Shown here: in pieces, positions 1 to 45,731 of the stretch | How the letters are laid out: each line of letters begins with the position of its first letter | How positions within the stretch are numbered: the stretch's first letter is position 1 | Notes under the pieces: model-generated | Databases searched by the model: none | What the model saw: the letters and a program-made list of their open reading frames with translations, nothing else | What the model was told of the DNA's origin: nothing | Program-made: the position numbers and the translations under genes | DNA from: an uncultured Terriglobales bacterium | Lineage (GTDB): Bacteria; Acidobacteriota; Terriglobia; Terriglobales; Acidobacteriaceae | Length of the DNA: 45,731 nucleotides | Direction of reading: 5' to 3' | Assembly: GCA_955652395.1 (NCBI GenBank) | Contig: CATPBJ010000043.1 | Location: 1 to 45,731, forward strand

Positions 1-1
1 C

Positions 2-509
2 GATGTAGCCGAGAGAATGGCGGAATCGGCGGCCACGCGAACTCTGGCAATTGGCGAGCAGGATATTCGGGTAACACTTTCCTCGCTCAGAGAATTTGTG
101 CGGAGAATGGGCGCGCTGCCGGGCAACCGGACTTTGATCCTGGTGTCGCCGGGTTTTCTCATTCTTACGCCGGAAACCAGGACCGAGGAATCGCAAAATA
201 TGGATATTGCGGCGCAGTCCAATGTGACGGTCAGCACGTTGGATGCGCGCGGATTGTAAAGATGTGATGGCAGAACTCGCGGAGGGAACTGGCGGAACTT
301 ACTTTCACAACAGCAATGATCTGGAAGGCGGATTCGAACGTCTGACGGCAGCGCCGGAATGCCACTACCTACTGGAGTTTTCACTTAAGGACATCAAACA
401 GGACGGCACCTATCATCGCTTGAGAGTAAAAGTGGATCGGGAGGGCCTGAATTTGCAGGCGCGGCGCGGCTACTTTGCGCCGAAGCCAACAAAGCACAAG
501 AAGCGATGA
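2..509 (+). pseudogene. VWFA-related acidobacterial protein, C-terminal part, broken
   Basis: The reading frame is open at the left edge and runs to a stop at 257-259 (ending LDARGL). A second frame from about 243 continues with DVMAELAEGTGGTYFHNSND and ends at 509. Both halves match what I know of the VWFA-related Acidobacterial domain family, secreted proteins with a von Willebrand A fold: the first half carries the VSPGF strand and LDARG, the second the GTGG(T/Y)F motif and the C-terminal Ig-like tail. In intact relatives a linker of several tens of residues separates LDARG from the MAEL segment. Here the linker is missing and the two halves are out of frame, so this looks like a deletion plus frameshift. 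An assembly error cannot be excluded. The N-terminus lies outside the window. Confidence 0.75.
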
Positions 510-542
510 GGGGCCGCGATTGCCCTTGTTATACTCACCCGC

Positions 543-1424
543 ATGCTCAACCAGACTCTGGAGCAGGGCCAGACGCTGACCGATGCTGCCTTGGAGCGTC
601 TGCTGCCGGCGGCCACGCAGCGTCCCGTTTCGATCCACCAGGCGATGCGTCACAGCGTGTTCGCCGGCGGCAAACGGTTGCGCCCAATTCTGTGTATCGA
701 AGCCGGACGCATGGTGGCCGGTTCCCTTCCCGCGGGGATTGAAGAACTCGGCGCAGCGCTGGAAATGCTGCACACCTATTCCCTGATCCACGACGATCTG
801 CCCGCGCTCGACAACGATGATCTGCGCCGCGGTCGGCCCACCTGCCACAAAGTTTTTGGCGAAGCCATCGCCATCCTGGCGGGAGATGCTCTGCAGACCC
901 AAGCTTACGAAGTGCTGTCGCGTCTGCGCTGTCCGGCCGAATCTCGGGTGCGCATCATTGAAGAAATTGCGCACGGAACGGGCACGGTCGAGGGGATGAT
1001 TGGGGGGCAGGTTGTCGACCTTGAGGCCGAACACACCAAACCCGATCTCATGATGCTGGAGTACATCCACCGCTCCAAGACCGCGGCCCTGATTGGCGCC
1101 AGCGTGGTCAGCGGCGGACTTTATGCCGGAGCCGATGTCGGGGCGGTCGGCAAGCTGCGATCCTTTGGACAGGCGATCGGCTTGGCCTTTCAGATTGTCG
1201 ATGATGTGCTGGACGTGACGCAGACCTCCGAGCAACTGGGCAAGACGGCGGGGAAAGACACGGCGGCAGAGAAGGCGACCTATCCAGCGTTGTTTGGAGT
1301 TGACGAGTCATTGAAGAAGGCTGGCACACTGGTTGAGTTCGCCTGGGCTTCGCTCGATGGCTTTGGATCACGTGCGGAAGTGCTTAAGAATTTGGCCCGA
1401 TTTCTGGTGGAGCGGAAGAAATAG
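543..1424 (+). CDS. ispA: Polyprenyl (farnesyl/geranylgeranyl) diphosphate synthase
   Basis: A trans-type isoprenyl diphosphate synthase of 293 residues, cytosolic, condensing isopentenyl diphosphate with allylic diphosphates. The first aspartate-rich motif DDLPALDNDD starts at about residue 84 and is followed by RRGRPTCHK. The second motif DDVLD is at about residue 220, with GKTAGKD after it. The length fits the IspA (FPP synthase) group, which usually has 290-300 residues, and not the longer octaprenyl synthases. The ATG at 543 lies 33 bases after the broken VWFA gene. No dxs or xseB neighbour is present, although ispA often sits in such a cluster. Exact chain length cannot be read from the sequence, so a GGPP synthase is the main alternative. 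Confidence 0.92.
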   Translation: MLNQTLEQGQTLTDAALERLLPAATQRPVSIHQAMRHSVFAGGKRLRPILCIEAGRMVAGSLPAGIEELGAALEMLHTYSLIHDDLPALDNDDLRRGRPTCHKVFGEAIAILAGDALQTQAYEVLSRLRCPAESRVRIIEEIAHGTGTVEGMIGGQVVDLEAEHTKPDLMMLEYIHRSKTAALIGASVVSGGLYAGADVGAVGKLRSFGQAIGLAFQIVDDVLDVTQTSEQLGKTAGKDTAAEKATYPALFGVDESLKKAGTLVEFAWASLDGFGSRAEVLKNLARFLVERKK

Positions 1425-1431
1425 GGTTATG

Positions 1432-1490
1432 GAGAGACGGGGGTCCCCGCCCGTCTCTCGCATGGGCGGGACGCCCGCGCCCACATTGAG
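1432..1490. repeat. Intergenic hairpin plus short dispersed repeat
   Basis: GAGAGACGGG (1432-1441) pairs with CCCGTCTCTC (1450-1459). The next stretch, GGGCGGGACGCCCGCGCCCACATTGA, ends like the right arm of the inverted repeat at 21377-21487 (CGCGCC-C/T-ACATTGA). It looks like a partial copy of a dispersed intergenic element. It could also act as a terminator for ispA, although no T-tract follows. Confidence 0.55.
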
Positions 1491-1535
1491 CATTTGAATT
1501 ACTTGCCGCCAGGCGGTGCTTGTAAGATCATTTTA

Positions 1536-1585
1536 CGGCGATGGAGTTCGCCACAACCGCCCTCCGGGGCTGATGACTCCTGCCA
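1536..1585 (+). promoter_or_regulatory. Fluoride (crcB motif) riboswitch
   Basis: The sequence GGCGATGGAGTTCGCC (1537-1552), then ACAACCGCCC, a short GGGGC stem and CTGATGACTCCTGCC (to 1584) reproduces the known crcB/fluoride aptamer: a first stem with the GGCGAUGG start, the AACCGCC segment, and the conserved CUGAUGRCUCCU segment that forms the pseudoknot and long-range pairs. It sits 23 bases before the start codon of crcB, the expected target gene. The ribosome binding site AAAGGAG (1592-1598) follows directly, so control is probably at translation or by a short expression platform. No T-tract terminator is visible between aptamer and gene. Confidence 0.93.
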
Positions 1586-1607
1586 AATCACAAAGGAGAA
1601 CTCCATC

Positions 1608-1982
1608 GTGCGCGACATCCTCACCATATCGCTGGGGGCGATCGCAGGGGCCAACGCTCGTTATTTCCTGAGCCGTTACACAGCGAAAGTCATGGGGCCG
1701 TTGTTTCCTTACGGAACCCTGGTGATCAATGTTACGGGCAGCCTGATCGTCGGCTTCTTCATGATCTGGGCTACGGAGCGGGTGTTGATTGACCCGCGCT
1801 GGCGCTTGTTGGTCGTGGTCGGTTTCTGCGGGGCTTTCACGACCTTCTCCAGCTATGCCTTTGAGACCATGGCTTATTTCGAGCAAGGACAATGGCTGCT
1901 GATGTTCACCAACTTCTTCAGCAATAATTTTCTGTGCCTGGCTGGAGCGCTGGCGGGAATGGCGCTGGCGCGGGTACTGTAA
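1608..1982 (+). CDS. crcB: Fluoride ion channel CrcB/Fluc
   Basis: A small inner-membrane protein of 124 residues with four hydrophobic segments, which exports fluoride as a dual-topology dimer. The family signatures are present: an early GAIAGANARY segment, the polar-track Asn in GTLVINVTGSL, and GFCGAFTTFSSYAFET. I chose the GTG at 1608 because AAAGGAG lies 9 bases upstream. The longer open frame from 1494 would translate straight through the riboswitch. The riboswitch just upstream and the DUF190 gene just downstream both support the call. Confidence 0.95.
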   Translation: MRDILTISLGAIAGANARYFLSRYTAKVMGPLFPYGTLVINVTGSLIVGFFMIWATERVLIDPRWRLLVVVGFCGAFTTFSSYAFETMAYFEQGQWLLMFTNFFSNNFLCLAGALAGMALARVL

Positions 1983-1983
1983 A

Positions 1984-2313
1984 ATGCCGGATGGAATGGC
2001 AGTACAAGTCACAATTTACCTGAACGAGTCAGACCAGTGGCATCATCGTCCTCTGCCTGGGGAAATCCTTAGTTATCTGCGCCAGGAAAACGTCTATGCG
2101 GCGACTGCACTACACGCCGTGGCCGGATTTCTCGGCCGTCAGCAGGTGAAGACTAGCCATCTTGTGGATGCCGGGGGGAAGCTGCCGGTCGTCATCATCT
2201 TCGTGGATACCGATGAGCACGTCGGCCGCGTCCTGCCAAAATTAAAAGAAATGGCGGCGCATCGCCTCATCGTCCGCGAGAACGTGGTGCTGGAGCAGGG
2301 GAACCTCGACTGA
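1984..2313 (+). CDS. DUF190 (PII-like) protein of the fluoride operon
   Basis: A 109-residue member of the DUF190/COG1993 family, which has a PII-like ferredoxin fold and is repeatedly found beside or fused to CrcB. The core pattern is visible: VTIYLNESDQWHHRPL, then ALHAVAGFLG, LPVVIIFVDTDEHV and LIVRENVVL. The start is one base after the crcB stop. A second ATG at 1996 (MAVQVTIYL) is equally possible because neither has a strong ribosome binding site. The stop TGA overlaps the ATG of the next gene, so translation of the two is probably coupled. The biochemical role of DUF190 in fluoride resistance is not established. Confidence 0.88.
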   Translation: MPDGMAVQVTIYLNESDQWHHRPLPGEILSYLRQENVYAATALHAVAGFLGRQQVKTSHLVDAGGKLPVVIIFVDTDEHVGRVLPKLKEMAAHRLIVRENVVLEQGNLD

Positions 2314-3155
2314 TGTCCACTGCGCCGCTCGATATTCTTGCCCTTGCCGCCCACCGAGACGATGTAGAGCAGACTTGCGGGGGTACGCTGCTTAAGATGG
2401 CGCAACGCGGACACCGCACCGGGATCCTCGATCTCACTCAGGGAGAAATGGGAACGCGGGGTAGCGCCGAAGAGCGCGCCCGGGAGGCCGCAGACGCGGC
2501 GAAAATATTGGGCACCTCGTGGCGGAACGCGCTCGACATTCCCGATGGACGGGTCGAGAACACCTGGGAAAACCGGTTGAAAGTTGTACGCGTGCTAAGG
2601 GAGCAGCGGCCCCGAGTTGTGATACTTCCTTACTGGAAGGGACGGCATCCGGACCACTACACGGCCTCGGTACTGGGATATGAAGCCTGCTTCCTGGCCG
2701 GATTGGCCAAGCTGGATGCTGGTGGTGCAAGTGTGGCTGCGGGCGACTCGCCCGCGAGAGTTACCTCGAACGTGGAACGCGTGTCGTCTGCAACCCCGAG
2801 GGCGGGACGCCCTCAGGACAGCCGGCAGGATGCCGGCGCTACGGCACTTCTTCCGCACCGGCCTTTCAAGATTATCTACGCCACGCTCTACTACGACGTG
2901 CGGCCTACGTTCGTCGTAGATATCACCGAGCAGTTCGAAGCCCGCTTTCAGGCGCTAATGGCTTATAAAACGCAGTTCAGCGATCAGGAAGCCGGCAAGG
3001 AAATCTTCCCTGCGCGAGACGAAATTCGTTCGCGGATTGATGCCATGGCCCGCTTTTACGGCATGTTGGGTGGCGTGACTTACGCCGAACCATTTCTGCA
3101 GACGGAAGTGGGGTTGGTGGAAGACCTGACGCTCATACCCGTGAAGTCGATCTAG
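2313..3155 (+). CDS. bshB1: PIG-L family deacetylase, BshB1-like (bacillithiol synthesis)
   Basis: Probably hydrolyses N-acetylglucosaminyl-malate to GlcN-malate in bacillithiol synthesis. Zinc-site motifs are AHRDD (residues 13-17, with Arg where most relatives have Pro) and GRHPDH (110-115). The segments ILDLTQGEMGTRGS and ALDIPDGR are typical of the BshB1 branch. The protein has 280 residues, while the family is usually about 235-240. The excess lies in residues 136-181, which are translated from a dispersed DNA repeat (see 2718-2855); the conserved sequence resumes at FKIIYATLYYDVRPTF. The ATG overlaps the DUF190 stop, so the gene is the last member of a fluoride-riboswitch operon. No other bsh gene is in the window, so a related de-N-acetylase role remains possible. 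Confidence 0.85.
   Translation: MSTAPLDILALAAHRDDVEQTCGGTLLKMAQRGHRTGILDLTQGEMGTRGSAEERAREAADAAKILGTSWRNALDIPDGRVENTWENRLKVVRVLREQRPRVVILPYWKGRHPDHYTASVLGYEACFLAGLAKLDAGGASVAAGDSPARVTSNVERVSSATPRAGRPQDSRQDAGATALLPHRPFKIIYATLYYDVRPTFVVDITEQFEARFQALMAYKTQFSDQEAGKEIFPARDEIRSRIDAMARFYGMLGGVTYAEPFLQTEVGLVEDLTLIPVKSI
2718..2855 (+). repeat. Dispersed hairpin repeat inserted in frame inside bshB1
   Basis: The stretch contains the short hairpin GCGGGCGACTCGCCCGC, then GGGCGGGACGCCC, then GACAGCCGGCAGGATGCCGGCGCTAC broken over 2817-2842. The last 26 bases match the arm of the intergenic inverted repeat at 36037-36132 with few differences. It adds about 46 residues, rich in Ala, Ser, Arg and Gly, to BshB1 without a stop or frameshift. 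Confidence 0.75.
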
Positions 3156-3226
3156 TCAGTTGGACGGTCCCAAACGAGAACAAGACCGGAATACAAAACC
3201 AGTCTTCCGTTGGAAGTTCTCGGTTC

Positions 3227-3895
3227 TTAGTTTTTTATGGCTACGGCAACTCCGTCGCGGATGGGCAGAATCGTCGTGAACAAATCCGGTGAGTTGTAGA
3301 GCAGGCTGTTGAATTCCAGAATCGCCTTGGTCGAAGCCTCGGAGGGATTGCTCTGCGCCACTTTGCCGCTCCATAGAACGTTGTCAGTGACGAACAGGCC
3401 GCCCCTACGCAGGCGCGGCAGGATCAGCTTGAAGACGCGCGGATAGTCTTCCTTGTCCACGTCGTTGAAGATGATGTCAAACTGCTGTTTCTCTTCGGAG
3501 AGAAGCTCGAGTGCGTCACCGGTCTTGAGAGTGATCTGTTTGGAAACTCCGGCGCGGTCGAAATAGCCACGAGCTTCGTCGGCCTTCTTGCGGTCGCCAT
3601 CGGTGTAGATCACGCGGCCGCCTTCGCCCACCGCACGGGCCCACCAGATGGTCGAATAACCGACCGCCGAGCCCAGTTCGAATACGGTCTTGGCATTTAT
3701 CATCTTAGCCAGTTGGTACAAGATGCGGCCTACCGCAGGTCCGACGATGGGGATTTTTCGTTTCGCCGCCTCGGTTTCTATCTCCGTCAACACCTCGTCG
3801 CGGGGAGGAAGCAATGAGTACACGTAGTCTTCGACGGCGCCGACCGTGATTCCACCCATGCGCCAGGCAGCATTGTTGTCTTTCTGTAGTGGCAA
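3227..3895 (-). CDS. Class I SAM-dependent O-methyltransferase (COG4122 type)
   Basis: A 222-residue methyltransferase of the catechol/caffeoyl-CoA O-methyltransferase fold. The SAM-binding motif I is VFELGSAVGYSTIWWARAV, followed by an acidic TDGD end of the second strand, GDALELL, and the metal/substrate motif FIFNDVDKEDYP. VTDNVLWSGKV is typical of the family. The start is TTG at 3895, preceded by a perfect AAGGAGG four bases upstream; the first ATG (3859) has no ribosome binding site. It begins 9 bases after the UPF0173 gene ends, so the two form an operon. The substrate cannot be inferred. Confidence 0.85.
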   Translation of the reverse strand: MPLQKDNNAAWRMGGITVGAVEDYVYSLLPPRDEVLTEIETEAAKRKIPIVGPAVGRILYQLAKMINAKTVFELGSAVGYSTIWWARAVGEGGRVIYTDGDRKKADEARGYFDRAGVSKQITLKTGDALELLSEEKQQFDIIFNDVDKEDYPRVFKLILPRLRRGGLFVTDNVLWSGKVAQSNPSEASTKAILEFNSLLYNSPDLFTTILPIRDGVAVAIKN

Positions 3896-3904
3896 GGATC
3901 CTCC

Positions 3905-4606
3905 TTAAGCCAGCGTTACGCCCGGTGTCATTTCTACTGTGTCCAGGGCTGGCAGCAGTTTCTGCAAATCACGCGGCCTGCCCGTCAACACCGGGAAAGT
4001 TCCAAAGTGCATGGGGATGACCGTCTTCGGCTTGAGCAGATTGCAGGCATAGGCCGCTTCACGCGGCGACATGGTGTAGTGGTCGCCAATCGGGATCATG
4101 GCGATCTGTGGCCCATAGAGATCCCGAATGATTGCCATGTCGCTGAACACGTTGGTGTCGCCTGCATGATAGATCTTCACCCCGTTGGAAAACTCGATCA
4201 CGTAGCCACAGGCTTCGCCGCCGTACACGATCTGGTCGCCATCCGTAATGCCGCAAGAGTGGTCGGCGTGCACCATGGTTACCTTGATGTCGGCGACGGT
4301 CTGGGTGCCGCCCTTGTTCATGCTCGAAACCTGCTTGACACCCTTCTTTTCCAGCCAGTGAGCAAGTTCGGGGATGGCCACAACCACAGGGTTATGCTTC
4401 TTGGCGATTTCAACCGCATCTCCAATATGGTCGAAGTGGCCGTGAGTGCAGAGCAGGACATCCACCTTCTTGATGTTCTTCTCCCGCTCTGGACACTTGG
4501 GATTGCCCATGACCCAGGGGTCCACAATGACGATCTTGCCCGCGGGAGTTTCCATGCGAAAGGTAGCGTGGCCTAGCCAGGTAAGTTTGATGCCTTGGAG
4601 GTTCAT
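3905..4606 (-). CDS. UPF0173 metallo-beta-lactamase-fold hydrolase
   Basis: A 233-residue metal-dependent hydrolase of the UPF0173/YtkL family. The family opening LTWLGHATFRME is present, followed by DPWVMGNP, the metal motif THGHFDH at residues 54-60, VHADHS, an invariant YHAGDTNVF, and IPIGDHYTMSP. The C-terminal PMHFGTFPVL is also typical. I start at 4606 (MNLQGIKLTWLGH); the longer frame to 4672 would translate an intergenic inverted repeat. Physiological substrate is unknown for the family. It is the first gene of a two-gene operon with the methyltransferase. Confidence 0.88.
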   Translation of the reverse strand: MNLQGIKLTWLGHATFRMETPAGKIVIVDPWVMGNPKCPEREKNIKKVDVLLCTHGHFDHIGDAVEIAKKHNPVVVAIPELAHWLEKKGVKQVSSMNKGGTQTVADIKVTMVHADHSCGITDGDQIVYGGEACGYVIEFSNGVKIYHAGDTNVFSDMAIIRDLYGPQIAMIPIGDHYTMSPREAAYACNLLKPKTVIPMHFGTFPVLTGRPRDLQKLLPALDTVEMTPGVTLA

Positions 4607-4625
4607 ATCGAAAAGCTTGCAGTCG

Positions 4626-4683
4626 GCACTTGGTAATTGGCAATCGGCCATCAGCCAAATGCGCAGTGCCAATTGCCAAGTGC
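4626..4683. repeat. Intergenic inverted repeat
   Basis: GCACTTGGTAATTGGCA (4626-4642) and TGCCAATTGCCAAGTGC (4667-4683) are inverted copies with one mismatch over 17 bases. It separates the divergent UPF0173 and hpt genes. It may be a mobile hairpin element. Promoters for both genes must lie in or near it, but I could not pick convincing -35/-10 pairs. Confidence 0.6.
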
Positions 4684-4704
4684 TTTAGTTTAATATGAAT
4701 CGCC

Positions 4705-5259
4705 ATGACTGAGCTAAAGGTCCTTATTACTCGTGAACAGATTGCCCAACGTGTGGCTGAGATGGGCGCCGAAATCAACCGGGAGTATGACGGTCAATCC
4801 GTGGTGCTGTTGGGCGTGTTGAAGGGTGCGGCCATTTTTCTTAGTGATTTGTCCCGCCAGTTGAAGATCGATGCCACCTTCGATTTTATCGGTGTCTCCA
4901 GTTATGGCAACCGACCGAGCCCTGCCCAGGAACTGAAATCCGGATGGGACTCAACCGGCGAAGTGCGGCTGACCAAGGACATGGATCAGTCCATGATCGG
5001 AAAGAACGTGATCCTGGTGGAAGACATCCTCGATACCGGACTCACGTTGACCTATCTGAAGAAGATGCTGATGGCGCGCCAGCCGAAGTCTCTCCGGATC
5101 GCAGCCTTGCTGGACAAGCCGTCACGCAGAAAGCAACCGATCTCGGCGGACTACGTGGGCTTTAGCATTCCCGACGAGTTCGTGGTCGGCTATGGCCTGG
5201 ATTACGCTGAGAAGTACCGTAATCTCCCGGACATTTGCGTCGTGCCGCGGGAAGCGTAA
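4705..5259 (+). CDS. hpt: Hypoxanthine phosphoribosyltransferase
   Basis: A purine salvage enzyme of 184 residues that converts hypoxanthine or guanine with PRPP to the nucleotide. The PRPP-binding loop VILVEDILDTGLTL is at about residues 102-115. The flexible-loop sequence VSSYGNR and the C-terminal VGYGLDYAEKYRNLPDI are characteristic of bacterial Hpt. Length is normal. The ATG lies close to the inverted repeat and has no strong ribosome binding site. It appears to be a single-gene unit, followed by a 159-base gap. Confidence 0.94.
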   Translation: MTELKVLITREQIAQRVAEMGAEINREYDGQSVVLLGVLKGAAIFLSDLSRQLKIDATFDFIGVSSYGNRPSPAQELKSGWDSTGEVRLTKDMDQSMIGKNVILVEDILDTGLTLTYLKKMLMARQPKSLRIAALLDKPSRRKQPISADYVGFSIPDEFVVGYGLDYAEKYRNLPDICVVPREA

Positions 5260-5418
5260 AACTACGGCCGCAGCATTTCTCGCCCGCAGCAAGCTTCCCT
5301 GGAGCGCTCGTGGCAACTCGCCATTCAGGCTCTTTGTGCGCGTTGTTGGAGCAGGTACGGCTGGATACGGTCCCCAGCGGACTGGCTGTTATGATTAAAG
5401 TTTGGGGAAACGAGACTC

Positions 5419-7179
5419 GTGGAAACCGCTTTGACTCACTCCGATCAGTTAAAAGTCGAGCCTTTGCTGCTCGAGGTGGCAGACGTCGTCAACACCACCC
5501 TTGACCTGGACACCACGCTGAGCCGCGTGGCTGAACTGGTGCGCAAAGTCATCGACTACGAAATTTTCGCCATCCTGCTGGTGAATGAGAAGGCACAAGA
5601 GCTGCGAATCCGTTTTCAGGTGGGATATGCGCGCGAAGTGGCTGAGCGGGTGAAGATCAAGATTGGCCAAGGCGTAACCGGACAGGCGGCGCAGCGGCGC
5701 GAGGCCATCCTGGTCGATGACGTGTCGAAGCATCCGGAGTACATCTCAGCCGCGCCCAATGTGCGCTCGGAGCTGGCGATTCCGCTGATTGTGAAGAATC
5801 GGGTCATCGGAGTGCTGAATCTGGAAACGCATGAAGCGGGGCGCTTCACCGAAGAACACAAGCGACTGCTGACGCTGATCGGCTCGCGCATGGCAGTGGG
5901 AATCGAGAATGCTCGGCTGCACACCCGGACCACACGCCAGGCGCGAACGTTGGTACTGCTGAACGAGATCGCACGCGAGCTTACTTCCATTCTGAATGTG
6001 GATGAATTGCTCAAGCGTATTGCCGAATTGCTCAGCCGGCTGATCGACTACCAGATGTTCAGCATCCTGCTGGTGGACGCGGCAGGAGAGAAATTGCAGC
6101 ACCGGTTCTCATTGCGCTTTCAGGAGAATATCCAGCTGAAACACGACGTTCCGCTGGGCGATGGCCTGGTGGGGTATGCCGCACGTCACCGGCAGGCAGT
6201 CCTAGTGCCTGATGTCAGCAAAGATCCGCGATATATCCTGCTGAATCCGGAGACCCGCTCGGAGATGGCCGTGCCTCTGATTTACAAGGACAAAGTCGTT
6301 GGAGTGCTGGACCTGGAGCACACCAAACGAGGATTTTTCACAGACGACCACAAACGCACGGTGACAACCTTGGCCGCTCAGGTCGCGATTGCTCTTGAAA
6401 ACGCCAGACTTTACGAGGAGATCGCCCGCCAAGAGAAGCGATTGGAGCGCGACCTGGCGCTGGCGCGCGAATTGCAATTCCGCCTGCTGCCGCAATCCTT
6501 GCCCAAGCTGGCGAACCTGGAAGTTGCGGCCAAGTTTGCGCCCGCGCGCGCTATCGGCGGCGACCTGTATGACTTCGTCAATTACTCGCTCGATCACATG
6601 GGCATGGTGATCGGAGACGTCAGCGGCAAAGGCGCTCCGGCTGCGATTTATGCTGCACTGGTCAGCGGCATTCTGCGGTCGCACGCTCCCATCGAGCCGG
6701 GACCAGCAGAGATGCTGCGAGCGGTCAACTTTTCCCTGAGCGAGCGGCGCATTGAGGGCCAGTTCGTCTCGCTGATCTATGCCGTGTGGGACGATCGCAA
6801 CCGTTCCTTGCAGATAGCCAACTCGGGGCTGCCGCGTCCTTTGTACTGCCATGACGGCAAGATTGAGGTCATCGAGGCCACCGGTCTGCCTCTAGGCCTG
6901 TTTGACGATGCCGAGTACGACGAATTCACCTTCAACGCCAAGCCCGGCGACATGTTTGTGTTTTTCAGCGATGGCATTCTGGACGCCCGCAACCAGGCCG
7001 GTGATATGTTCGGACGCTCCCGGACGGAGGCCATCATCGCGGGTTGCGCCGAGATTTCCGCTGATTGCGTGGTGAAGTCGCTGTTCAAGGCGGTGACCGA
7101 GCATGCCGCGGGAGAGGACGCCTTCGACGATGAAACCGTCGTTGCCATCAAGGTGAAAGGCGAACCCAAGCGCAAGTGA
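5419..7179 (+). CDS. GAF-GAF-PP2C (RsbU/SpoIIE-type) phosphatase
   Basis: A 586-residue cytosolic signalling phosphatase. Two GAF domains are visible (about residues 20-165 and 175-335), each with the GQGVTG or GDGLVGYAA loop and an IPLI/VPLI strand. A short coiled coil (RQEKRLERDLALARELQFRLLP) leads to a PP2C/SpoIIE domain (about 365-580). Metal-site motifs are GGDLYD, GDVSGKGAPAA, FFSDGILDARN and DDETVV. There are no membrane segments. Such proteins usually dephosphorylate anti-sigma factor antagonists in partner-switching stress systems, but no antagonist or anti-sigma gene is next to it. The start is GTG at 5419. Its stop overlaps the GTG of lysA (GTGA), implying coupled translation. Confidence 0.9.
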   Translation: METALTHSDQLKVEPLLLEVADVVNTTLDLDTTLSRVAELVRKVIDYEIFAILLVNEKAQELRIRFQVGYAREVAERVKIKIGQGVTGQAAQRREAILVDDVSKHPEYISAAPNVRSELAIPLIVKNRVIGVLNLETHEAGRFTEEHKRLLTLIGSRMAVGIENARLHTRTTRQARTLVLLNEIARELTSILNVDELLKRIAELLSRLIDYQMFSILLVDAAGEKLQHRFSLRFQENIQLKHDVPLGDGLVGYAARHRQAVLVPDVSKDPRYILLNPETRSEMAVPLIYKDKVVGVLDLEHTKRGFFTDDHKRTVTTLAAQVAIALENARLYEEIARQEKRLERDLALARELQFRLLPQSLPKLANLEVAAKFAPARAIGGDLYDFVNYSLDHMGMVIGDVSGKGAPAAIYAALVSGILRSHAPIEPGPAEMLRAVNFSLSERRIEGQFVSLIYAVWDDRNRSLQIANSGLPRPLYCHDGKIEVIEATGLPLGLFDDAEYDEFTFNAKPGDMFVFFSDGILDARNQAGDMFGRSRTEAIIAGCAEISADCVVKSLFKAVTEHAAGEDAFDDETVVAIKVKGEPKRK

Positions 7180-8513
7180 ACCGCACCGCAAACCGGAGCG
7201 AGGGCCGTCCTCCGGCCTTTTCCTATCGCGAGGTGCGAAAGGGATTTCTGCGTCGCCGTCCAATAGGAACCACGTTGTCGTGTGACGAGATCCCATTGGA
7301 ACGCCTGGCCGAGCGTTACGGAACTCCGCTCTACGTCTATTCCGCATCCGCGATCCGCGAACGCATGGACAGCTTCGAGCATGCTTTCCGAAAAGTTCCC
7401 CACACCATCTGCTATTCGGTCAAGGCAAATTCGAATCTAGGAATTCTTCAGTTGCTGGCGGGAATAGGATGCGGCTTCGATGTGGTCTCAGGCGGTGAAC
7501 TGGAGCGGGTCTTACGCGTGGACCGGCGGGCCGCGAAGAGAGTGGTGTTTTCGGGAGTGGGCAAGACCTCCGAAGAGATGCAGGCGGCGCTCAAGGCCGG
7601 CGTAATGCTGTTCAATGTGGAAAGCGAATCCGAGCTCTGGCGACTGGCAGAGTGTGCGGCGCGCACCCGGGAGAAAGCGCGGATCGCATTGCGCGTAAAC
7701 CCTGACGTTCCCGCCAACACGCATCCTTACATCTCAACCGGTCTGCAGCAACACAAGTTCGGCATTCCCCTCAGCAAGGCGAGAAAGTTATACGCCCAGG
7801 CCTCCGGGACCAAGTATCTGCGGATTGCTGGTGTAAGCGTACACATTGGCTCCCAGATCACGGACGTGCAGCCATTCGCGCTGACCATGGAACGCGTAGC
7901 TGAATTGGTGCGTGTGCTGCAAGACGACGGCCATCGCATCCAATACGTGGACGCGGGCGGGGGCCTAGGCATCGACTACCAGGATCCATCGCCCCAGGAA
8001 TTCGCTAGGCCGGCGGCGGAATATGCGGCCGCGCTGCTGCGTCCGCTGCGCGGGCTGAAAGTGCATCTCTTGCTCGAACCTGGTCGCTCCATCGTTGGGC
8101 CGGCGGGCGCGCTTCTCACTCGGGTTCTGTACCGGAAGACGAACGGCCCCAAGCAGTTTCTGGTGGTCGATGCCGCAATGAATGATCTGGTCCGGCCTTC
8201 GCTTTATGACGCGTATCACGAGATTGTTCCGGCGCGGCTGGATGTGAATTCCGCTCGACACGAGACCGTGGACGTGGTCGGCCCCATCTGCGAGAGCGGA
8301 GATTTCTTTGCGCGCGGCCGCGAGCTACCGGTGGTTAACGAAGGAGAGCTTCTGGCGATTCTCGATGCCGGAGCTTACGGCATGGTGCTCGCGTCCAACT
8401 ACAATACGCGACCGCGGCCTGCGGAAGTGCTGGTTGATGGCAAGTCGGTGAAAGTCATCCGGCGGCGGGAAACGATGGATGATTTGCTCCGACTGGAGAC
8501 CCGTTTGAGCTGA
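7176..8513 (+). CDS. lysA: Diaminopimelate decarboxylase
   Basis: Last step of lysine synthesis: meso-diaminopimelate to lysine plus CO2, PLP-dependent, fold type III. Motifs: the PLP lysine in YSVKANSN, GFDVVSGGEL, HIGSQIT, the phosphate-binding GGGLGIDY, EPGRSIVGPAG, the second active-site cysteine in CESGDFFA, and GAYGMVLASNYNTRPRP. At 445 residues it is slightly long because of an N-terminal extension before LSCDEIPLERLAERYGTPLYVY. The GTG at 7176 overlaps the preceding phosphatase stop. No other dap gene is in the window; lysC lies far downstream on the other strand. Confidence 0.95.
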   Translation: MNRTANRSEGRPPAFSYREVRKGFLRRRPIGTTLSCDEIPLERLAERYGTPLYVYSASAIRERMDSFEHAFRKVPHTICYSVKANSNLGILQLLAGIGCGFDVVSGGELERVLRVDRRAAKRVVFSGVGKTSEEMQAALKAGVMLFNVESESELWRLAECAARTREKARIALRVNPDVPANTHPYISTGLQQHKFGIPLSKARKLYAQASGTKYLRIAGVSVHIGSQITDVQPFALTMERVAELVRVLQDDGHRIQYVDAGGGLGIDYQDPSPQEFARPAAEYAAALLRPLRGLKVHLLLEPGRSIVGPAGALLTRVLYRKTNGPKQFLVVDAAMNDLVRPSLYDAYHEIVPARLDVNSARHETVDVVGPICESGDFFARGRELPVVNEGELLAILDAGAYGMVLASNYNTRPRPAEVLVDGKSVKVIRRRETMDDLLRLETRLS

Positions 8514-8556
8514 CCCTCGCTCCATTAGTTCCCTCACCCAGCAAAAATCAAGGCGA

Positions 8557-8597
8557 GCGGAGCTTTGCTCCGCCTGGACAGCCGGGGGCGGCTGTCC
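8557..8597. repeat. Twin hairpins between convergent lysA and amidohydrolase genes
   Basis: GCGGAGC-TTT-GCTCCGC (8557-8573) is followed by GGACAGCC/GGCTGTCC (8576-8597). The second stem shares the GGACAGCC core of the repeats at 2817 and 36107. They lie between converging genes and may serve as a bidirectional terminator, although no T-tract is present. Confidence 0.6.
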
Positions 8598-8726
8598 CAC
8601 GTGGGCACTGCCTAGCACCAGCGGATTACTTGGCACCTGCTTGGGCGAGCTTTCGTAAGTCGTTACCCCGCAAACACTGCCAGTTTGCATGCATGCTTTG
8701 GGCGGACTCTGGCGGCACGAAGTGGG

Positions 8727-10433
8727 TCAGTGACGCGATTTCTCCGGGGCATCCCAAACTACTTTTCCACCCACCCACGTCGTGGTAGTCCTGATGTCGC
8801 GGATTTTTACCGGGTCAATGGTGAAGATATCGTCGCTGAGTAAAACCATGTCCGCCAGCTTGCCGGGAGTGATAGAGCCCTTGTCTTTTTCCTGAAATTC
8901 CGCGTAGGCGGAACCCATGGTGTAGGCTTCGACCGCCTCCGCGACCGTGAGCTTCTGCTCGGGAAACCAGCCGCTGGGATTCTTCCCGTCCAACGTTGCG
9001 CGGGTGACGGCGGCGTAGAGGCCCAGCATCGGATTGAGAGGCGCCACGTTCCAGTCCGTACCGAAGGCGAGGCGCACATCGTGGTTCAGGAAGGTGCGAA
9101 ACGCGTAGGTACGACTGGCACGGTCGTGGCCGATGCGTTCTTCGGCCCAGCGTCCATCGTCGATGGCATGGTAGGGCTGGACGGAGGCGATTACGTGCAA
9201 TTGGGCGAAGCGGTCGAAATCTTTTGCCGCCATGTGCTGTGCGTGCTCAATGCGGAAGCGGCGGTCGCTCTCACTGTGCGCTTTCACAACCTCGCTATAC
9301 AGGTCAAGGATGATCGAAATGCCCTGGTCGCCGATGGCGTGAGTGCAAATCTGCAATCCGGCCGCATCGGCTTTCATCATACGGTCTTGCATGAGCGAAA
9401 CCGGATGCATTTCGTCGGACAGCAGCCCGCGGTTATTGGGCTGATTGCTGAACGGCTCGAAGAAGTATGCGGTAGAAGATCCTAGCGAGCCGTCCGCGTA
9501 GGCCTTGAGAGAGCCGATGCGAAGAAACGGGCCACCGAAAGCGTGCCGGATACCAATTTTTATCTGATCGTCGACGCCTGGAATAAGCGGCGCGGCGTAG
9601 ATGCGCGCGGTCAGTTCCCCCCGCTCCAGCAGCTCAGAGTAAACCGCGATGTCCGCGTATTCCGGATTCATGTGCTGCACGCTGGTGACACCCAGCGAGG
9701 CCGCGTGCGCCAGAGCGCGCTTGACTGCCCGCAGCCGCTCATCGTGCGAAAGAGGCGCCGCAACCTTAAAGACATAATCCATGGCGGCGTCTTTCAGCGC
9801 GCCGGTGGGATTGCCGTGCGCGTCGTGCACAATGACGCCGCCGGGAGGATCCGGAGTTTGGGCAGTGATGCCGGCCAGCCTGAGAGTGACCGAGTTTGCC
9901 AGCGCCATGTGGCCGTCGTAGCGACTGACAAATACGGGCGTGTCCGGGCTGAGAGGATCGATCAATTCCTTGCTGGGCATGGCCGCTGGAGTCCATTTGG
10001 TCTCATCCCAGTCGCCACCTGTTACCCAACCCCCCTTGGGCGTTTTCCTGACCCGTTCAGCAATGCGGCGGGCGAATTCCTCGGCGCTGGTGGCGTCGTT
10101 GAGTTGAACGCGGTCGAGCGCCAGGCCGCCGTCAACAAAATGCACATGGGAGTCGTTGAAGCCTGGCAGTAACAGTTTGCCGGAGGCATCGATCGTGCGG
10201 GTGTTACCGCCCTGCCAGGCGGCGACATCCTCGTTAGAACCCACCGCCATGATCCGGTCGCCAAGTACCGCGACGGCCTGAGCCGTGGGGCGGTTTTTGT
10301 CCACTGTCCAGATTTTGGCGTGGCGAATGATGAGATCGGCAGCGGGCTGCGACTGCGCCCGGAGAAACGGCGGCAGATTGAATAACACGAACAGGGTGGC
10401 GAACGCGCCAGCGCGAACAAAGGCAGTTTTCAT
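8727..10433 (-). CDS. Secreted amidohydrolase (COG1574, YtcJ-like)
   Basis: A 568-residue metal-dependent amidohydrolase of the YtcJ/TIM-barrel type. Residues 1-24 (MKTAFVRAGAFATLFVLFNL...) look like a signal peptide. The composite-domain start ADLIIRHAKIWTVD is followed by the metal motif DSHVHFVDGG, GGDWDETKW, the HAIGDQ region and the C-terminal FGTDWNVAPLNP; SITPGKLADMVLL is typical of the family end. I start at 10433 because the longer frame adds residues without homology-like character. No operon partner is visible. The substrate is not predictable. Confidence 0.88.
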   Translation of the reverse strand: MKTAFVRAGAFATLFVLFNLPPFLRAQSQPAADLIIRHAKIWTVDKNRPTAQAVAVLGDRIMAVGSNEDVAAWQGGNTRTIDASGKLLLPGFNDSHVHFVDGGLALDRVQLNDATSAEEFARRIAERVRKTPKGGWVTGGDWDETKWTPAAMPSKELIDPLSPDTPVFVSRYDGHMALANSVTLRLAGITAQTPDPPGGVIVHDAHGNPTGALKDAAMDYVFKVAAPLSHDERLRAVKRALAHAASLGVTSVQHMNPEYADIAVYSELLERGELTARIYAAPLIPGVDDQIKIGIRHAFGGPFLRIGSLKAYADGSLGSSTAYFFEPFSNQPNNRGLLSDEMHPVSLMQDRMMKADAAGLQICTHAIGDQGISIILDLYSEVVKAHSESDRRFRIEHAQHMAAKDFDRFAQLHVIASVQPYHAIDDGRWAEERIGHDRASRTYAFRTFLNHDVRLAFGTDWNVAPLNPMLGLYAAVTRATLDGKNPSGWFPEQKLTVAEAVEAYTMGSAYAEFQEKDKGSITPGKLADMVLLSDDIFTIDPVKIRDIRTTTTWVGGKVVWDAPEKSRH

Positions 10434-10745
10434 TCTTGTGGTCCTGATTGCAGACTGTCGGCCCGGGTCGCAGTCAATCCAATACGACTGGTAACGATAC
10501 AGGATTGCCGGAGGCCTTGAAAGTTTTCGCGCTGGGATTACGACGACGCTCAGAGTTTTCCTTAACACTATTGTGCCACCGCTCGCACGACCGAGCCATT
10601 GCCCTGGAGCAGCGATGCAGTTACGCTCGGCCATCGCAACTAAATTTATCTGGCCAGCACTTGACACGGCATTGAGGCGCCAGAAAGAAGAGCCCGGCTC
10701 CCTTCGGTTTCACGCACGGGTTCACGAGGCTGGCAGACTCGAAAC
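10434..10745. other. Intergenic region between divergent genes
   Basis: This stretch must hold the promoters of the divergent amidohydrolase and receiver genes. A TTGACA occurs at 10661-10666 on the + strand, but no acceptable -10 lies at the right distance. I see no RNA gene or repeat in it. Confidence 0.4.
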
Positions 10746-11189
10746 ATGAATATGGCAACAACGACGGTTTATGGCTCCCCACATCCCCGGGTCCGGGTTT
10801 TGGTCGCCGACGATCACGAGGTGATGCGGCTGGGAATTCGCAATCTGCTTGAGGTCCAGCCCGGCTGGAGCGTTTGCGCGGAAGCCAATAACGGGCGGGA
10901 AGCGGTGGAGAAGACCCTTAAATTTCATCCTGACGTGATCATCATGGACATCACCATGCCAGTGATGAACGGCCTCGAAGCGGCGAGTCAAATTACCCTG
11001 CAGCAACCGCAGATCCCGGTAATTTTGTTTTCGCTGCATGTGTCCGACGACCTCTATCGCCATTTCAAGACGGATGGAATCCGCGGGGCGGTAGCCAAAG
11101 GGGATGCCGCGCGCGATCTGGTTCTGGCAGTGGAGACGGTATTGGCAGGCGGAACTTTCTTCCCCGGCCAGAAAACCGGTTCAAATTGA
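10746..11189 (+). CDS. Stand-alone response regulator receiver protein
   Basis: A 147-residue protein that is a CheY-like receiver domain and little else. Acidic pocket: DDHE after RVLVA, the phosphoacceptor Asp in VIIMDITMPVMNG, and the conserved Lys in GAVAKGDA (switch Ser/Thr at LFSLHV). The sequence resembles the receiver half of NarL/LuxR-type regulators, but it ends after GGTFFPGQKTGSN, where such proteins would continue to a DNA-binding helix-turn-helix. No HTH coding remnant was evident just downstream. A second ATG at 10752 is possible. No histidine kinase is nearby. Confidence 0.88.
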   Translation: MNMATTTVYGSPHPRVRVLVADDHEVMRLGIRNLLEVQPGWSVCAEANNGREAVEKTLKFHPDVIIMDITMPVMNGLEAASQITLQQPQIPVILFSLHVSDDLYRHFKTDGIRGAVAKGDAARDLVLAVETVLAGGTFFPGQKTGSN

Positions 11190-11231
11190 CTGTCGGTTGA
11201 CCTTGGGCTTGAAGGAGGGACTCACAGGAGT

Positions 11232-11272
11232 GGCAGACGCCGGCCGGTTATGGGGAGTTACCAGCGTCTGCC
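11232..11272. repeat. Hairpin downstream of the receiver gene
   Basis: GGCAGACGC (11232-11240) pairs with GCGTCTGCC (11264-11272), enclosed by GAAGGAG and CTCCTTC further out. It may be a terminator or a hairpin repeat between converging genes; no T-tract follows. Confidence 0.5.
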
Positions 11273-11328
11273 GTTCGCTCCTTCGCGTTGGGGTAGCTCC
11301 ATTAGTACCGCCGACACACCAGCCGACG

Positions 11329-12207
11329 CTATCGGGATGATACTGTAGTTACAAACTGGATAATTGCTGACCCATCCTTTAGGATGCTGTGGCAGAAACT
11401 CGGCTTGAAGCGTTGATTTAAGGGAATGGGGCTACCAGGCTTGCCGGTTAGGACTTGACTGTCTCCGAGCAGATGCGGGTTCTTATGAAATCCGGGGGGG
11501 AGTTCGAATAGAGATGGGCTAATAGGCGAGTCGGAAAGGTCTTCAACGGTTTCTTCAATCTTCAGAATTCGATCCGCGCGACCCGGGCTTCCGCCGAGCC
11601 TGCGGATGCGAGTCATTTTGACCGCCAGTCCAGTCGGGACTGGCCCATCATGGTGGAACTGGGCGATCTCAGGAGGCATAACAAGTGCCGTCCCAACCAC
11701 ATAGTACGGTTCGCTACCCACATAGTCGGGAGCACTGTTGTTATCGGGACCCTCATGGTCGATATTCCAACCGTCGATCGTTTCTTCTCCGCCGGCGTTA
11801 TGTTCGTCGGGCGACCGTCTGGTCGTGGTGATAAGGTGTTTCGCTGGATGACCGAACAAGGTCTTTCGTTTCCCGGTGTCCACCGTCTCGCTCTCGACGT
11901 GAACCACATTCCAAGGATTCTTCTGTAAGTAGTCATTAAGCTGCGCCATGGGCCAGAACTTCACAACTTTGTAGGTTCGATACTCGCGCGCGTTCAGGTC
12001 GATTAACAACCCGGTCTTTGCTCCGTCGCCCAGGCTATCTTTTCTCCTCATAACCCCTCGTCGGTAATGAGTCTCCCGATGACCGCCAAGCTTCTGCGCG
12101 TTCGGACTCGCACTAGTATCCGTAATAACGGTGTGGGTCTTTAGCATCATGTCCGCGTAGCAAACGGTGTAGCATCCGATCAGGAGAAGTGTTAGGAATC
12201 CTTGCAT
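11329..12207 (-). CDS. Secreted protein of unknown function
   Basis: A 292-residue protein with a likely signal peptide (MQGFLTLLLIGCYTVCYA, cleavage near ADMM). The mature part begins with beta-strand-like sequence (MLKTHTVITDTSAS) and contains GLLIDLNAREYRTYKVVKFWP and FGHPAKHLITTT, a pattern I associate with periplasmic or surface proteins of the DUF4412-like kind (signal, lipoprotein-localisation-like beta sheet), but I do not recognise the family firmly. Pro/Gly-rich C-terminus (SLFELPPGFHKNPHLL). No ribosome binding site is obvious before the ATG at 12207. It is monocistronic, between the receiver gene and the arginine operon. Confidence 0.65.
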   Translation of the reverse strand: MQGFLTLLLIGCYTVCYADMMLKTHTVITDTSASPNAQKLGGHRETHYRRGVMRRKDSLGDGAKTGLLIDLNAREYRTYKVVKFWPMAQLNDYLQKNPWNVVHVESETVDTGKRKTLFGHPAKHLITTTRRSPDEHNAGGEETIDGWNIDHEGPDNNSAPDYVGSEPYYVVGTALVMPPEIAQFHHDGPVPTGLAVKMTRIRRLGGSPGRADRILKIEETVEDLSDSPISPSLFELPPGFHKNPHLLGDSQVLTGKPGSPIPLNQRFKPSFCHSILKDGSAIIQFVTTVSSR

Positions 12208-12245
12208 ATGGGTTGGTTTGTTAAATAGGAGGTTAGCCTATCTTT

Positions 12246-12277
12246 TTTCTAGCGCCCCTAGTTTCTAGCGCCCCTAG
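12246..12277. repeat. 16-base tandem duplication
   Basis: TTTCTAGCGCCCCTAG occurs twice in direct succession (12246-12261 and 12262-12277). It lies between the 3' end of the arginine operon and the start of the secreted-protein gene. The remaining bases of the 12208-12432 gap show no gene. Confidence 0.85.
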
Positions 12278-12432
12278 CCAGATTACCTTCGGCTCACCTG
12301 TCCCCAATCTGAGTGAAATGCTGCCAAGCCGTAGTTTTCAAACTCTTCCCTGAAGTCACACGAACGTACAGCCCCTGGACAATTTACGTCACGGCGTCCG
12401 TTCTTTTGCAGTCTGTTAGGCCGCACGGGTAT

Positions 12433-13650
12433 CTAAGTGGAATAGTCCGCGTTGATGCGCACATATTCAGGGGTCAGATCAGTGGTCAGGAACAGGATGG
12501 AGGCGCTGCCTCGACCGAGGAATATGCGAATCTCGCAGCGCGACTGGGCGAGCGCCTGGTGCGCCTGCTTCTGGTCAAAGTTGGCTCCCACACCGCCGCG
12601 GCACACCATTTGATCTCCGATCTTGATACTGACTTTCGCAGGGTCGATGGCGATCCCTGATCGTCCTACGGCGGCGAGAATGCGTCCCCAGTTGGGGTCC
12701 GCACCTGCCCACGCGGTCTTTACCAGCAGGGAGCGCGCCACGATTTGGGCCACCTGCCGGGCTTCCTCGCGATTCCTTGCCTGATCGACGGAGAGGCGAA
12801 TCACATGCTTCACCCCTTCACCGTCGAAGACAATCTGCTCGGCCAACGACTGGCAAGCCTGCAGGAGCGCGTCCGAAAAGTCTTTTCGCGCCGATGGTTG
12901 CTTCAAACGCACCCCGCTCCGGCCACTCGCCAGCAGCAGCACGGTGTCGTTGGTGGACGTGTCTCCGTCTATCGAGATGCAGTTGAAAGTCTGCTCGCAG
13001 GACTCTTGCAGCCACCGCTTTAATTCGACTGGACTGGCCACGACGTCGGTGAATAAGTAAACCAGCATGGTTGCGAGTTGCGGATGAATCATGCCGGCAC
13101 CCTTGGCAATGCCCAGCACGCTTACCGTGGACTTTCCGGAATGAAAGGTCACGCTGGCCAGCTTCGGCCGGGTGTCGGTAGTCATGATGGCACGAGCGAA
13201 GTCCGCAATTCCCTGCTTCGTCGCTCCGCGTGCCGCCGTGAGGTCGGGGAGCTTCGCGACTATCCGATCCACTGGCAGAGGCACGCCGATAATGCCGGTG
13301 GAGGACGGGAAAATCTCGCTGGCGCGCAATGCCAGGAGCCGGGCCAACTCCCGACAGACTTGCTGGCAAGCCCGTATCCCGGCTTTGCCAGTAGCGCAGT
13401 TGGCATTACCCGAGTTCACGATCACTGCCCGAACGCCACCGCGGCTGGCCGCCAGCGACGCCCGTCCGACTTCGAGGGGTGCCGCTACCACGCGATTCTT
13501 CGTGAACATGGCCGCCGCCGTTGTGCCCGGACAGGCTTCGACCAGTGCCAGATCAGGCCGGCCACTGGCCTTGATTCCAGCACACGCCGCCGAGAAACTG
13601 AATCCCACCGGCAGGCATAGGTTTTTCTGGGGAAGACCGCGAACTCTCAT
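12433..13650 (-). CDS. argJ: Ornithine acetyltransferase / glutamate N-acetyltransferase ArgJ
   Basis: Transfers the acetyl group from N-acetylornithine back to glutamate, closing the cyclic arginine pathway; some family members also make acetylglutamate from acetyl-CoA. The protein has 405 residues, normal for ArgJ. The autocleavage site is in KGAGMIHPQLATMLVY, where cleavage between Ala and the nucleophilic Thr yields two chains. SGNANCATG and IDGDTSTNDTVLLLASG are family signatures, and ADPNWGRILAAVGRSG is in the beta chain. It is the last gene of the arginine operon and overlaps the acetyltransferase gene by four bases. No argE is in the operon, consistent with the recycling route. Confidence 0.95.
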   Translation of the reverse strand: MRVRGLPQKNLCLPVGFSFSAACAGIKASGRPDLALVEACPGTTAAAMFTKNRVVAAPLEVGRASLAASRGGVRAVIVNSGNANCATGKAGIRACQQVCRELARLLALRASEIFPSSTGIIGVPLPVDRIVAKLPDLTAARGATKQGIADFARAIMTTDTRPKLASVTFHSGKSTVSVLGIAKGAGMIHPQLATMLVYLFTDVVASPVELKRWLQESCEQTFNCISIDGDTSTNDTVLLLASGRSGVRLKQPSARKDFSDALLQACQSLAEQIVFDGEGVKHVIRLSVDQARNREEARQVAQIVARSLLVKTAWAGADPNWGRILAAVGRSGIAIDPAKVSIKIGDQMVCRGGVGANFDQKQAHQALAQSRCEIRIFLGRGSASILFLTTDLTPEYVRINADYST

Positions 13651-14162
13651 ACCTCGATCTTCACCAGCCAGTTGGTGGGCTGAGGAAGAATGGCGAACTT
13701 GGGTAATTCGCCACGCACCATGGCGACCTCATCACACTGATGGAAGCGGGGGCAAACGCAGCAGTCTTTGTGAATCTTGTCGGGTAAATCCTCGCGGTGC
13801 GCCATGGCGAATCCCAGGCGCGCGAAGAATTCCGGAATGCGCGTAAACAGGCAGATGGAATCGACATTGTGTTTGCGGGCCTGCGCCAACAACGCCTTCA
13901 CCAGGCGCTCGCCGCCTCCCGAGCCCTGCCGTGCGGGATCGACCGTGATGGAGCGGATTTCGGCCAGATGCGGACCGTAAAGATGGAGCGCGCCGCAGCC
14001 GATGATATGGCCGTGATCTTCGAGCACGACAAAATCGCGCACATTTTCACAGACTTCCGCAAAGCTGCGCGGCAGCAGGGTTCCGTCGCCGGAGTAGGCC
14101 GCAATCAGCTCGTGTATCGGTTCGGCATCTGGCAGAAGGGCTTCACGCGTGCGCATGGACAT
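13647..14162 (-). CDS. argA: N-acetylglutamate synthase, short GNAT type
   Basis: A 171-residue GNAT acetyltransferase. The acetyl-CoA loop is SITVDPARQGSGGGERLV, preceded by GCGALHLYG. The C-terminal half carries FFARLGFAMAHREDLPDKI and a Cys cluster, KDCCVCPRFHQCDE. Short single-domain ArgA proteins with this Cys-rich segment are known from delta-proteobacteria and Acidobacteria. Its place between argH and argJ makes acetyl-CoA:glutamate N-acetyltransferase the best call, the first committed step of arginine synthesis. The start at 14162 overlaps argH by 20 bases; a second Met two codons in is possible. Confidence 0.85.
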   Translation of the reverse strand: MSMRTREALLPDAEPIHELIAAYSGDGTLLPRSFAEVCENVRDFVVLEDHGHIIGCGALHLYGPHLAEIRSITVDPARQGSGGGERLVKALLAQARKHNVDSICLFTRIPEFFARLGFAMAHREDLPDKIHKDCCVCPRFHQCDEVAMVRGELPKFAILPQPTNWLVKIEV

Positions 14163-15546
14163 CCTCCCGCATGCTTTCCACCTTCCGGCGGGCGTCGGCG
14201 ATGGCCTGCCGAACTCGTGCCGGCGCAGTACCGCCCGGGACGTCGTGGATGTTAAGCACTGCCTGCAGACTCAAACAAGAATAGAAATCCTGATCAAACG
14301 CCGGATTCAACTGGCGCAATTCCTCCAAGGCCAAATCTCCCAGCTCACACTTTCTCTCGATGCAGGTTTGCACCGCTTTGCCAATTTGTTCGTGGGCCAG
14401 ACGGAAAGGAACTCCGCGCTGCACCAGATAAGTGGCGCCGGCCCAGGCGTTCGTGAATCCGGATTGCGCGGCTTGCTGCATGCGCTCGTGATTGAACTCC
14501 ACGGCCTTCATCCAGCCGGATGCTAGCGGCAGCAGGGAAAGTACGGTGCCGGCGGCATCGAAGAGCGGCTGCTGCGTTTCCTGCAAGTCTTTGTTGTAGG
14601 CCAGAGGCAGGCCCTTCACCGTGACCAGCAGCGCCGTCGCGTCTCCTATGATGCGGGCGGCTTTGCCGCGCGTGAGTTCCAGCAGATCTGGATTCATCTT
14701 TTGCGGCATGGCGCTGCTTCCGGTTGAATAAGCCTCTGGCAGACGGATGAATCCAAACTCCTGCGATGAAAACAAGATCATCTCTTCCGCCCAGCGGCTC
14801 AGATGTACGGCCAAAAGAGAAAGAGCTCCCACGAACTCCAGGACAAAATCGCGATCACTGGTAGCGTCGATGCTGTTGGCAGTCGGAGCATCGAAGCCGA
14901 GCTCCTCGGCCATGGCGCGGCGATCCAGTGGCAATGTCGCGCCCGCGACAGCGCCCGAGCCCAAGGGAGAAAGATTTAGCCGTTTGCGGCAGTCAGCGAG
15001 CCGTTCGGCGTCACGTAGAAACATTTCTACATACGCCAGCAACCAATGGGCCACCAGCACCGGCTCCGCGCGTTGCAGGTGAGTGTAGGCGGGCATGGCT
15101 GCGCCGCCCGCTTGTTCGGCACGATCGAGCGAGATCCAGAGCCACTCCGCCAGGTCGGCCTTCATCTGGTCAATCGAGGCCCGAATGTAGAGACGAAGGT
15201 CGGTGGCAATCTGTTCATTGCGGCTTCGACCGCTGTGCAGCTTGTATCCGGTGTCGCCAATCACTGCGACCAGTTGCTTCTCCACGAAGTGATGCACGTC
15301 TTCAGCTTCGTTGTCGTCCAGGAACGCCGCAGACGCGGCCGCCTTCTCGGCAATCTGATTCAGGCCCTGAAGAATCGTGATCAGCTCACTCGACGACAGA
15401 TTTCCTCCATTCTTCAGCGCGGTTGCGTGGGCGCGGCTGGCGGCGAGCTCTTCCCGCAACAAACGCCGGTCGAAGTCGAACGACCGCTGCCAGCGCTCGA
15501 AGTCGGCATCGAGCGGCTGGTGGAATCGTCCCGACCACATCTTCAT
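14143..15546 (-). CDS. argH: Argininosuccinate lyase
   Basis: Final step of arginine synthesis: argininosuccinate to arginine plus fumarate, homotetrameric, cytosolic. The superfamily signature GSSAMPQKMNPD is present. The N-terminus MWSGRFHQPLD and the HSGRSRNEQIATD segment are typical of ArgH. Length 467 residues is normal. It overlaps argG by four bases at its start and the GNAT gene by 20 at its end. Confidence 0.96.
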   Translation of the reverse strand: MKMWSGRFHQPLDADFERWQRSFDFDRRLLREELAASRAHATALKNGGNLSSSELITILQGLNQIAEKAAASAAFLDDNEAEDVHHFVEKQLVAVIGDTGYKLHSGRSRNEQIATDLRLYIRASIDQMKADLAEWLWISLDRAEQAGGAAMPAYTHLQRAEPVLVAHWLLAYVEMFLRDAERLADCRKRLNLSPLGSGAVAGATLPLDRRAMAEELGFDAPTANSIDATSDRDFVLEFVGALSLLAVHLSRWAEEMILFSSQEFGFIRLPEAYSTGSSAMPQKMNPDLLELTRGKAARIIGDATALLVTVKGLPLAYNKDLQETQQPLFDAAGTVLSLLPLASGWMKAVEFNHERMQQAAQSGFTNAWAGATYLVQRGVPFRLAHEQIGKAVQTCIERKCELGDLALEELRQLNPAFDQDFYSCLSLQAVLNIHDVPGGTAPARVRQAIADARRKVESMREDVHAHA

Positions 15547-16763
15547 CGGGTCACCTCAGGTTTCACAGCTTCCGCGCGGAGTCGGGCGCGGGAGCGCGAC
15601 GGCAGGCCCAGAATGCGAATGAATCCTTCCGCGTCTTTCTGGTCGTAGCTGTCGCCCATGGTGAACGACGAAAGATCGGTACGGTAGAGCGAATTCTCGG
15701 AGTGGCGGCTGACCACCGACACGTTGCCCTTGTACAGCGAGAGCGTCGTTGTGCCTGTAATGCCTTGTTGGGTCTTGTCAACGAATGCGTCGAGCGCTTC
15801 GCGCAGCGGAGTGAACCAGAGACCGAAGTAAGCCAGCTCTGCATACTTCAAAGCAATGTGTTGCTTGAAGTGCATGAGGTCACGCTCCAGGCACAAGGCT
15901 TCGAGTTCACGATGGCCTGCAATCAGCAGAGTTCCGCCCGGCGTTTCGTAACACCCGCGGGACTTGATCCCGACAAACCGGTTCTCTACCAGATCGATGC
16001 GGCCAATTGCATTGCGACCGCCGATCTCGTTCAGCAACTCGACCAGCGAAACCGGGTCGAGCTTCATGCCGTTCACCGAAACCGGAGTTCCCTTTTCAAA
16101 CCCGATCACGACCTGCTCCTCGCGATCCGGAGCTTCCTGCGGGGAACGGGTTAACTGCCAGGTGCTGGGAAGAGGAGCGTTGCCTGCGTCTTCCAGTTCC
16201 CCGCCCTCGTGGCTGATGTGCCAAAGATTGCGATCGCGGCTGTGGATCTTCTCCCGGCTGGCGGTGACGGAAATGCCTCGCTTCTCGGCATAGTCGAGAC
16301 AGTCTTCCCGCGACTTCAAAGTCCATTCCCGCCACGGCGCAATCACTTTGAGTTCCGGAGCGAGCGCCTGGTACGCCAGTTCGAAGCGGACCTGATCGTT
16401 GCCTTTGCCCGTGCAACCGTGCGCGACGGCGGTTGCGCCTTCGCGGAGCGCCACCTCCACCTGATGTTTGGCAATCACCGGCCGAGCCAACGACGTGCCC
16501 AGCAGATATTTGTGTTCGTACACCGCGCCCGCTCGCAACGCGGGGAATACGTATCCGGTGAGAAATTCCTCGCGCATGTCTTCGACGACGACCTTGCTGG
16601 CGCCCGTCTTATATGCTTTCTCGACGACCGCTTCAATGTCGTCACCCTGGCCAACGTCTCCAACCATGGCAATCACGTCGTAGCAATAGTTTTCCTTCAG
16701 CCACGGAATGATGATGGAGGTATCCAGACCTCCGGAGTATGCGAGCACAACTTTGTCAGCCAT
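15543..16763 (-). CDS. argG: Argininosuccinate synthase
   Basis: ATP-dependent ligation of citrulline and aspartate. The N-type ATP pyrophosphatase loop VVLAYSGGLDTSI is at the N-terminus, followed by the family segments AHGCTGKGNDQVRFE and DRNLWHISHEGGELED. Length 406 residues fits the type found in most bacteria (about 400). It overlaps argF by eight bases at its start and argH by four at its end. Confidence 0.96.
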   Translation of the reverse strand: MADKVVLAYSGGLDTSIIIPWLKENYCYDVIAMVGDVGQGDDIEAVVEKAYKTGASKVVVEDMREEFLTGYVFPALRAGAVYEHKYLLGTSLARPVIAKHQVEVALREGATAVAHGCTGKGNDQVRFELAYQALAPELKVIAPWREWTLKSREDCLDYAEKRGISVTASREKIHSRDRNLWHISHEGGELEDAGNAPLPSTWQLTRSPQEAPDREEQVVIGFEKGTPVSVNGMKLDPVSLVELLNEIGGRNAIGRIDLVENRFVGIKSRGCYETPGGTLLIAGHRELEALCLERDLMHFKQHIALKYAELAYFGLWFTPLREALDAFVDKTQQGITGTTTLSLYKGNVSVVSRHSENSLYRTDLSSFTMGDSYDQKDAEGFIRILGLPSRSRARLRAEAVKPEVTR

Positions 16764-17769
16764 TTGCGTTCCTCGAATTCGAGCGGCCCACCTTGCCGCC
16801 GAGCAGTAACAACAGAATGGCCTTCTGCACGTGCAAGCGGCTTTCCGCCTGGTCGAAGACTACGGAACGGTCGGAGTCCATAATTGCGTCCGTGATCTCC
16901 ATTCCGCGGTGCGCGGGCAAGCAGTGCATGAAGACGGCGTGAGGCGCCGCGCCGGCCACGAGCTCTTCATTTACCTGGTAGGGCGGGAAAATCTGGTTCC
17001 GCTCCTGCTCTTCGTGCTCATGACCCATGCTGGTCCAGGCATCAGTATAGACCGCGTCTGCCCCGTCCACAGCCTGTTTTGGATCGTTGAGGATTTCGAT
17101 GACCGCACCCGTTTGTTGCGCGAGTTCACGGGCGTCGGCCACGATTTGCGGATCGCAGCCATAGCCCCGGGGCGTAGCGATGCGAATCCGAGAGCCCAGA
17201 GTCGCCGCGGTCAGGAGCAGAGAATGGGCCACGTTGTTGCCGTCGCCAACGTAGGCGAGGCAGATTTTCTTGAGATCGCCGAATCGCTCCAGTAAGGTGA
17301 AGTAGTCAGCCAGCGCCTGGCAGGGATGTTCCAGATCGCTAAGCGCGTTGATCACAGGAATACAGGCATGCTCGGCCATTCCTTCGACTGTACTGTGCGA
17401 ATACGTACGCAAGACGACGGCATCCACCCACCGTTCCACGTTGTGCGCAATGTCGCTTAAGTTTTCGCGCGCATCGAGACGGCCAGCAGTCTGGTCCATG
17501 AAGAAAGCGTTGCCGCCCATGCTCGCCATGCCGGCTTCGAAGGTGAGGCGGGTCCGCAGCGACTGCTTTTCGAAAAACATCACCATCTGTTTGCCGGCGA
17601 GTGCTGTGCGGAAACTAGAGGGACGCGTTTTCAACAGTCCGGCGAGATGGAAAATGGTTTCAATCTCGATCGGGCTGAGATCGCGGATCGAGATCAGATC
17701 GCGGCCTGGAAAAGTCGTGGTTGCCGGAGGAGTTGCGACCTGAGTAGTTTGGAATGGCTGGCTGCTCAA
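16756..17769 (-). CDS. argF: Ornithine carbamoyltransferase
   Basis: Condenses ornithine with carbamoyl phosphate to citrulline. Motifs: the carbamoyl-phosphate loop reads SLRTR (in FFEKQSLRTRLTFE) where the classical form is STRTR; HPCQALADYFTL; YVGDGNNVAHSLL; and HCLPAHRG with the catalytic Cys. These distinguish it from aspartate carbamoyltransferase. Length 337 residues includes a short N-terminal extension ([20 protein letters not shown]). The SLRTR variant occurs in other OTCases as well, so I do not take it as loss of function. An acetylornithine-specific form cannot be fully ruled out, but argJ in the operon argues for ornithine. Confidence 0.93.
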   Translation of the reverse strand: MSSQPFQTTQVATPPATTTFPGRDLISIRDLSPIEIETIFHLAGLLKTRPSSFRTALAGKQMVMFFEKQSLRTRLTFEAGMASMGGNAFFMDQTAGRLDARENLSDIAHNVERWVDAVVLRTYSHSTVEGMAEHACIPVINALSDLEHPCQALADYFTLLERFGDLKKICLAYVGDGNNVAHSLLLTAATLGSRIRIATPRGYGCDPQIVADARELAQQTGAVIEILNDPKQAVDGADAVYTDAWTSMGHEHEEQERNQIFPPYQVNEELVAGAAPHAVFMHCLPAHRGMEITDAIMDSDRSVVFDQAESRLHVQKAILLLLLGGKVGRSNSRNANG

Positions 17770-19022
17770 CGTAGTGGTCTCCTTCTGCTTGGCTTTGCGC
17801 GACTGCTCAACAGCTTCTTCGGTTGGGTGGATGTCAGAGCCGTGTCGAGGGCACGGATCACCAAGTCCACGTGGGCTTTCTGAATGATGTAGGGCGGCAG
17901 GAAACGCAGTACTGTGTCCTGCGTGCGGTTAATGAGGATGCCGCGATCCAGCAATTGCACAACGACCGCCTTCGCCCGGTCGGCCGAATCGAGATTCATA
18001 CCCAGCATCAGGCCCATGCCGCGAATTTCGCGGACGCAGGCGTGCTTGGCTTTCAGTCCTTCCAGTTTGGTGCGGAAGTAGTCTCCGGTTTGGCGTATGG
18101 GTCCTAACATGCGATCAAGGACGCGCAGAAACTCGACAGCCACAGCACACGCTAAGGGCCCGCCGCCGAAGGTGGTGCCGTGCATTCCGGGATGCATGCC
18201 GCTGGCGACGCGATCGGTCGTCAACAGCGCTCCCAGCGGAAGGCCTGCAGCAAGCGGCTTCGCGACGGTGACAATGTCGGGCTGAATCCCGTAGTGCTGG
18301 TAGGCAAAATAACGTCCGGTGCGGCCTAGCCCGCATTGGATTTCGTCGAGAATCAGCAGCGCTCCGGTGCGGTCGCAGAGCTGCCGCGCCGTCTGCAGAA
18401 ATTCAGGACTCAGTGGACGGATTCCGCCTTCCCCCTGAATAGTCTCCAGGCAAATGGCGCAGACGCTGCCGTCAAATTGCCGCTTGAGATCGTCGACATC
18501 GTTGAAGGCAACGAACCCCACTCCCGGCACGAGCGGCGCGAAAGGATGCCGATACTTCTCTTGCCCGGTCGTGGCTAACGAGCCAAACGTCCTGCCATGA
18601 AAAGAATTCTCCAGCGCCAGCAGACGCCACTTGGCTTTGTGGCCGTTGTTGTTCTGGGTACGCGCGAAGGCGCGGGCCAGCTTGAGCGCGCCTTCCCAGG
18701 CCTCGGTGCCGCTGTTGCAGAAAAACGCCTTGTCCAAACCGGAGATCCTGGTCAGCCGCTTCGCCAGCTCCGCCTGGAACTCGTGGAAGAACAGATTCGA
18801 CACATGAATCAGTCGGCCGGCCTGTCGCTTCAATGTGGACTGAATCACGGGATGCGCATGACCCAAAGCGTTGACGCCAATCCCGCTGAGGAAGTCGAGA
18901 TACCGTTTGCCCTGCGAATCCCATAGATAGACGCCCCGCCCGCGCTCAAACAACACGCGCTGGCGATCGTAGGTGGGAAGCAGTAGCTTCGATTCGGAGC
19001 GGACGACGGTAGCGAGGCTCAT
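17766..19022 (-). CDS. argD: Acetylornithine aminotransferase
   Basis: PLP-dependent class III aminotransferase converting N-acetylglutamate semialdehyde to N-acetylornithine. The start at 19022 ([11 protein letters not shown]) overlaps the argB stop; the longer frame to 19508 runs through argB in the wrong frame. Motifs: [32 protein letters not shown], the [14 protein letters not shown] strand with the cofactor Asp, and the PLP lysine in [15 protein letters not shown]. Length 418 residues. Some enzymes of this group also act on succinyl-DAP in lysine synthesis. Confidence 0.94.
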
Positions 19023-19804
19023 GCGACGATCACCTCTGTGCCACCGTCGAGCTTGGTGAGATAAAACTGCGGCAGCGTGTCGGCCTGTGCCGCCGGCAGG
19101 ATGCGTACCCTGCCCACACCTTTGCGCAGCGCCTGTCCGCAGGCCTCGAGCTTGGGCAACATGCCGCCGGCAATCTCCGCGCTCTCGACCATGGCGGAGA
19201 TCTGCTTGGTATTCAGCCACGGCATCACCGTGCCTTCGGCATTCTTCACGCCGGCGACGTCGGTGAGGAAAATGAGCGTGTCGGCATGGCAGGCGACCGC
19301 GCAGGCCGATGCCATCTGGTCCGCGTTCACGTTGTAATACTCGCCGTCCGAACCCAGGGCCACCGAGGACAGCACCGGAACTCCACCCAGCCCCCAGATG
19401 GCCTCCAGCCAACGCGGTTCGACTGAGCAGATTTCTCCCACGTACCCCAGGTCGTAGCCCTGCGTCTGTTTTTTGCGGGCGCGGAACGCCATGCCGTCTC
19501 CACCGCACAGTCCAATGGCGGGGCGTCCCGCGGCAACGATGGCCGCCACCAGACTCTTGTTCACGATTCCAGCCAGGACCATCAGAGCGACATCGCGGGT
19601 CTCAGCATCGGTAATGCGCAAGCCGTTTACGAAATCGCTTTCCTTGCCCAGAAGCTTCAGCGTCCGGGTAAGAGCGGCCCCGCCGCCGTGCACCACCGTG
19701 ACGCGGTGACCGTCTTCTGCCAACTCAACCATGGCGAGAGCGCACTTGTGCAGCGTGGCCTTGTCTTCGAGTGCCGCGCCGCCGAGCTTGATCACAATCT
19801 TCAC
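19019..19804 (-). CDS. argB: Acetylglutamate kinase
   Basis: Phosphorylates N-acetylglutamate, usually the arginine-controlled step. An amino acid kinase of 261 residues. Motifs: IKLGGAALED at the N-terminus, VVHGGGAALTRTL, the FVNGLRITDAETRDVA substrate segment, NVNADQMASACA and LIFLTDVAGVKN. It lacks a long N-terminal helix, the feature that in arginine-sensitive hexameric enzymes allows feedback inhibition. From length alone this one may be an insensitive dimer, which is an inference. It overlaps argC and argD by four bases each. Confidence 0.95.
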   Translation of the reverse strand: MKIVIKLGGAALEDKATLHKCALAMVELAEDGHRVTVVHGGGAALTRTLKLLGKESDFVNGLRITDAETRDVALMVLAGIVNKSLVAAIVAAGRPAIGLCGGDGMAFRARKKQTQGYDLGYVGEICSVEPRWLEAIWGLGGVPVLSSVALGSDGEYYNVNADQMASACAVACHADTLIFLTDVAGVKNAEGTVMPWLNTKQISAMVESAEIAGGMLPKLEACGQALRKGVGRVRILPAAQADTLPQFYLTKLDGGTEVIVA

Positions 19805-20847
19805 TGCAGGCCTTCCTGTTCCTTAAACCCATACATGAGGTTCATGTTCTGAACTGCTTGTCCGGCTGCGCCTTTCAACAGGTTGTCCACGCAGGACACG
19901 AGCACCAGACGGCGCCCGTCTTTCGCCAGGCAAAAACCCAGATCGCAGTAGTTGGTGTGGAGAGAAAACTGGATCTGCGGCAACTTCGGCGTGGCGAAGA
20001 CGCGAACCCACGGCTTGCCCACATAGAAATCGTGAAAGCAAGACTCCACTTCCGCAGATTTCATCTCACGCTTTAGATGAACGTAAATAGTAGAGAGGAT
20101 TCCTCGGGGAATCGGCAGCAGGTGCGGAGTGAAAATCAGCTCACTCGAATCCAGCTTCAACTGCTCGAGCATCTCTCCGACATGGCGGTGTCCAAACACC
20201 GAGTAGGCGGAAAGGTTGTCCGCTACGGAAACGAAGTGGGTGCGCGCCGTCGCTTCCTTGCCCGCGCCCGAGACACCCGACTTCGAATCGGAAATGATGC
20301 CCTTCTCGCGATCCACGATGTCCGCTGCGAGGAGCGGCGCCAGAGCAAGAATCACCGAAGTGGCATAGCAGCCGGGATTGGCCACCAGCACTGCGCCCGG
20401 AAGCCGGCCGCCATTCAACTCTGGAAGACCGTACACGGCTTTCTTCGTGAGATCAGCCGCAGTGACCGCATCCTCGTCGTGGAAGCCGTAGACGGCGCGG
20501 TTTTGCGACTGTTGCAATCGCCAGGCGCCGCTGAGGTCGACTATGCGCAGACCATGCGCAATCGCTTCCGGCACCAGGGCGCGAGATACCTCATGGGGCG
20601 TGGCCAAAAACAGCAGTTCAATCTCGCGGCGCCTGAGCTCAGCGCAAGACCAGGGCTGCAGTGGATAGCCCCCATTTCCGGAGATGGCGGGATACATGTC
20701 CGCGAGATTGGCCTCTACCGAAGCTTCGCCGGAACGCTGAAGCATCACCGGAGTTTCAACGCCGGGGTGGCGCAGAAGAATACGGGCCAGTTCGAAGCCG
20801 GAGTATCCAGTCGCACCCAGGATTGCGGTTCTAAGCTTGGCTGCCAT
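19801..20847 (-). CDS. argC: N-acetyl-gamma-glutamyl-phosphate reductase
   Basis: NADPH-dependent reduction of acetylglutamyl phosphate. The start at 20847 (MAAKLRTAILGATGYSGFEL) gives a Rossmann motif right at the N-terminus. The frame extension to 20958 translates argR DNA in the wrong frame. The catalytic Cys is in VANPGCYATSVILALAPL. GVSGAGKEA and HRHVGEM are typical. Length 348 residues is normal for type 1 ArgC. The ATG shares its first base with the last base of the argR stop. Confidence 0.95.
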   Translation of the reverse strand: MAAKLRTAILGATGYSGFELARILLRHPGVETPVMLQRSGEASVEANLADMYPAISGNGGYPLQPWSCAELRRREIELLFLATPHEVSRALVPEAIAHGLRIVDLSGAWRLQQSQNRAVYGFHDEDAVTAADLTKKAVYGLPELNGGRLPGAVLVANPGCYATSVILALAPLLAADIVDREKGIISDSKSGVSGAGKEATARTHFVSVADNLSAYSVFGHRHVGEMLEQLKLDSSELIFTPHLLPIPRGILSTIYVHLKREMKSAEVESCFHDFYVGKPWVRVFATPKLPQIQFSLHTNYCDLGFCLAKDGRRLVLVSCVDNLLKGAAGQAVQNMNLMYGFKEQEGLQ

Positions 20848-21287
20848 CAGGCGAGCATCTCCTGAATGCGGGCGGCCAGCCGCTTTGCGCCCCGGTTGTC
20901 GGAACAGACCATCAATATTGTGTCGTCCCCTGCGATGGTTCCGATGGCTTCCTCCCAATCCTGGCCGTCGAGTGCAGCGGCCACAGGCTGCGCGCTGCCT
21001 ACCGTCGTCTTGATGACCAGCAGGTTTTGCGCCGCTTTCACTTCCAACCCGAACTCCCTGACCAGGCGCGAAACCGGCGGCAAGGCAGGTTCCGAGGCCG
21101 CTTCACTCGGTAGCACGTACCCTGCTCCGGTCTTGACCAGGCCAAGCTCGTGAATATCGCGCGAGAGCGTCGCCTGCCCGACTTTCAAACCGCGCCTGCC
21201 CAGAGCGCGCTGCAGGTCTTCCTGGCTGCCGACTGCGCTGTTTTCCAGCAGTTCCAGGATGACCCTCTGTCGCAGCGGTTTGCTCAT
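20847..21287 (-). CDS. argR: Arginine repressor
   Basis: A hexameric arginine-binding transcription factor of 146 residues. The N-terminal winged helix has QEDLQRALGRRGLKVGQATLSRDIHELGLVK, given here in parts: the recognition motif is QATLSRDI. The C-terminal domain has VKAAQNLLVIKTTVGSA and the arginine-binding IAGDDTILMVC with the conserved GDD. As first gene of the operon it most likely represses itself and all arg genes. Two ARG boxes overlap and precede its start codon (21287-21320). Confidence 0.96.
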   Translation of the reverse strand: MSKPLRQRVILELLENSAVGSQEDLQRALGRRGLKVGQATLSRDIHELGLVKTGAGYVLPSEAASEPALPPVSRLVREFGLEVKAAQNLLVIKTTVGSAQPVAAALDGQDWEEAIGTIAGDDTILMVCSDNRGAKRLAARIQEMLA

Positions 21288-21320
21288 GAATGACTATTCA
21301 TCGTACTGAATAATTATTCA
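21287..21320 (-). promoter_or_regulatory. Two ARG boxes (ArgR operators)
   Basis: TGAATGACTATTCA (21287-21300, overlapping the argR start codon) and TGAATAATTATTCA (21307-21320, a perfect palindrome) fit the known ARG box core TGAAT-4-ATTCA. Their centres are 20 bases apart, close to the 21-base spacing of classical paired ARG boxes. They lie just downstream of the -10, so repressor binding would block RNA polymerase. Confidence 0.93.
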
Positions 21321-21323
21321 TCT

Positions 21324-21351
21324 ATGGTATTGGGTATGCCGCGGATGTCAA
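21324..21351 (-). promoter_or_regulatory. Sigma70-like promoter of the arginine operon
   Basis: Read on the minus strand, TTGACA (21346-21351) is followed after 16 bases by TACCAT (21324-21329). The -35 is perfect and the -10 matches four of six consensus bases. The first ARG box begins three bases after the -10. Confidence 0.75.
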
Positions 21352-21376
21352 GTAGAAATTTCGATGCGAGTAATCA

Positions 21377-21487
21377 CAATGTAGGCGCGAGCGTCCCCGC
21401 TCGTGCTGGGCTTAGCGCGACTCATATGAGTGGCGGTAGGCGGGGATATTGCGGTCAGCACGAGCGGGGACGCTCGCGCCTACATTG
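21377..21487. repeat. Perfect 32-base inverted repeat
   Basis: The 32 bases at 21377-21408 (beginning CAATGTAGGCGCGAGC) and 21456-21487 are perfect inverted copies separated by 47 bases. The arm itself has the internal stem GAGCGTCCCCGCTC. It sits between the divergent-in-function argR promoter and the 3' end of lysC (21497). It shares the CGCGCC-ACATTGA end with 1462-1490. It is probably a non-autonomous mobile hairpin that may also terminate lysC transcription. Confidence 0.9.
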
Positions 21488-21496
21488 AAATCCTCA

Positions 21497-22951
21497 CTAC
21501 CAGGCGCCTTCTGCCTGGCACATGGCCAGCGAGGCGCTCTGCTCTACGACAGGTTCCGATTTTGAGAAGAACGCCCGATGCAGACGTTGTACCGCTTCCA
21601 CGGCGCGTGATTCGTCCACCAGGAAGCTGATGTTCCGCTCAGAGGCACCCTGGCAGATCATGCGCACGTCGATATCCCCAAGGGCGCGAAACGCCTGGCT
21701 GGCGATTTCCGGACGGCGCCGGACCTGCTCTCCTACCAGACAGACCAGCGCCTTGTGATTTTCCCAGCGTACATTGGCCATCCCTTTCAGTTCTTCGGCG
21801 ACCGCCGGCAGAGCCGATACCGAGCTCACCAGCAGCGCCAGGCTGCCGCGTGAAGCAGACAACAGGTCCAGACCGTGCTGATGACGCTCGAAGACGTCGA
21901 AGACCTCGCGCAACAGTTCGGACGCAAACCAGCGCACCGGCTCTACGTCCACGATGGCAACGCCGCACTTCGAGGTGATGGCTTTGACCCCGTCACCTTC
22001 ACCGCACGCTACGATTTCGGTCCCGGCGCAATCCGGATTGCGGGAATTGAGCACCCACACCGGAATATCGTTGCGCATGGCCGGCACCAGCGTCGCGGGG
22101 TGCAGCACCTTGGCGCCGAAATAGGCCAGGTCGGCTGCTTCATCGAAGCTCATGCGAGGAACGCGGCGAGCGTCCGGGCACAGATTGGGATCGGTGGTCA
22201 TGATGCCGTCCACGTCAGTCCATATTTCGATCCGCTGGGCGTGCACACCGGCACCCACGATCGAGGCGCTGAAATCGGAACCGCCGCGACCCAGCGTGGT
22301 AGGAATACCGTCCCGAGTAGCGCCCACAAATCCGCCCATCACCGGGACCTGACCCGATTCCAGTAACGGCACCAGAACAGCTTGCAGGCGCTGATTCGTT
22401 TCTTCCCACAGGGGCGTCGCCCGGGTATGCGCGGCGTCGGTGACTATGCACTTTCTGGCGTCAACCAAAGCGGCATCCACTCCGGCCGATCGAAGGGCCG
22501 ACTGTACCAGCTTGGACGAAAGAGATTCACCCGCCCCCAAGAGACTGTCCTGGGAGCGCGGAGTAAACGCCTTTTCCGCAGCGATGGCGAGCAGCATTTT
22601 GTCCAGGACCTTGAATTCGTTCGCGAACTCGCTGAACAGGGGGCTGCGTTCATCACCTTTCGACAGTCCGCTGGCAACGGTCTCGTGCCGCCGGTGGAGA
22701 ACTTGAAGAATTTCGCGGGCGGAGTCAAGGTGTCCTGCTGCGGCAGACCAGCCAGCGTTCATCAACTGGTCGGTGATTTTGGCCAAGGCGCTGACCACCA
22801 CAACAGGGCGGTGAGGCGATGGCCGTAGCACCAGTTGGCACAGGCGGCGAATGGCGGCCGCGTCCTCCACCGAAGTGCCGCCGAATTTCATGACAACACA
22901 TTCGAAATGCTGGCTCGCTGCTTCCCTGCTCGCTTCCGACGGGTCGGTCAT
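21497..22951 (-). CDS. lysC: Aspartate kinase
   Basis: First step of the aspartate family pathway (lysine, threonine, methionine, isoleucine). 484 residues; amino acid kinase fold with VMKFGGTSVEDAAAI at the N-terminus, VVVVSALAKITDQL, GRGGSDFSA and WTDVDGIMTTDP. The C-terminal third carries two ACT-like regulatory domains (about 330-480). The ATG at 22951 has AAAGGGAG seven bases upstream; the longer frame to 23014 enters the leader. It is not fused to homoserine dehydrogenase. It is preceded by a leader peptide ORF and terminator (23000-23169), so transcription is probably attenuated in response to threonine charging, in addition to feedback on the enzyme. Confidence 0.94.
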   Translation of the reverse strand: MTDPSEASREAASQHFECVVMKFGGTSVEDAAAIRRLCQLVLRPSPHRPVVVVSALAKITDQLMNAGWSAAAGHLDSAREILQVLHRRHETVASGLSKGDERSPLFSEFANEFKVLDKMLLAIAAEKAFTPRSQDSLLGAGESLSSKLVQSALRSAGVDAALVDARKCIVTDAAHTRATPLWEETNQRLQAVLVPLLESGQVPVMGGFVGATRDGIPTTLGRGGSDFSASIVGAGVHAQRIEIWTDVDGIMTTDPNLCPDARRVPRMSFDEAADLAYFGAKVLHPATLVPAMRNDIPVWVLNSRNPDCAGTEIVACGEGDGVKAITSKCGVAIVDVEPVRWFASELLREVFDVFERHQHGLDLLSASRGSLALLVSSVSALPAVAEELKGMANVRWENHKALVCLVGEQVRRRPEIASQAFRALGDIDVRMICQGASERNISFLVDESRAVEAVQRLHRAFFSKSEPVVEQSASLAMCQAEGAW

Positions 22952-22999
22952 CTTGTCTCCCTTTGGTTTCTTGTTGGTTGATATCTGAGTTTTTTGGGG

Positions 23000-23039
23000 C
23001 AAACAAAAACCCACCGGCCATTTGCTTCTGGCGGTGGGT
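23000..23039 (-). terminator. Attenuator terminator in the lysC leader
   Basis: On the minus strand ACCCACCGCCA (23039-23029) pairs with TGGCCGGTGGGT (23020-23009), with one bulge, and is followed by TTTTTGTTTG. It lies between the leader ORF and lysC, so it would end transcription before the gene unless the antiterminator forms. Confidence 0.88.
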
Positions 23040-23096
23040 CTTGTCAGCCGTTAAAGCTTTGTGTTTCTCAGCTCACCAGGCGCCCTCCCCCAGAAG
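23025..23096 (-). promoter_or_regulatory. Antiterminator pairing of the lysC leader
   Basis: The leader ORF segment CTTCTGGGGGAGGG (23096-23083) is complementary at 12 of 14 positions to CCCACCGCCAGAAG (23038-23025), which is the 5' arm of the terminator. The two structures are therefore mutually exclusive. The segment begins 13 bases after the last of three clustered Thr ACA codons. Confidence 0.8.
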
Positions 23097-23169
23097 ACAC
23101 GCTAATTCGTGTCGATGTGCCTGTGCTCATCGATGTAATTCGCTTAGCCTTCTGGGAAGTTGCTTTCAT
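23068..23169 (-). CDS. Thr/Ser-rich leader peptide of lysC
   Basis: A 33-codon ORF in the lysC leader. Its central part reads MSTGTSTRISVSS; three Thr codons there are all ACA, which should be rare in a genome this GC-rich, and an Ile codon follows. An internal ATG at 23130 (codon 14) would give a 20-residue peptide and is an equally likely start; neither has a convincing Shine-Dalgarno. The arrangement resembles the classical thr operon leader, where scarce charged threonine stalls the ribosome. Here stalling would expose the antiterminator segment; finishing translation to the stop at 23068 would cover it and let the terminator form. Function is inferred from structure only. Confidence 0.78.
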   Translation of the reverse strand: MKATSQKAKRITSMSTGTSTRISVSSGGGRLVS

Positions 23170-23191
23170 GGTTGCTGTTCGCGAACCTGAT

Positions 23192-23362
23192 CTAGTTGTG
23201 CTGCTCCCGGCCCAATCTAGGATCCGGATTCTCCGGTTTGAATTCCTCAAAGAATTGCATCAGCCGATCAACCAGTCTGCGCCTGCCTCCGATGACGTGG
23301 AGTCCGCTTTCATGCTGATGCTCTTCCAGAATCTTGTTCAATCCACTTTCCAGTTCTTTCAT
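23192..23362 (-). CDS. Small ORF of unknown function upstream of the lysC leader
   Basis: A 56-residue ORF starting MKELESGLNKILEEHQ and ending RLGREQHN. It is charged and predicted mostly helical (ILEEHQHESG, RRRLVDRLMQFFEEF). GAGGGGGT lies about six bases before the ATG, a good ribosome binding site, which makes chance less likely. It ends 22 bases before the first possible start of the leader peptide, so the two may share a transcript. I do not recognise a family. Confidence 0.55.
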   Translation of the reverse strand: MKELESGLNKILEEHQHESGLHVIGGRRRLVDRLMQFFEEFKPENPDPRLGREQHN

Positions 23363-23557
23363 ACCGCACCCCCTCAGCTGGGTTCAATTTACGTTGGATA
23401 CCCGCAAATAATAACGCGATCAAAGCTCCTGAGGCTTCAGCATGAGAGTAGCAATTTTCTGCGGCAAAAAGGAAACTTGAAATTGTGATTCTCAGCATCG
23501 ACAAATTCGATCGGTCCCTGGACCGCCGTTTGAGGGGTTGTTTATCGGTCCAAACCC

Positions 23558-24448
23558 TTACTTGGAAGCGCTAGCCAGCTGTCGAACGGTGCTGATGAAG
23601 GTGGTAGTCGCGCGGGTGTGGGTACGGTCGCGCCGGTAGGCGATCCCCAGTTCCCGCCATAACTCCTGGTCCCGGATGGGAATCAATTTAACGCGTCCGG
23701 CCAGCACCTGGTCTTTGGCAAAACTGGAGCTGATCAGCGAGACTCCCAGTCCGGCAGCCACAAAACTCTTGATCATGCCTACGCTGGGCAATTCCATTCG
23801 TACCTGGAGATGCGCGGCATAAGGACGGAACAGCTTGTCCATCACCCGGCGGCTGTAACCGGTTTTGGGGAGAAGCAATGGCTGTTTGGCAACCTCGCTC
23901 ACCGGCACTACATCGAGCTTGGCCAACGGGTTTTGCGGACTCACCATCAGCATGAGCTGATCGCGAAAAATGGAATGCGTCTTCAGACTGGCCGACTTTA
24001 CCGGCAGGGTCACGATCCCTACATCGATGGTGCCGTTCTCTAGCTTCTCGACGATCTTGTAGCTGAAGTTGCGATAAATGCTGATCTGCACGCCCGGGTA
24101 CAAATGGCAATACTTGGCGAAGACATCCGGGAGGACATAAAGGCAGGTGGCCTCATTGGCGCCGATCACCAGGGTGCCGCGTGGACTGGTACCCTGGTCG
24201 GCCACGGCGAGCAAAGACTCGTCCCGCATCTGCAGCAGACGCTCGGCGTAGGCGAACAACACCCGGCCCGCAGGCGTGAGGGTCACATCCTTGCCGGAAC
24301 GATCGAGAAGCCGGTCTCCGTATTCCTGCTCCAGCTGACGAATCTGGGCGCTGACGGCAGACTGGGAGCGGAAAACCTTCTGCCCGGCTCGGGAAAAGCT
24401 TCCCAGCTTGGCCACTTCCATGAACGTAACTAGCTGGTCGAAGTCCAT
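23558..24448 (-). CDS. LysR-family transcriptional regulator
   Basis: A 296-residue LTTR. N-terminal winged helix with FMEVAKLGSFSRAGQKVFRSQSAVSAQIRQLE (given in outline: SFSRAG and SQSAVSAQIRQLE are the key parts), then a linker helix and a substrate-binding domain from about residue 90 (GTLVIGANEATCLYVLP). The domain resembles CysB/CbbR-type effector domains. It lies on the same strand just downstream of gltB, as GltC-like regulators of glutamate synthase often lie next to their target, but it could equally serve lysC or sulfur genes. The effector is unknown. Confidence 0.9.
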   Translation of the reverse strand: MDFDQLVTFMEVAKLGSFSRAGQKVFRSQSAVSAQIRQLEQEYGDRLLDRSGKDVTLTPAGRVLFAYAERLLQMRDESLLAVADQGTSPRGTLVIGANEATCLYVLPDVFAKYCHLYPGVQISIYRNFSYKIVEKLENGTIDVGIVTLPVKSASLKTHSIFRDQLMLMVSPQNPLAKLDVVPVSEVAKQPLLLPKTGYSRRVMDKLFRPYAAHLQVRMELPSVGMIKSFVAAGLGVSLISSSFAKDQVLAGRVKLIPIRDQELWRELGIAYRRDRTHTRATTTFISTVRQLASASK

Positions 24449-24510
24449 GAGTAGTGGGAGATTATAGCGGACAATGTGACGGATTAGAAATTTTGCGAAT
24501 GTTAGGAGTC

Positions 24511-24549
24511 AAGAAACGCGATGCTTTTCAAGGGAAGAAGCATCACGCT
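24511..24549 (-). terminator. Probable terminator after gltB
   Basis: On the minus strand GCGTGATGCTT and AAGCATCGCG form a stem around a ten-base loop and are followed by TTTCTTG. It lies 24 bases after the gltB stop and before the LysR gene. Confidence 0.6.
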
Positions 24550-24572
24550 TTGGGCTGACGGGAGGTTTCTCT

Positions 24573-27500
24573 TCACACCACTGCTATGGGGCGCGGATCC
24601 GCCGACTGCGGCACGTATACTGTAGTCGGTTCCGTAACCGAAACGGGTTGCCGCTTGAATCTGGACAGAATCGGGGCCCATGTCTCCCCCACTGAGCACG
24701 GCAACGCCAGAGGTTCCACGCGCAGAAACGGCAGAGGAGCAGCAGAATTCAGCAGACTCGCCGCGCGGGGGCTGGCGGTGAGCCGCAAATGTTTGCGCAA
24801 CACCCGGCGCAGCCACAGTTCTTCACGAACTTCGACGGGAGCCAACCGGACGGAATGCTGGTTGTATCCGTATCCGCCAATCGAATCGCGCAGCAGATAG
24901 GCGAGGCCGCCGGTCATGCCTGCGCCCAGATTCATCCCCGCCGGACCTAGAATCACGGCCACGCCGGCCGTCATGTACTCGCAGCCGTGTTGACCCACGC
25001 CTTCCACAACTGCCAGCGCGCCGCTGTTGCGCACTGCGAATCTCTCGCCTACCCGTCCCGCGATATAGAGTTCTCCGCTGGTGGCGCCGTAGAGCAGGGT
25101 GTTGCCCGCGAGCACATCGCCTCGCAACGACGCATGTTCCCCGGCGGTGATCGCAATCGTGCCCCCGGACAAACTTTTGCCCACATAATCATTAGCTTCG
25201 CCGACCAGCCGGAAGTTCAATCCCTTGACCAGAAATCCACCGAAGGTCTGTCCCGCGCTGCCGACAAATTCATATTTCACGGGTGAATCGGTCAGCACTC
25301 CCGCCTGTCGCAACATCTCTCCGCTCAAATGAGCGCCGATGGAGCGATCGGCGTTCGTAATCCGGAAACGACGGCGGCGTGCGGCGCGAGTGTCCGAGTC
25401 GTCGACGACGCCCGTGATGGTACGGTTCAACTCGCGATAGAGACTGCTCTGGTCTTCGGGAGCGCAAGCCGGTAGGCAGGCAGAAATGATCGGATCCAGC
25501 AACCCCGCAAGCGCGCGGGCCGCTTGCGTAGTGCGAGGTCGCAGCCGTTGCGCCTGGCCCACGATGTCATCGATCGAACGGGCGCCCAGCGAAGCCAGCG
25601 ATTCGCGGACATCCGCGGCGACCGCCCGGAAATAAGTCTCGACCATCTCCGGCTTTCCGGTGAAGCGGGTGCGCAGTTTTTCATCCTGAGTGGCGATGCC
25701 GACGGGACAGGTATTGAGATGGCATTGCCGCGCCATGACGCATCCCAGAGCCAGCAGAGACGCGGTGCCAAAGCCAAATTCCTCCGCGCCGAGAAGCGCA
25801 CCGATGATGACATCTCGCGCGAACTTGAATCCACCATCCACCCGCAGGCGCACGCGGCCACGCAGCCCGGTTCTCACCAGGGCAGCGTGAGCATCGCGCA
25901 AGCCTACTTCCCAGGGCAGTCCAGTGTTCTTGATAGAAGTAATCGGCGACGCTCCGGTACCGCCGTCGTGACCGCTGATGGTAATGACGTCGGCCCCGGC
26001 CTTGGCCACGCCCGTGGCGATGATTCCCACGCCGGCGCTGGCCACCAGTTTCACGCCAATTCGCGCTTGCGGATTGATCGCTCGCAGATCGTAGATCAGT
26101 TGCGCCAGGTCCTCAATGCTATAAATGTCATGATGCGGTGGCGGAGAAATCAGCATCATGCCGGGGACAGCGTGGCGCAGACGCGCAATGTACACCGAAA
26201 CTTTGCTGGCCGGGAGTTGGCCACCTTCACCCGGCTTGGCGCCTTGAGCAATCTTGATTTCCAGTTCGTCGGCGTTCACCAGATATTCCGCGGTCACTCC
26301 GAATCGTGCCGACGCTACCTGCTTGACCCGGTTATTGGCCTCGTGGTCGTGGGTGTAGGCCTCGGGAGCTTCGCCGCCCTCGCCGGTATTGCTGCGGCCG
26401 CCGAGCCGGTTCATGGCGATGGCGAGAGTGCGGTGAGTCTCCGGCGAAATCGCTCCCAGCGACATGGCCTGCGTGCTGAAGCGGCCCAGAATGGAAGCCT
26501 CGGTTTCAACCTCGTCGAGCGGCAGCTCCTTGTCCGGAACAATCTCCAACAAGTCCCGGACCGCGACTGGCGTCCTCTGGTCGCCGAGTTCCATGAAGGC
26601 ACGATGATTCTCGTCAGTTGGAAATTTGATATAGCGATGCAGGCGCCGCACCAACTCAGGCGAGCTGGCATGTTGCTCTCCGTGATGGCGGAAGCGATAA
26701 AGCCCATGGTCCTGCAATTGCGCGGTCATCGTCATCGTGGGAAAAGCGATGGAGAATACTGAATCGTGACGGTCGAGACAATCCTGCAAGAGCTCGGTCA
26801 GGCCTTTGCCGGCGAGAGAGCAGCTTGCATCTTCGAAAAATCGGCTGCACACCTCTGGATCCAGACCGATGATCTCGAACAGATGACTGTTGCGGTAGCT
26901 GGCAATGGTCGAGATGCCCATCCGCGCAATCACTTTGCGCAAGCCCTTTTCCACCGCGCCGCGATAGTCGGCTGCCCCACCCGGTTTCAAGTGCGCAGCC
27001 TGTTCCAGCGCCAGATAGGGGAAGACGGCGCTCGCACCTGCGGCCACCAGCAGCGCCACGTGATGGGTGTCGATGACCTGTCCGGTTTCGATCACCAGGG
27101 GAATGTTCTGCGCGCCAGCCTCGACCATTGCCTTCCACGCCGCGGCCAAGGCAAGGAGCGCCGGCAGCGCTGCACGTTTTGTGTCTACGCCGCGATCGGT
27201 CAGCAGCATGAGTCCCGGAGCTTTGGCCGAGGCTGTCTTTACGTCTTCCTGCAACCGTGTGAGCGTTGCCTTCGCCTCCTCCACTCCGTTCTCTGCCACA
27301 AAGGTGAAGGTGATCCGTTCGGTTGTCCCCAACTCTTTTTGCAGCAACTGCAATTGCCCGCCATCGAGCAGCGGTGAGTTGAGCGCAGCCGGGCCGAGAA
27401 ATACCTTCAGCGACATGACGTGAGTTTCGCGCAGAGAGTCAATGGGCGGATTCGTCACTTGCGCGAAGCGCTGCTTGCAATAATCCCACAGCGGACGCTT

Positions 27501-28943
27501 GAAACTGGACATCGAAGCCGGCGGCGCATCGTCGCCCATGCTCCAGACCGCTTCCTGCCCTTGCTCGACCAGTGGTTGGAACAGCAACCGGAACTGGTCT
27601 TCGCTCCAGCCCATCGCTGCCATCGTCGGTTTCAGATCGGGCGTCCGGTCCAGAAACGGTTTGTCGGTGGGTTCCACCAGCACTGCCGGCACCGAAGAGA
27701 CAGCGCGGATTCCCTCCCGCAGCCGCAGCGAATCTTTGGGACGCACGAACTCGCCGCTCTCCGGATTGACCAACAAAACTTCTCCCGGCCCCAGTCGCTG
27801 CCTTTCAATGATTTCCTTGCCGTGGAGATCGGCAATTCCCACCTCGGAGCCGACGACCAGCAGTCCGTCCGACGTCAGGGTGTAGCGCAGCGGACGCAGC
27901 CCGTTGCGGTCAAGCTTCGCGCCCATCGTGCAACCGTCGGTGAAGACCAGCGCGGCCGGACCGTCCCACGGCTCCTGCAAGCGGGCCTGCTCTTCGAGAA
28001 AGCTGCGCAACTCGGGCGCAGCCTCGGGTGAACGCTCCCACGCCGGAGGGACCATCGAGAGCATGGACTCCGCCGGGTTGTAATCGCGACGCAGGAAAAG
28101 TTCAAAACCATTATCGAAACTGGCCGAGTCGCTTACCCGGTCCTCCAGCAGCCGAACCTGATCCGAAAATCGCAGTTCGTGACGCAAGGCCTGCGCCTTC
28201 GCGCGCAGCCAGCGACGGTTGCCGCTGATGGTGTTGATCTCGCCGTTGTGGGCCAGAAACCGAAACGGTTGCGCCATCGACCAGCTGGGTTGGGTATTGG
28301 TAGAGTAGCGCTGATGAAAGATAGCGAACGGGCTTTCAAAGTCTGGATCGCGCAAGTCGCAGTAAAACGCCGGTAATTGGGAAGGAGTGAGCAGTCCCTT
28401 GTAAACCACGGTCCGACATGACAGCGAACAGAAATAAGTCCCGGCGGGAGCGTTGGATTCTGTTTCCTTGCGGAAATGGAAGAGAAGGAATTCAAGATTC
28501 GGTGTTTCTGACCGGGGAACGAGGAAGCATTGCTCGATGACAGGTAGAGCGTCTAGGGCACGCGGGCCGAGAACTTCGGGATTGCTCGGGACTTGACGCC
28601 AACCCAGACATTTCAGACCGCTTTTCTTCGCCTGCGCTTCGATAGCCTTCCGCGTCGCCTCTTCCTTACCCGGCGGCAGAAAGACCATTCCGAGCCCGAA
28701 CACCACAGGCAGCTTGATGCCCAACCTGCTCGCATGCTTGCGAATCAATTTGTCCGGGATGCAAGTGAGCAGGCCTGCGCCGTCACCGCTGCTTCCGTCA
28801 GCGTCCACACCTCCTCGGTGCGCCAGCCTGATCAGGGCTTCGAGCGCGCGATCCACGATCTCGCGCGAAGCGGCTCCGCCGATTTGGGCGACCAGGCCGA
28901 CACCGCAGGCGTCGTGGTCTGTGGTCAAGTGACTCGGACTCAT
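24573..28943 (-). CDS. gltB: Glutamate synthase large subunit
   Basis: A 1456-residue glutamine-dependent glutamate synthase alpha chain. After a 12-residue propeptide the nucleophile Cys is in DACGVGLVAQIGG, the class II amidotransferase start. The central and FMN domains follow, with PPHHDIYSIEDLAQLIYDL and SGHDGGTGASPITS. The 3Fe-4S cluster cysteines are in CVMARQCHLNTCPVG. The C-terminal beta-helix (GXG repeats) shows GDVLAGNTLLYGATSGELYIAG. I start at 28943 (MSPSHLTTDHDACGVG); the longer frame to 29060 would bury the Cys. No gltD is next to it, so the small subunit must be elsewhere or the enzyme uses ferredoxin. Confidence 0.94.
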   Translation of the reverse strand: MSPSHLTTDHDACGVGLVAQIGGAASREIVDRALEALIRLAHRGGVDADGSSGDGAGLLTCIPDKLIRKHASRLGIKLPVVFGLGMVFLPPGKEEATRKAIEAQAKKSGLKCLGWRQVPSNPEVLGPRALDALPVIEQCFLVPRSETPNLEFLLFHFRKETESNAPAGTYFCSLSCRTVVYKGLLTPSQLPAFYCDLRDPDFESPFAIFHQRYSTNTQPSWSMAQPFRFLAHNGEINTISGNRRWLRAKAQALRHELRFSDQVRLLEDRVSDSASFDNGFELFLRRDYNPAESMLSMVPPAWERSPEAAPELRSFLEEQARLQEPWDGPAALVFTDGCTMGAKLDRNGLRPLRYTLTSDGLLVVGSEVGIADLHGKEIIERQRLGPGEVLLVNPESGEFVRPKDSLRLREGIRAVSSVPAVLVEPTDKPFLDRTPDLKPTMAAMGWSEDQFRLLFQPLVEQGQEAVWSMGDDAPPASMSSFKRPLWDYCKQRFAQVTNPPIDSLRETHVMSLKVFLGPAALNSPLLDGGQLQLLQKELGTTERITFTFVAENGVEEAKATLTRLQEDVKTASAKAPGLMLLTDRGVDTKRAALPALLALAAAWKAMVEAGAQNIPLVIETGQVIDTHHVALLVAAGASAVFPYLALEQAAHLKPGGAADYRGAVEKGLRKVIARMGISTIASYRNSHLFEIIGLDPEVCSRFFEDASCSLAGKGLTELLQDCLDRHDSVFSIAFPTMTMTAQLQDHGLYRFRHHGEQHASSPELVRRLHRYIKFPTDENHRAFMELGDQRTPVAVRDLLEIVPDKELPLDEVETEASILGRFSTQAMSLGAISPETHRTLAIAMNRLGGRSNTGEGGEAPEAYTHDHEANNRVKQVASARFGVTAEYLVNADELEIKIAQGAKPGEGGQLPASKVSVYIARLRHAVPGMMLISPPPHHDIYSIEDLAQLIYDLRAINPQARIGVKLVASAGVGIIATGVAKAGADVITISGHDGGTGASPITSIKNTGLPWEVGLRDAHAALVRTGLRGRVRLRVDGGFKFARDVIIGALLGAEEFGFGTASLLALGCVMARQCHLNTCPVGIATQDEKLRTRFTGKPEMVETYFRAVAADVRESLASLGARSIDDIVGQAQRLRPRTTQAARALAGLLDPIISACLPACAPEDQSSLYRELNRTITGVVDDSDTRAARRRRFRITNADRSIGAHLSGEMLRQAGVLTDSPVKYEFVGSAGQTFGGFLVKGLNFRLVGEANDYVGKSLSGGTIAITAGEHASLRGDVLAGNTLLYGATSGELYIAGRVGERFAVRNSGALAVVEGVGQHGCEYMTAGVAVILGPAGMNLGAGMTGGLAYLLRDSIGGYGYNQHSVRLAPVEVREELWLRRVLRKHLRLTASPRAASLLNSAAPLPFLRVEPLALPCSVGETWAPILSRFKRQPVSVTEPTTVYVPQSADPRPIAVV

Positions 28944-29128
28944 CTTTACACTGTGTATCGTCAATGCCGGTGGTAAGTACAATCGAGAATTTCGATGGGT
29001 CGGATGGATTTTTTGGGCAGCAAGATTGTGATCGCAGAGAGGCTCTAACCACCAGGACACTAAGGTACATGACCGAAAACGCTGAGCTTAAATCGGATGA
29101 CTAAGTGACCCTTCCTGTCCTTGTTGGT

Positions 29129-29878
29129 TTATGAATTGTCCTGGGCTCCGCGCTTGTCGACACTAATTTCAACCAAGGGCGTGATCGCTGTTGGGGCTTC
29201 AACGTGCAGTCCGCACTCGGTCTTCTCCGACCCCGACCAGCGTCCCGCGCGTGCACTTTCTCCCGGACGGACGGCTCGGGTACAGTGGGTGCATCCAATA
29301 CTGGGATAACTCTTGTCGTGCAGGGGGTTATAGGGAACGTTGTGCTTGAGGGCGTACCTCCACACCATCGGCGAAGTCCAGTCGGCGATGGGATTGATCT
29401 TCAACAGTTGAAACTTTGCATCCCACTCCGCCTTGCGGGCTGAGGCGCGCGAAGCAGTCTGGTCGCGGCGAATGGCAGTGATCCAGGCGCGCAATTCTGT
29501 CAGTTTCGTTCGGAGCGGTTCAACCTTGCGCAGGCCGCAGCACTTGTCGGGATCGCGGCTCCAAAGCGCTGGGCCATGGTCCCGCTCCTGCTCTTCAGGC
29601 GTGAGTGTGCTGTAGACCCTCTCAATCTTGATTCCGTAGCGTTTTTCGACGCGATCCATGAGATCGTAAGTTTCAGGAAACAGAAAGTCGGTATCCAGAG
29701 TGAAGACTCGGAAATCTGTACGTACCCGCGAGGCCAGGTCGAGCAGCACCATTCCCTCAATCCCGAAGCCCGAGGCGATCGCTACGTCCTTCCCGTAAGT
29801 TGCGAATGCCCACCTCAGTACTTCTTCCGGGCGCCACTTTTCCACTTCGGCCGGTATCAACTCTGCGTGGTCTCTCAC
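29129..29878 (-). CDS. cysH: Phosphoadenylyl/adenylyl-sulfate reductase, APS type
   Basis: Reduces activated sulfate to sulfite with thioredoxin. 249 residues. The PP-loop region is AIASGFGIEGMVLLDL. Four cysteines that bind a 4Fe-4S cluster are present: CC at residues 113-114 and CTHC at 196-199. This marks the APS-using form, as the PAPS-only enzymes lack the first pair. The catalytic C-terminal Cys is in TECGLH (222). It is the last gene of the sulfur operon and overlaps cobA by four bases. ATP sulfurylase genes are not in the window. Confidence 0.93.
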   Translation of the reverse strand: MRDHAELIPAEVEKWRPEEVLRWAFATYGKDVAIASGFGIEGMVLLDLASRVRTDFRVFTLDTDFLFPETYDLMDRVEKRYGIKIERVYSTLTPEEQERDHGPALWSRDPDKCCGLRKVEPLRTKLTELRAWITAIRRDQTASRASARKAEWDAKFQLLKINPIADWTSPMVWRYALKHNVPYNPLHDKSYPSIGCTHCTRAVRPGESARAGRWSGSEKTECGLHVEAPTAITPLVEISVDKRGAQDNS

Positions 29879-30684
29879 TCCGCACGCTCCTGACCCACCG
29901 ACAAGACCAAATCACTCGAGGCGAACTCAGCCGAATTGCTCGGCCACGCGAACTGCTCATGGAGCGCAGCCGGTTTGCCAAGGCGTACTACTTCGCCGAC
30001 TACCAGCAGCGTGGGCGAGGGCAGTCGCGGAGATAGGTGCAGACCTTCAACGGTCGTGACGTGAACCTGCTCGTCGGGTAATGTGGCTCGCGAGAGGATG
30101 GCACACGGGGTCGTGCCAGGCACGCCGACACGCAGGAGCTGTTGCGCCGTGCTGCAATAGTCGTATCCCGGCATATAGACGACCACGGTCGCGTCAGTCG
30201 GGATCTTCGCCGGCCAGTCAGCAAATTCGTCCGTGGCCGCGCGATGGCCGGTGACCAACACCACCGCGGATGAAACTTCACGATGAGTGAGCGGGATCTG
30301 TGTGCTGGCTGCGGCGCCGAACGCGGACGTGACCCCGGGAACGATTTCAAACTCGACGCCGGCCTTGCGTAAAGCTTCGATTTCTTCGCCGCCGCGGCCG
30401 AAAATGAGCGGGTCGCCGCTCTTGAGGCGGACCACCTGCAGGCCCAGCACAGCATTCTGTACCAGAAGCGCATGGATTTCGGGCTGGCTGATGCACTTGC
30501 GTCCGAAACGTTTACCCACGTTCTGGACTTCCGTCGAGGTTGGAATGAACGCCAGGATCTCCGGCCCGATCAAGTCGTCGTGCAGCACGATGTCGGCTGA
30601 CTTCAGAAGTTTGAGAGCTTTGAGGGTCAGCAGCTCGGGATCGCCCGGACCCGCTCCCACCAGGTACACCTTACCCTTCATCAC
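29875..30684 (-). CDS. cobA: Uroporphyrinogen-III C-methyltransferase
   Basis: Methylates uroporphyrinogen III twice to precorrin-2, the start of siroheme synthesis. 269 residues. Motifs: VYLVGAGPGDPELLTLKAL, VLHDDLIGPEILAF, RLKSGDPLIFGRGGEE and the family segment VVYMPGYDY. In this operon it provides siroheme for the upstream sulfite reductase. It overlaps the precorrin-2 dehydrogenase by four bases and cysH by four, as in the cysG functions split over two genes. It may be named sumT in other annotations. Confidence 0.94.
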   Translation of the reverse strand: MMKGKVYLVGAGPGDPELLTLKALKLLKSADIVLHDDLIGPEILAFIPTSTEVQNVGKRFGRKCISQPEIHALLVQNAVLGLQVVRLKSGDPLIFGRGGEEIEALRKAGVEFEIVPGVTSAFGAAASTQIPLTHREVSSAVVLVTGHRAATDEFADWPAKIPTDATVVVYMPGYDYCSTAQQLLRVGVPGTTPCAILSRATLPDEQVHVTTVEGLHLSPRLPSPTLLVVGEVVRLGKPAALHEQFAWPSNSAEFASSDLVLSVGQERAE

Positions 30685-31301
30685 ATTTTCTCCAGACTAC
30701 CTGCTTCGATATTGAATTCCGCAGCCTGTGCCCTTTCGAAAGCCTCACGGCTGGCCAGATCGTGCAACAAATGACGTCGCTCCTCGGGGTCGATCTTGCT
30801 GGCAAACAATTGCTGCCTTATGCGTCCCAATTCCTCCAGCCATGTGCCATATTCCGGTCCAAACTGAATTTCGAGTTCGCGCCTGATTCTTTGTGCCAGC
30901 GCGGGGCTGTGGCCGTTAGTCGAGATGGCGAGCTGAAGGTCACCCCGCCGCACGACCGCGGGATAGTAAAAGTCGCAATACTCCGGATCATCCACCACGT
31001 TGCACAAAATATTTCGCTGCCGCGCTTCGTGGAAAATCGTGGCATTCACATCCCGAGAATTGGTGGCGGCAATGACCAGGAAAGGGCCGTCAAGATCCGC
31101 AGCCTCGAAAGCTCGCGCTTCCCAGGTGATGCGTCCGGTCTGCGCCCATTCGGCAACGGCGGCCGTGGCATGAAGTGCGATCACGCGGACCGACGCGCCG
31201 GACACGATCAGGCTGCGGATCTTCGGCTCGCCGACGGTGCCGGCACCGACCACCAGGCAGGAGCGGCCTTCGAGTTTCATGAACATCGGAAACAAAGTCA
31301 T
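30681..31301 (-). CDS. Precorrin-2 dehydrogenase / sirohydrochlorin ferrochelatase (CysG N-terminal type)
   Basis: A 206-residue protein similar to the N-terminal half of CysG (Met8p/SirC type). It oxidises precorrin-2 with NAD+ and may insert iron. N-terminal Rossmann motif: CLVVGAGTVGEPKIRSL; then VIAATNSRDVNATI, the catalytic region NVVDDPEYCDFYYPAVVRRGDLQLAISTNG (key parts: NVVDDPEYCDFYYPA and AISTNGHSP). The ATG at 31301 lies 48 bases after the sulfite reductase gene stops. Together with cobA it gives the complete siroheme route. Confidence 0.9.
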   Translation of the reverse strand: MTLFPMFMKLEGRSCLVVGAGTVGEPKIRSLIVSGASVRVIALHATAAVAEWAQTGRITWEARAFEAADLDGPFLVIAATNSRDVNATIFHEARQRNILCNVVDDPEYCDFYYPAVVRRGDLQLAISTNGHSPALAQRIRRELEIQFGPEYGTWLEELGRIRQQLFASKIDPEERRHLLHDLASREAFERAQAAEFNIEAGSLEKM

Positions 31302-31349
31302 CGCCTAAACGTCCAGTACGACTGAAGTCGCGCCCTTCCCTCTCTCCTT

Positions 31350-33050
31350 TTAGCCCTCGACCGCATGCGGCACCTTTCCTGGCGAAGGATCTCGCTCGGC
31401 CGCTGCCAGGAACTTTCCCGCCAAGCACTCGCGCAACTCTTCATCGCTGCGGCGCGCAAAATAGTGGCGCAGGTTTTCGTCGGGCGACCTTTCGTTCAGG
31501 TAACGAAGCAACAAGCGTTCGATGGCGTCCGGCACTTCGCTGGCCAGGCAGCGATACCCGATGGGACGCGCGATCGACTGGTGCAGCCCAACTGCGCCGC
31601 CCACGCAGAAGTAGTAGGCATCCTGCTGATGGCCGTCCACCTTAATCTTTTTGCCCTCGATGCCAATGTCAGCGATCCAGTGCTGACCGCAGCTGTTGGG
31701 GCATCCGGTGACGTGCAATTTCAGGTGTTGTTCGAATCCCGGCAGCCGCTCTTCAAGCTCTTCGACCAGCCAGCGGGAAAAACTTTTGGTTTCGGTAATC
31801 GCGATCTTGCAGAATTCCGACCCGCTACATGCAACCACGCCGCGCCAGAAAGATGAGCCGCCAACGGGCATTTTGTTGGCTTCCAGTGCACTCGCCAGCG
31901 CTTCCGCGTTACCCCTGGGCACATTCACGATAAGCAGGTTCTGCATGTTGGTGGTGCGCAGTTGGCCGAACGCAAAGCGATCGGCGGCATCGGCCGCGGC
32001 GCGCATCTGCTGGGCCGAGATCCGTCCCCTCAGCACAGCGGCTCCAACGTATGAATATCCAGCCTGTTGTTGGGGATGGATTCCGACGTGATCGCGATAA
32101 ATATCGTCGGGCGGTTTTTCTTGAACCGCGGGATCGAGATGAAAGCCGATGCGTCGTTCCAGCTCTTCCTGAAAGCTTTCGGCGGTCCAGCCGTGCTTCA
32201 GGAACAGGAACTTGAGCCGCGCGCGTTCCCGGTTCTCGCGCAGTTTTTCGCTCTCGCGGAAAATCTCGGCGACTCCCTTGAGAACCGGCATTACCTGGTG
32301 GCGTTGCACAAAAGCGTTAAGCCGGACCGCCAGATGAGGATCAGTCGAGAGCCCGCCACCGATTCGCAGGGAGAAGCCAACTTCGGAATCTCCACCCGCA
32401 CGGCGAATTGCGGTGAAGCCCACATCATTGATTTCCGGATAGGCGCACCAGACGCGGCATCCGGTAATGCAGACCTTGAATTTGCGGGGCAGATTGTAGA
32501 AGTCTCCGTTGCCGACGAAGAAGCTATTGGCTTCGAGCGCCAGGGATGAGGCATCGCAGATCTCGTCGGCATCCACACCGGCGAGGGGGCAACCGGTGAT
32601 GTTGCGGGTATCGTCTCCGCAGGAGCCCATGGTGGTCAGCCCGGCGCGCCACAATCCATCCAGCAGCTCCGGCAGGTCTTGAATAGTCACCCAGTGCAGC
32701 TGGATGTTTTGCCTCACCGTCAAGTCAGCGGTTCCGCGGGCATATTTCTCGGTCACGCTGGCGATAGTTCGAAGCTGGTGAGCATGAAGCAGGCCGTTGG
32801 GAATGCGGATCCGCACCATGAAGAACGGGAGCGCCTTCCCTTCCCCGTTCTTGCCACCCATGACGCCGGCACCGTCCCCTTGGGTGTACACGCCCCACCA
32901 GCGGAAATATGTACCCAGCCATTCGGGCGTGATGGAATCGAAGCCTTCGCAGGCGAACTTGCGGATGTCGACGAGGCCTTCCCACGGATTTTTCTCACGC
33001 TTCAGCCGCTCGACCCGCTGCGCTTTCGTTTCTGTAACTGCATTTGCCAT
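31350..33050 (-). CDS. Ferredoxin-type sulfite (nitrite) reductase
   Basis: A 566-residue hemoprotein with two ferredoxin-like half domains and two siroheme domains. Four cysteines that ligate the 4Fe-4S/siroheme centre are at about residues 408, 414, 450 and 454 (CSGSEFC and TGCPNSCG). Nitrite and sulfite reductases of this NirA/SirA type look alike. Its operon partners (siroheme genes and cysH) point to sulfite in cysteine synthesis. I start at 33050 (MANAVTETK); the longer frame to 33092 enters the attenuator hairpin. No good ribosome binding site is visible. A Cys-codon-rich leader ORF and a terminator lie directly upstream. Confidence 0.92.
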   Translation of the reverse strand: MANAVTETKAQRVERLKREKNPWEGLVDIRKFACEGFDSITPEWLGTYFRWWGVYTQGDGAGVMGGKNGEGKALPFFMVRIRIPNGLLHAHQLRTIASVTEKYARGTADLTVRQNIQLHWVTIQDLPELLDGLWRAGLTTMGSCGDDTRNITGCPLAGVDADEICDASSLALEANSFFVGNGDFYNLPRKFKVCITGCRVWCAYPEINDVGFTAIRRAGGDSEVGFSLRIGGGLSTDPHLAVRLNAFVQRHQVMPVLKGVAEIFRESEKLRENRERARLKFLFLKHGWTAESFQEELERRIGFHLDPAVQEKPPDDIYRDHVGIHPQQQAGYSYVGAAVLRGRISAQQMRAAADAADRFAFGQLRTTNMQNLLIVNVPRGNAEALASALEANKMPVGGSSFWRGVVACSGSEFCKIAITETKSFSRWLVEELEERLPGFEQHLKLHVTGCPNSCGQHWIADIGIEGKKIKVDGHQQDAYYFCVGGAVGLHQSIARPIGYRCLASEVPDAIERLLLRYLNERSPDENLRHYFARRSDEELRECLAGKFLAAAERDPSPGKVPHAVEG

Positions 33051-33065
33051 AGGATTTTGGCCACG

Positions 33066-33103
33066 AAAAAACCCACCGCCAGTGAATTGCACTGGCGGTG
33101 GGT
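33066..33103 (-). terminator. Attenuator terminator in the sulfur operon leader
   Basis: On the minus strand ACCCACCGCCAGTG (33103-33090) and CACTGGCGGTGGGT (33084-33071) form a perfect 14-bp stem with a five-base loop, followed by six T residues. It ends 16 bases before the reductase start codon, so it must be read through for the operon to be expressed. Confidence 0.93.
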
Positions 33104-33157
33104 ATGATTGCCGACTTCTAAAAAGGTTCTTAGGTCAGCGGCCCCCTGGCGCCAGTG
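33077..33157 (-). promoter_or_regulatory. Antiterminator pairing of the sulfur operon leader
   Basis: The leader ORF contains CACTGGCG (33157-33150), identical to the first eight bases of the terminator 3' arm. It can therefore pair with the 5' arm (CGCCAGTG, 33097-33090) and prevent the terminator; further GG-CC pairs are possible. It starts 11 bases after the last Cys codon of the leader, so a ribosome stalled there would leave it free. Confidence 0.78.
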
Positions 33158-33216
33158 GATACACGCGTACAACAACAAGTACAACACTGGCAGCGCGTTG
33201 CGCAGGAAGCTGACAT
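33130..33216 (-). CDS. Cys-rich leader peptide of the sulfite reductase operon
   Basis: A 28-codon ORF with seven Cys codons (residues 5, 9, 11, 12, 14, 15, 16); the core is CQCCTCCC, followed by TRVSTGARGPLT and a TAA. Five of the seven are TGT, the codon that should be rarer in a GC-rich genome. It overlaps the antiterminator segment and precedes the terminator. Cys-rich leader ORFs that attenuate sulfur genes are known from mycobacteria. The likely scheme is: low Cys-tRNA stalls the ribosome on the Cys run, the antiterminator forms and the operon is read; ample cysteine lets the terminator form. No Shine-Dalgarno is visible, and the promoter places the start very near the mRNA end. Confidence 0.87.
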   Translation of the reverse strand: MSASCATRCQCCTCCCTRVSTGARGPLT

Positions 33217-33226
33217 GAACTCACTA

Positions 33227-33255
33227 ATGCTAGATAGCAGGACGAAGTCTGTCAA
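33227..33255 (-). promoter_or_regulatory. Sigma70-like promoter of the sulfur operon leader
   Basis: On the minus strand TTGACA (33255-33250) and TAGCAT (33232-33227) are separated by exactly 17 bases. The -35 is perfect and the -10 matches four of six. Transcription would start near 33220, about four bases before the leader ATG at 33216, giving an almost leaderless ORF. Confidence 0.8.
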
Positions 33256-33327
33256 TCTGCTTCTGGATTCTTTAGATGAAAATTTCGAATACGACGCATC
33301 AAAAAAGTTGCGTCGAGCCAGCAGTCC

Positions 33328-33998
33328 TCAAAGCGCCCCCCACGCCCCGACCCGAGCCCTCCAGTTACTTCGCCTCCTGTACAAATGCAAGTCGGAGAAT
33401 GACTCCTCAACTCCCCCTTCATCTTCCAAGGATGCTTCCAGGCCGACGCTATCGGCGAGGTAATTGACCCGAGTAATTCGATCCCTGTCGCTGTCATTCA
33501 CAGAAGGTCCGTTCCCTTCGGTGGTAAAAAACGTCTGCAGAGCCAGGAGTTTCTGCTCTTGTTTCGGTTCTACCGTACCCGTCCTGGATTTCGTCAGGTA
33601 TTCGAGGGCCTTCTTACGGTCTCCGAGCTGGTGATAGCACAGCGCAAGATTGTAGGCGAGGACCGACTGGAAAGCAGCTTCATGCCCTCATCCAGCACCG
33701 CGGCGGACTCCTTGAACTTTCGCGCCTCGTAGAGTCTGTGCGATTCGTTCAGGGCGTCCTGCACCCGCTTGTGAATTTCTTCATCCAGACGCTGGATGGC
33801 GTCAGTAACATCTTTTACTTCGGTGAGTCTGGGACTCGGCATACTTGGTACGCGCCTCTGCCAGTTGTCCAGCTTTCTCCAGCCTTTCTGCTTCTCCAGT
33901 CATCGTCTTGACGTGAGCTTCCAGTTCTTTTTTCTGGGTTTTTTCCAAATTGTCGGCGGCCCGAGGAAGAAGATCAGCAGAATCGTCTTTGTGTGCAT
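33328..33998 (-). pseudogene. Frameshifted TPR-like protein gene
   Basis: Coding sequence is recognisable in pieces in different frames. It begins at 33998 with MHTKTILLIFFLG, a probable signal peptide, continues in a second frame with EKTQKKELEAHVKTMTGEAERLEKAGQLAEARTKYAE (in short: a helical, charged part), in a third with DAIQRLDEEIHKRVQDALNESHRLYEARKFKESAAVLDEG, and in another with VLAYNLALCYHQLGDRKKAL, which is a clear TPR helix pair, ending at a stop at 33328-33330. At least three frameshifts are needed to join the parts. They are not in homopolymer runs, which argues for true decay over sequencing error. Function of the intact protein is unknown. Confidence 0.75.
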
Positions 33999-34174
33999 AA
34001 CCCTTTCACGAAGCTCGAGTACGCGTTCTTTACGACTGGCAGGAGAACATGAGACTCACCCGGGTTGGTGGATGGCGATTCCCGTAGGTCCTCCCTCGAA
34101 GGCAGCCCAGTGTGTGCTCTATGTCGTCAAGGCAACTTAATTGTTGTGATTCCTTGGAATGGAGGGAGCACGGC

Positions 34175-34515
34175 GTGACTGCAGCGGATTTTCGACGTAT
34201 CGCTCTCGCTTTGCCGGAAGCGGTGGAAGGCTCGCATTTCGGGAGCGCCGATTTCCGAGTGGGAGGAAAAATCTTTGCCACACTCGCGCTTGAGTCCGAA
34301 GGTTATGGCGTGCTGCTGCTCACGCCCGAACAGCAGGCCGGAATGGTTGAGGACGAGCCCAGGATTTTCTCGCCGGTTCCGGGGGTTGGGGGCGGTTGGG
34401 CTCCAGGCGGGTACGGTTGGCGAAGGTGGCGCCCGACATACTGGAAGGGGCATTGCCAACGGCCTGGCTAAGAAAAGCGCCGAAGCGCCTTCTGCGCCCG
34501 AAATCTCGGCCCTAA
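34175..34515 (+). pseudogene. MmcQ/YjbR family protein gene with a frameshift
   Basis: The GTG at 34175 follows GGAGGG with eight bases spacing. The frame gives TAADFRRIALALPEAVEGSHFG and DFRVGGKIFATL, both hallmarks of the MmcQ/YjbR (DUF419) family, up to FSPVPG. The family C-terminus (RLAKVAPDILEGALPTAWLR, KAPKRLL) is present but in another frame and ends at TAA 34513-34515. The break lies in G-rich runs at about 34379-34400. One base change in that run would restore a normal protein of about 115 residues, so a sequencing error is a real alternative. Confidence 0.8.
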
Positions 34516-34525
34516 CCCTTGGCCC

Positions 34526-35932
34526 TTAAGGCTTCGCTGGCTCGGAATCGACTTCGGTTCCTGATTTCCTAAGGCCGAAATGCAGAATCCATGCGCTTGG
34601 GGCCGCCTGGCCATTCACTTGCGGTGGGGCAAACTTCCACTGTTGTGCGGCTTGCATGGCCTGGCGGGCAAAATACTTGCTTGGCCCTTCGGTGACGAAC
34701 GTCACGTGTTCTACGTTGCCCGCGGCATCCACCGCCACCTTCACCCTGATTCTGATCGTACCGGAAATTGTATTCCGCGCCGACTTGGACACAACGGGCT
34801 CAACTTGCTGCAGGACTTTGCCGTGGTCGGTGCCCCCTGCGGATGGTGTGATCGCCGCAGCCACAGCAGGCGCGCGCAACGGAGCGGCAGCTTTCGAACT
34901 TTGATGTTCATCGTGCTGCTTCCTCGGCGAAGGCTTGGCTTCAGTCGCCCCTGCCATCGGCTCCGGCATTGGTGGAGCATTCTGCGCGTCAGGCGAAGCC
35001 GGCGGTTGGGACGAGACCGAACTTCCTGGGTGAGCGTCGGGGCGTGGGTTGAGCAACTTGGGGCCAATCAACAGGGCCACTGCAACCAGTACCACTACGG
35101 CGGCGACAAACACGTACCGCCACTTCGCCGCCGCCGCTGGTATCCTCAGCGTGGATGGCTGCTGGGACGTCGATGAGTTTGGTTGCAGCCGGGTGGCGAT
35201 ATCGGCAACCGTACAGCGGCGCTGAGGGTCACGACGGAGACAGCAGTGGGCGATCCCCATGAACGGCGCCGGCACGGTTTCCGGCAATGGTTCCGTCATG
35301 CCCTCAACTGCGGGCAGGCGCTGGGTAAGTGCTTCCATCAACGTCATACCCAATGACCAAGTGTCCGACGCCGGCAGGATGTTCCCGGTCGCGGCCTCAG
35401 GCGCGTCGTACGCGCTCGCTGGCCCGAGGCTGCCCGCCGGATCGCCGCTCCGAAAAAGGCTGTCGCTCGACAGTTTCAGCTGGTCTTGCGCGGCCATGAC
35501 ATTCGACGGCTTCAGCCGACTGTGAACCAGGGACTTGCCGTGGAGAAAGGTCAGAGCGTCCAATGCCGGCTTCAGCAGGTCGCGTACTTCTTCCGGTGAG
35601 AGCGCGCGGTGAGGAAGAATCTGCGCCAGGTTGTCTTCGGCGTATTCCATGACCACGTAAAGCAAAACCACCTTATCCAGTTGGCAACTTCCCGTTTCGA
35701 AAAGCCGAAGCAAATGGGGATGGGAAAGCTTTGCCGTCGCTTCCCAGCGCGAAAGTTGGACTCCGGCGGTCGCCGGATGTGCCGGAATGAGTTTGATCAC
35801 AGTCCTTTGCGGTTCCCGCCCACGGCGTTCGGTAAGGAACACCGCGCTGTGCGTTGAGCCGCCCAGGTATTGGCGAAGCGGGAAAGTGTTATTCACAATC
35901 TGGCCCTCCCACTGTTTCCAGTCCCGGGTCAT
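34526..35932 (-). CDS. Pseudokinase with transmembrane segment and TonB C-terminal domain
   Basis: A 468-residue protein. N-terminal Ser/Thr kinase fold (about 15-250) keeps the ATP lysine (TVIKL, K47) and APE-like segment (DAPEA), but the catalytic loop reads HSRLKPSN in place of HRDLKPxN, and DFG is replaced by DSL, so both catalytic Asp are missing and it should be inactive as a kinase. A single membrane helix (273-290, YVFVAAVVVLVAVALLIG) leads to a Pro/Ala-rich linker and a TonB-type C-terminal domain (IRIRVKVAVDAAGNVEHVTF, AMQAAQQWKF). I start at 35932 because AGGGGA is six bases upstream; 35959 is possible. The C-terminal domain would be periplasmic. Partners are unknown. Confidence 0.85.
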   Translation of the reverse strand: MTRDWKQWEGQIVNNTFPLRQYLGGSTHSAVFLTERRGREPQRTVIKLIPAHPATAGVQLSRWEATAKLSHPHLLRLFETGSCQLDKVVLLYVVMEYAEDNLAQILPHRALSPEEVRDLLKPALDALTFLHGKSLVHSRLKPSNVMAAQDQLKLSSDSLFRSGDPAGSLGPASAYDAPEAATGNILPASDTWSLGMTLMEALTQRLPAVEGMTEPLPETVPAPFMGIAHCCLRRDPQRRCTVADIATRLQPNSSTSQQPSTLRIPAAAAKWRYVFVAAVVVLVAVALLIGPKLLNPRPDAHPGSSVSSQPPASPDAQNAPPMPEPMAGATEAKPSPRKQHDEHQSSKAAAPLRAPAVAAAITPSAGGTDHGKVLQQVEPVVSKSARNTISGTIRIRVKVAVDAAGNVEHVTFVTEGPSKYFARQAMQAAQQWKFAPPQVNGQAAPSAWILHFGLRKSGTEVDSEPAKP

Positions 35933-36036
35933 CCTCGTCCCCTGTGCGCTAGTGTGCATCCCCGCTATTGTAAGCGAGCACCAGCGTCGTGAGCCGGGCT
36001 TTCCGACAAAATTCTGTGGTCGTGCTGGAGGAAACT

Positions 36037-36132
36037 GTAGCGCCGGCGTCCCGCCGGCTGTCTCGAGGGCATCTCAGCTTCGAAAGCGGCGGGCGGGACG
36101 CCCCCGGACAGCGGCCGGGACGGCGGCGCTAC
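36037..36132. repeat. Intergenic inverted repeat, GACAGCCGG family
   Basis: The 26 bases at 36037-36062 (GTAGCGCCGGCGTCCCGCCG...) and 36107-36132 are inverted copies with three or four mismatches. The right arm matches the repeat inside bshB1 (2817-2842). It lies between the pseudokinase and the Crp-type gene (35960-36139), which otherwise holds no gene. Confidence 0.85.
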
Positions 36133-36139
36133 CAGCGAC

Positions 36140-36910
36140 TCAATTCCCAGGGCGCTCGTTCCGCCATTTCTTGTCCTGTTGCTGCATGATTGCGTAGCAT
36201 TCACAGGTAGCGCTTTCGAGCCGGGGTCGGTCGACGATATTGACGTGTCCGCGCGAATAAGTAATCAGTCCGGCCTTTTGCAATATGCCGGCGGCAACCG
36301 TAACGCTGGCCCGACGCGTACCCAGCATGTGGGCCAGAAATTCCTGGGTCAAAGGCACGAAGTTGGAGTCGATCCGGTCCTGGCACATCAGCAGCCAGCG
36401 GGCCAATCGTTCATCCACCTCGTGCAGCCGATTGCAGGCCGCAACCTGGGTTGCCTGCATGGCCAGAATCTGTACATAGCGTTGCAGCCGATTCGCCAGG
36501 ACTGGGCATTGGCGCACGGTGGGTGCGATTCCGCGGGCGCTCATTCTGAAACCACTGCCCGCAATCTGGACCACTGCCTGGGTTGGCCCGCTGCTGAAGC
36601 CCACGATAAGGGGCAGCCCGACAAAGCCGTCCTTGCCGGTCAAACCCACTTCCACGCTTTTCCCCTCGGCCAGGACGGTCAGGATGGAAATCATTCCGCT
36701 ATTCAGGAAATAGCCAAACTTGATCGGCTCACCCGGTTCATGCAGCACATCGTGCGTTCTCAGTTCGACGAAAGTTAGCTGCGGGAATATCGCTTCGCGT
36801 TCTTTTGCCGGCAAGGCCAGCAGAGTCTCATTCTCAACTGGCTGCCCATCGATCGTGGGTAGGGCGTGACCGTCGGACTTCACACGTAGACGAGAAGTTT
36901 TGTCAGCCAT
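36140..36910 (-). CDS. Crp/Fnr-family transcriptional regulator
   Basis: A 256-residue regulator. Cyclic-nucleotide-binding beta barrel at about 35-150 (FVELRTHDVLHEPGEPIKFGYFLNSGMISI), then the dimer helix and a winged helix near the end (LAHMLGTRRASVTVAAGILQKAGLITYSRGHVNI; in short GTRRASVTVAAG is the recognition part). No Cys set of an FNR oxygen sensor is seen in the N-terminus and the RxE/S cAMP residues of CRP are not evident, so the ligand is unknown. AAGGAG is six bases before the ATG. Confidence 0.88.
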   Translation of the reverse strand: MADKTSRLRVKSDGHALPTIDGQPVENETLLALPAKEREAIFPQLTFVELRTHDVLHEPGEPIKFGYFLNSGMISILTVLAEGKSVEVGLTGKDGFVGLPLIVGFSSGPTQAVVQIAGSGFRMSARGIAPTVRQCPVLANRLQRYVQILAMQATQVAACNRLHEVDERLARWLLMCQDRIDSNFVPLTQEFLAHMLGTRRASVTVAAGILQKAGLITYSRGHVNIVDRPRLESATCECYAIMQQQDKKWRNERPGN

Positions 36911-37071
36911 AACGGCTCCTTGCGTAAGGGGGTTTACCGTCTGATTTCGCAGGGAACCGTCACCGTGAGGCGCGGCGGGAATATGCGTTAAGAGACCATT
37001 TCAACAGTACTCGCCTGCAGGGGTATTTACTAGGACAATAAGCAGCGGGGTTGCGAAACCCCTGTCGAGGA

Positions 37072-38259
37072 TCAGCTTCCCCCAGAGAGGGCTGTCCAGG
37101 CCGAGTTGCGGCGCGACGATTCGAGCACGGCGGAAATAAAGCGCATGCCGGCCACGCCATCCTCGACCGTAGGCACGAGTAAAGAAGACGAAGCTGCTGA
37201 GCGATTTTCCAGGCGGGCGCTGATCTGCTCCGCCATGTCGGTGTACAGTTGCGCGAAGGCTTCGAGATACCCCTCCGAATGGCCCGCCGGCACACGACTG
37301 GCATGCGCGGCTACCGGACTTGCACCCGGCCCCGCGCGGTAGATCAGAGTCGGAGCCTTGCCCAGCGGGGCAAACCACAGGCAGTTCGGATTTTCCTGGC
37401 GCCATTCGATGCCTGCCTTTTCACCATAGACACGCAGGCGCAGATTGTTCTGGTTTCCAGTTGCGACCTGGCTGGCCCAGAGCAGACCGCGGGCCCCTTC
37501 CGCATAGCGCAGCATAATTTGCACGTTGTCGTCCAGGCGGCGGCCGGGCACGAAGGTGTGGAGCTCGGCGGCGAGCTCCCCGCAATTGAGGCCGGTCACA
37601 AAGCTGGCGAGATTGTAGGCGTGCGTTCCGATGTCCCCCAGAGAACCCGCTGGCCCGCTTTGTGCCGGATCCGTTCGCCAGGTAGCCTGCTTCTGGCCGG
37701 TCTTCTCCAGCGGCGTGGCCAGCCAGTCTTGCGCATATTCGACCTGGACCACGCGAATCGGCCCCAGCTCGCCCTCGGCGACCATCTGGCGAGCCTGTCG
37801 TACTAAAGGATATCCCGTGTAGTTGTGAGTCACGGCGAACAGGAGGCCGGTGCGGTGGACGACGCGGGCAAGATCGAGAGCATCCTCGAGAGTCGTGGTG
37901 AGTGGCTTGTCACAAATGACGTGGATGCCGGCTTCGAGAAATGTTTTCGCCGGGGCATAGTGAAGATGGTTGGGGGTCACGATCGCAACTGCGTCAATGC
38001 GATCCTTTCTCTTCGCCTCGGCCGACGCCATTTCCGTGAAACTGCCGTAAGCCCGCTCCGAGACGATGTGAAGGTCAAGCGCAGCGGCTCGAGCGCGGGC
38101 AGGATCGGAAGACAAGGCTGCAGCCACTAACTCGAAACGATCGTCCAGTCGGGCGGCGATGCGATGCACCGCCCCGATGAAGCCGCCGGGACCACCGCCC
38201 ACCATACCGAGACGCAGTCGGCGTCCCTGTTTGTCTTCGGACTTTATTTCCAAAACCAC
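37072..38259 (-). CDS. Gfo/Idh/MocA family oxidoreductase
   Basis: A 395-residue NAD(P)-dependent oxidoreductase. Rossmann start [19 protein letters not shown], the family motif [15 protein letters not shown]-like site CDKPLTTT with the catalytic Lys, and the C-terminal alpha/beta domain ([19 protein letters not shown], where Asp and His are catalytic-type residues). Start is GTG at 38259. It probably acts on a sugar or inositol derivative. The isomerase/epimerase gene just upstream on the same strand supports a catabolic pair. Confidence 0.9.
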
Positions 38260-38274
38260 AGTTTCATCCTCAAT

Positions 38275-38298
38275 AGCTGTCAGCTATCAGCTTTCAGC
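38275..38298. repeat. Short direct-repeat cluster
   Basis: The motif AGCT-GTC/ATC/TTC-AGC recurs in close succession (AGCTGTCAGCTATCAGC, then TTTCAGC), between the two sugar-metabolism genes. It resembles a small tandem repeat; no function is evident. Confidence 0.5.
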
Positions 38299-38334
38299 AG
38301 AACCGAAGACCGACCGCTGATGGCCGACACTTTC

Positions 38335-39396
38335 TTATTCCAACCCCATCATTCGGCGATTCGCTGCCTGATCCGCGCCGGAACCGGCGAAATCGTCGAA
38401 CGATTGCTGGGCCGCCTGAATGATATGACGGGCGATGAAAGGGGCGCCCTCGGCCGCTCCCTGCTCGCCACTCTTTATACAGCATTCCCACTCCATCACA
38501 GCCCAGCCGTCGAAGCCATATTGCGTGAGTTTGGAGAAAATGCCGGGAAAATCAACCTGCCCGTCACCGAGCGAACGGAACCGCCCGGCCCGTTCGATCC
38601 AGGGCTGATAGCCTCCGTAGACACCCTGGCGGCCGGAAGAGTGAAATTCCGCATCCTTTACATGGAACATTCTGATCCGGGAGTGATAAAGATCGATGAA
38701 CTGCAGATAATCAAGTTGCTGCAGCACAAAATGACTGGGATCGAACAACAGGTTGCATCGGGAATGGTTCTTGACACGCTCCAGGAACATCTCGAAGGTG
38801 ATGCCGTCGTGCAGGTCTTCTCCGGGATGGATCTCGAAACATAAATCCACACCTGCTTCCTCAAACGCATTCAGAATGGGCAGCCAGCGCGCGGACAACT
38901 CGTCAAAGGCAGTCTCGATGAGACCAGCGGGGCGTTGCGGCCAGGGATAAACGTAGGGCCAGGCCAACGCTCCGGAAAAAGTAGCGTGGGCTTTGAGACC
39001 CAGGTTGGCAGACGCCTTGGCCGCAAACCGCAGTTGTTCCAGCGCCCACTCCTGCCGCGCTTGCCGGTCTCCCCGGAGCTGCTCGGGCGCGAATCCATCG
39101 AACATCAAATCGTAGGCGGGATGCACCGCCACCAACTGGCCCTGCAGATGCGTGGAAAGCTCGCTCAGGTGCAGACCATGCGTCGTCAGTGTATCGAGCA
39201 CTTCTGCACAATACGTTGTGCTTTCCGCGGCCAGCTTCAGATCGAATAGACGGCTATCCCAGGACGGGATTTGCACCCCCTTGTAGCCCAGGCTGCTCGC
39301 CCAATGCGCGATGTTTTGCAGATTGTTGAAAGGCGCAGCGTCGCCGGCGAACTGGGCCAGAAATATTGCCGGACCCTGGATGGTCTTCATCTTCAT
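38335..39396 (-). CDS. Sugar phosphate isomerase/epimerase (xylose isomerase-like TIM barrel)
   Basis: A 353-residue TIM-barrel protein of the AP endonuclease family 2 / IolE-IolI type. Metal-site segments are visible: FEIHPGEDLHDG (Glu/His), LFDPSHFVLQ (Asp/His), FHVKDAEF (His/Lys/Asp) and WAVMEWECC (Glu). These proteins isomerise or epimerise sugars or inositol derivatives. The neighbouring oxidoreductase is transcribed in the same direction 75 bases downstream, so the two probably form an operon. Specific substrate is unknown. Confidence 0.9.
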   Translation of the reverse strand: MKMKTIQGPAIFLAQFAGDAAPFNNLQNIAHWASSLGYKGVQIPSWDSRLFDLKLAAESTTYCAEVLDTLTTHGLHLSELSTHLQGQLVAVHPAYDLMFDGFAPEQLRGDRQARQEWALEQLRFAAKASANLGLKAHATFSGALAWPYVYPWPQRPAGLIETAFDELSARWLPILNAFEEAGVDLCFEIHPGEDLHDGITFEMFLERVKNHSRCNLLFDPSHFVLQQLDYLQFIDLYHSRIRMFHVKDAEFHSSGRQGVYGGYQPWIERAGRFRSLGDGQVDFPGIFSKLTQYGFDGWAVMEWECCIKSGEQGAAEGAPFIARHIIQAAQQSFDDFAGSGADQAANRRMMGLE

Positions 39397-39620
39397 CGCG
39401 ACCTAGTCCTCTAATATTCGCCAGCTAATTTACACCAGTCTGAAGACGCCCGTTCATTTTTGACACCGCCGAGTCAGTCGGCGGCTCGGTGAAATCAAGG
39501 GGCGCTTGAACCAGGCATGTGAACCTATTTCGGCGAACCTTGTGCGAACTCGCGGGCTGGGCGAAACTTATCTTCGCCCACAACCTTGTGTCCTCGCGAC
39601 TCCTTCGAAGGGAGCTGTTC

Positions 39621-41879
39621 ATGCGCGGCAGCCTGCAAGCAGCTATTTTCGTTTTGTTGATCTTCTCTTCTTTCTCTTTTTGTGCAGCACAGGAGACACC
39701 CGTTTCTCCGGCCAGTCCCGTCTCATCGTCAACCCCTGCGCCGCCGGAGGAAACGAATCCAGCCTCCAAACCCAGGCCGAAGATCGGGGTTGCGTTGGAA
39801 GGCGGAGGCGCGCTCGGACTCGCCCACATCGGGGTGCTGCAGTGGTTCGAAGACCACCACATTCCAATCGACTATCTCGCAGGTACGAGTATGGGTGGTT
39901 TGGTGGGCGGCCTCTACGCGACCGGCAAGAGTCCGCAACAGCTTCACGAGTTGGTCGAGGCGCAGAATTGGGACGTCATCTTGGGCGGAGGGATTCCCTA
40001 CGAAGATCTGTCATTTCGAAGAAAGGAAGACCAGGTTGCATTTCCCAACTTGATTGTGCTGGGTCTGCGCAGGGGTTTGGTCTTGCCCGGAGGACTGAAT
40101 GCCGGCCAACAAATCAGCCTTCTGATTGACCGGGAAACACTGGCTTATTCGGGCGTGCAATCGTTTGACGATCTCCCCATTCCTTTCCGCTGCGTGGCCA
40201 CCGATCTGGTCAGCGGCAAGCAAGCTGTGTTCAAAGATGGATCGCTGTCCAGAGCGATGCGCGCGACCATGGCGATCCCCGGTCTGTTCTCTCCCATCCG
40301 CGAATCGGAGCACGTTTATGTCGATGGCGGGCTGGTCGGCAACCTGCCGACGGACGTGGTGCGGGACATGGGCGCCGACATCGTGATCGGCGTACATCTG
40401 CAGACCTCGCCTGCCGAGGTCGAAAAGATCCAATCGCTTTTCGCCATTCTGGGTCGCTCGATCGACGTGGTGGTTGCGGGCAATGAAATTCGCGGCCTGG
40501 CGGGGGCGGACCTGGTTGTAAGTGTTGAATTGCAGGATTTCAGTTCATTGGATTACGCGAAATCGAAAGCCATCATCGATCGAGGGACGGAAGCAGCTGC
40601 CCAGAAATCCCGACTGCTCGATACCTATGCCCTGGATGATGCTGCCTGGGCGCAATACATGGAGCGGCGAAAGGCACACCAGAAACGCGACATCCCGGTT
40701 CCGCAATTTGTGCAAGTGCAGGGCGCCAACCCGCTCGCGCAGGAAAACATCCAGCGATTCCTGAGATCTCAGGCCGGAAAACCGATCGACACGCGTCAAC
40801 TGGAAGGCCTGCTGACGCGCCTGACGGGAGTCGGGCGCTACGATACCGCCGGATACCAGATCACGCAACGGAACGGGCAAAATGGGCTGCTGGTGACGAT
40901 GCACGAAAAGCTTTATGCTCCGCCTACCCTGCAATTGGGATTTGAAGTCGATGGATCGGAAAGCAACGATGTAGATTTCACCCTCGCCACCCGCTTGACG
41001 TTCCTGGACGTAGCCGGGTACCGCTCGGAGTGGCGCACCGACTTTATTTTTGGCAACACCTACGGGGTAGAAAGCGAACTGTACCGGCCGTTCTCGCCGG
41101 CTGGCAAGTGGTTCTTTTCCCCCCACGCGGGCGCCCGCAGCTCCGCCTTCAAGATCTACCGTAAAAGCGATCCGCTCGCCGAATACAGGTTTAACAGGGC
41201 CGAGATTGGCGGCGATATCGGTTACGGATTCAACCGCTTCAGCGAGATCCGTTTTGGCTACGAAGTGGGCACGCTCGAGGCCAGGCTACGGCTGGGTACG
41301 GCGGAGTTCTCATCGTTAAGCGGACGAACGGGGGCCACGCGCTTTCGCTGGCTGCTGGATCACACTGACGATCCCGTGGTCCCGCGGCGCGGGGTGAGCG
41401 CGGAGTCGAACTTCCGCTGGTACGACACCAGTCCCGGGCAGACCAATAGCTTTCCGGTTGCGGATGCGCGTGTCGGTTACTTCAAGCCCATTACCAAACC
41501 TGCATCTTTGTTCGTCGTCAGCGAAGGCGGAACCACTTTCGGTTCGACTGCCAACGGGTATCCGCAGTTCTTCCTCGGTGGCTCGAATCGGCTCAGCGCG
41601 TATGGCACGAAAGAACTCTTTGGCGATCAGTTCTACTTTTTCCGGGCCGGATATTTGCACGATCTGCTGACCCTGCCTCCACTGGCCGGAAAGAAGGTGT
41701 ACGCCATCGGCGCCTACGAGTTTGGCAAGATGTACGGCTTTGCCAACGCCAGCAAGTTTCCCAATGATTTCGCTCTCGGCGTTCTGGCCGAGACCGCCGT
41801 AGGACCTTTGGTCTTCGGCGGAAGCGTTGGCGATAGCGGACATCGCAAGTGGTTCTTCCAACTCGGCCGGGTGTTTTGA
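39621..41879 (+). CDS. Patatin-like phospholipase with outer-membrane barrel (PlpD-type)
   Basis: A 752-residue secreted protein. The start at 39621 (AAGGGAG five bases upstream) gives a signal peptide (MRGSLQAAIFVLLIFSSFSF). The patatin domain at about 55-330 has the oxyanion loop EGGGALGLAH, the nucleophile Ser90 in GTSMGG, and catalytic Asp235 in VDGGLVGN. It is followed by a POTRA-like segment (VQVQGANPLAQENIQRFL) and a C-terminal barrel of BamA/Omp85 type ending in an aromatic residue (QLGRVF), as in outer-membrane proteins. It probably uses the barrel to place the lipase at the cell surface. The longer frame from 39519 is unlikely. Confidence 0.9.
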   Translation: MRGSLQAAIFVLLIFSSFSFCAAQETPVSPASPVSSSTPAPPEETNPASKPRPKIGVALEGGGALGLAHIGVLQWFEDHHIPIDYLAGTSMGGLVGGLYATGKSPQQLHELVEAQNWDVILGGGIPYEDLSFRRKEDQVAFPNLIVLGLRRGLVLPGGLNAGQQISLLIDRETLAYSGVQSFDDLPIPFRCVATDLVSGKQAVFKDGSLSRAMRATMAIPGLFSPIRESEHVYVDGGLVGNLPTDVVRDMGADIVIGVHLQTSPAEVEKIQSLFAILGRSIDVVVAGNEIRGLAGADLVVSVELQDFSSLDYAKSKAIIDRGTEAAAQKSRLLDTYALDDAAWAQYMERRKAHQKRDIPVPQFVQVQGANPLAQENIQRFLRSQAGKPIDTRQLEGLLTRLTGVGRYDTAGYQITQRNGQNGLLVTMHEKLYAPPTLQLGFEVDGSESNDVDFTLATRLTFLDVAGYRSEWRTDFIFGNTYGVESELYRPFSPAGKWFFSPHAGARSSAFKIYRKSDPLAEYRFNRAEIGGDIGYGFNRFSEIRFGYEVGTLEARLRLGTAEFSSLSGRTGATRFRWLLDHTDDPVVPRRGVSAESNFRWYDTSPGQTNSFPVADARVGYFKPITKPASLFVVSEGGTTFGSTANGYPQFFLGGSNRLSAYGTKELFGDQFYFFRAGYLHDLLTLPPLAGKKVYAIGAYEFGKMYGFANASKFPNDFALGVLAETAVGPLVFGGSVGDSGHRKWFFQLGRVF

Positions 41880-41917
41880 TCTCATCGCCGTCGGTTCGAA
41901 TGAGGAGAATTCATTCC

Positions 41918-42402
41918 ATGCAGCGTCTTATCGTTGTTGCGTCACTCTTGATTTTTCTCGGCTCGTCGTTCGCACCAGCGCCAACGCGGGTAAACGACAA
42001 AGACTTCGCTACCATGATGAGCAATCTAAAATCCGACGCCCGACGCTTCCGTCAGCGTTCGACAACTCGGTCAAGAGCAGCACAATCCGACGTACCAGCC
42101 AGGAAAAGGACTCAAAGAATCTAGTAAAGCGTTTTGAAGACCAGACCAAGGGTTTGTTAGAGCACTTCAAAAGCCATTAGAAAACCGCTACTGAACTCAC
42201 ACTGGTAATCAACACCTCAAGCCAAATTGACCAACTGCTTCATGACTTTCGACAATCCCACCAACTCCGCCTGGGACAAAGTAAAAAGTTGGACTGGGCC
42301 AGTTGGCTTATGGTGTACAACCTCCCAACCCGTCACAACTTCGTTAAAGATTCCAACAATCAAGAAAGGAACATCCAGATGTCAAGGAACCGTTGTCAAT
42401 AG
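41918..42402 (+). pseudogene. Decayed gene for a small secreted acidobacterial protein
   Basis: GAGGAG precedes the ATG at 41918 and MQRLIVVASLLIFLGSSFA is a clear signal peptide. The rest is readable only by changing frames: VNDKDFATMMSNLKSDARRF in the first, then AFDNSVKSSTIRRTSQEKDS and LVKRFEDQTKGLLEHFKSH in the next up to a TAG at 42178-42180, and beyond that stop VINTSSQIDQLLHDF and YNLPTRHNFVKDSNN. I recall similar helical secreted proteins in Acidobacteria but no function. At least two frameshifts and a nonsense codon make this a pseudogene or a badly sequenced spot. Confidence 0.7.
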
Positions 42403-42779
42403 GCGGTCCGGCTTCATACTCGTTCTTGCCCTCTGTACATCTCTGTACGCCCAAAGGGGGCGGTGGACGTTCCTGGGGGGGGCGCCCATGTGGATGGCAT
42501 GGCGGACCAAGACCGCATCCGAGTGGGTCGCGCGGCTGGAGCCTACCGTGCCATCCAGTTGCGGATCAGCGGTGGTGCGATTAATTTTGACCGCGTCATC
42601 GTCCGATACGGAAATGGCACACAGGAAGAGATTCCGATTCGGACTCGCATCCCTGACCGCGGGCAAACCCGTGTCATCGATCTGCCGGTGAGCGGCGTAT
42701 CATCCAGAGCCTCGACCTCTGGTACAGCAAGGACAGGTGGAACAGGCGCCCCAAAGTGAGCCTGTACGGGTTGCGCTAA
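42403..42779 (+). pseudogene. Frameshifted secreted beta-type protein gene
   Basis: Pieces in three frames: GFILVLALCTSLYAQRGRW, a signal peptide; then HVDGMADQDRIRVGRAAG and FDRVIVRYGNGTQEEIPIR and RGQTRVIDLP; then ERRIIQSLDLWYSKDRW and RPKVSLYGLR with the stop at 42777-42779. Together they form one plausible protein of about 120 residues, which I know as a beta-rich secreted hypothetical in this phylum. One break lies in a run of eight G (42475-42482), another near 42685. The start codon is not clear. Confidence 0.68.
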
Positions 42780-42927
42780 GCCGAGGTCGAACCGCTGGTC
42801 CCATTTGGCTGAGAGCATGAGTCGGAGGAACGCCGGCCTGGACTGAACTCAGGAAAAGCTCCGTTTCCACAATCAGGCCAGGCGTTCTCCGCGAAGGGCA
42901 CGACGGTCCGTCGCAAGCCGGACTGCG

Positions 42928-43623
42928 CTATTTTTTTGACAGGTTTTTGGGAGACCTCTTGGTCAGCGTAGCCAGCAAGAGTCTCGCAGACTTGGGAGCA
43001 GGCACCGCCTTGTTAAACACAATGTCCTTGGCGCTCACTTCTTTGCCGTACAGTTTTTTGTTGGCGTCATTGTCTGGACGAAGGGTTGACCCGGCCAGCG
43101 ATATTCCGGCGAATAGTCCTCGGGCGCGAGAGTAAGAGAGGATTTCAGCCCGCATCGAGACGTCAGTCTCAGCTGAAACATTCCGTCCCACCGGTCCAGC
43201 GGCCGCCGAAACGTCGCCCCCCAGTTTGACCTTACTGTCCAGGATGCTGGCGGCCGATTTTGGACTCATCAGCAACAGCACGAAGTCAGTCGCCTGCCCG
43301 CCCAGCTGCAATCCGAAGCTGCCACCCTCTAGCGCCATCATGGTGGGAGCGCTCCAGGGGCCATGGAAAGTCTTGCCGCCACGGCACGTCATCACTCCGC
43401 GGCCATAGCTGCCTCCGATCCCGATGGCAAATTTCAGGACCGAAGGTAAAACGACAACACAATCCGCTTTATCGATTACGTCCTGGGGGACATCATCGGG
43501 AATATCCATAATCTCCTTGATGACTGTTCCCGCTTTTTCTACCCGATCCTCTTCCTTGTCTTGACCCACTGTCGGCAACACCAGCAGAGCCAATACACTG
43601 ACACCTAAAATAATTTTCTTCAT
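42928..43623 (-). CDS. SYLF (Ysc84-like) lipid-binding domain protein
   Basis: A 231-residue secreted protein: signal peptide MKKIILGVSVLALLVLPTVG, then a SYLF domain with IPDDVPQDVIDKADCVVVLPSVLKFAIGIGGSYGRGVM (key parts: VLPSVLKFAIGIGG and GRGVM), WSAPTMMALEGGSFGLQLG and FVLLLMSPKSA. Eukaryotic relatives bind phosphoinositides; the bacterial role is unknown. GAGGAAAG lies before the ATG. It is a single gene facing the decayed pair. Confidence 0.9.
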   Translation of the reverse strand: MKKIILGVSVLALLVLPTVGQDKEEDRVEKAGTVIKEIMDIPDDVPQDVIDKADCVVVLPSVLKFAIGIGGSYGRGVMTCRGGKTFHGPWSAPTMMALEGGSFGLQLGGQATDFVLLLMSPKSAASILDSKVKLGGDVSAAAGPVGRNVSAETDVSMRAEILSYSRARGLFAGISLAGSTLRPDNDANKKLYGKEVSAKDIVFNKAVPAPKSARLLLATLTKRSPKNLSKK

Positions 43624-43668
43624 GTTCTTTCCTCACCTCAGGATTTTCTATTTATCTCAGGACCTCCA

Positions 43669-43905
43669 TCAGACCAGCGCTAACTTAGTGATCGATCGTG
43701 CGCCGTCATGATAACAAACTCCAGACTCCGGCCGCGTCAACGTCTGCGATGCGAACTTCGCGCCTTGTACGTCGGCAGTTTTCAGCGACGGTCTTAGTCG
43801 CTGGATTGCCTGCTGGGCTCGTTCGAGTGCTTCCGGCGTGATGGGTCGCTGGGTGACCGAAGCAGTGATACACGCGCAGATTCGCCTGATCGGTTCCAGC
43901 AGCAC
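43669..43905 (-). CDS. Small ORF of doubtful status
   Basis: A 78-residue frame with a helical stretch, TPEALERAQQAIQRLRPSLK. I recognise no family, no ribosome binding site is clear, and the region around it is poor in genes. It may be a remnant or chance. Confidence 0.3.
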   Translation of the reverse strand: MLLEPIRRICACITASVTQRPITPEALERAQQAIQRLRPSLKTADVQGAKFASQTLTRPESGVCYHDGARSITKLALV

Positions 43906-44281
43906 GCGCTCTCCGGCTCCTAATTTCGCTTAGTCGGACCGAGGATCGGGTTGAGAAGCGGCTGCCATGTCCCGTTTTGGCCTCGCGTTTTGTGTGAAAA
44001 ATGCCCCAAGCAGTCTGGGATGCGCGTGCGCTTCGGGAGCGACCCTAGCCGACTCTAGGCAAAGTTTACTCCTGGCCTCTATAAACATTGCTCTCGGAGG
44101 GCCTTTTCACCAAGTTTCACTCAAGCTTTCCATACTCCGCCTTGACTTCTTTCAGGAGTCGGATCGTCTGACAGGATTCTCGGCCGATGGCTCAGGCCCG
44201 CCTGCTGCGCGAGTACCTCGGTAACTTTCGACCCGCACGGCATACCGCTAGCATCCACTGTGTACCCTTGGGCTGTTAGGG
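43906..44281. other. Region without recognisable gene
   Basis: No frame here has a family signature, and no RNA gene or repeat is evident. It lies just before the recombinase and may contain the eroded 5' part of that gene or element. Confidence 0.4.
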
Positions 44282-45226
44282 ATGCCGCCGAATGGGAGCA
44301 AAATTAGGCGGGGAGAAGCCCCGCAAGTCGGGGTGGCCTGCGAGAATCCTTTGCTCGATGGGAAACAGCCCACTTCACTTCTCAGTACGCAGAAAGCACA
44401 CCACGGTGATCGCCAAGTGTGCTTTGCTGCCGTCGCACAGGAGCAGTGGGAGCTATTGCAGTCTGGCGTACTCCGCGTGTCGCTGGTCATGTTGGTAAAG
44501 TCGGCCAGCACGATGGTGTCCTTCTCCTTCTCCGTCAGTTGCTTTGTGGAGCTTTTGGCCGGTGAGCGGCGTCGTGAACGAGTTGTGACTCCTGAGGAGG
44601 AGTCGCTTTATCTTGCTGCCGGTTCTTCACTCCTCGCGTCCGTCGCTGCGGTCCTGGTGGACACGGGCTTACGCCCTAACGAGTGTCATAGATTACGCTG
44701 GGGGGATATTACTTGGGCAAACGGACGCCATGGAACAATGCTAGTGACGCACGGAAAAACCGCTGCTGCTCGTCGCGTGCTGCCGATGACTCCTCGAGTC
44801 AGAGGCATATTAGAAATGCGATGGGAGGGCGCCGGCAGGTCTGCTGAGGGCTGCGTGTGGCCCGCACCGACCAGGAGCGGGCATATTGACCACTCAAGCC
44901 TCAAAAAGCAACACGCTAAGACTCTAAAGCTATCCGGTGTTCGCCCGTTCGTGCTCTACCGCCTGCGGCATACGTTCTTAACACGGCTTGGTGAGTCGGG
45001 CTGCGATGCCTGGACGCTAGCCCGTGTTGCTGGGCACAGTTCGGCAGCGATCTCCTGCCGCTACGTCCATTCTTCGGAAGACCTAGTTCTCGCTGCTATG
45101 TCTCGGCTCGGTGGGCACAACTATGGGCACACTGAGAATCGGGACAGTTCAGCAGGTGGCGGTAGTGCGGCAGGAACAGCAGAAGAATCAGGAAGATATA
45201 TGGTGAGCGCGGATTTGCTGCTGTAG
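44282..45226 (+). CDS. Tyrosine recombinase/integrase, N-terminus unrecognisable
   Basis: The C-terminal catalytic domain is clear from about residue 98 (RVVTPEEESLYLAAG). Active-site residues: Arg in DTGLRPNECHRLRW, Lys in THGKTAAARRVLPM, Arg-His in LYRLRHTFLTRL, the second His in AGHSSAAIS and the Tyr nucleophile in CRYVHS. The first box-II His is Tyr (YRLRH), a variant I know from other integrases. The first 95 residues do not look like the usual SAM-like core-binding domain, so the start is uncertain and the gene may be truncated or frameshifted at its 5' end. It marks a former mobile element. The real start could be later or lost. Confidence 0.65.
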   Translation: MPPNGSKIRRGEAPQVGVACENPLLDGKQPTSLLSTQKAHHGDRQVCFAAVAQEQWELLQSGVLRVSLVMLVKSASTMVSFSFSVSCFVELLAGERRRERVVTPEEESLYLAAGSSLLASVAAVLVDTGLRPNECHRLRWGDITWANGRHGTMLVTHGKTAAARRVLPMTPRVRGILEMRWEGAGRSAEGCVWPAPTRSGHIDHSSLKKQHAKTLKLSGVRPFVLYRLRHTFLTRLGESGCDAWTLARVAGHSSAAISCRYVHSSEDLVLAAMSRLGGHNYGHTENRDSSAGGGSAAGTAEESGRYMVSADLLL

Positions 45227-45264
45227 ACGTGGGATGAGCCTTTTGAGCAGGATACGAGACTAGA

Positions 45265-45287
45265 GAAGGCCCCAAGTCGGGGCCTTC
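45265..45287. terminator. Hairpin after the integrase
   Basis: GAAGGCCCC-AAGTC-GGGGCCTTC is a perfect 9-bp stem, 38 bases after the integrase stop. No T-tract follows on either strand, so terminator function is likely but not certain. Confidence 0.6.
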
Positions 45288-45305
45288 ACTTGCTAGTCGG
45301 CCACT

Positions 45306-45329
45306 AATCTGCAACCGAATCTGCAACCG
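45306..45329. repeat. Tandem 12-mers near the integrase
   Basis: AATCTGCAACCG is present twice in succession (45306-45317 and 45318-45329). It lies just downstream of the integrase gene, where attachment sites are often found. No second copy was seen elsewhere in the window. Confidence 0.7.
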
Positions 45330-45466
45330 ATAACGGGTCTTGGATAGTCGCTCATCAGCTTGCGCAGGTCCAGAGGATGTCCACTTTCCGAGGGGTCCAC
45401 TCGATCTTCGAGAAGTTTCTATTCAACTCCGCCGCTTATCGTGGTAGCACTGACGCAAACATCCGC

Positions 45467-45731
45467 TCAGGTCTGAAGCCGACGACCAGATCGGCCGCTT
45501 GAGTCAAGAAATTGACTGCTTCGATAATCTGCCCCCATGTTCGCCGCCCTAAGCTGGCTCGGGCTACGAGCACGGAAGTTGCATTTACTACTCCCGCCCC
45601 ATTTGGTCGAGTAAACCAGGGCCGAACCGCTGGCGTTGATCTTGGCGACAAAGGCGTCGCTAGGGCCGCCGCCAGAGCTTGGCTGCAGGGCGTGGGCTGT
45701 GGGGAAATTGGACGAAAATGTGTAGCCCGTA
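45467..45731 (-). pseudogene. SBBP-repeat (beta-propeller) protein fragment
   Basis: Read on the minus strand from the window edge the sequence gives TGYTFSSNFPTAHALQPSSGGGPSDAFVAKINASGSALVYST; its parts GYTFSSNFPTA and DAFVAKINASGSALVYST are the hallmark of SBBP repeats found in large secreted acidobacterial proteins. After YST the expected YLGG is replaced by KWGGSSKC and unrelated residues to a stop at 45467-45469. The match to the repeat ends at about 45590. It is either the end of a longer gene outside the window or, more likely, a gene cut at this point. Confidence 0.7.

What the first reader, a model, noticed from the sequence alone, without database searches (positions are those of the whole stretch)
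33066..33255. Cysteine-codon leader peptide and terminator/antiterminator in front of the sulfite reductase operon
A 28-codon ORF with seven Cys codons (core CQCCTCCC) sits between a good promoter and an intrinsic terminator that precedes the sulfite reductase start codon. CACTGGCG in the ORF can replace the terminator 3' arm. This is the complete layout of ribosome-mediated attenuation, with cysteine as the sensed amino acid and cysteine-forming genes as the target. Leader ORFs with runs of Cys codons are known to attenuate sulfur genes in mycobacteria. I know of none described in Acidobacteriota, and this one would be missed by gene callers because it is short and overlaps a longer frame.
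Basis: partly seen in the sequence, partly recalled or inferred. Interest (0 to 1): 0.93.

Follow-up and report, generated by a model that had tools for sequence, protein, structure and literature searches.

The report
Cysteine-sensing attenuator in soil Acidobacteria
A short reading frame with a run of cysteine codons sits before the likely sulfite reductase operon of a soil bacterium and, with an RNA hairpin switch kept in its relatives, is predicted to let the operon be read only when cysteine runs short; a similar RNA layout with threonine, isoleucine and methionine codons lies before an aspartate kinase gene nearby.

Summary
The minus strand carries a 28-codon ORF with seven Cys codons (33216-33130) between a promoter-like site (33255-33227) and a strong intrinsic terminator (33103-33066), just before the start codon (33050) of a likely sulfite reductase. 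Of 162 distinct acidobacterial loci, 113 have a short ORF with at least 4 Cys in 8 codons before this gene, against 5 of 810 shuffles and 0 of 10 non-acidobacterial homologues. The terminator stem covaries. The start codon lies 6-11 nt after a -10 box in 75 of 116 Cys-rich leaders, against 3 of 2280 shuffles, so translation is predicted to be nearly leaderless. RNA models built from these elements find Cys leaders before other sulfur genes and, inside this window, a second element (leader 23169-23068) before an aspartate kinase, with Thr/Ile/Met codons but the same arm and terminator sequence. Cysteine-controlled transcription attenuation is strongly predicted, untested. Mycobacterial poly-Cys leaders are described as translational attenuators or as lacking obvious terminators, so this is a new variant. 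A shared scaffold with exchangeable sensor codons is the boldest reading.

The parts
33227..33255 (-). Promoter-like site: TTGACA (33255-33250), 17 nt, TAGCAT (33232-33227); start codon 10 nt after the -10 box, so a nearly leaderless mRNA is predicted
   Evidence: start 6-11 nt after a -10 box in 75 of 116 Cys-rich leaders, 3 of 2280 shuffled upstreams
33130..33216 (-). Leader ORF, 28 codons, 7 Cys: MSASCATRCQCCTCCCTRVSTGARGPLT
33169..33192 (-). Sensor codons CQCCTCCC (TGC CAG TGT TGT ACT TGT TGT TGT)
   Evidence: alignment A2
33185..33194 (-). Arm 1 candidate (GCTGCCAGTG), can pair with arm 2; weakly supported
   Evidence: arm 1 with arm 2 better than 95% of shuffles in 44 of 60 core, 32 of 70 other loci; one search shows it does not dominate
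33141..33157 (-). Arm 2 (CACTGGCG 33157-33150 plus GGGGG), antiterminator 5' arm, 13 nt from the Cys run to CTGG in 48 of 60 core loci
33110..33139 (-). Small hairpin between arms 2 and 3 that holds the leader stop codon (GCTGA 33139-33135 with TCGGC 33114-33110)
   Evidence: 88% of cells paired; one pair varies as U-G, U-A, C-G
33066..33103 (-). Intrinsic terminator: arm 3 ACCCACCGCCAGTG (33103-33090), arm 4 CACTGGCGGTGGGT (33084-33071), T run 33071-33066
31350..33050 (-). Likely sulfite reductase (NIR_SIR protein), first gene of the operon
   Evidence: below NCBIfam cut-offs, assignment by context
30681..31301 (-). Siroheme synthase N-terminal type (precorrin-2 dehydrogenase)
29875..30684 (-). 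Uroporphyrinogen-III C-methyltransferase
29129..29878 (-). cysH-type (phospho)adenylylsulfate reductase
23068..23169 (-). Second leader ORF, MKATSQKAKRITSMSTGTSTRISVSSGGGRLVS, Thr/Ile/Met codons
23090..23096 (-). Second element, arm 2 (CTTCTGG), complementary to CCAGAAG 23031-23025
23005..23039 (-). Second element, terminator ACCCACCGCCAGAAGCAAATGGCCGGTGGGT and T run, dG -21.9
21497..22951 (-). Aspartate kinase type protein (AA_kinase, ACT_9)

Best explanation
The leader at 33216-33130 with its terminator at 33103-33066 is most likely a ribosome-mediated transcription attenuator that would switch the sulfite reductase operon on when charged Cys-tRNA is scarce. Shown from sequence: the Cys-codon run, the promoter-like site, the strong terminator with its T run, an arm inside the ORF that is identical to the terminator 3' arm, and conservation of these in relatives. 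Inferred: transcription starts at or a few nt before the AUG, so a ribosome loads at once without a Shine-Dalgarno site. With enough cysteine it runs to the stop codon, which lies in the small hairpin between arms 2 and 3, and hinders arm 2 and that hairpin; arm 3 then pairs with arm 4 and transcription ends. When cysteine is short the ribosome waits on the Cys run, arm 2, which begins about 12 nt beyond the run, stays free and pairs with arm 3 before arm 4 is made, and RNA polymerase reads on into the sulfite reductase, siroheme and cysH genes. The second element in the window (leader 23169-23068) likely does the same for aspartate kinase with Thr, Ile and Met codons.
For: Of 162 distinct acidobacterial loci 113 have at least 4 Cys in 8 codons of a short ORF and 148 at least 3; shuffles 5 and 82 of 810; antisense 3 and 8 of 162; 0 of 10 Methylomirabilota/Rokubacteria homologues reach 3. 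Terminator stem 97.8% paired, 6 pairs with double changes, 0 of 500 shuffles. Arm 2 with arm 3 pairs better than 95% of shuffles in 44 of 60 core and 29 of 70 other loci, several of these with different arm sequences, e.g. L013, L019, L038, L054. In the core, 13 nt from Cys run to CTGG in 48 of 60. Folding with the ribosome footprint masked and arm 4 not yet made, P(arm 2 with arm 3) has median 0.91 when stalled at the last Cys codon and 0.04 at the stop codon, 56 of 60 core loci evaluated; for this window's leader 1.00 and 0.02. Promoter-like site in 83 of 116 Cys-rich leaders against 19 of 2280 shuffles. Sensor codons match the pathway: of 23 hand-listed elements at other genes, nearly all sulfur genes, 22 have at least 3 Cys in 8 and none has 6 T/I/M in 12; of 19 at aspartate kinase or homoserine dehydrogenase 18 have 6 T/I/M in 12 and none has 3 Cys in 8 (genes by Pfam).
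Against: Covariation of the antiterminator helix is not above shuffles in the core alignment (one pair with double changes, shuffles mean 1.3), as its arms hardly vary. Without any ribosome P(arm 2 with arm 3) is already 0.76 (median) and 0.97 here, so a protective arm 1 helix is not supported. At equilibrium the terminator wins in 56 of 56 with or without a stalled ribosome, so the switch rests on timing. 14 of 162 loci have at most 2 Cys in 8 codons, and 41 of 70 non-core loci do not pass the arm 2 to arm 3 test. No expression data were available.
Confidence: 0.86

Rival explanations
1. Translational attenuation as reported for mycobacteria: the stalled ribosome would free the sulfite reductase ribosome-binding site, and the hairpin acts on translation rather than on transcription.
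For: Leaderless poly-Cys ORFs are described as regulating downstream translation in M. smegmatis (passages in PMC13236596 and PMC9031893); here the stem ends only about 20 nt before the start codon.
Against: The hairpin is GC-rich and followed by a T run, the hallmark of an intrinsic terminator, and this is kept in the aligned core (the core was chosen for having one). In several loci the next start codon lies 60 nt or more after the T run (e.g. L304 116 nt, L306 62 nt, L294 99 nt).
Confidence: 0.08
2. The Cys-rich peptide is itself a small working protein, for example metal-binding or redox-sensing, and the hairpin is an ordinary terminator.
For: Cys runs are kept over wide distances.
Against: The N-terminal half of the peptide differs between clades while the Cys run and the RNA arms stay; aspartate kinase elements use T/I/M codons with the same arms; the spacing of Cys run to arm 2 is kept.
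Confidence: 0.03
3. Chance: a T/G-rich stretch before an unrelated terminator.
For: Short ORFs with Cys repeats occur elsewhere in this genome (several pattern hits, most of them unlinked to a terminator or not examined further).
Against: Controls.
Confidence: 0.01

Closest known systems
Poly-Cys leaderless short ORFs of mycobacteria (Canestrari et al. 2020, Mol Microbiol, doi 10.1111/mmi.14498; paper not held, known here from citing passages)
   Same: Cys-codon run in a short, probably leaderless ORF before sulfur genes; Cys as predicted signal.
   Different: Described as translation attenuation in M. smegmatis; PMC1262725 found no conserved terminator hairpins there and proposed Rho. Here an intrinsic terminator and a competing arm are present.
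Classical leader-peptide transcription attenuators of amino acid operons (trp, his, thr type; general features recalled)
   Same: Cognate codons in a leader ORF, alternative hairpins, intrinsic terminator before the first gene. The aspartate kinase leaders resemble the thr logic (Thr and Ile codons; the E. coli comparison is recalled).
   Different: Cys as sensed amino acid; nearly leaderless start; no Rfam leader family matches either element; the same arm and terminator sequences recur before Cys and Thr/Ile/Met operons.
Leaderless attenuators with Rho-independent terminators in Streptomyces lividans (trpL1, ilvL, leuL2; passages of PMC8079986)
   Same: Leaderless leader peptide plus terminator hairpin.
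   Different: Other phylum and amino acids; no Cys leader is in the passages seen.

Membership tests
Ribosome-mediated transcription attenuators | Leader ORF with repeated codons of the amino acid made by the downstream genes | tested here: met
Ribosome-mediated transcription attenuators | Intrinsic terminator between leader ORF and first gene | tested here: met
Ribosome-mediated transcription attenuators | Mutually exclusive antiterminator using an arm near the sensor codons | tested here: met
   pairing; covariation in the core not above shuffles
Ribosome-mediated transcription attenuators | Protective (1:2) hairpin that favours termination without translation | tested here: inconclusive
   passes in 44 of 60 and 32 of 70; one search shows arm 2 with arm 3 preferred without a ribosome
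Ribosome-mediated transcription attenuators | Readthrough rises when the charged tRNA is scarce | not testable with these tools
   needs an experiment
Mycobacterial poly-Cys attenuators | Cys-codon run in a leaderless ORF before sulfur genes | tested here: met
   start sites are predicted, not measured
Mycobacterial poly-Cys attenuators | No intrinsic terminator; control of translation | tested here: not met
   terminator; translational control itself not tested
Rfam leader families | Match to a described leader RNA model | tested here: not met
   whole window, gathering; 22900-33300, E up to 5

The most novel reading that the evidence does not exclude
Acidobacteria of this class use one attenuator scaffold (arm 2 CTTCTGG/CTGGCG, a small stop-codon hairpin, terminator CCCACCGCCAG) as a module: copies before different operons carry different sensor codons (Cys before sulfur genes; Thr, Ile and Met before aspartate kinase and homoserine dehydrogenase; in one genome Ile and Val before ilvC), so that attenuators spread by copying and recoding instead of arising anew at each operon.
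Probability: 0.45. Interest if true: 0.86.

Novelty: new variant of a known kind. Interest (0 to 1): 0.74.

Why it matters
It predicts how a large, little-studied group of soil bacteria controls sulfate assimilation, by cysteine codons instead of a regulator protein, and gives a testable cysteine attenuator that acts on transcription. Naville and Gautheret note that almost none of the attenuators predicted in Acidobacteria have an associated function (passage of PMC2965389). If the scaffold is shared by descent, it would show leader-peptide attenuators spreading by copying and recoding.

Tried and rejected
Rejected: chance (controls); Rfam families; a general poly-Cys regulon in this genome by pattern search (only the sulfite reductase leader was clear; other Cys-rich short ORFs were not followed). 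The earlier count (135 of 185) held near-duplicates and one acidobacterial locus (L190) in the excluded group; one search replaces it.

Branched-chain operons: an Ile/Val-rich leader on this scaffold was seen before ilvC in one genome only (L297/L417, G006); 22 ilv operon upstreams were looked at and no other had it. Lead kept as isolated.

The second aspartate kinase paralogue: of 50 kinase upstreams searched, 10 have a short ORF with 6 T/I/M in 12 codons and 40 do not; many of the 40 follow an asd-like gene (read by eye). Shuffles of the 10 reach 6 in 86 of 1000, so a single such ORF is weak evidence alone.

Rows dropped: five loci could not be oriented (L011, L060, L068, L075, L078) and L094 was too short; one search dropped one locus with N, seven short ones and near-duplicates (196 to 162). 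Core alignment A2: 74 loci chosen for a C-terminal motif and a terminator, 72 after removing near-duplicates, 12 outliers left out by hand, 60 aligned. One search is a hand-made list: for several loci more than one frame is open and the frame with Cys or T/I/M codons was taken; for L380-L386 the ORF with most T/I/M was taken; sir elements, ilvC, L283 (start off the contig), L335 and L336 (terminator only) are not in it; the sulfur list includes a carbonic anhydrase (L290), an outer-membrane protein (L298) and one locus without an identified gene (L292). Weak model hits not inspected: G018:C34:174665, G069:C78, G043:C108, G053:C147, G013:C27, G018:C12:683. One search's printed output was cut and no count is taken from it.

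Full report
What is there. On the minus strand the stretch 33255-33066 reads promoter-like site, 28-codon ORF with seven Cys codons, intrinsic terminator, and then the start codon 33050 of a NIR_SIR protein followed by siroheme genes and cysH. The enzyme scores below the NCBIfam cut-offs for both nitrite and sulfite reductases; it is called a likely sulfite reductase from its operon. The arm CACTGGCG in the ORF is identical to the start of the terminator 3' arm, so both compete for CGCCAGTG. The nearest named relative is a Terriglobia MAG, JAIQFF010000024.1, with 92% identity in this protein.

Conservation. The protein was sought in 80 relatives (63 with a match at E 0.001), in 298 genomes of the order (238 at E 1e-100) and in named genome contigs (562 relatives, best 80 kept). 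Upstream DNA was taken for 211 loci. After dropping loci that could not be oriented, short or N-bearing ones and near-duplicates, 162 distinct acidobacterial loci remained: 113 have a short ORF with at least 4 Cys in 8 codons and 148 with at least 3. Dinucleotide shuffles give 5 and 82 of 810, the antisense strand 3 and 8 of 162, and 10 Methylomirabilota or Rokubacteria homologues none at 3. Fourteen of the 162 have at most 2. Leader Cys codons are TGT 481 to TGC 268, against 12 to 45 in eight genes of the window (second pair of counts); the leaders are related, so the P value there is not to be taken at face value.

Structure. In the 60-sequence core alignment the terminator stem is 97.8% paired with 6 pairs changed on both sides, a level that 0 of 500 shuffles reach. 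The arm 2 to arm 3 helix is 90.3% paired, but nearly invariant: one pair has double changes, which shuffles match. Outside the core the arms differ and often stay complementary: 29 of 70 loci pass a 5% shuffle test, and 44 of 60 in the core. A small hairpin between the arms holds the leader stop codon and is 88% paired. The distance from the Cys run to CTGG is 13 nt in 48 of 60.

Start of the leader. A promoter-like site is found in 83 of 116 Cys-rich leaders, and in 75 the start codon lies 6-11 nt after the -10 box; shuffled upstreams give 19 and 3 of 2280. An SD-like four-mer precedes the start in 1 of 83. The leaders are therefore predicted to be nearly leaderless. Start sites were not measured.

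Switch. With arm 4 not yet made, the probability that arm 2 pairs with arm 3 is 0.91 (median of 56 loci) with a ribosome masked on the last Cys codon, 0.04 with one on the stop codon, and 0.76 without a ribosome. The stop-codon footprint reaches arm 2 or its neighbours, so part of that fall is by construction. With the full leader the terminator wins in all 56. The model is thus kinetic, and an arm 1 hairpin is not needed or clearly supported.

A wider family. A covariance model of the Cys leaders matched 37 of 80 genomes at E 0.1. Besides the sulfite reductase genes it found Cys leaders before other NIR_SIR reductases (L304, L310, L318, L319, L321, L301, L291), siroheme synthases (L280, L282, L306), PAPS_reduct proteins that read as CysD (L316, L320, L288), a PALP protein that reads as CysK (L294), a ThiS protein (L317), TauE exporters (L314, L289), a rhodanese (L302), an NMT1-like binding protein (L305) and a pyridine nucleotide oxidoreductase (L300) (finer names than the Pfam domain are my reading). 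It also found, in this window, 23108-23003 at E 1.6e-5, before an aspartate kinase. The leader there is MKATSQKAKRITSMSTGTSTRISVSSGGGRLVS; arm CTTCTGG pairs with CCAGAAG in its terminator. A second model of the scaffold without the Cys codons finds in this genome only these two elements and their opposite-strand echoes at E 1. Similar T/I/M leaders precede aspartate kinase or homoserine dehydrogenase in relatives: 18 of 19 hand-listed ones reach 6 T/I/M in 12 codons and none has 3 Cys in 8, while 22 of 23 at the other genes have 3 Cys in 8 and none reaches 6 T/I/M (choice of frames disclosed in Tried and rejected). The other kinase paralogues lack such ORFs: 40 of 50 upstreams stay below 6.

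Known or new. Searches of the held library (listings seen) listed no paper on a cysteine attenuator in Acidobacteriota; subscription papers are mostly missing from it. Passages read: PMC2965389, PMC13236596, PMC9031893, PMC1262725, PMC8079986, PMC9094748 (reference list only). PMC1262725 reports Cys-rich leader peptides in Actinobacteria without conserved terminators; PMC13236596 states that M. smegmatis cysteine genes are under translation attenuation. The element here works like a classical transcription attenuator, is predicted to be nearly leaderless like the mycobacterial ones, and senses cysteine: a new variant. Whether the Cys and Thr/Ile/Met elements share descent is open; their arm and terminator sequences agree, but convergence on a good terminator is possible.

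Noticed in passing
window 23169-21497 (-): Second attenuator-like element with Thr/Ile/Met leader before an aspartate kinase, on the same arm and terminator sequence; arginine-type genes follow on the same strand.
   Followed up: yes
window 1528-1589 (+): Fluoride riboswitch (RF01734, 60.9 bits, gathering 34).
   Followed up: no
L297:1501-1620, L417: Ile/Val-rich leader (MNSRLHTIAVVARISSRVQIIVRHGALLEESIC) on the same scaffold before ilvC in one genome (G006); not seen in the other ilv operons looked at.
   Followed up: partly
L290, L298: Cys-rich leaders with terminators before a carbonic anhydrase and an outer-membrane FadL-type protein, neither an obvious sulfur gene.
   Followed up: no
leaders: Leader Cys codons favour TGT (481 to 268) while eight window genes favour TGC (12 TGT to 45 TGC); might slow decoding or avoid structure.
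   Followed up: partly
L149, L180, L194, L196, L203-L205, L209-L211: Methylomirabilota and Rokubacteria contigs encode the same reductase at 67-74% identity but without the Cys leader, which may mean gene transfer without the attenuator.
   Followed up: no
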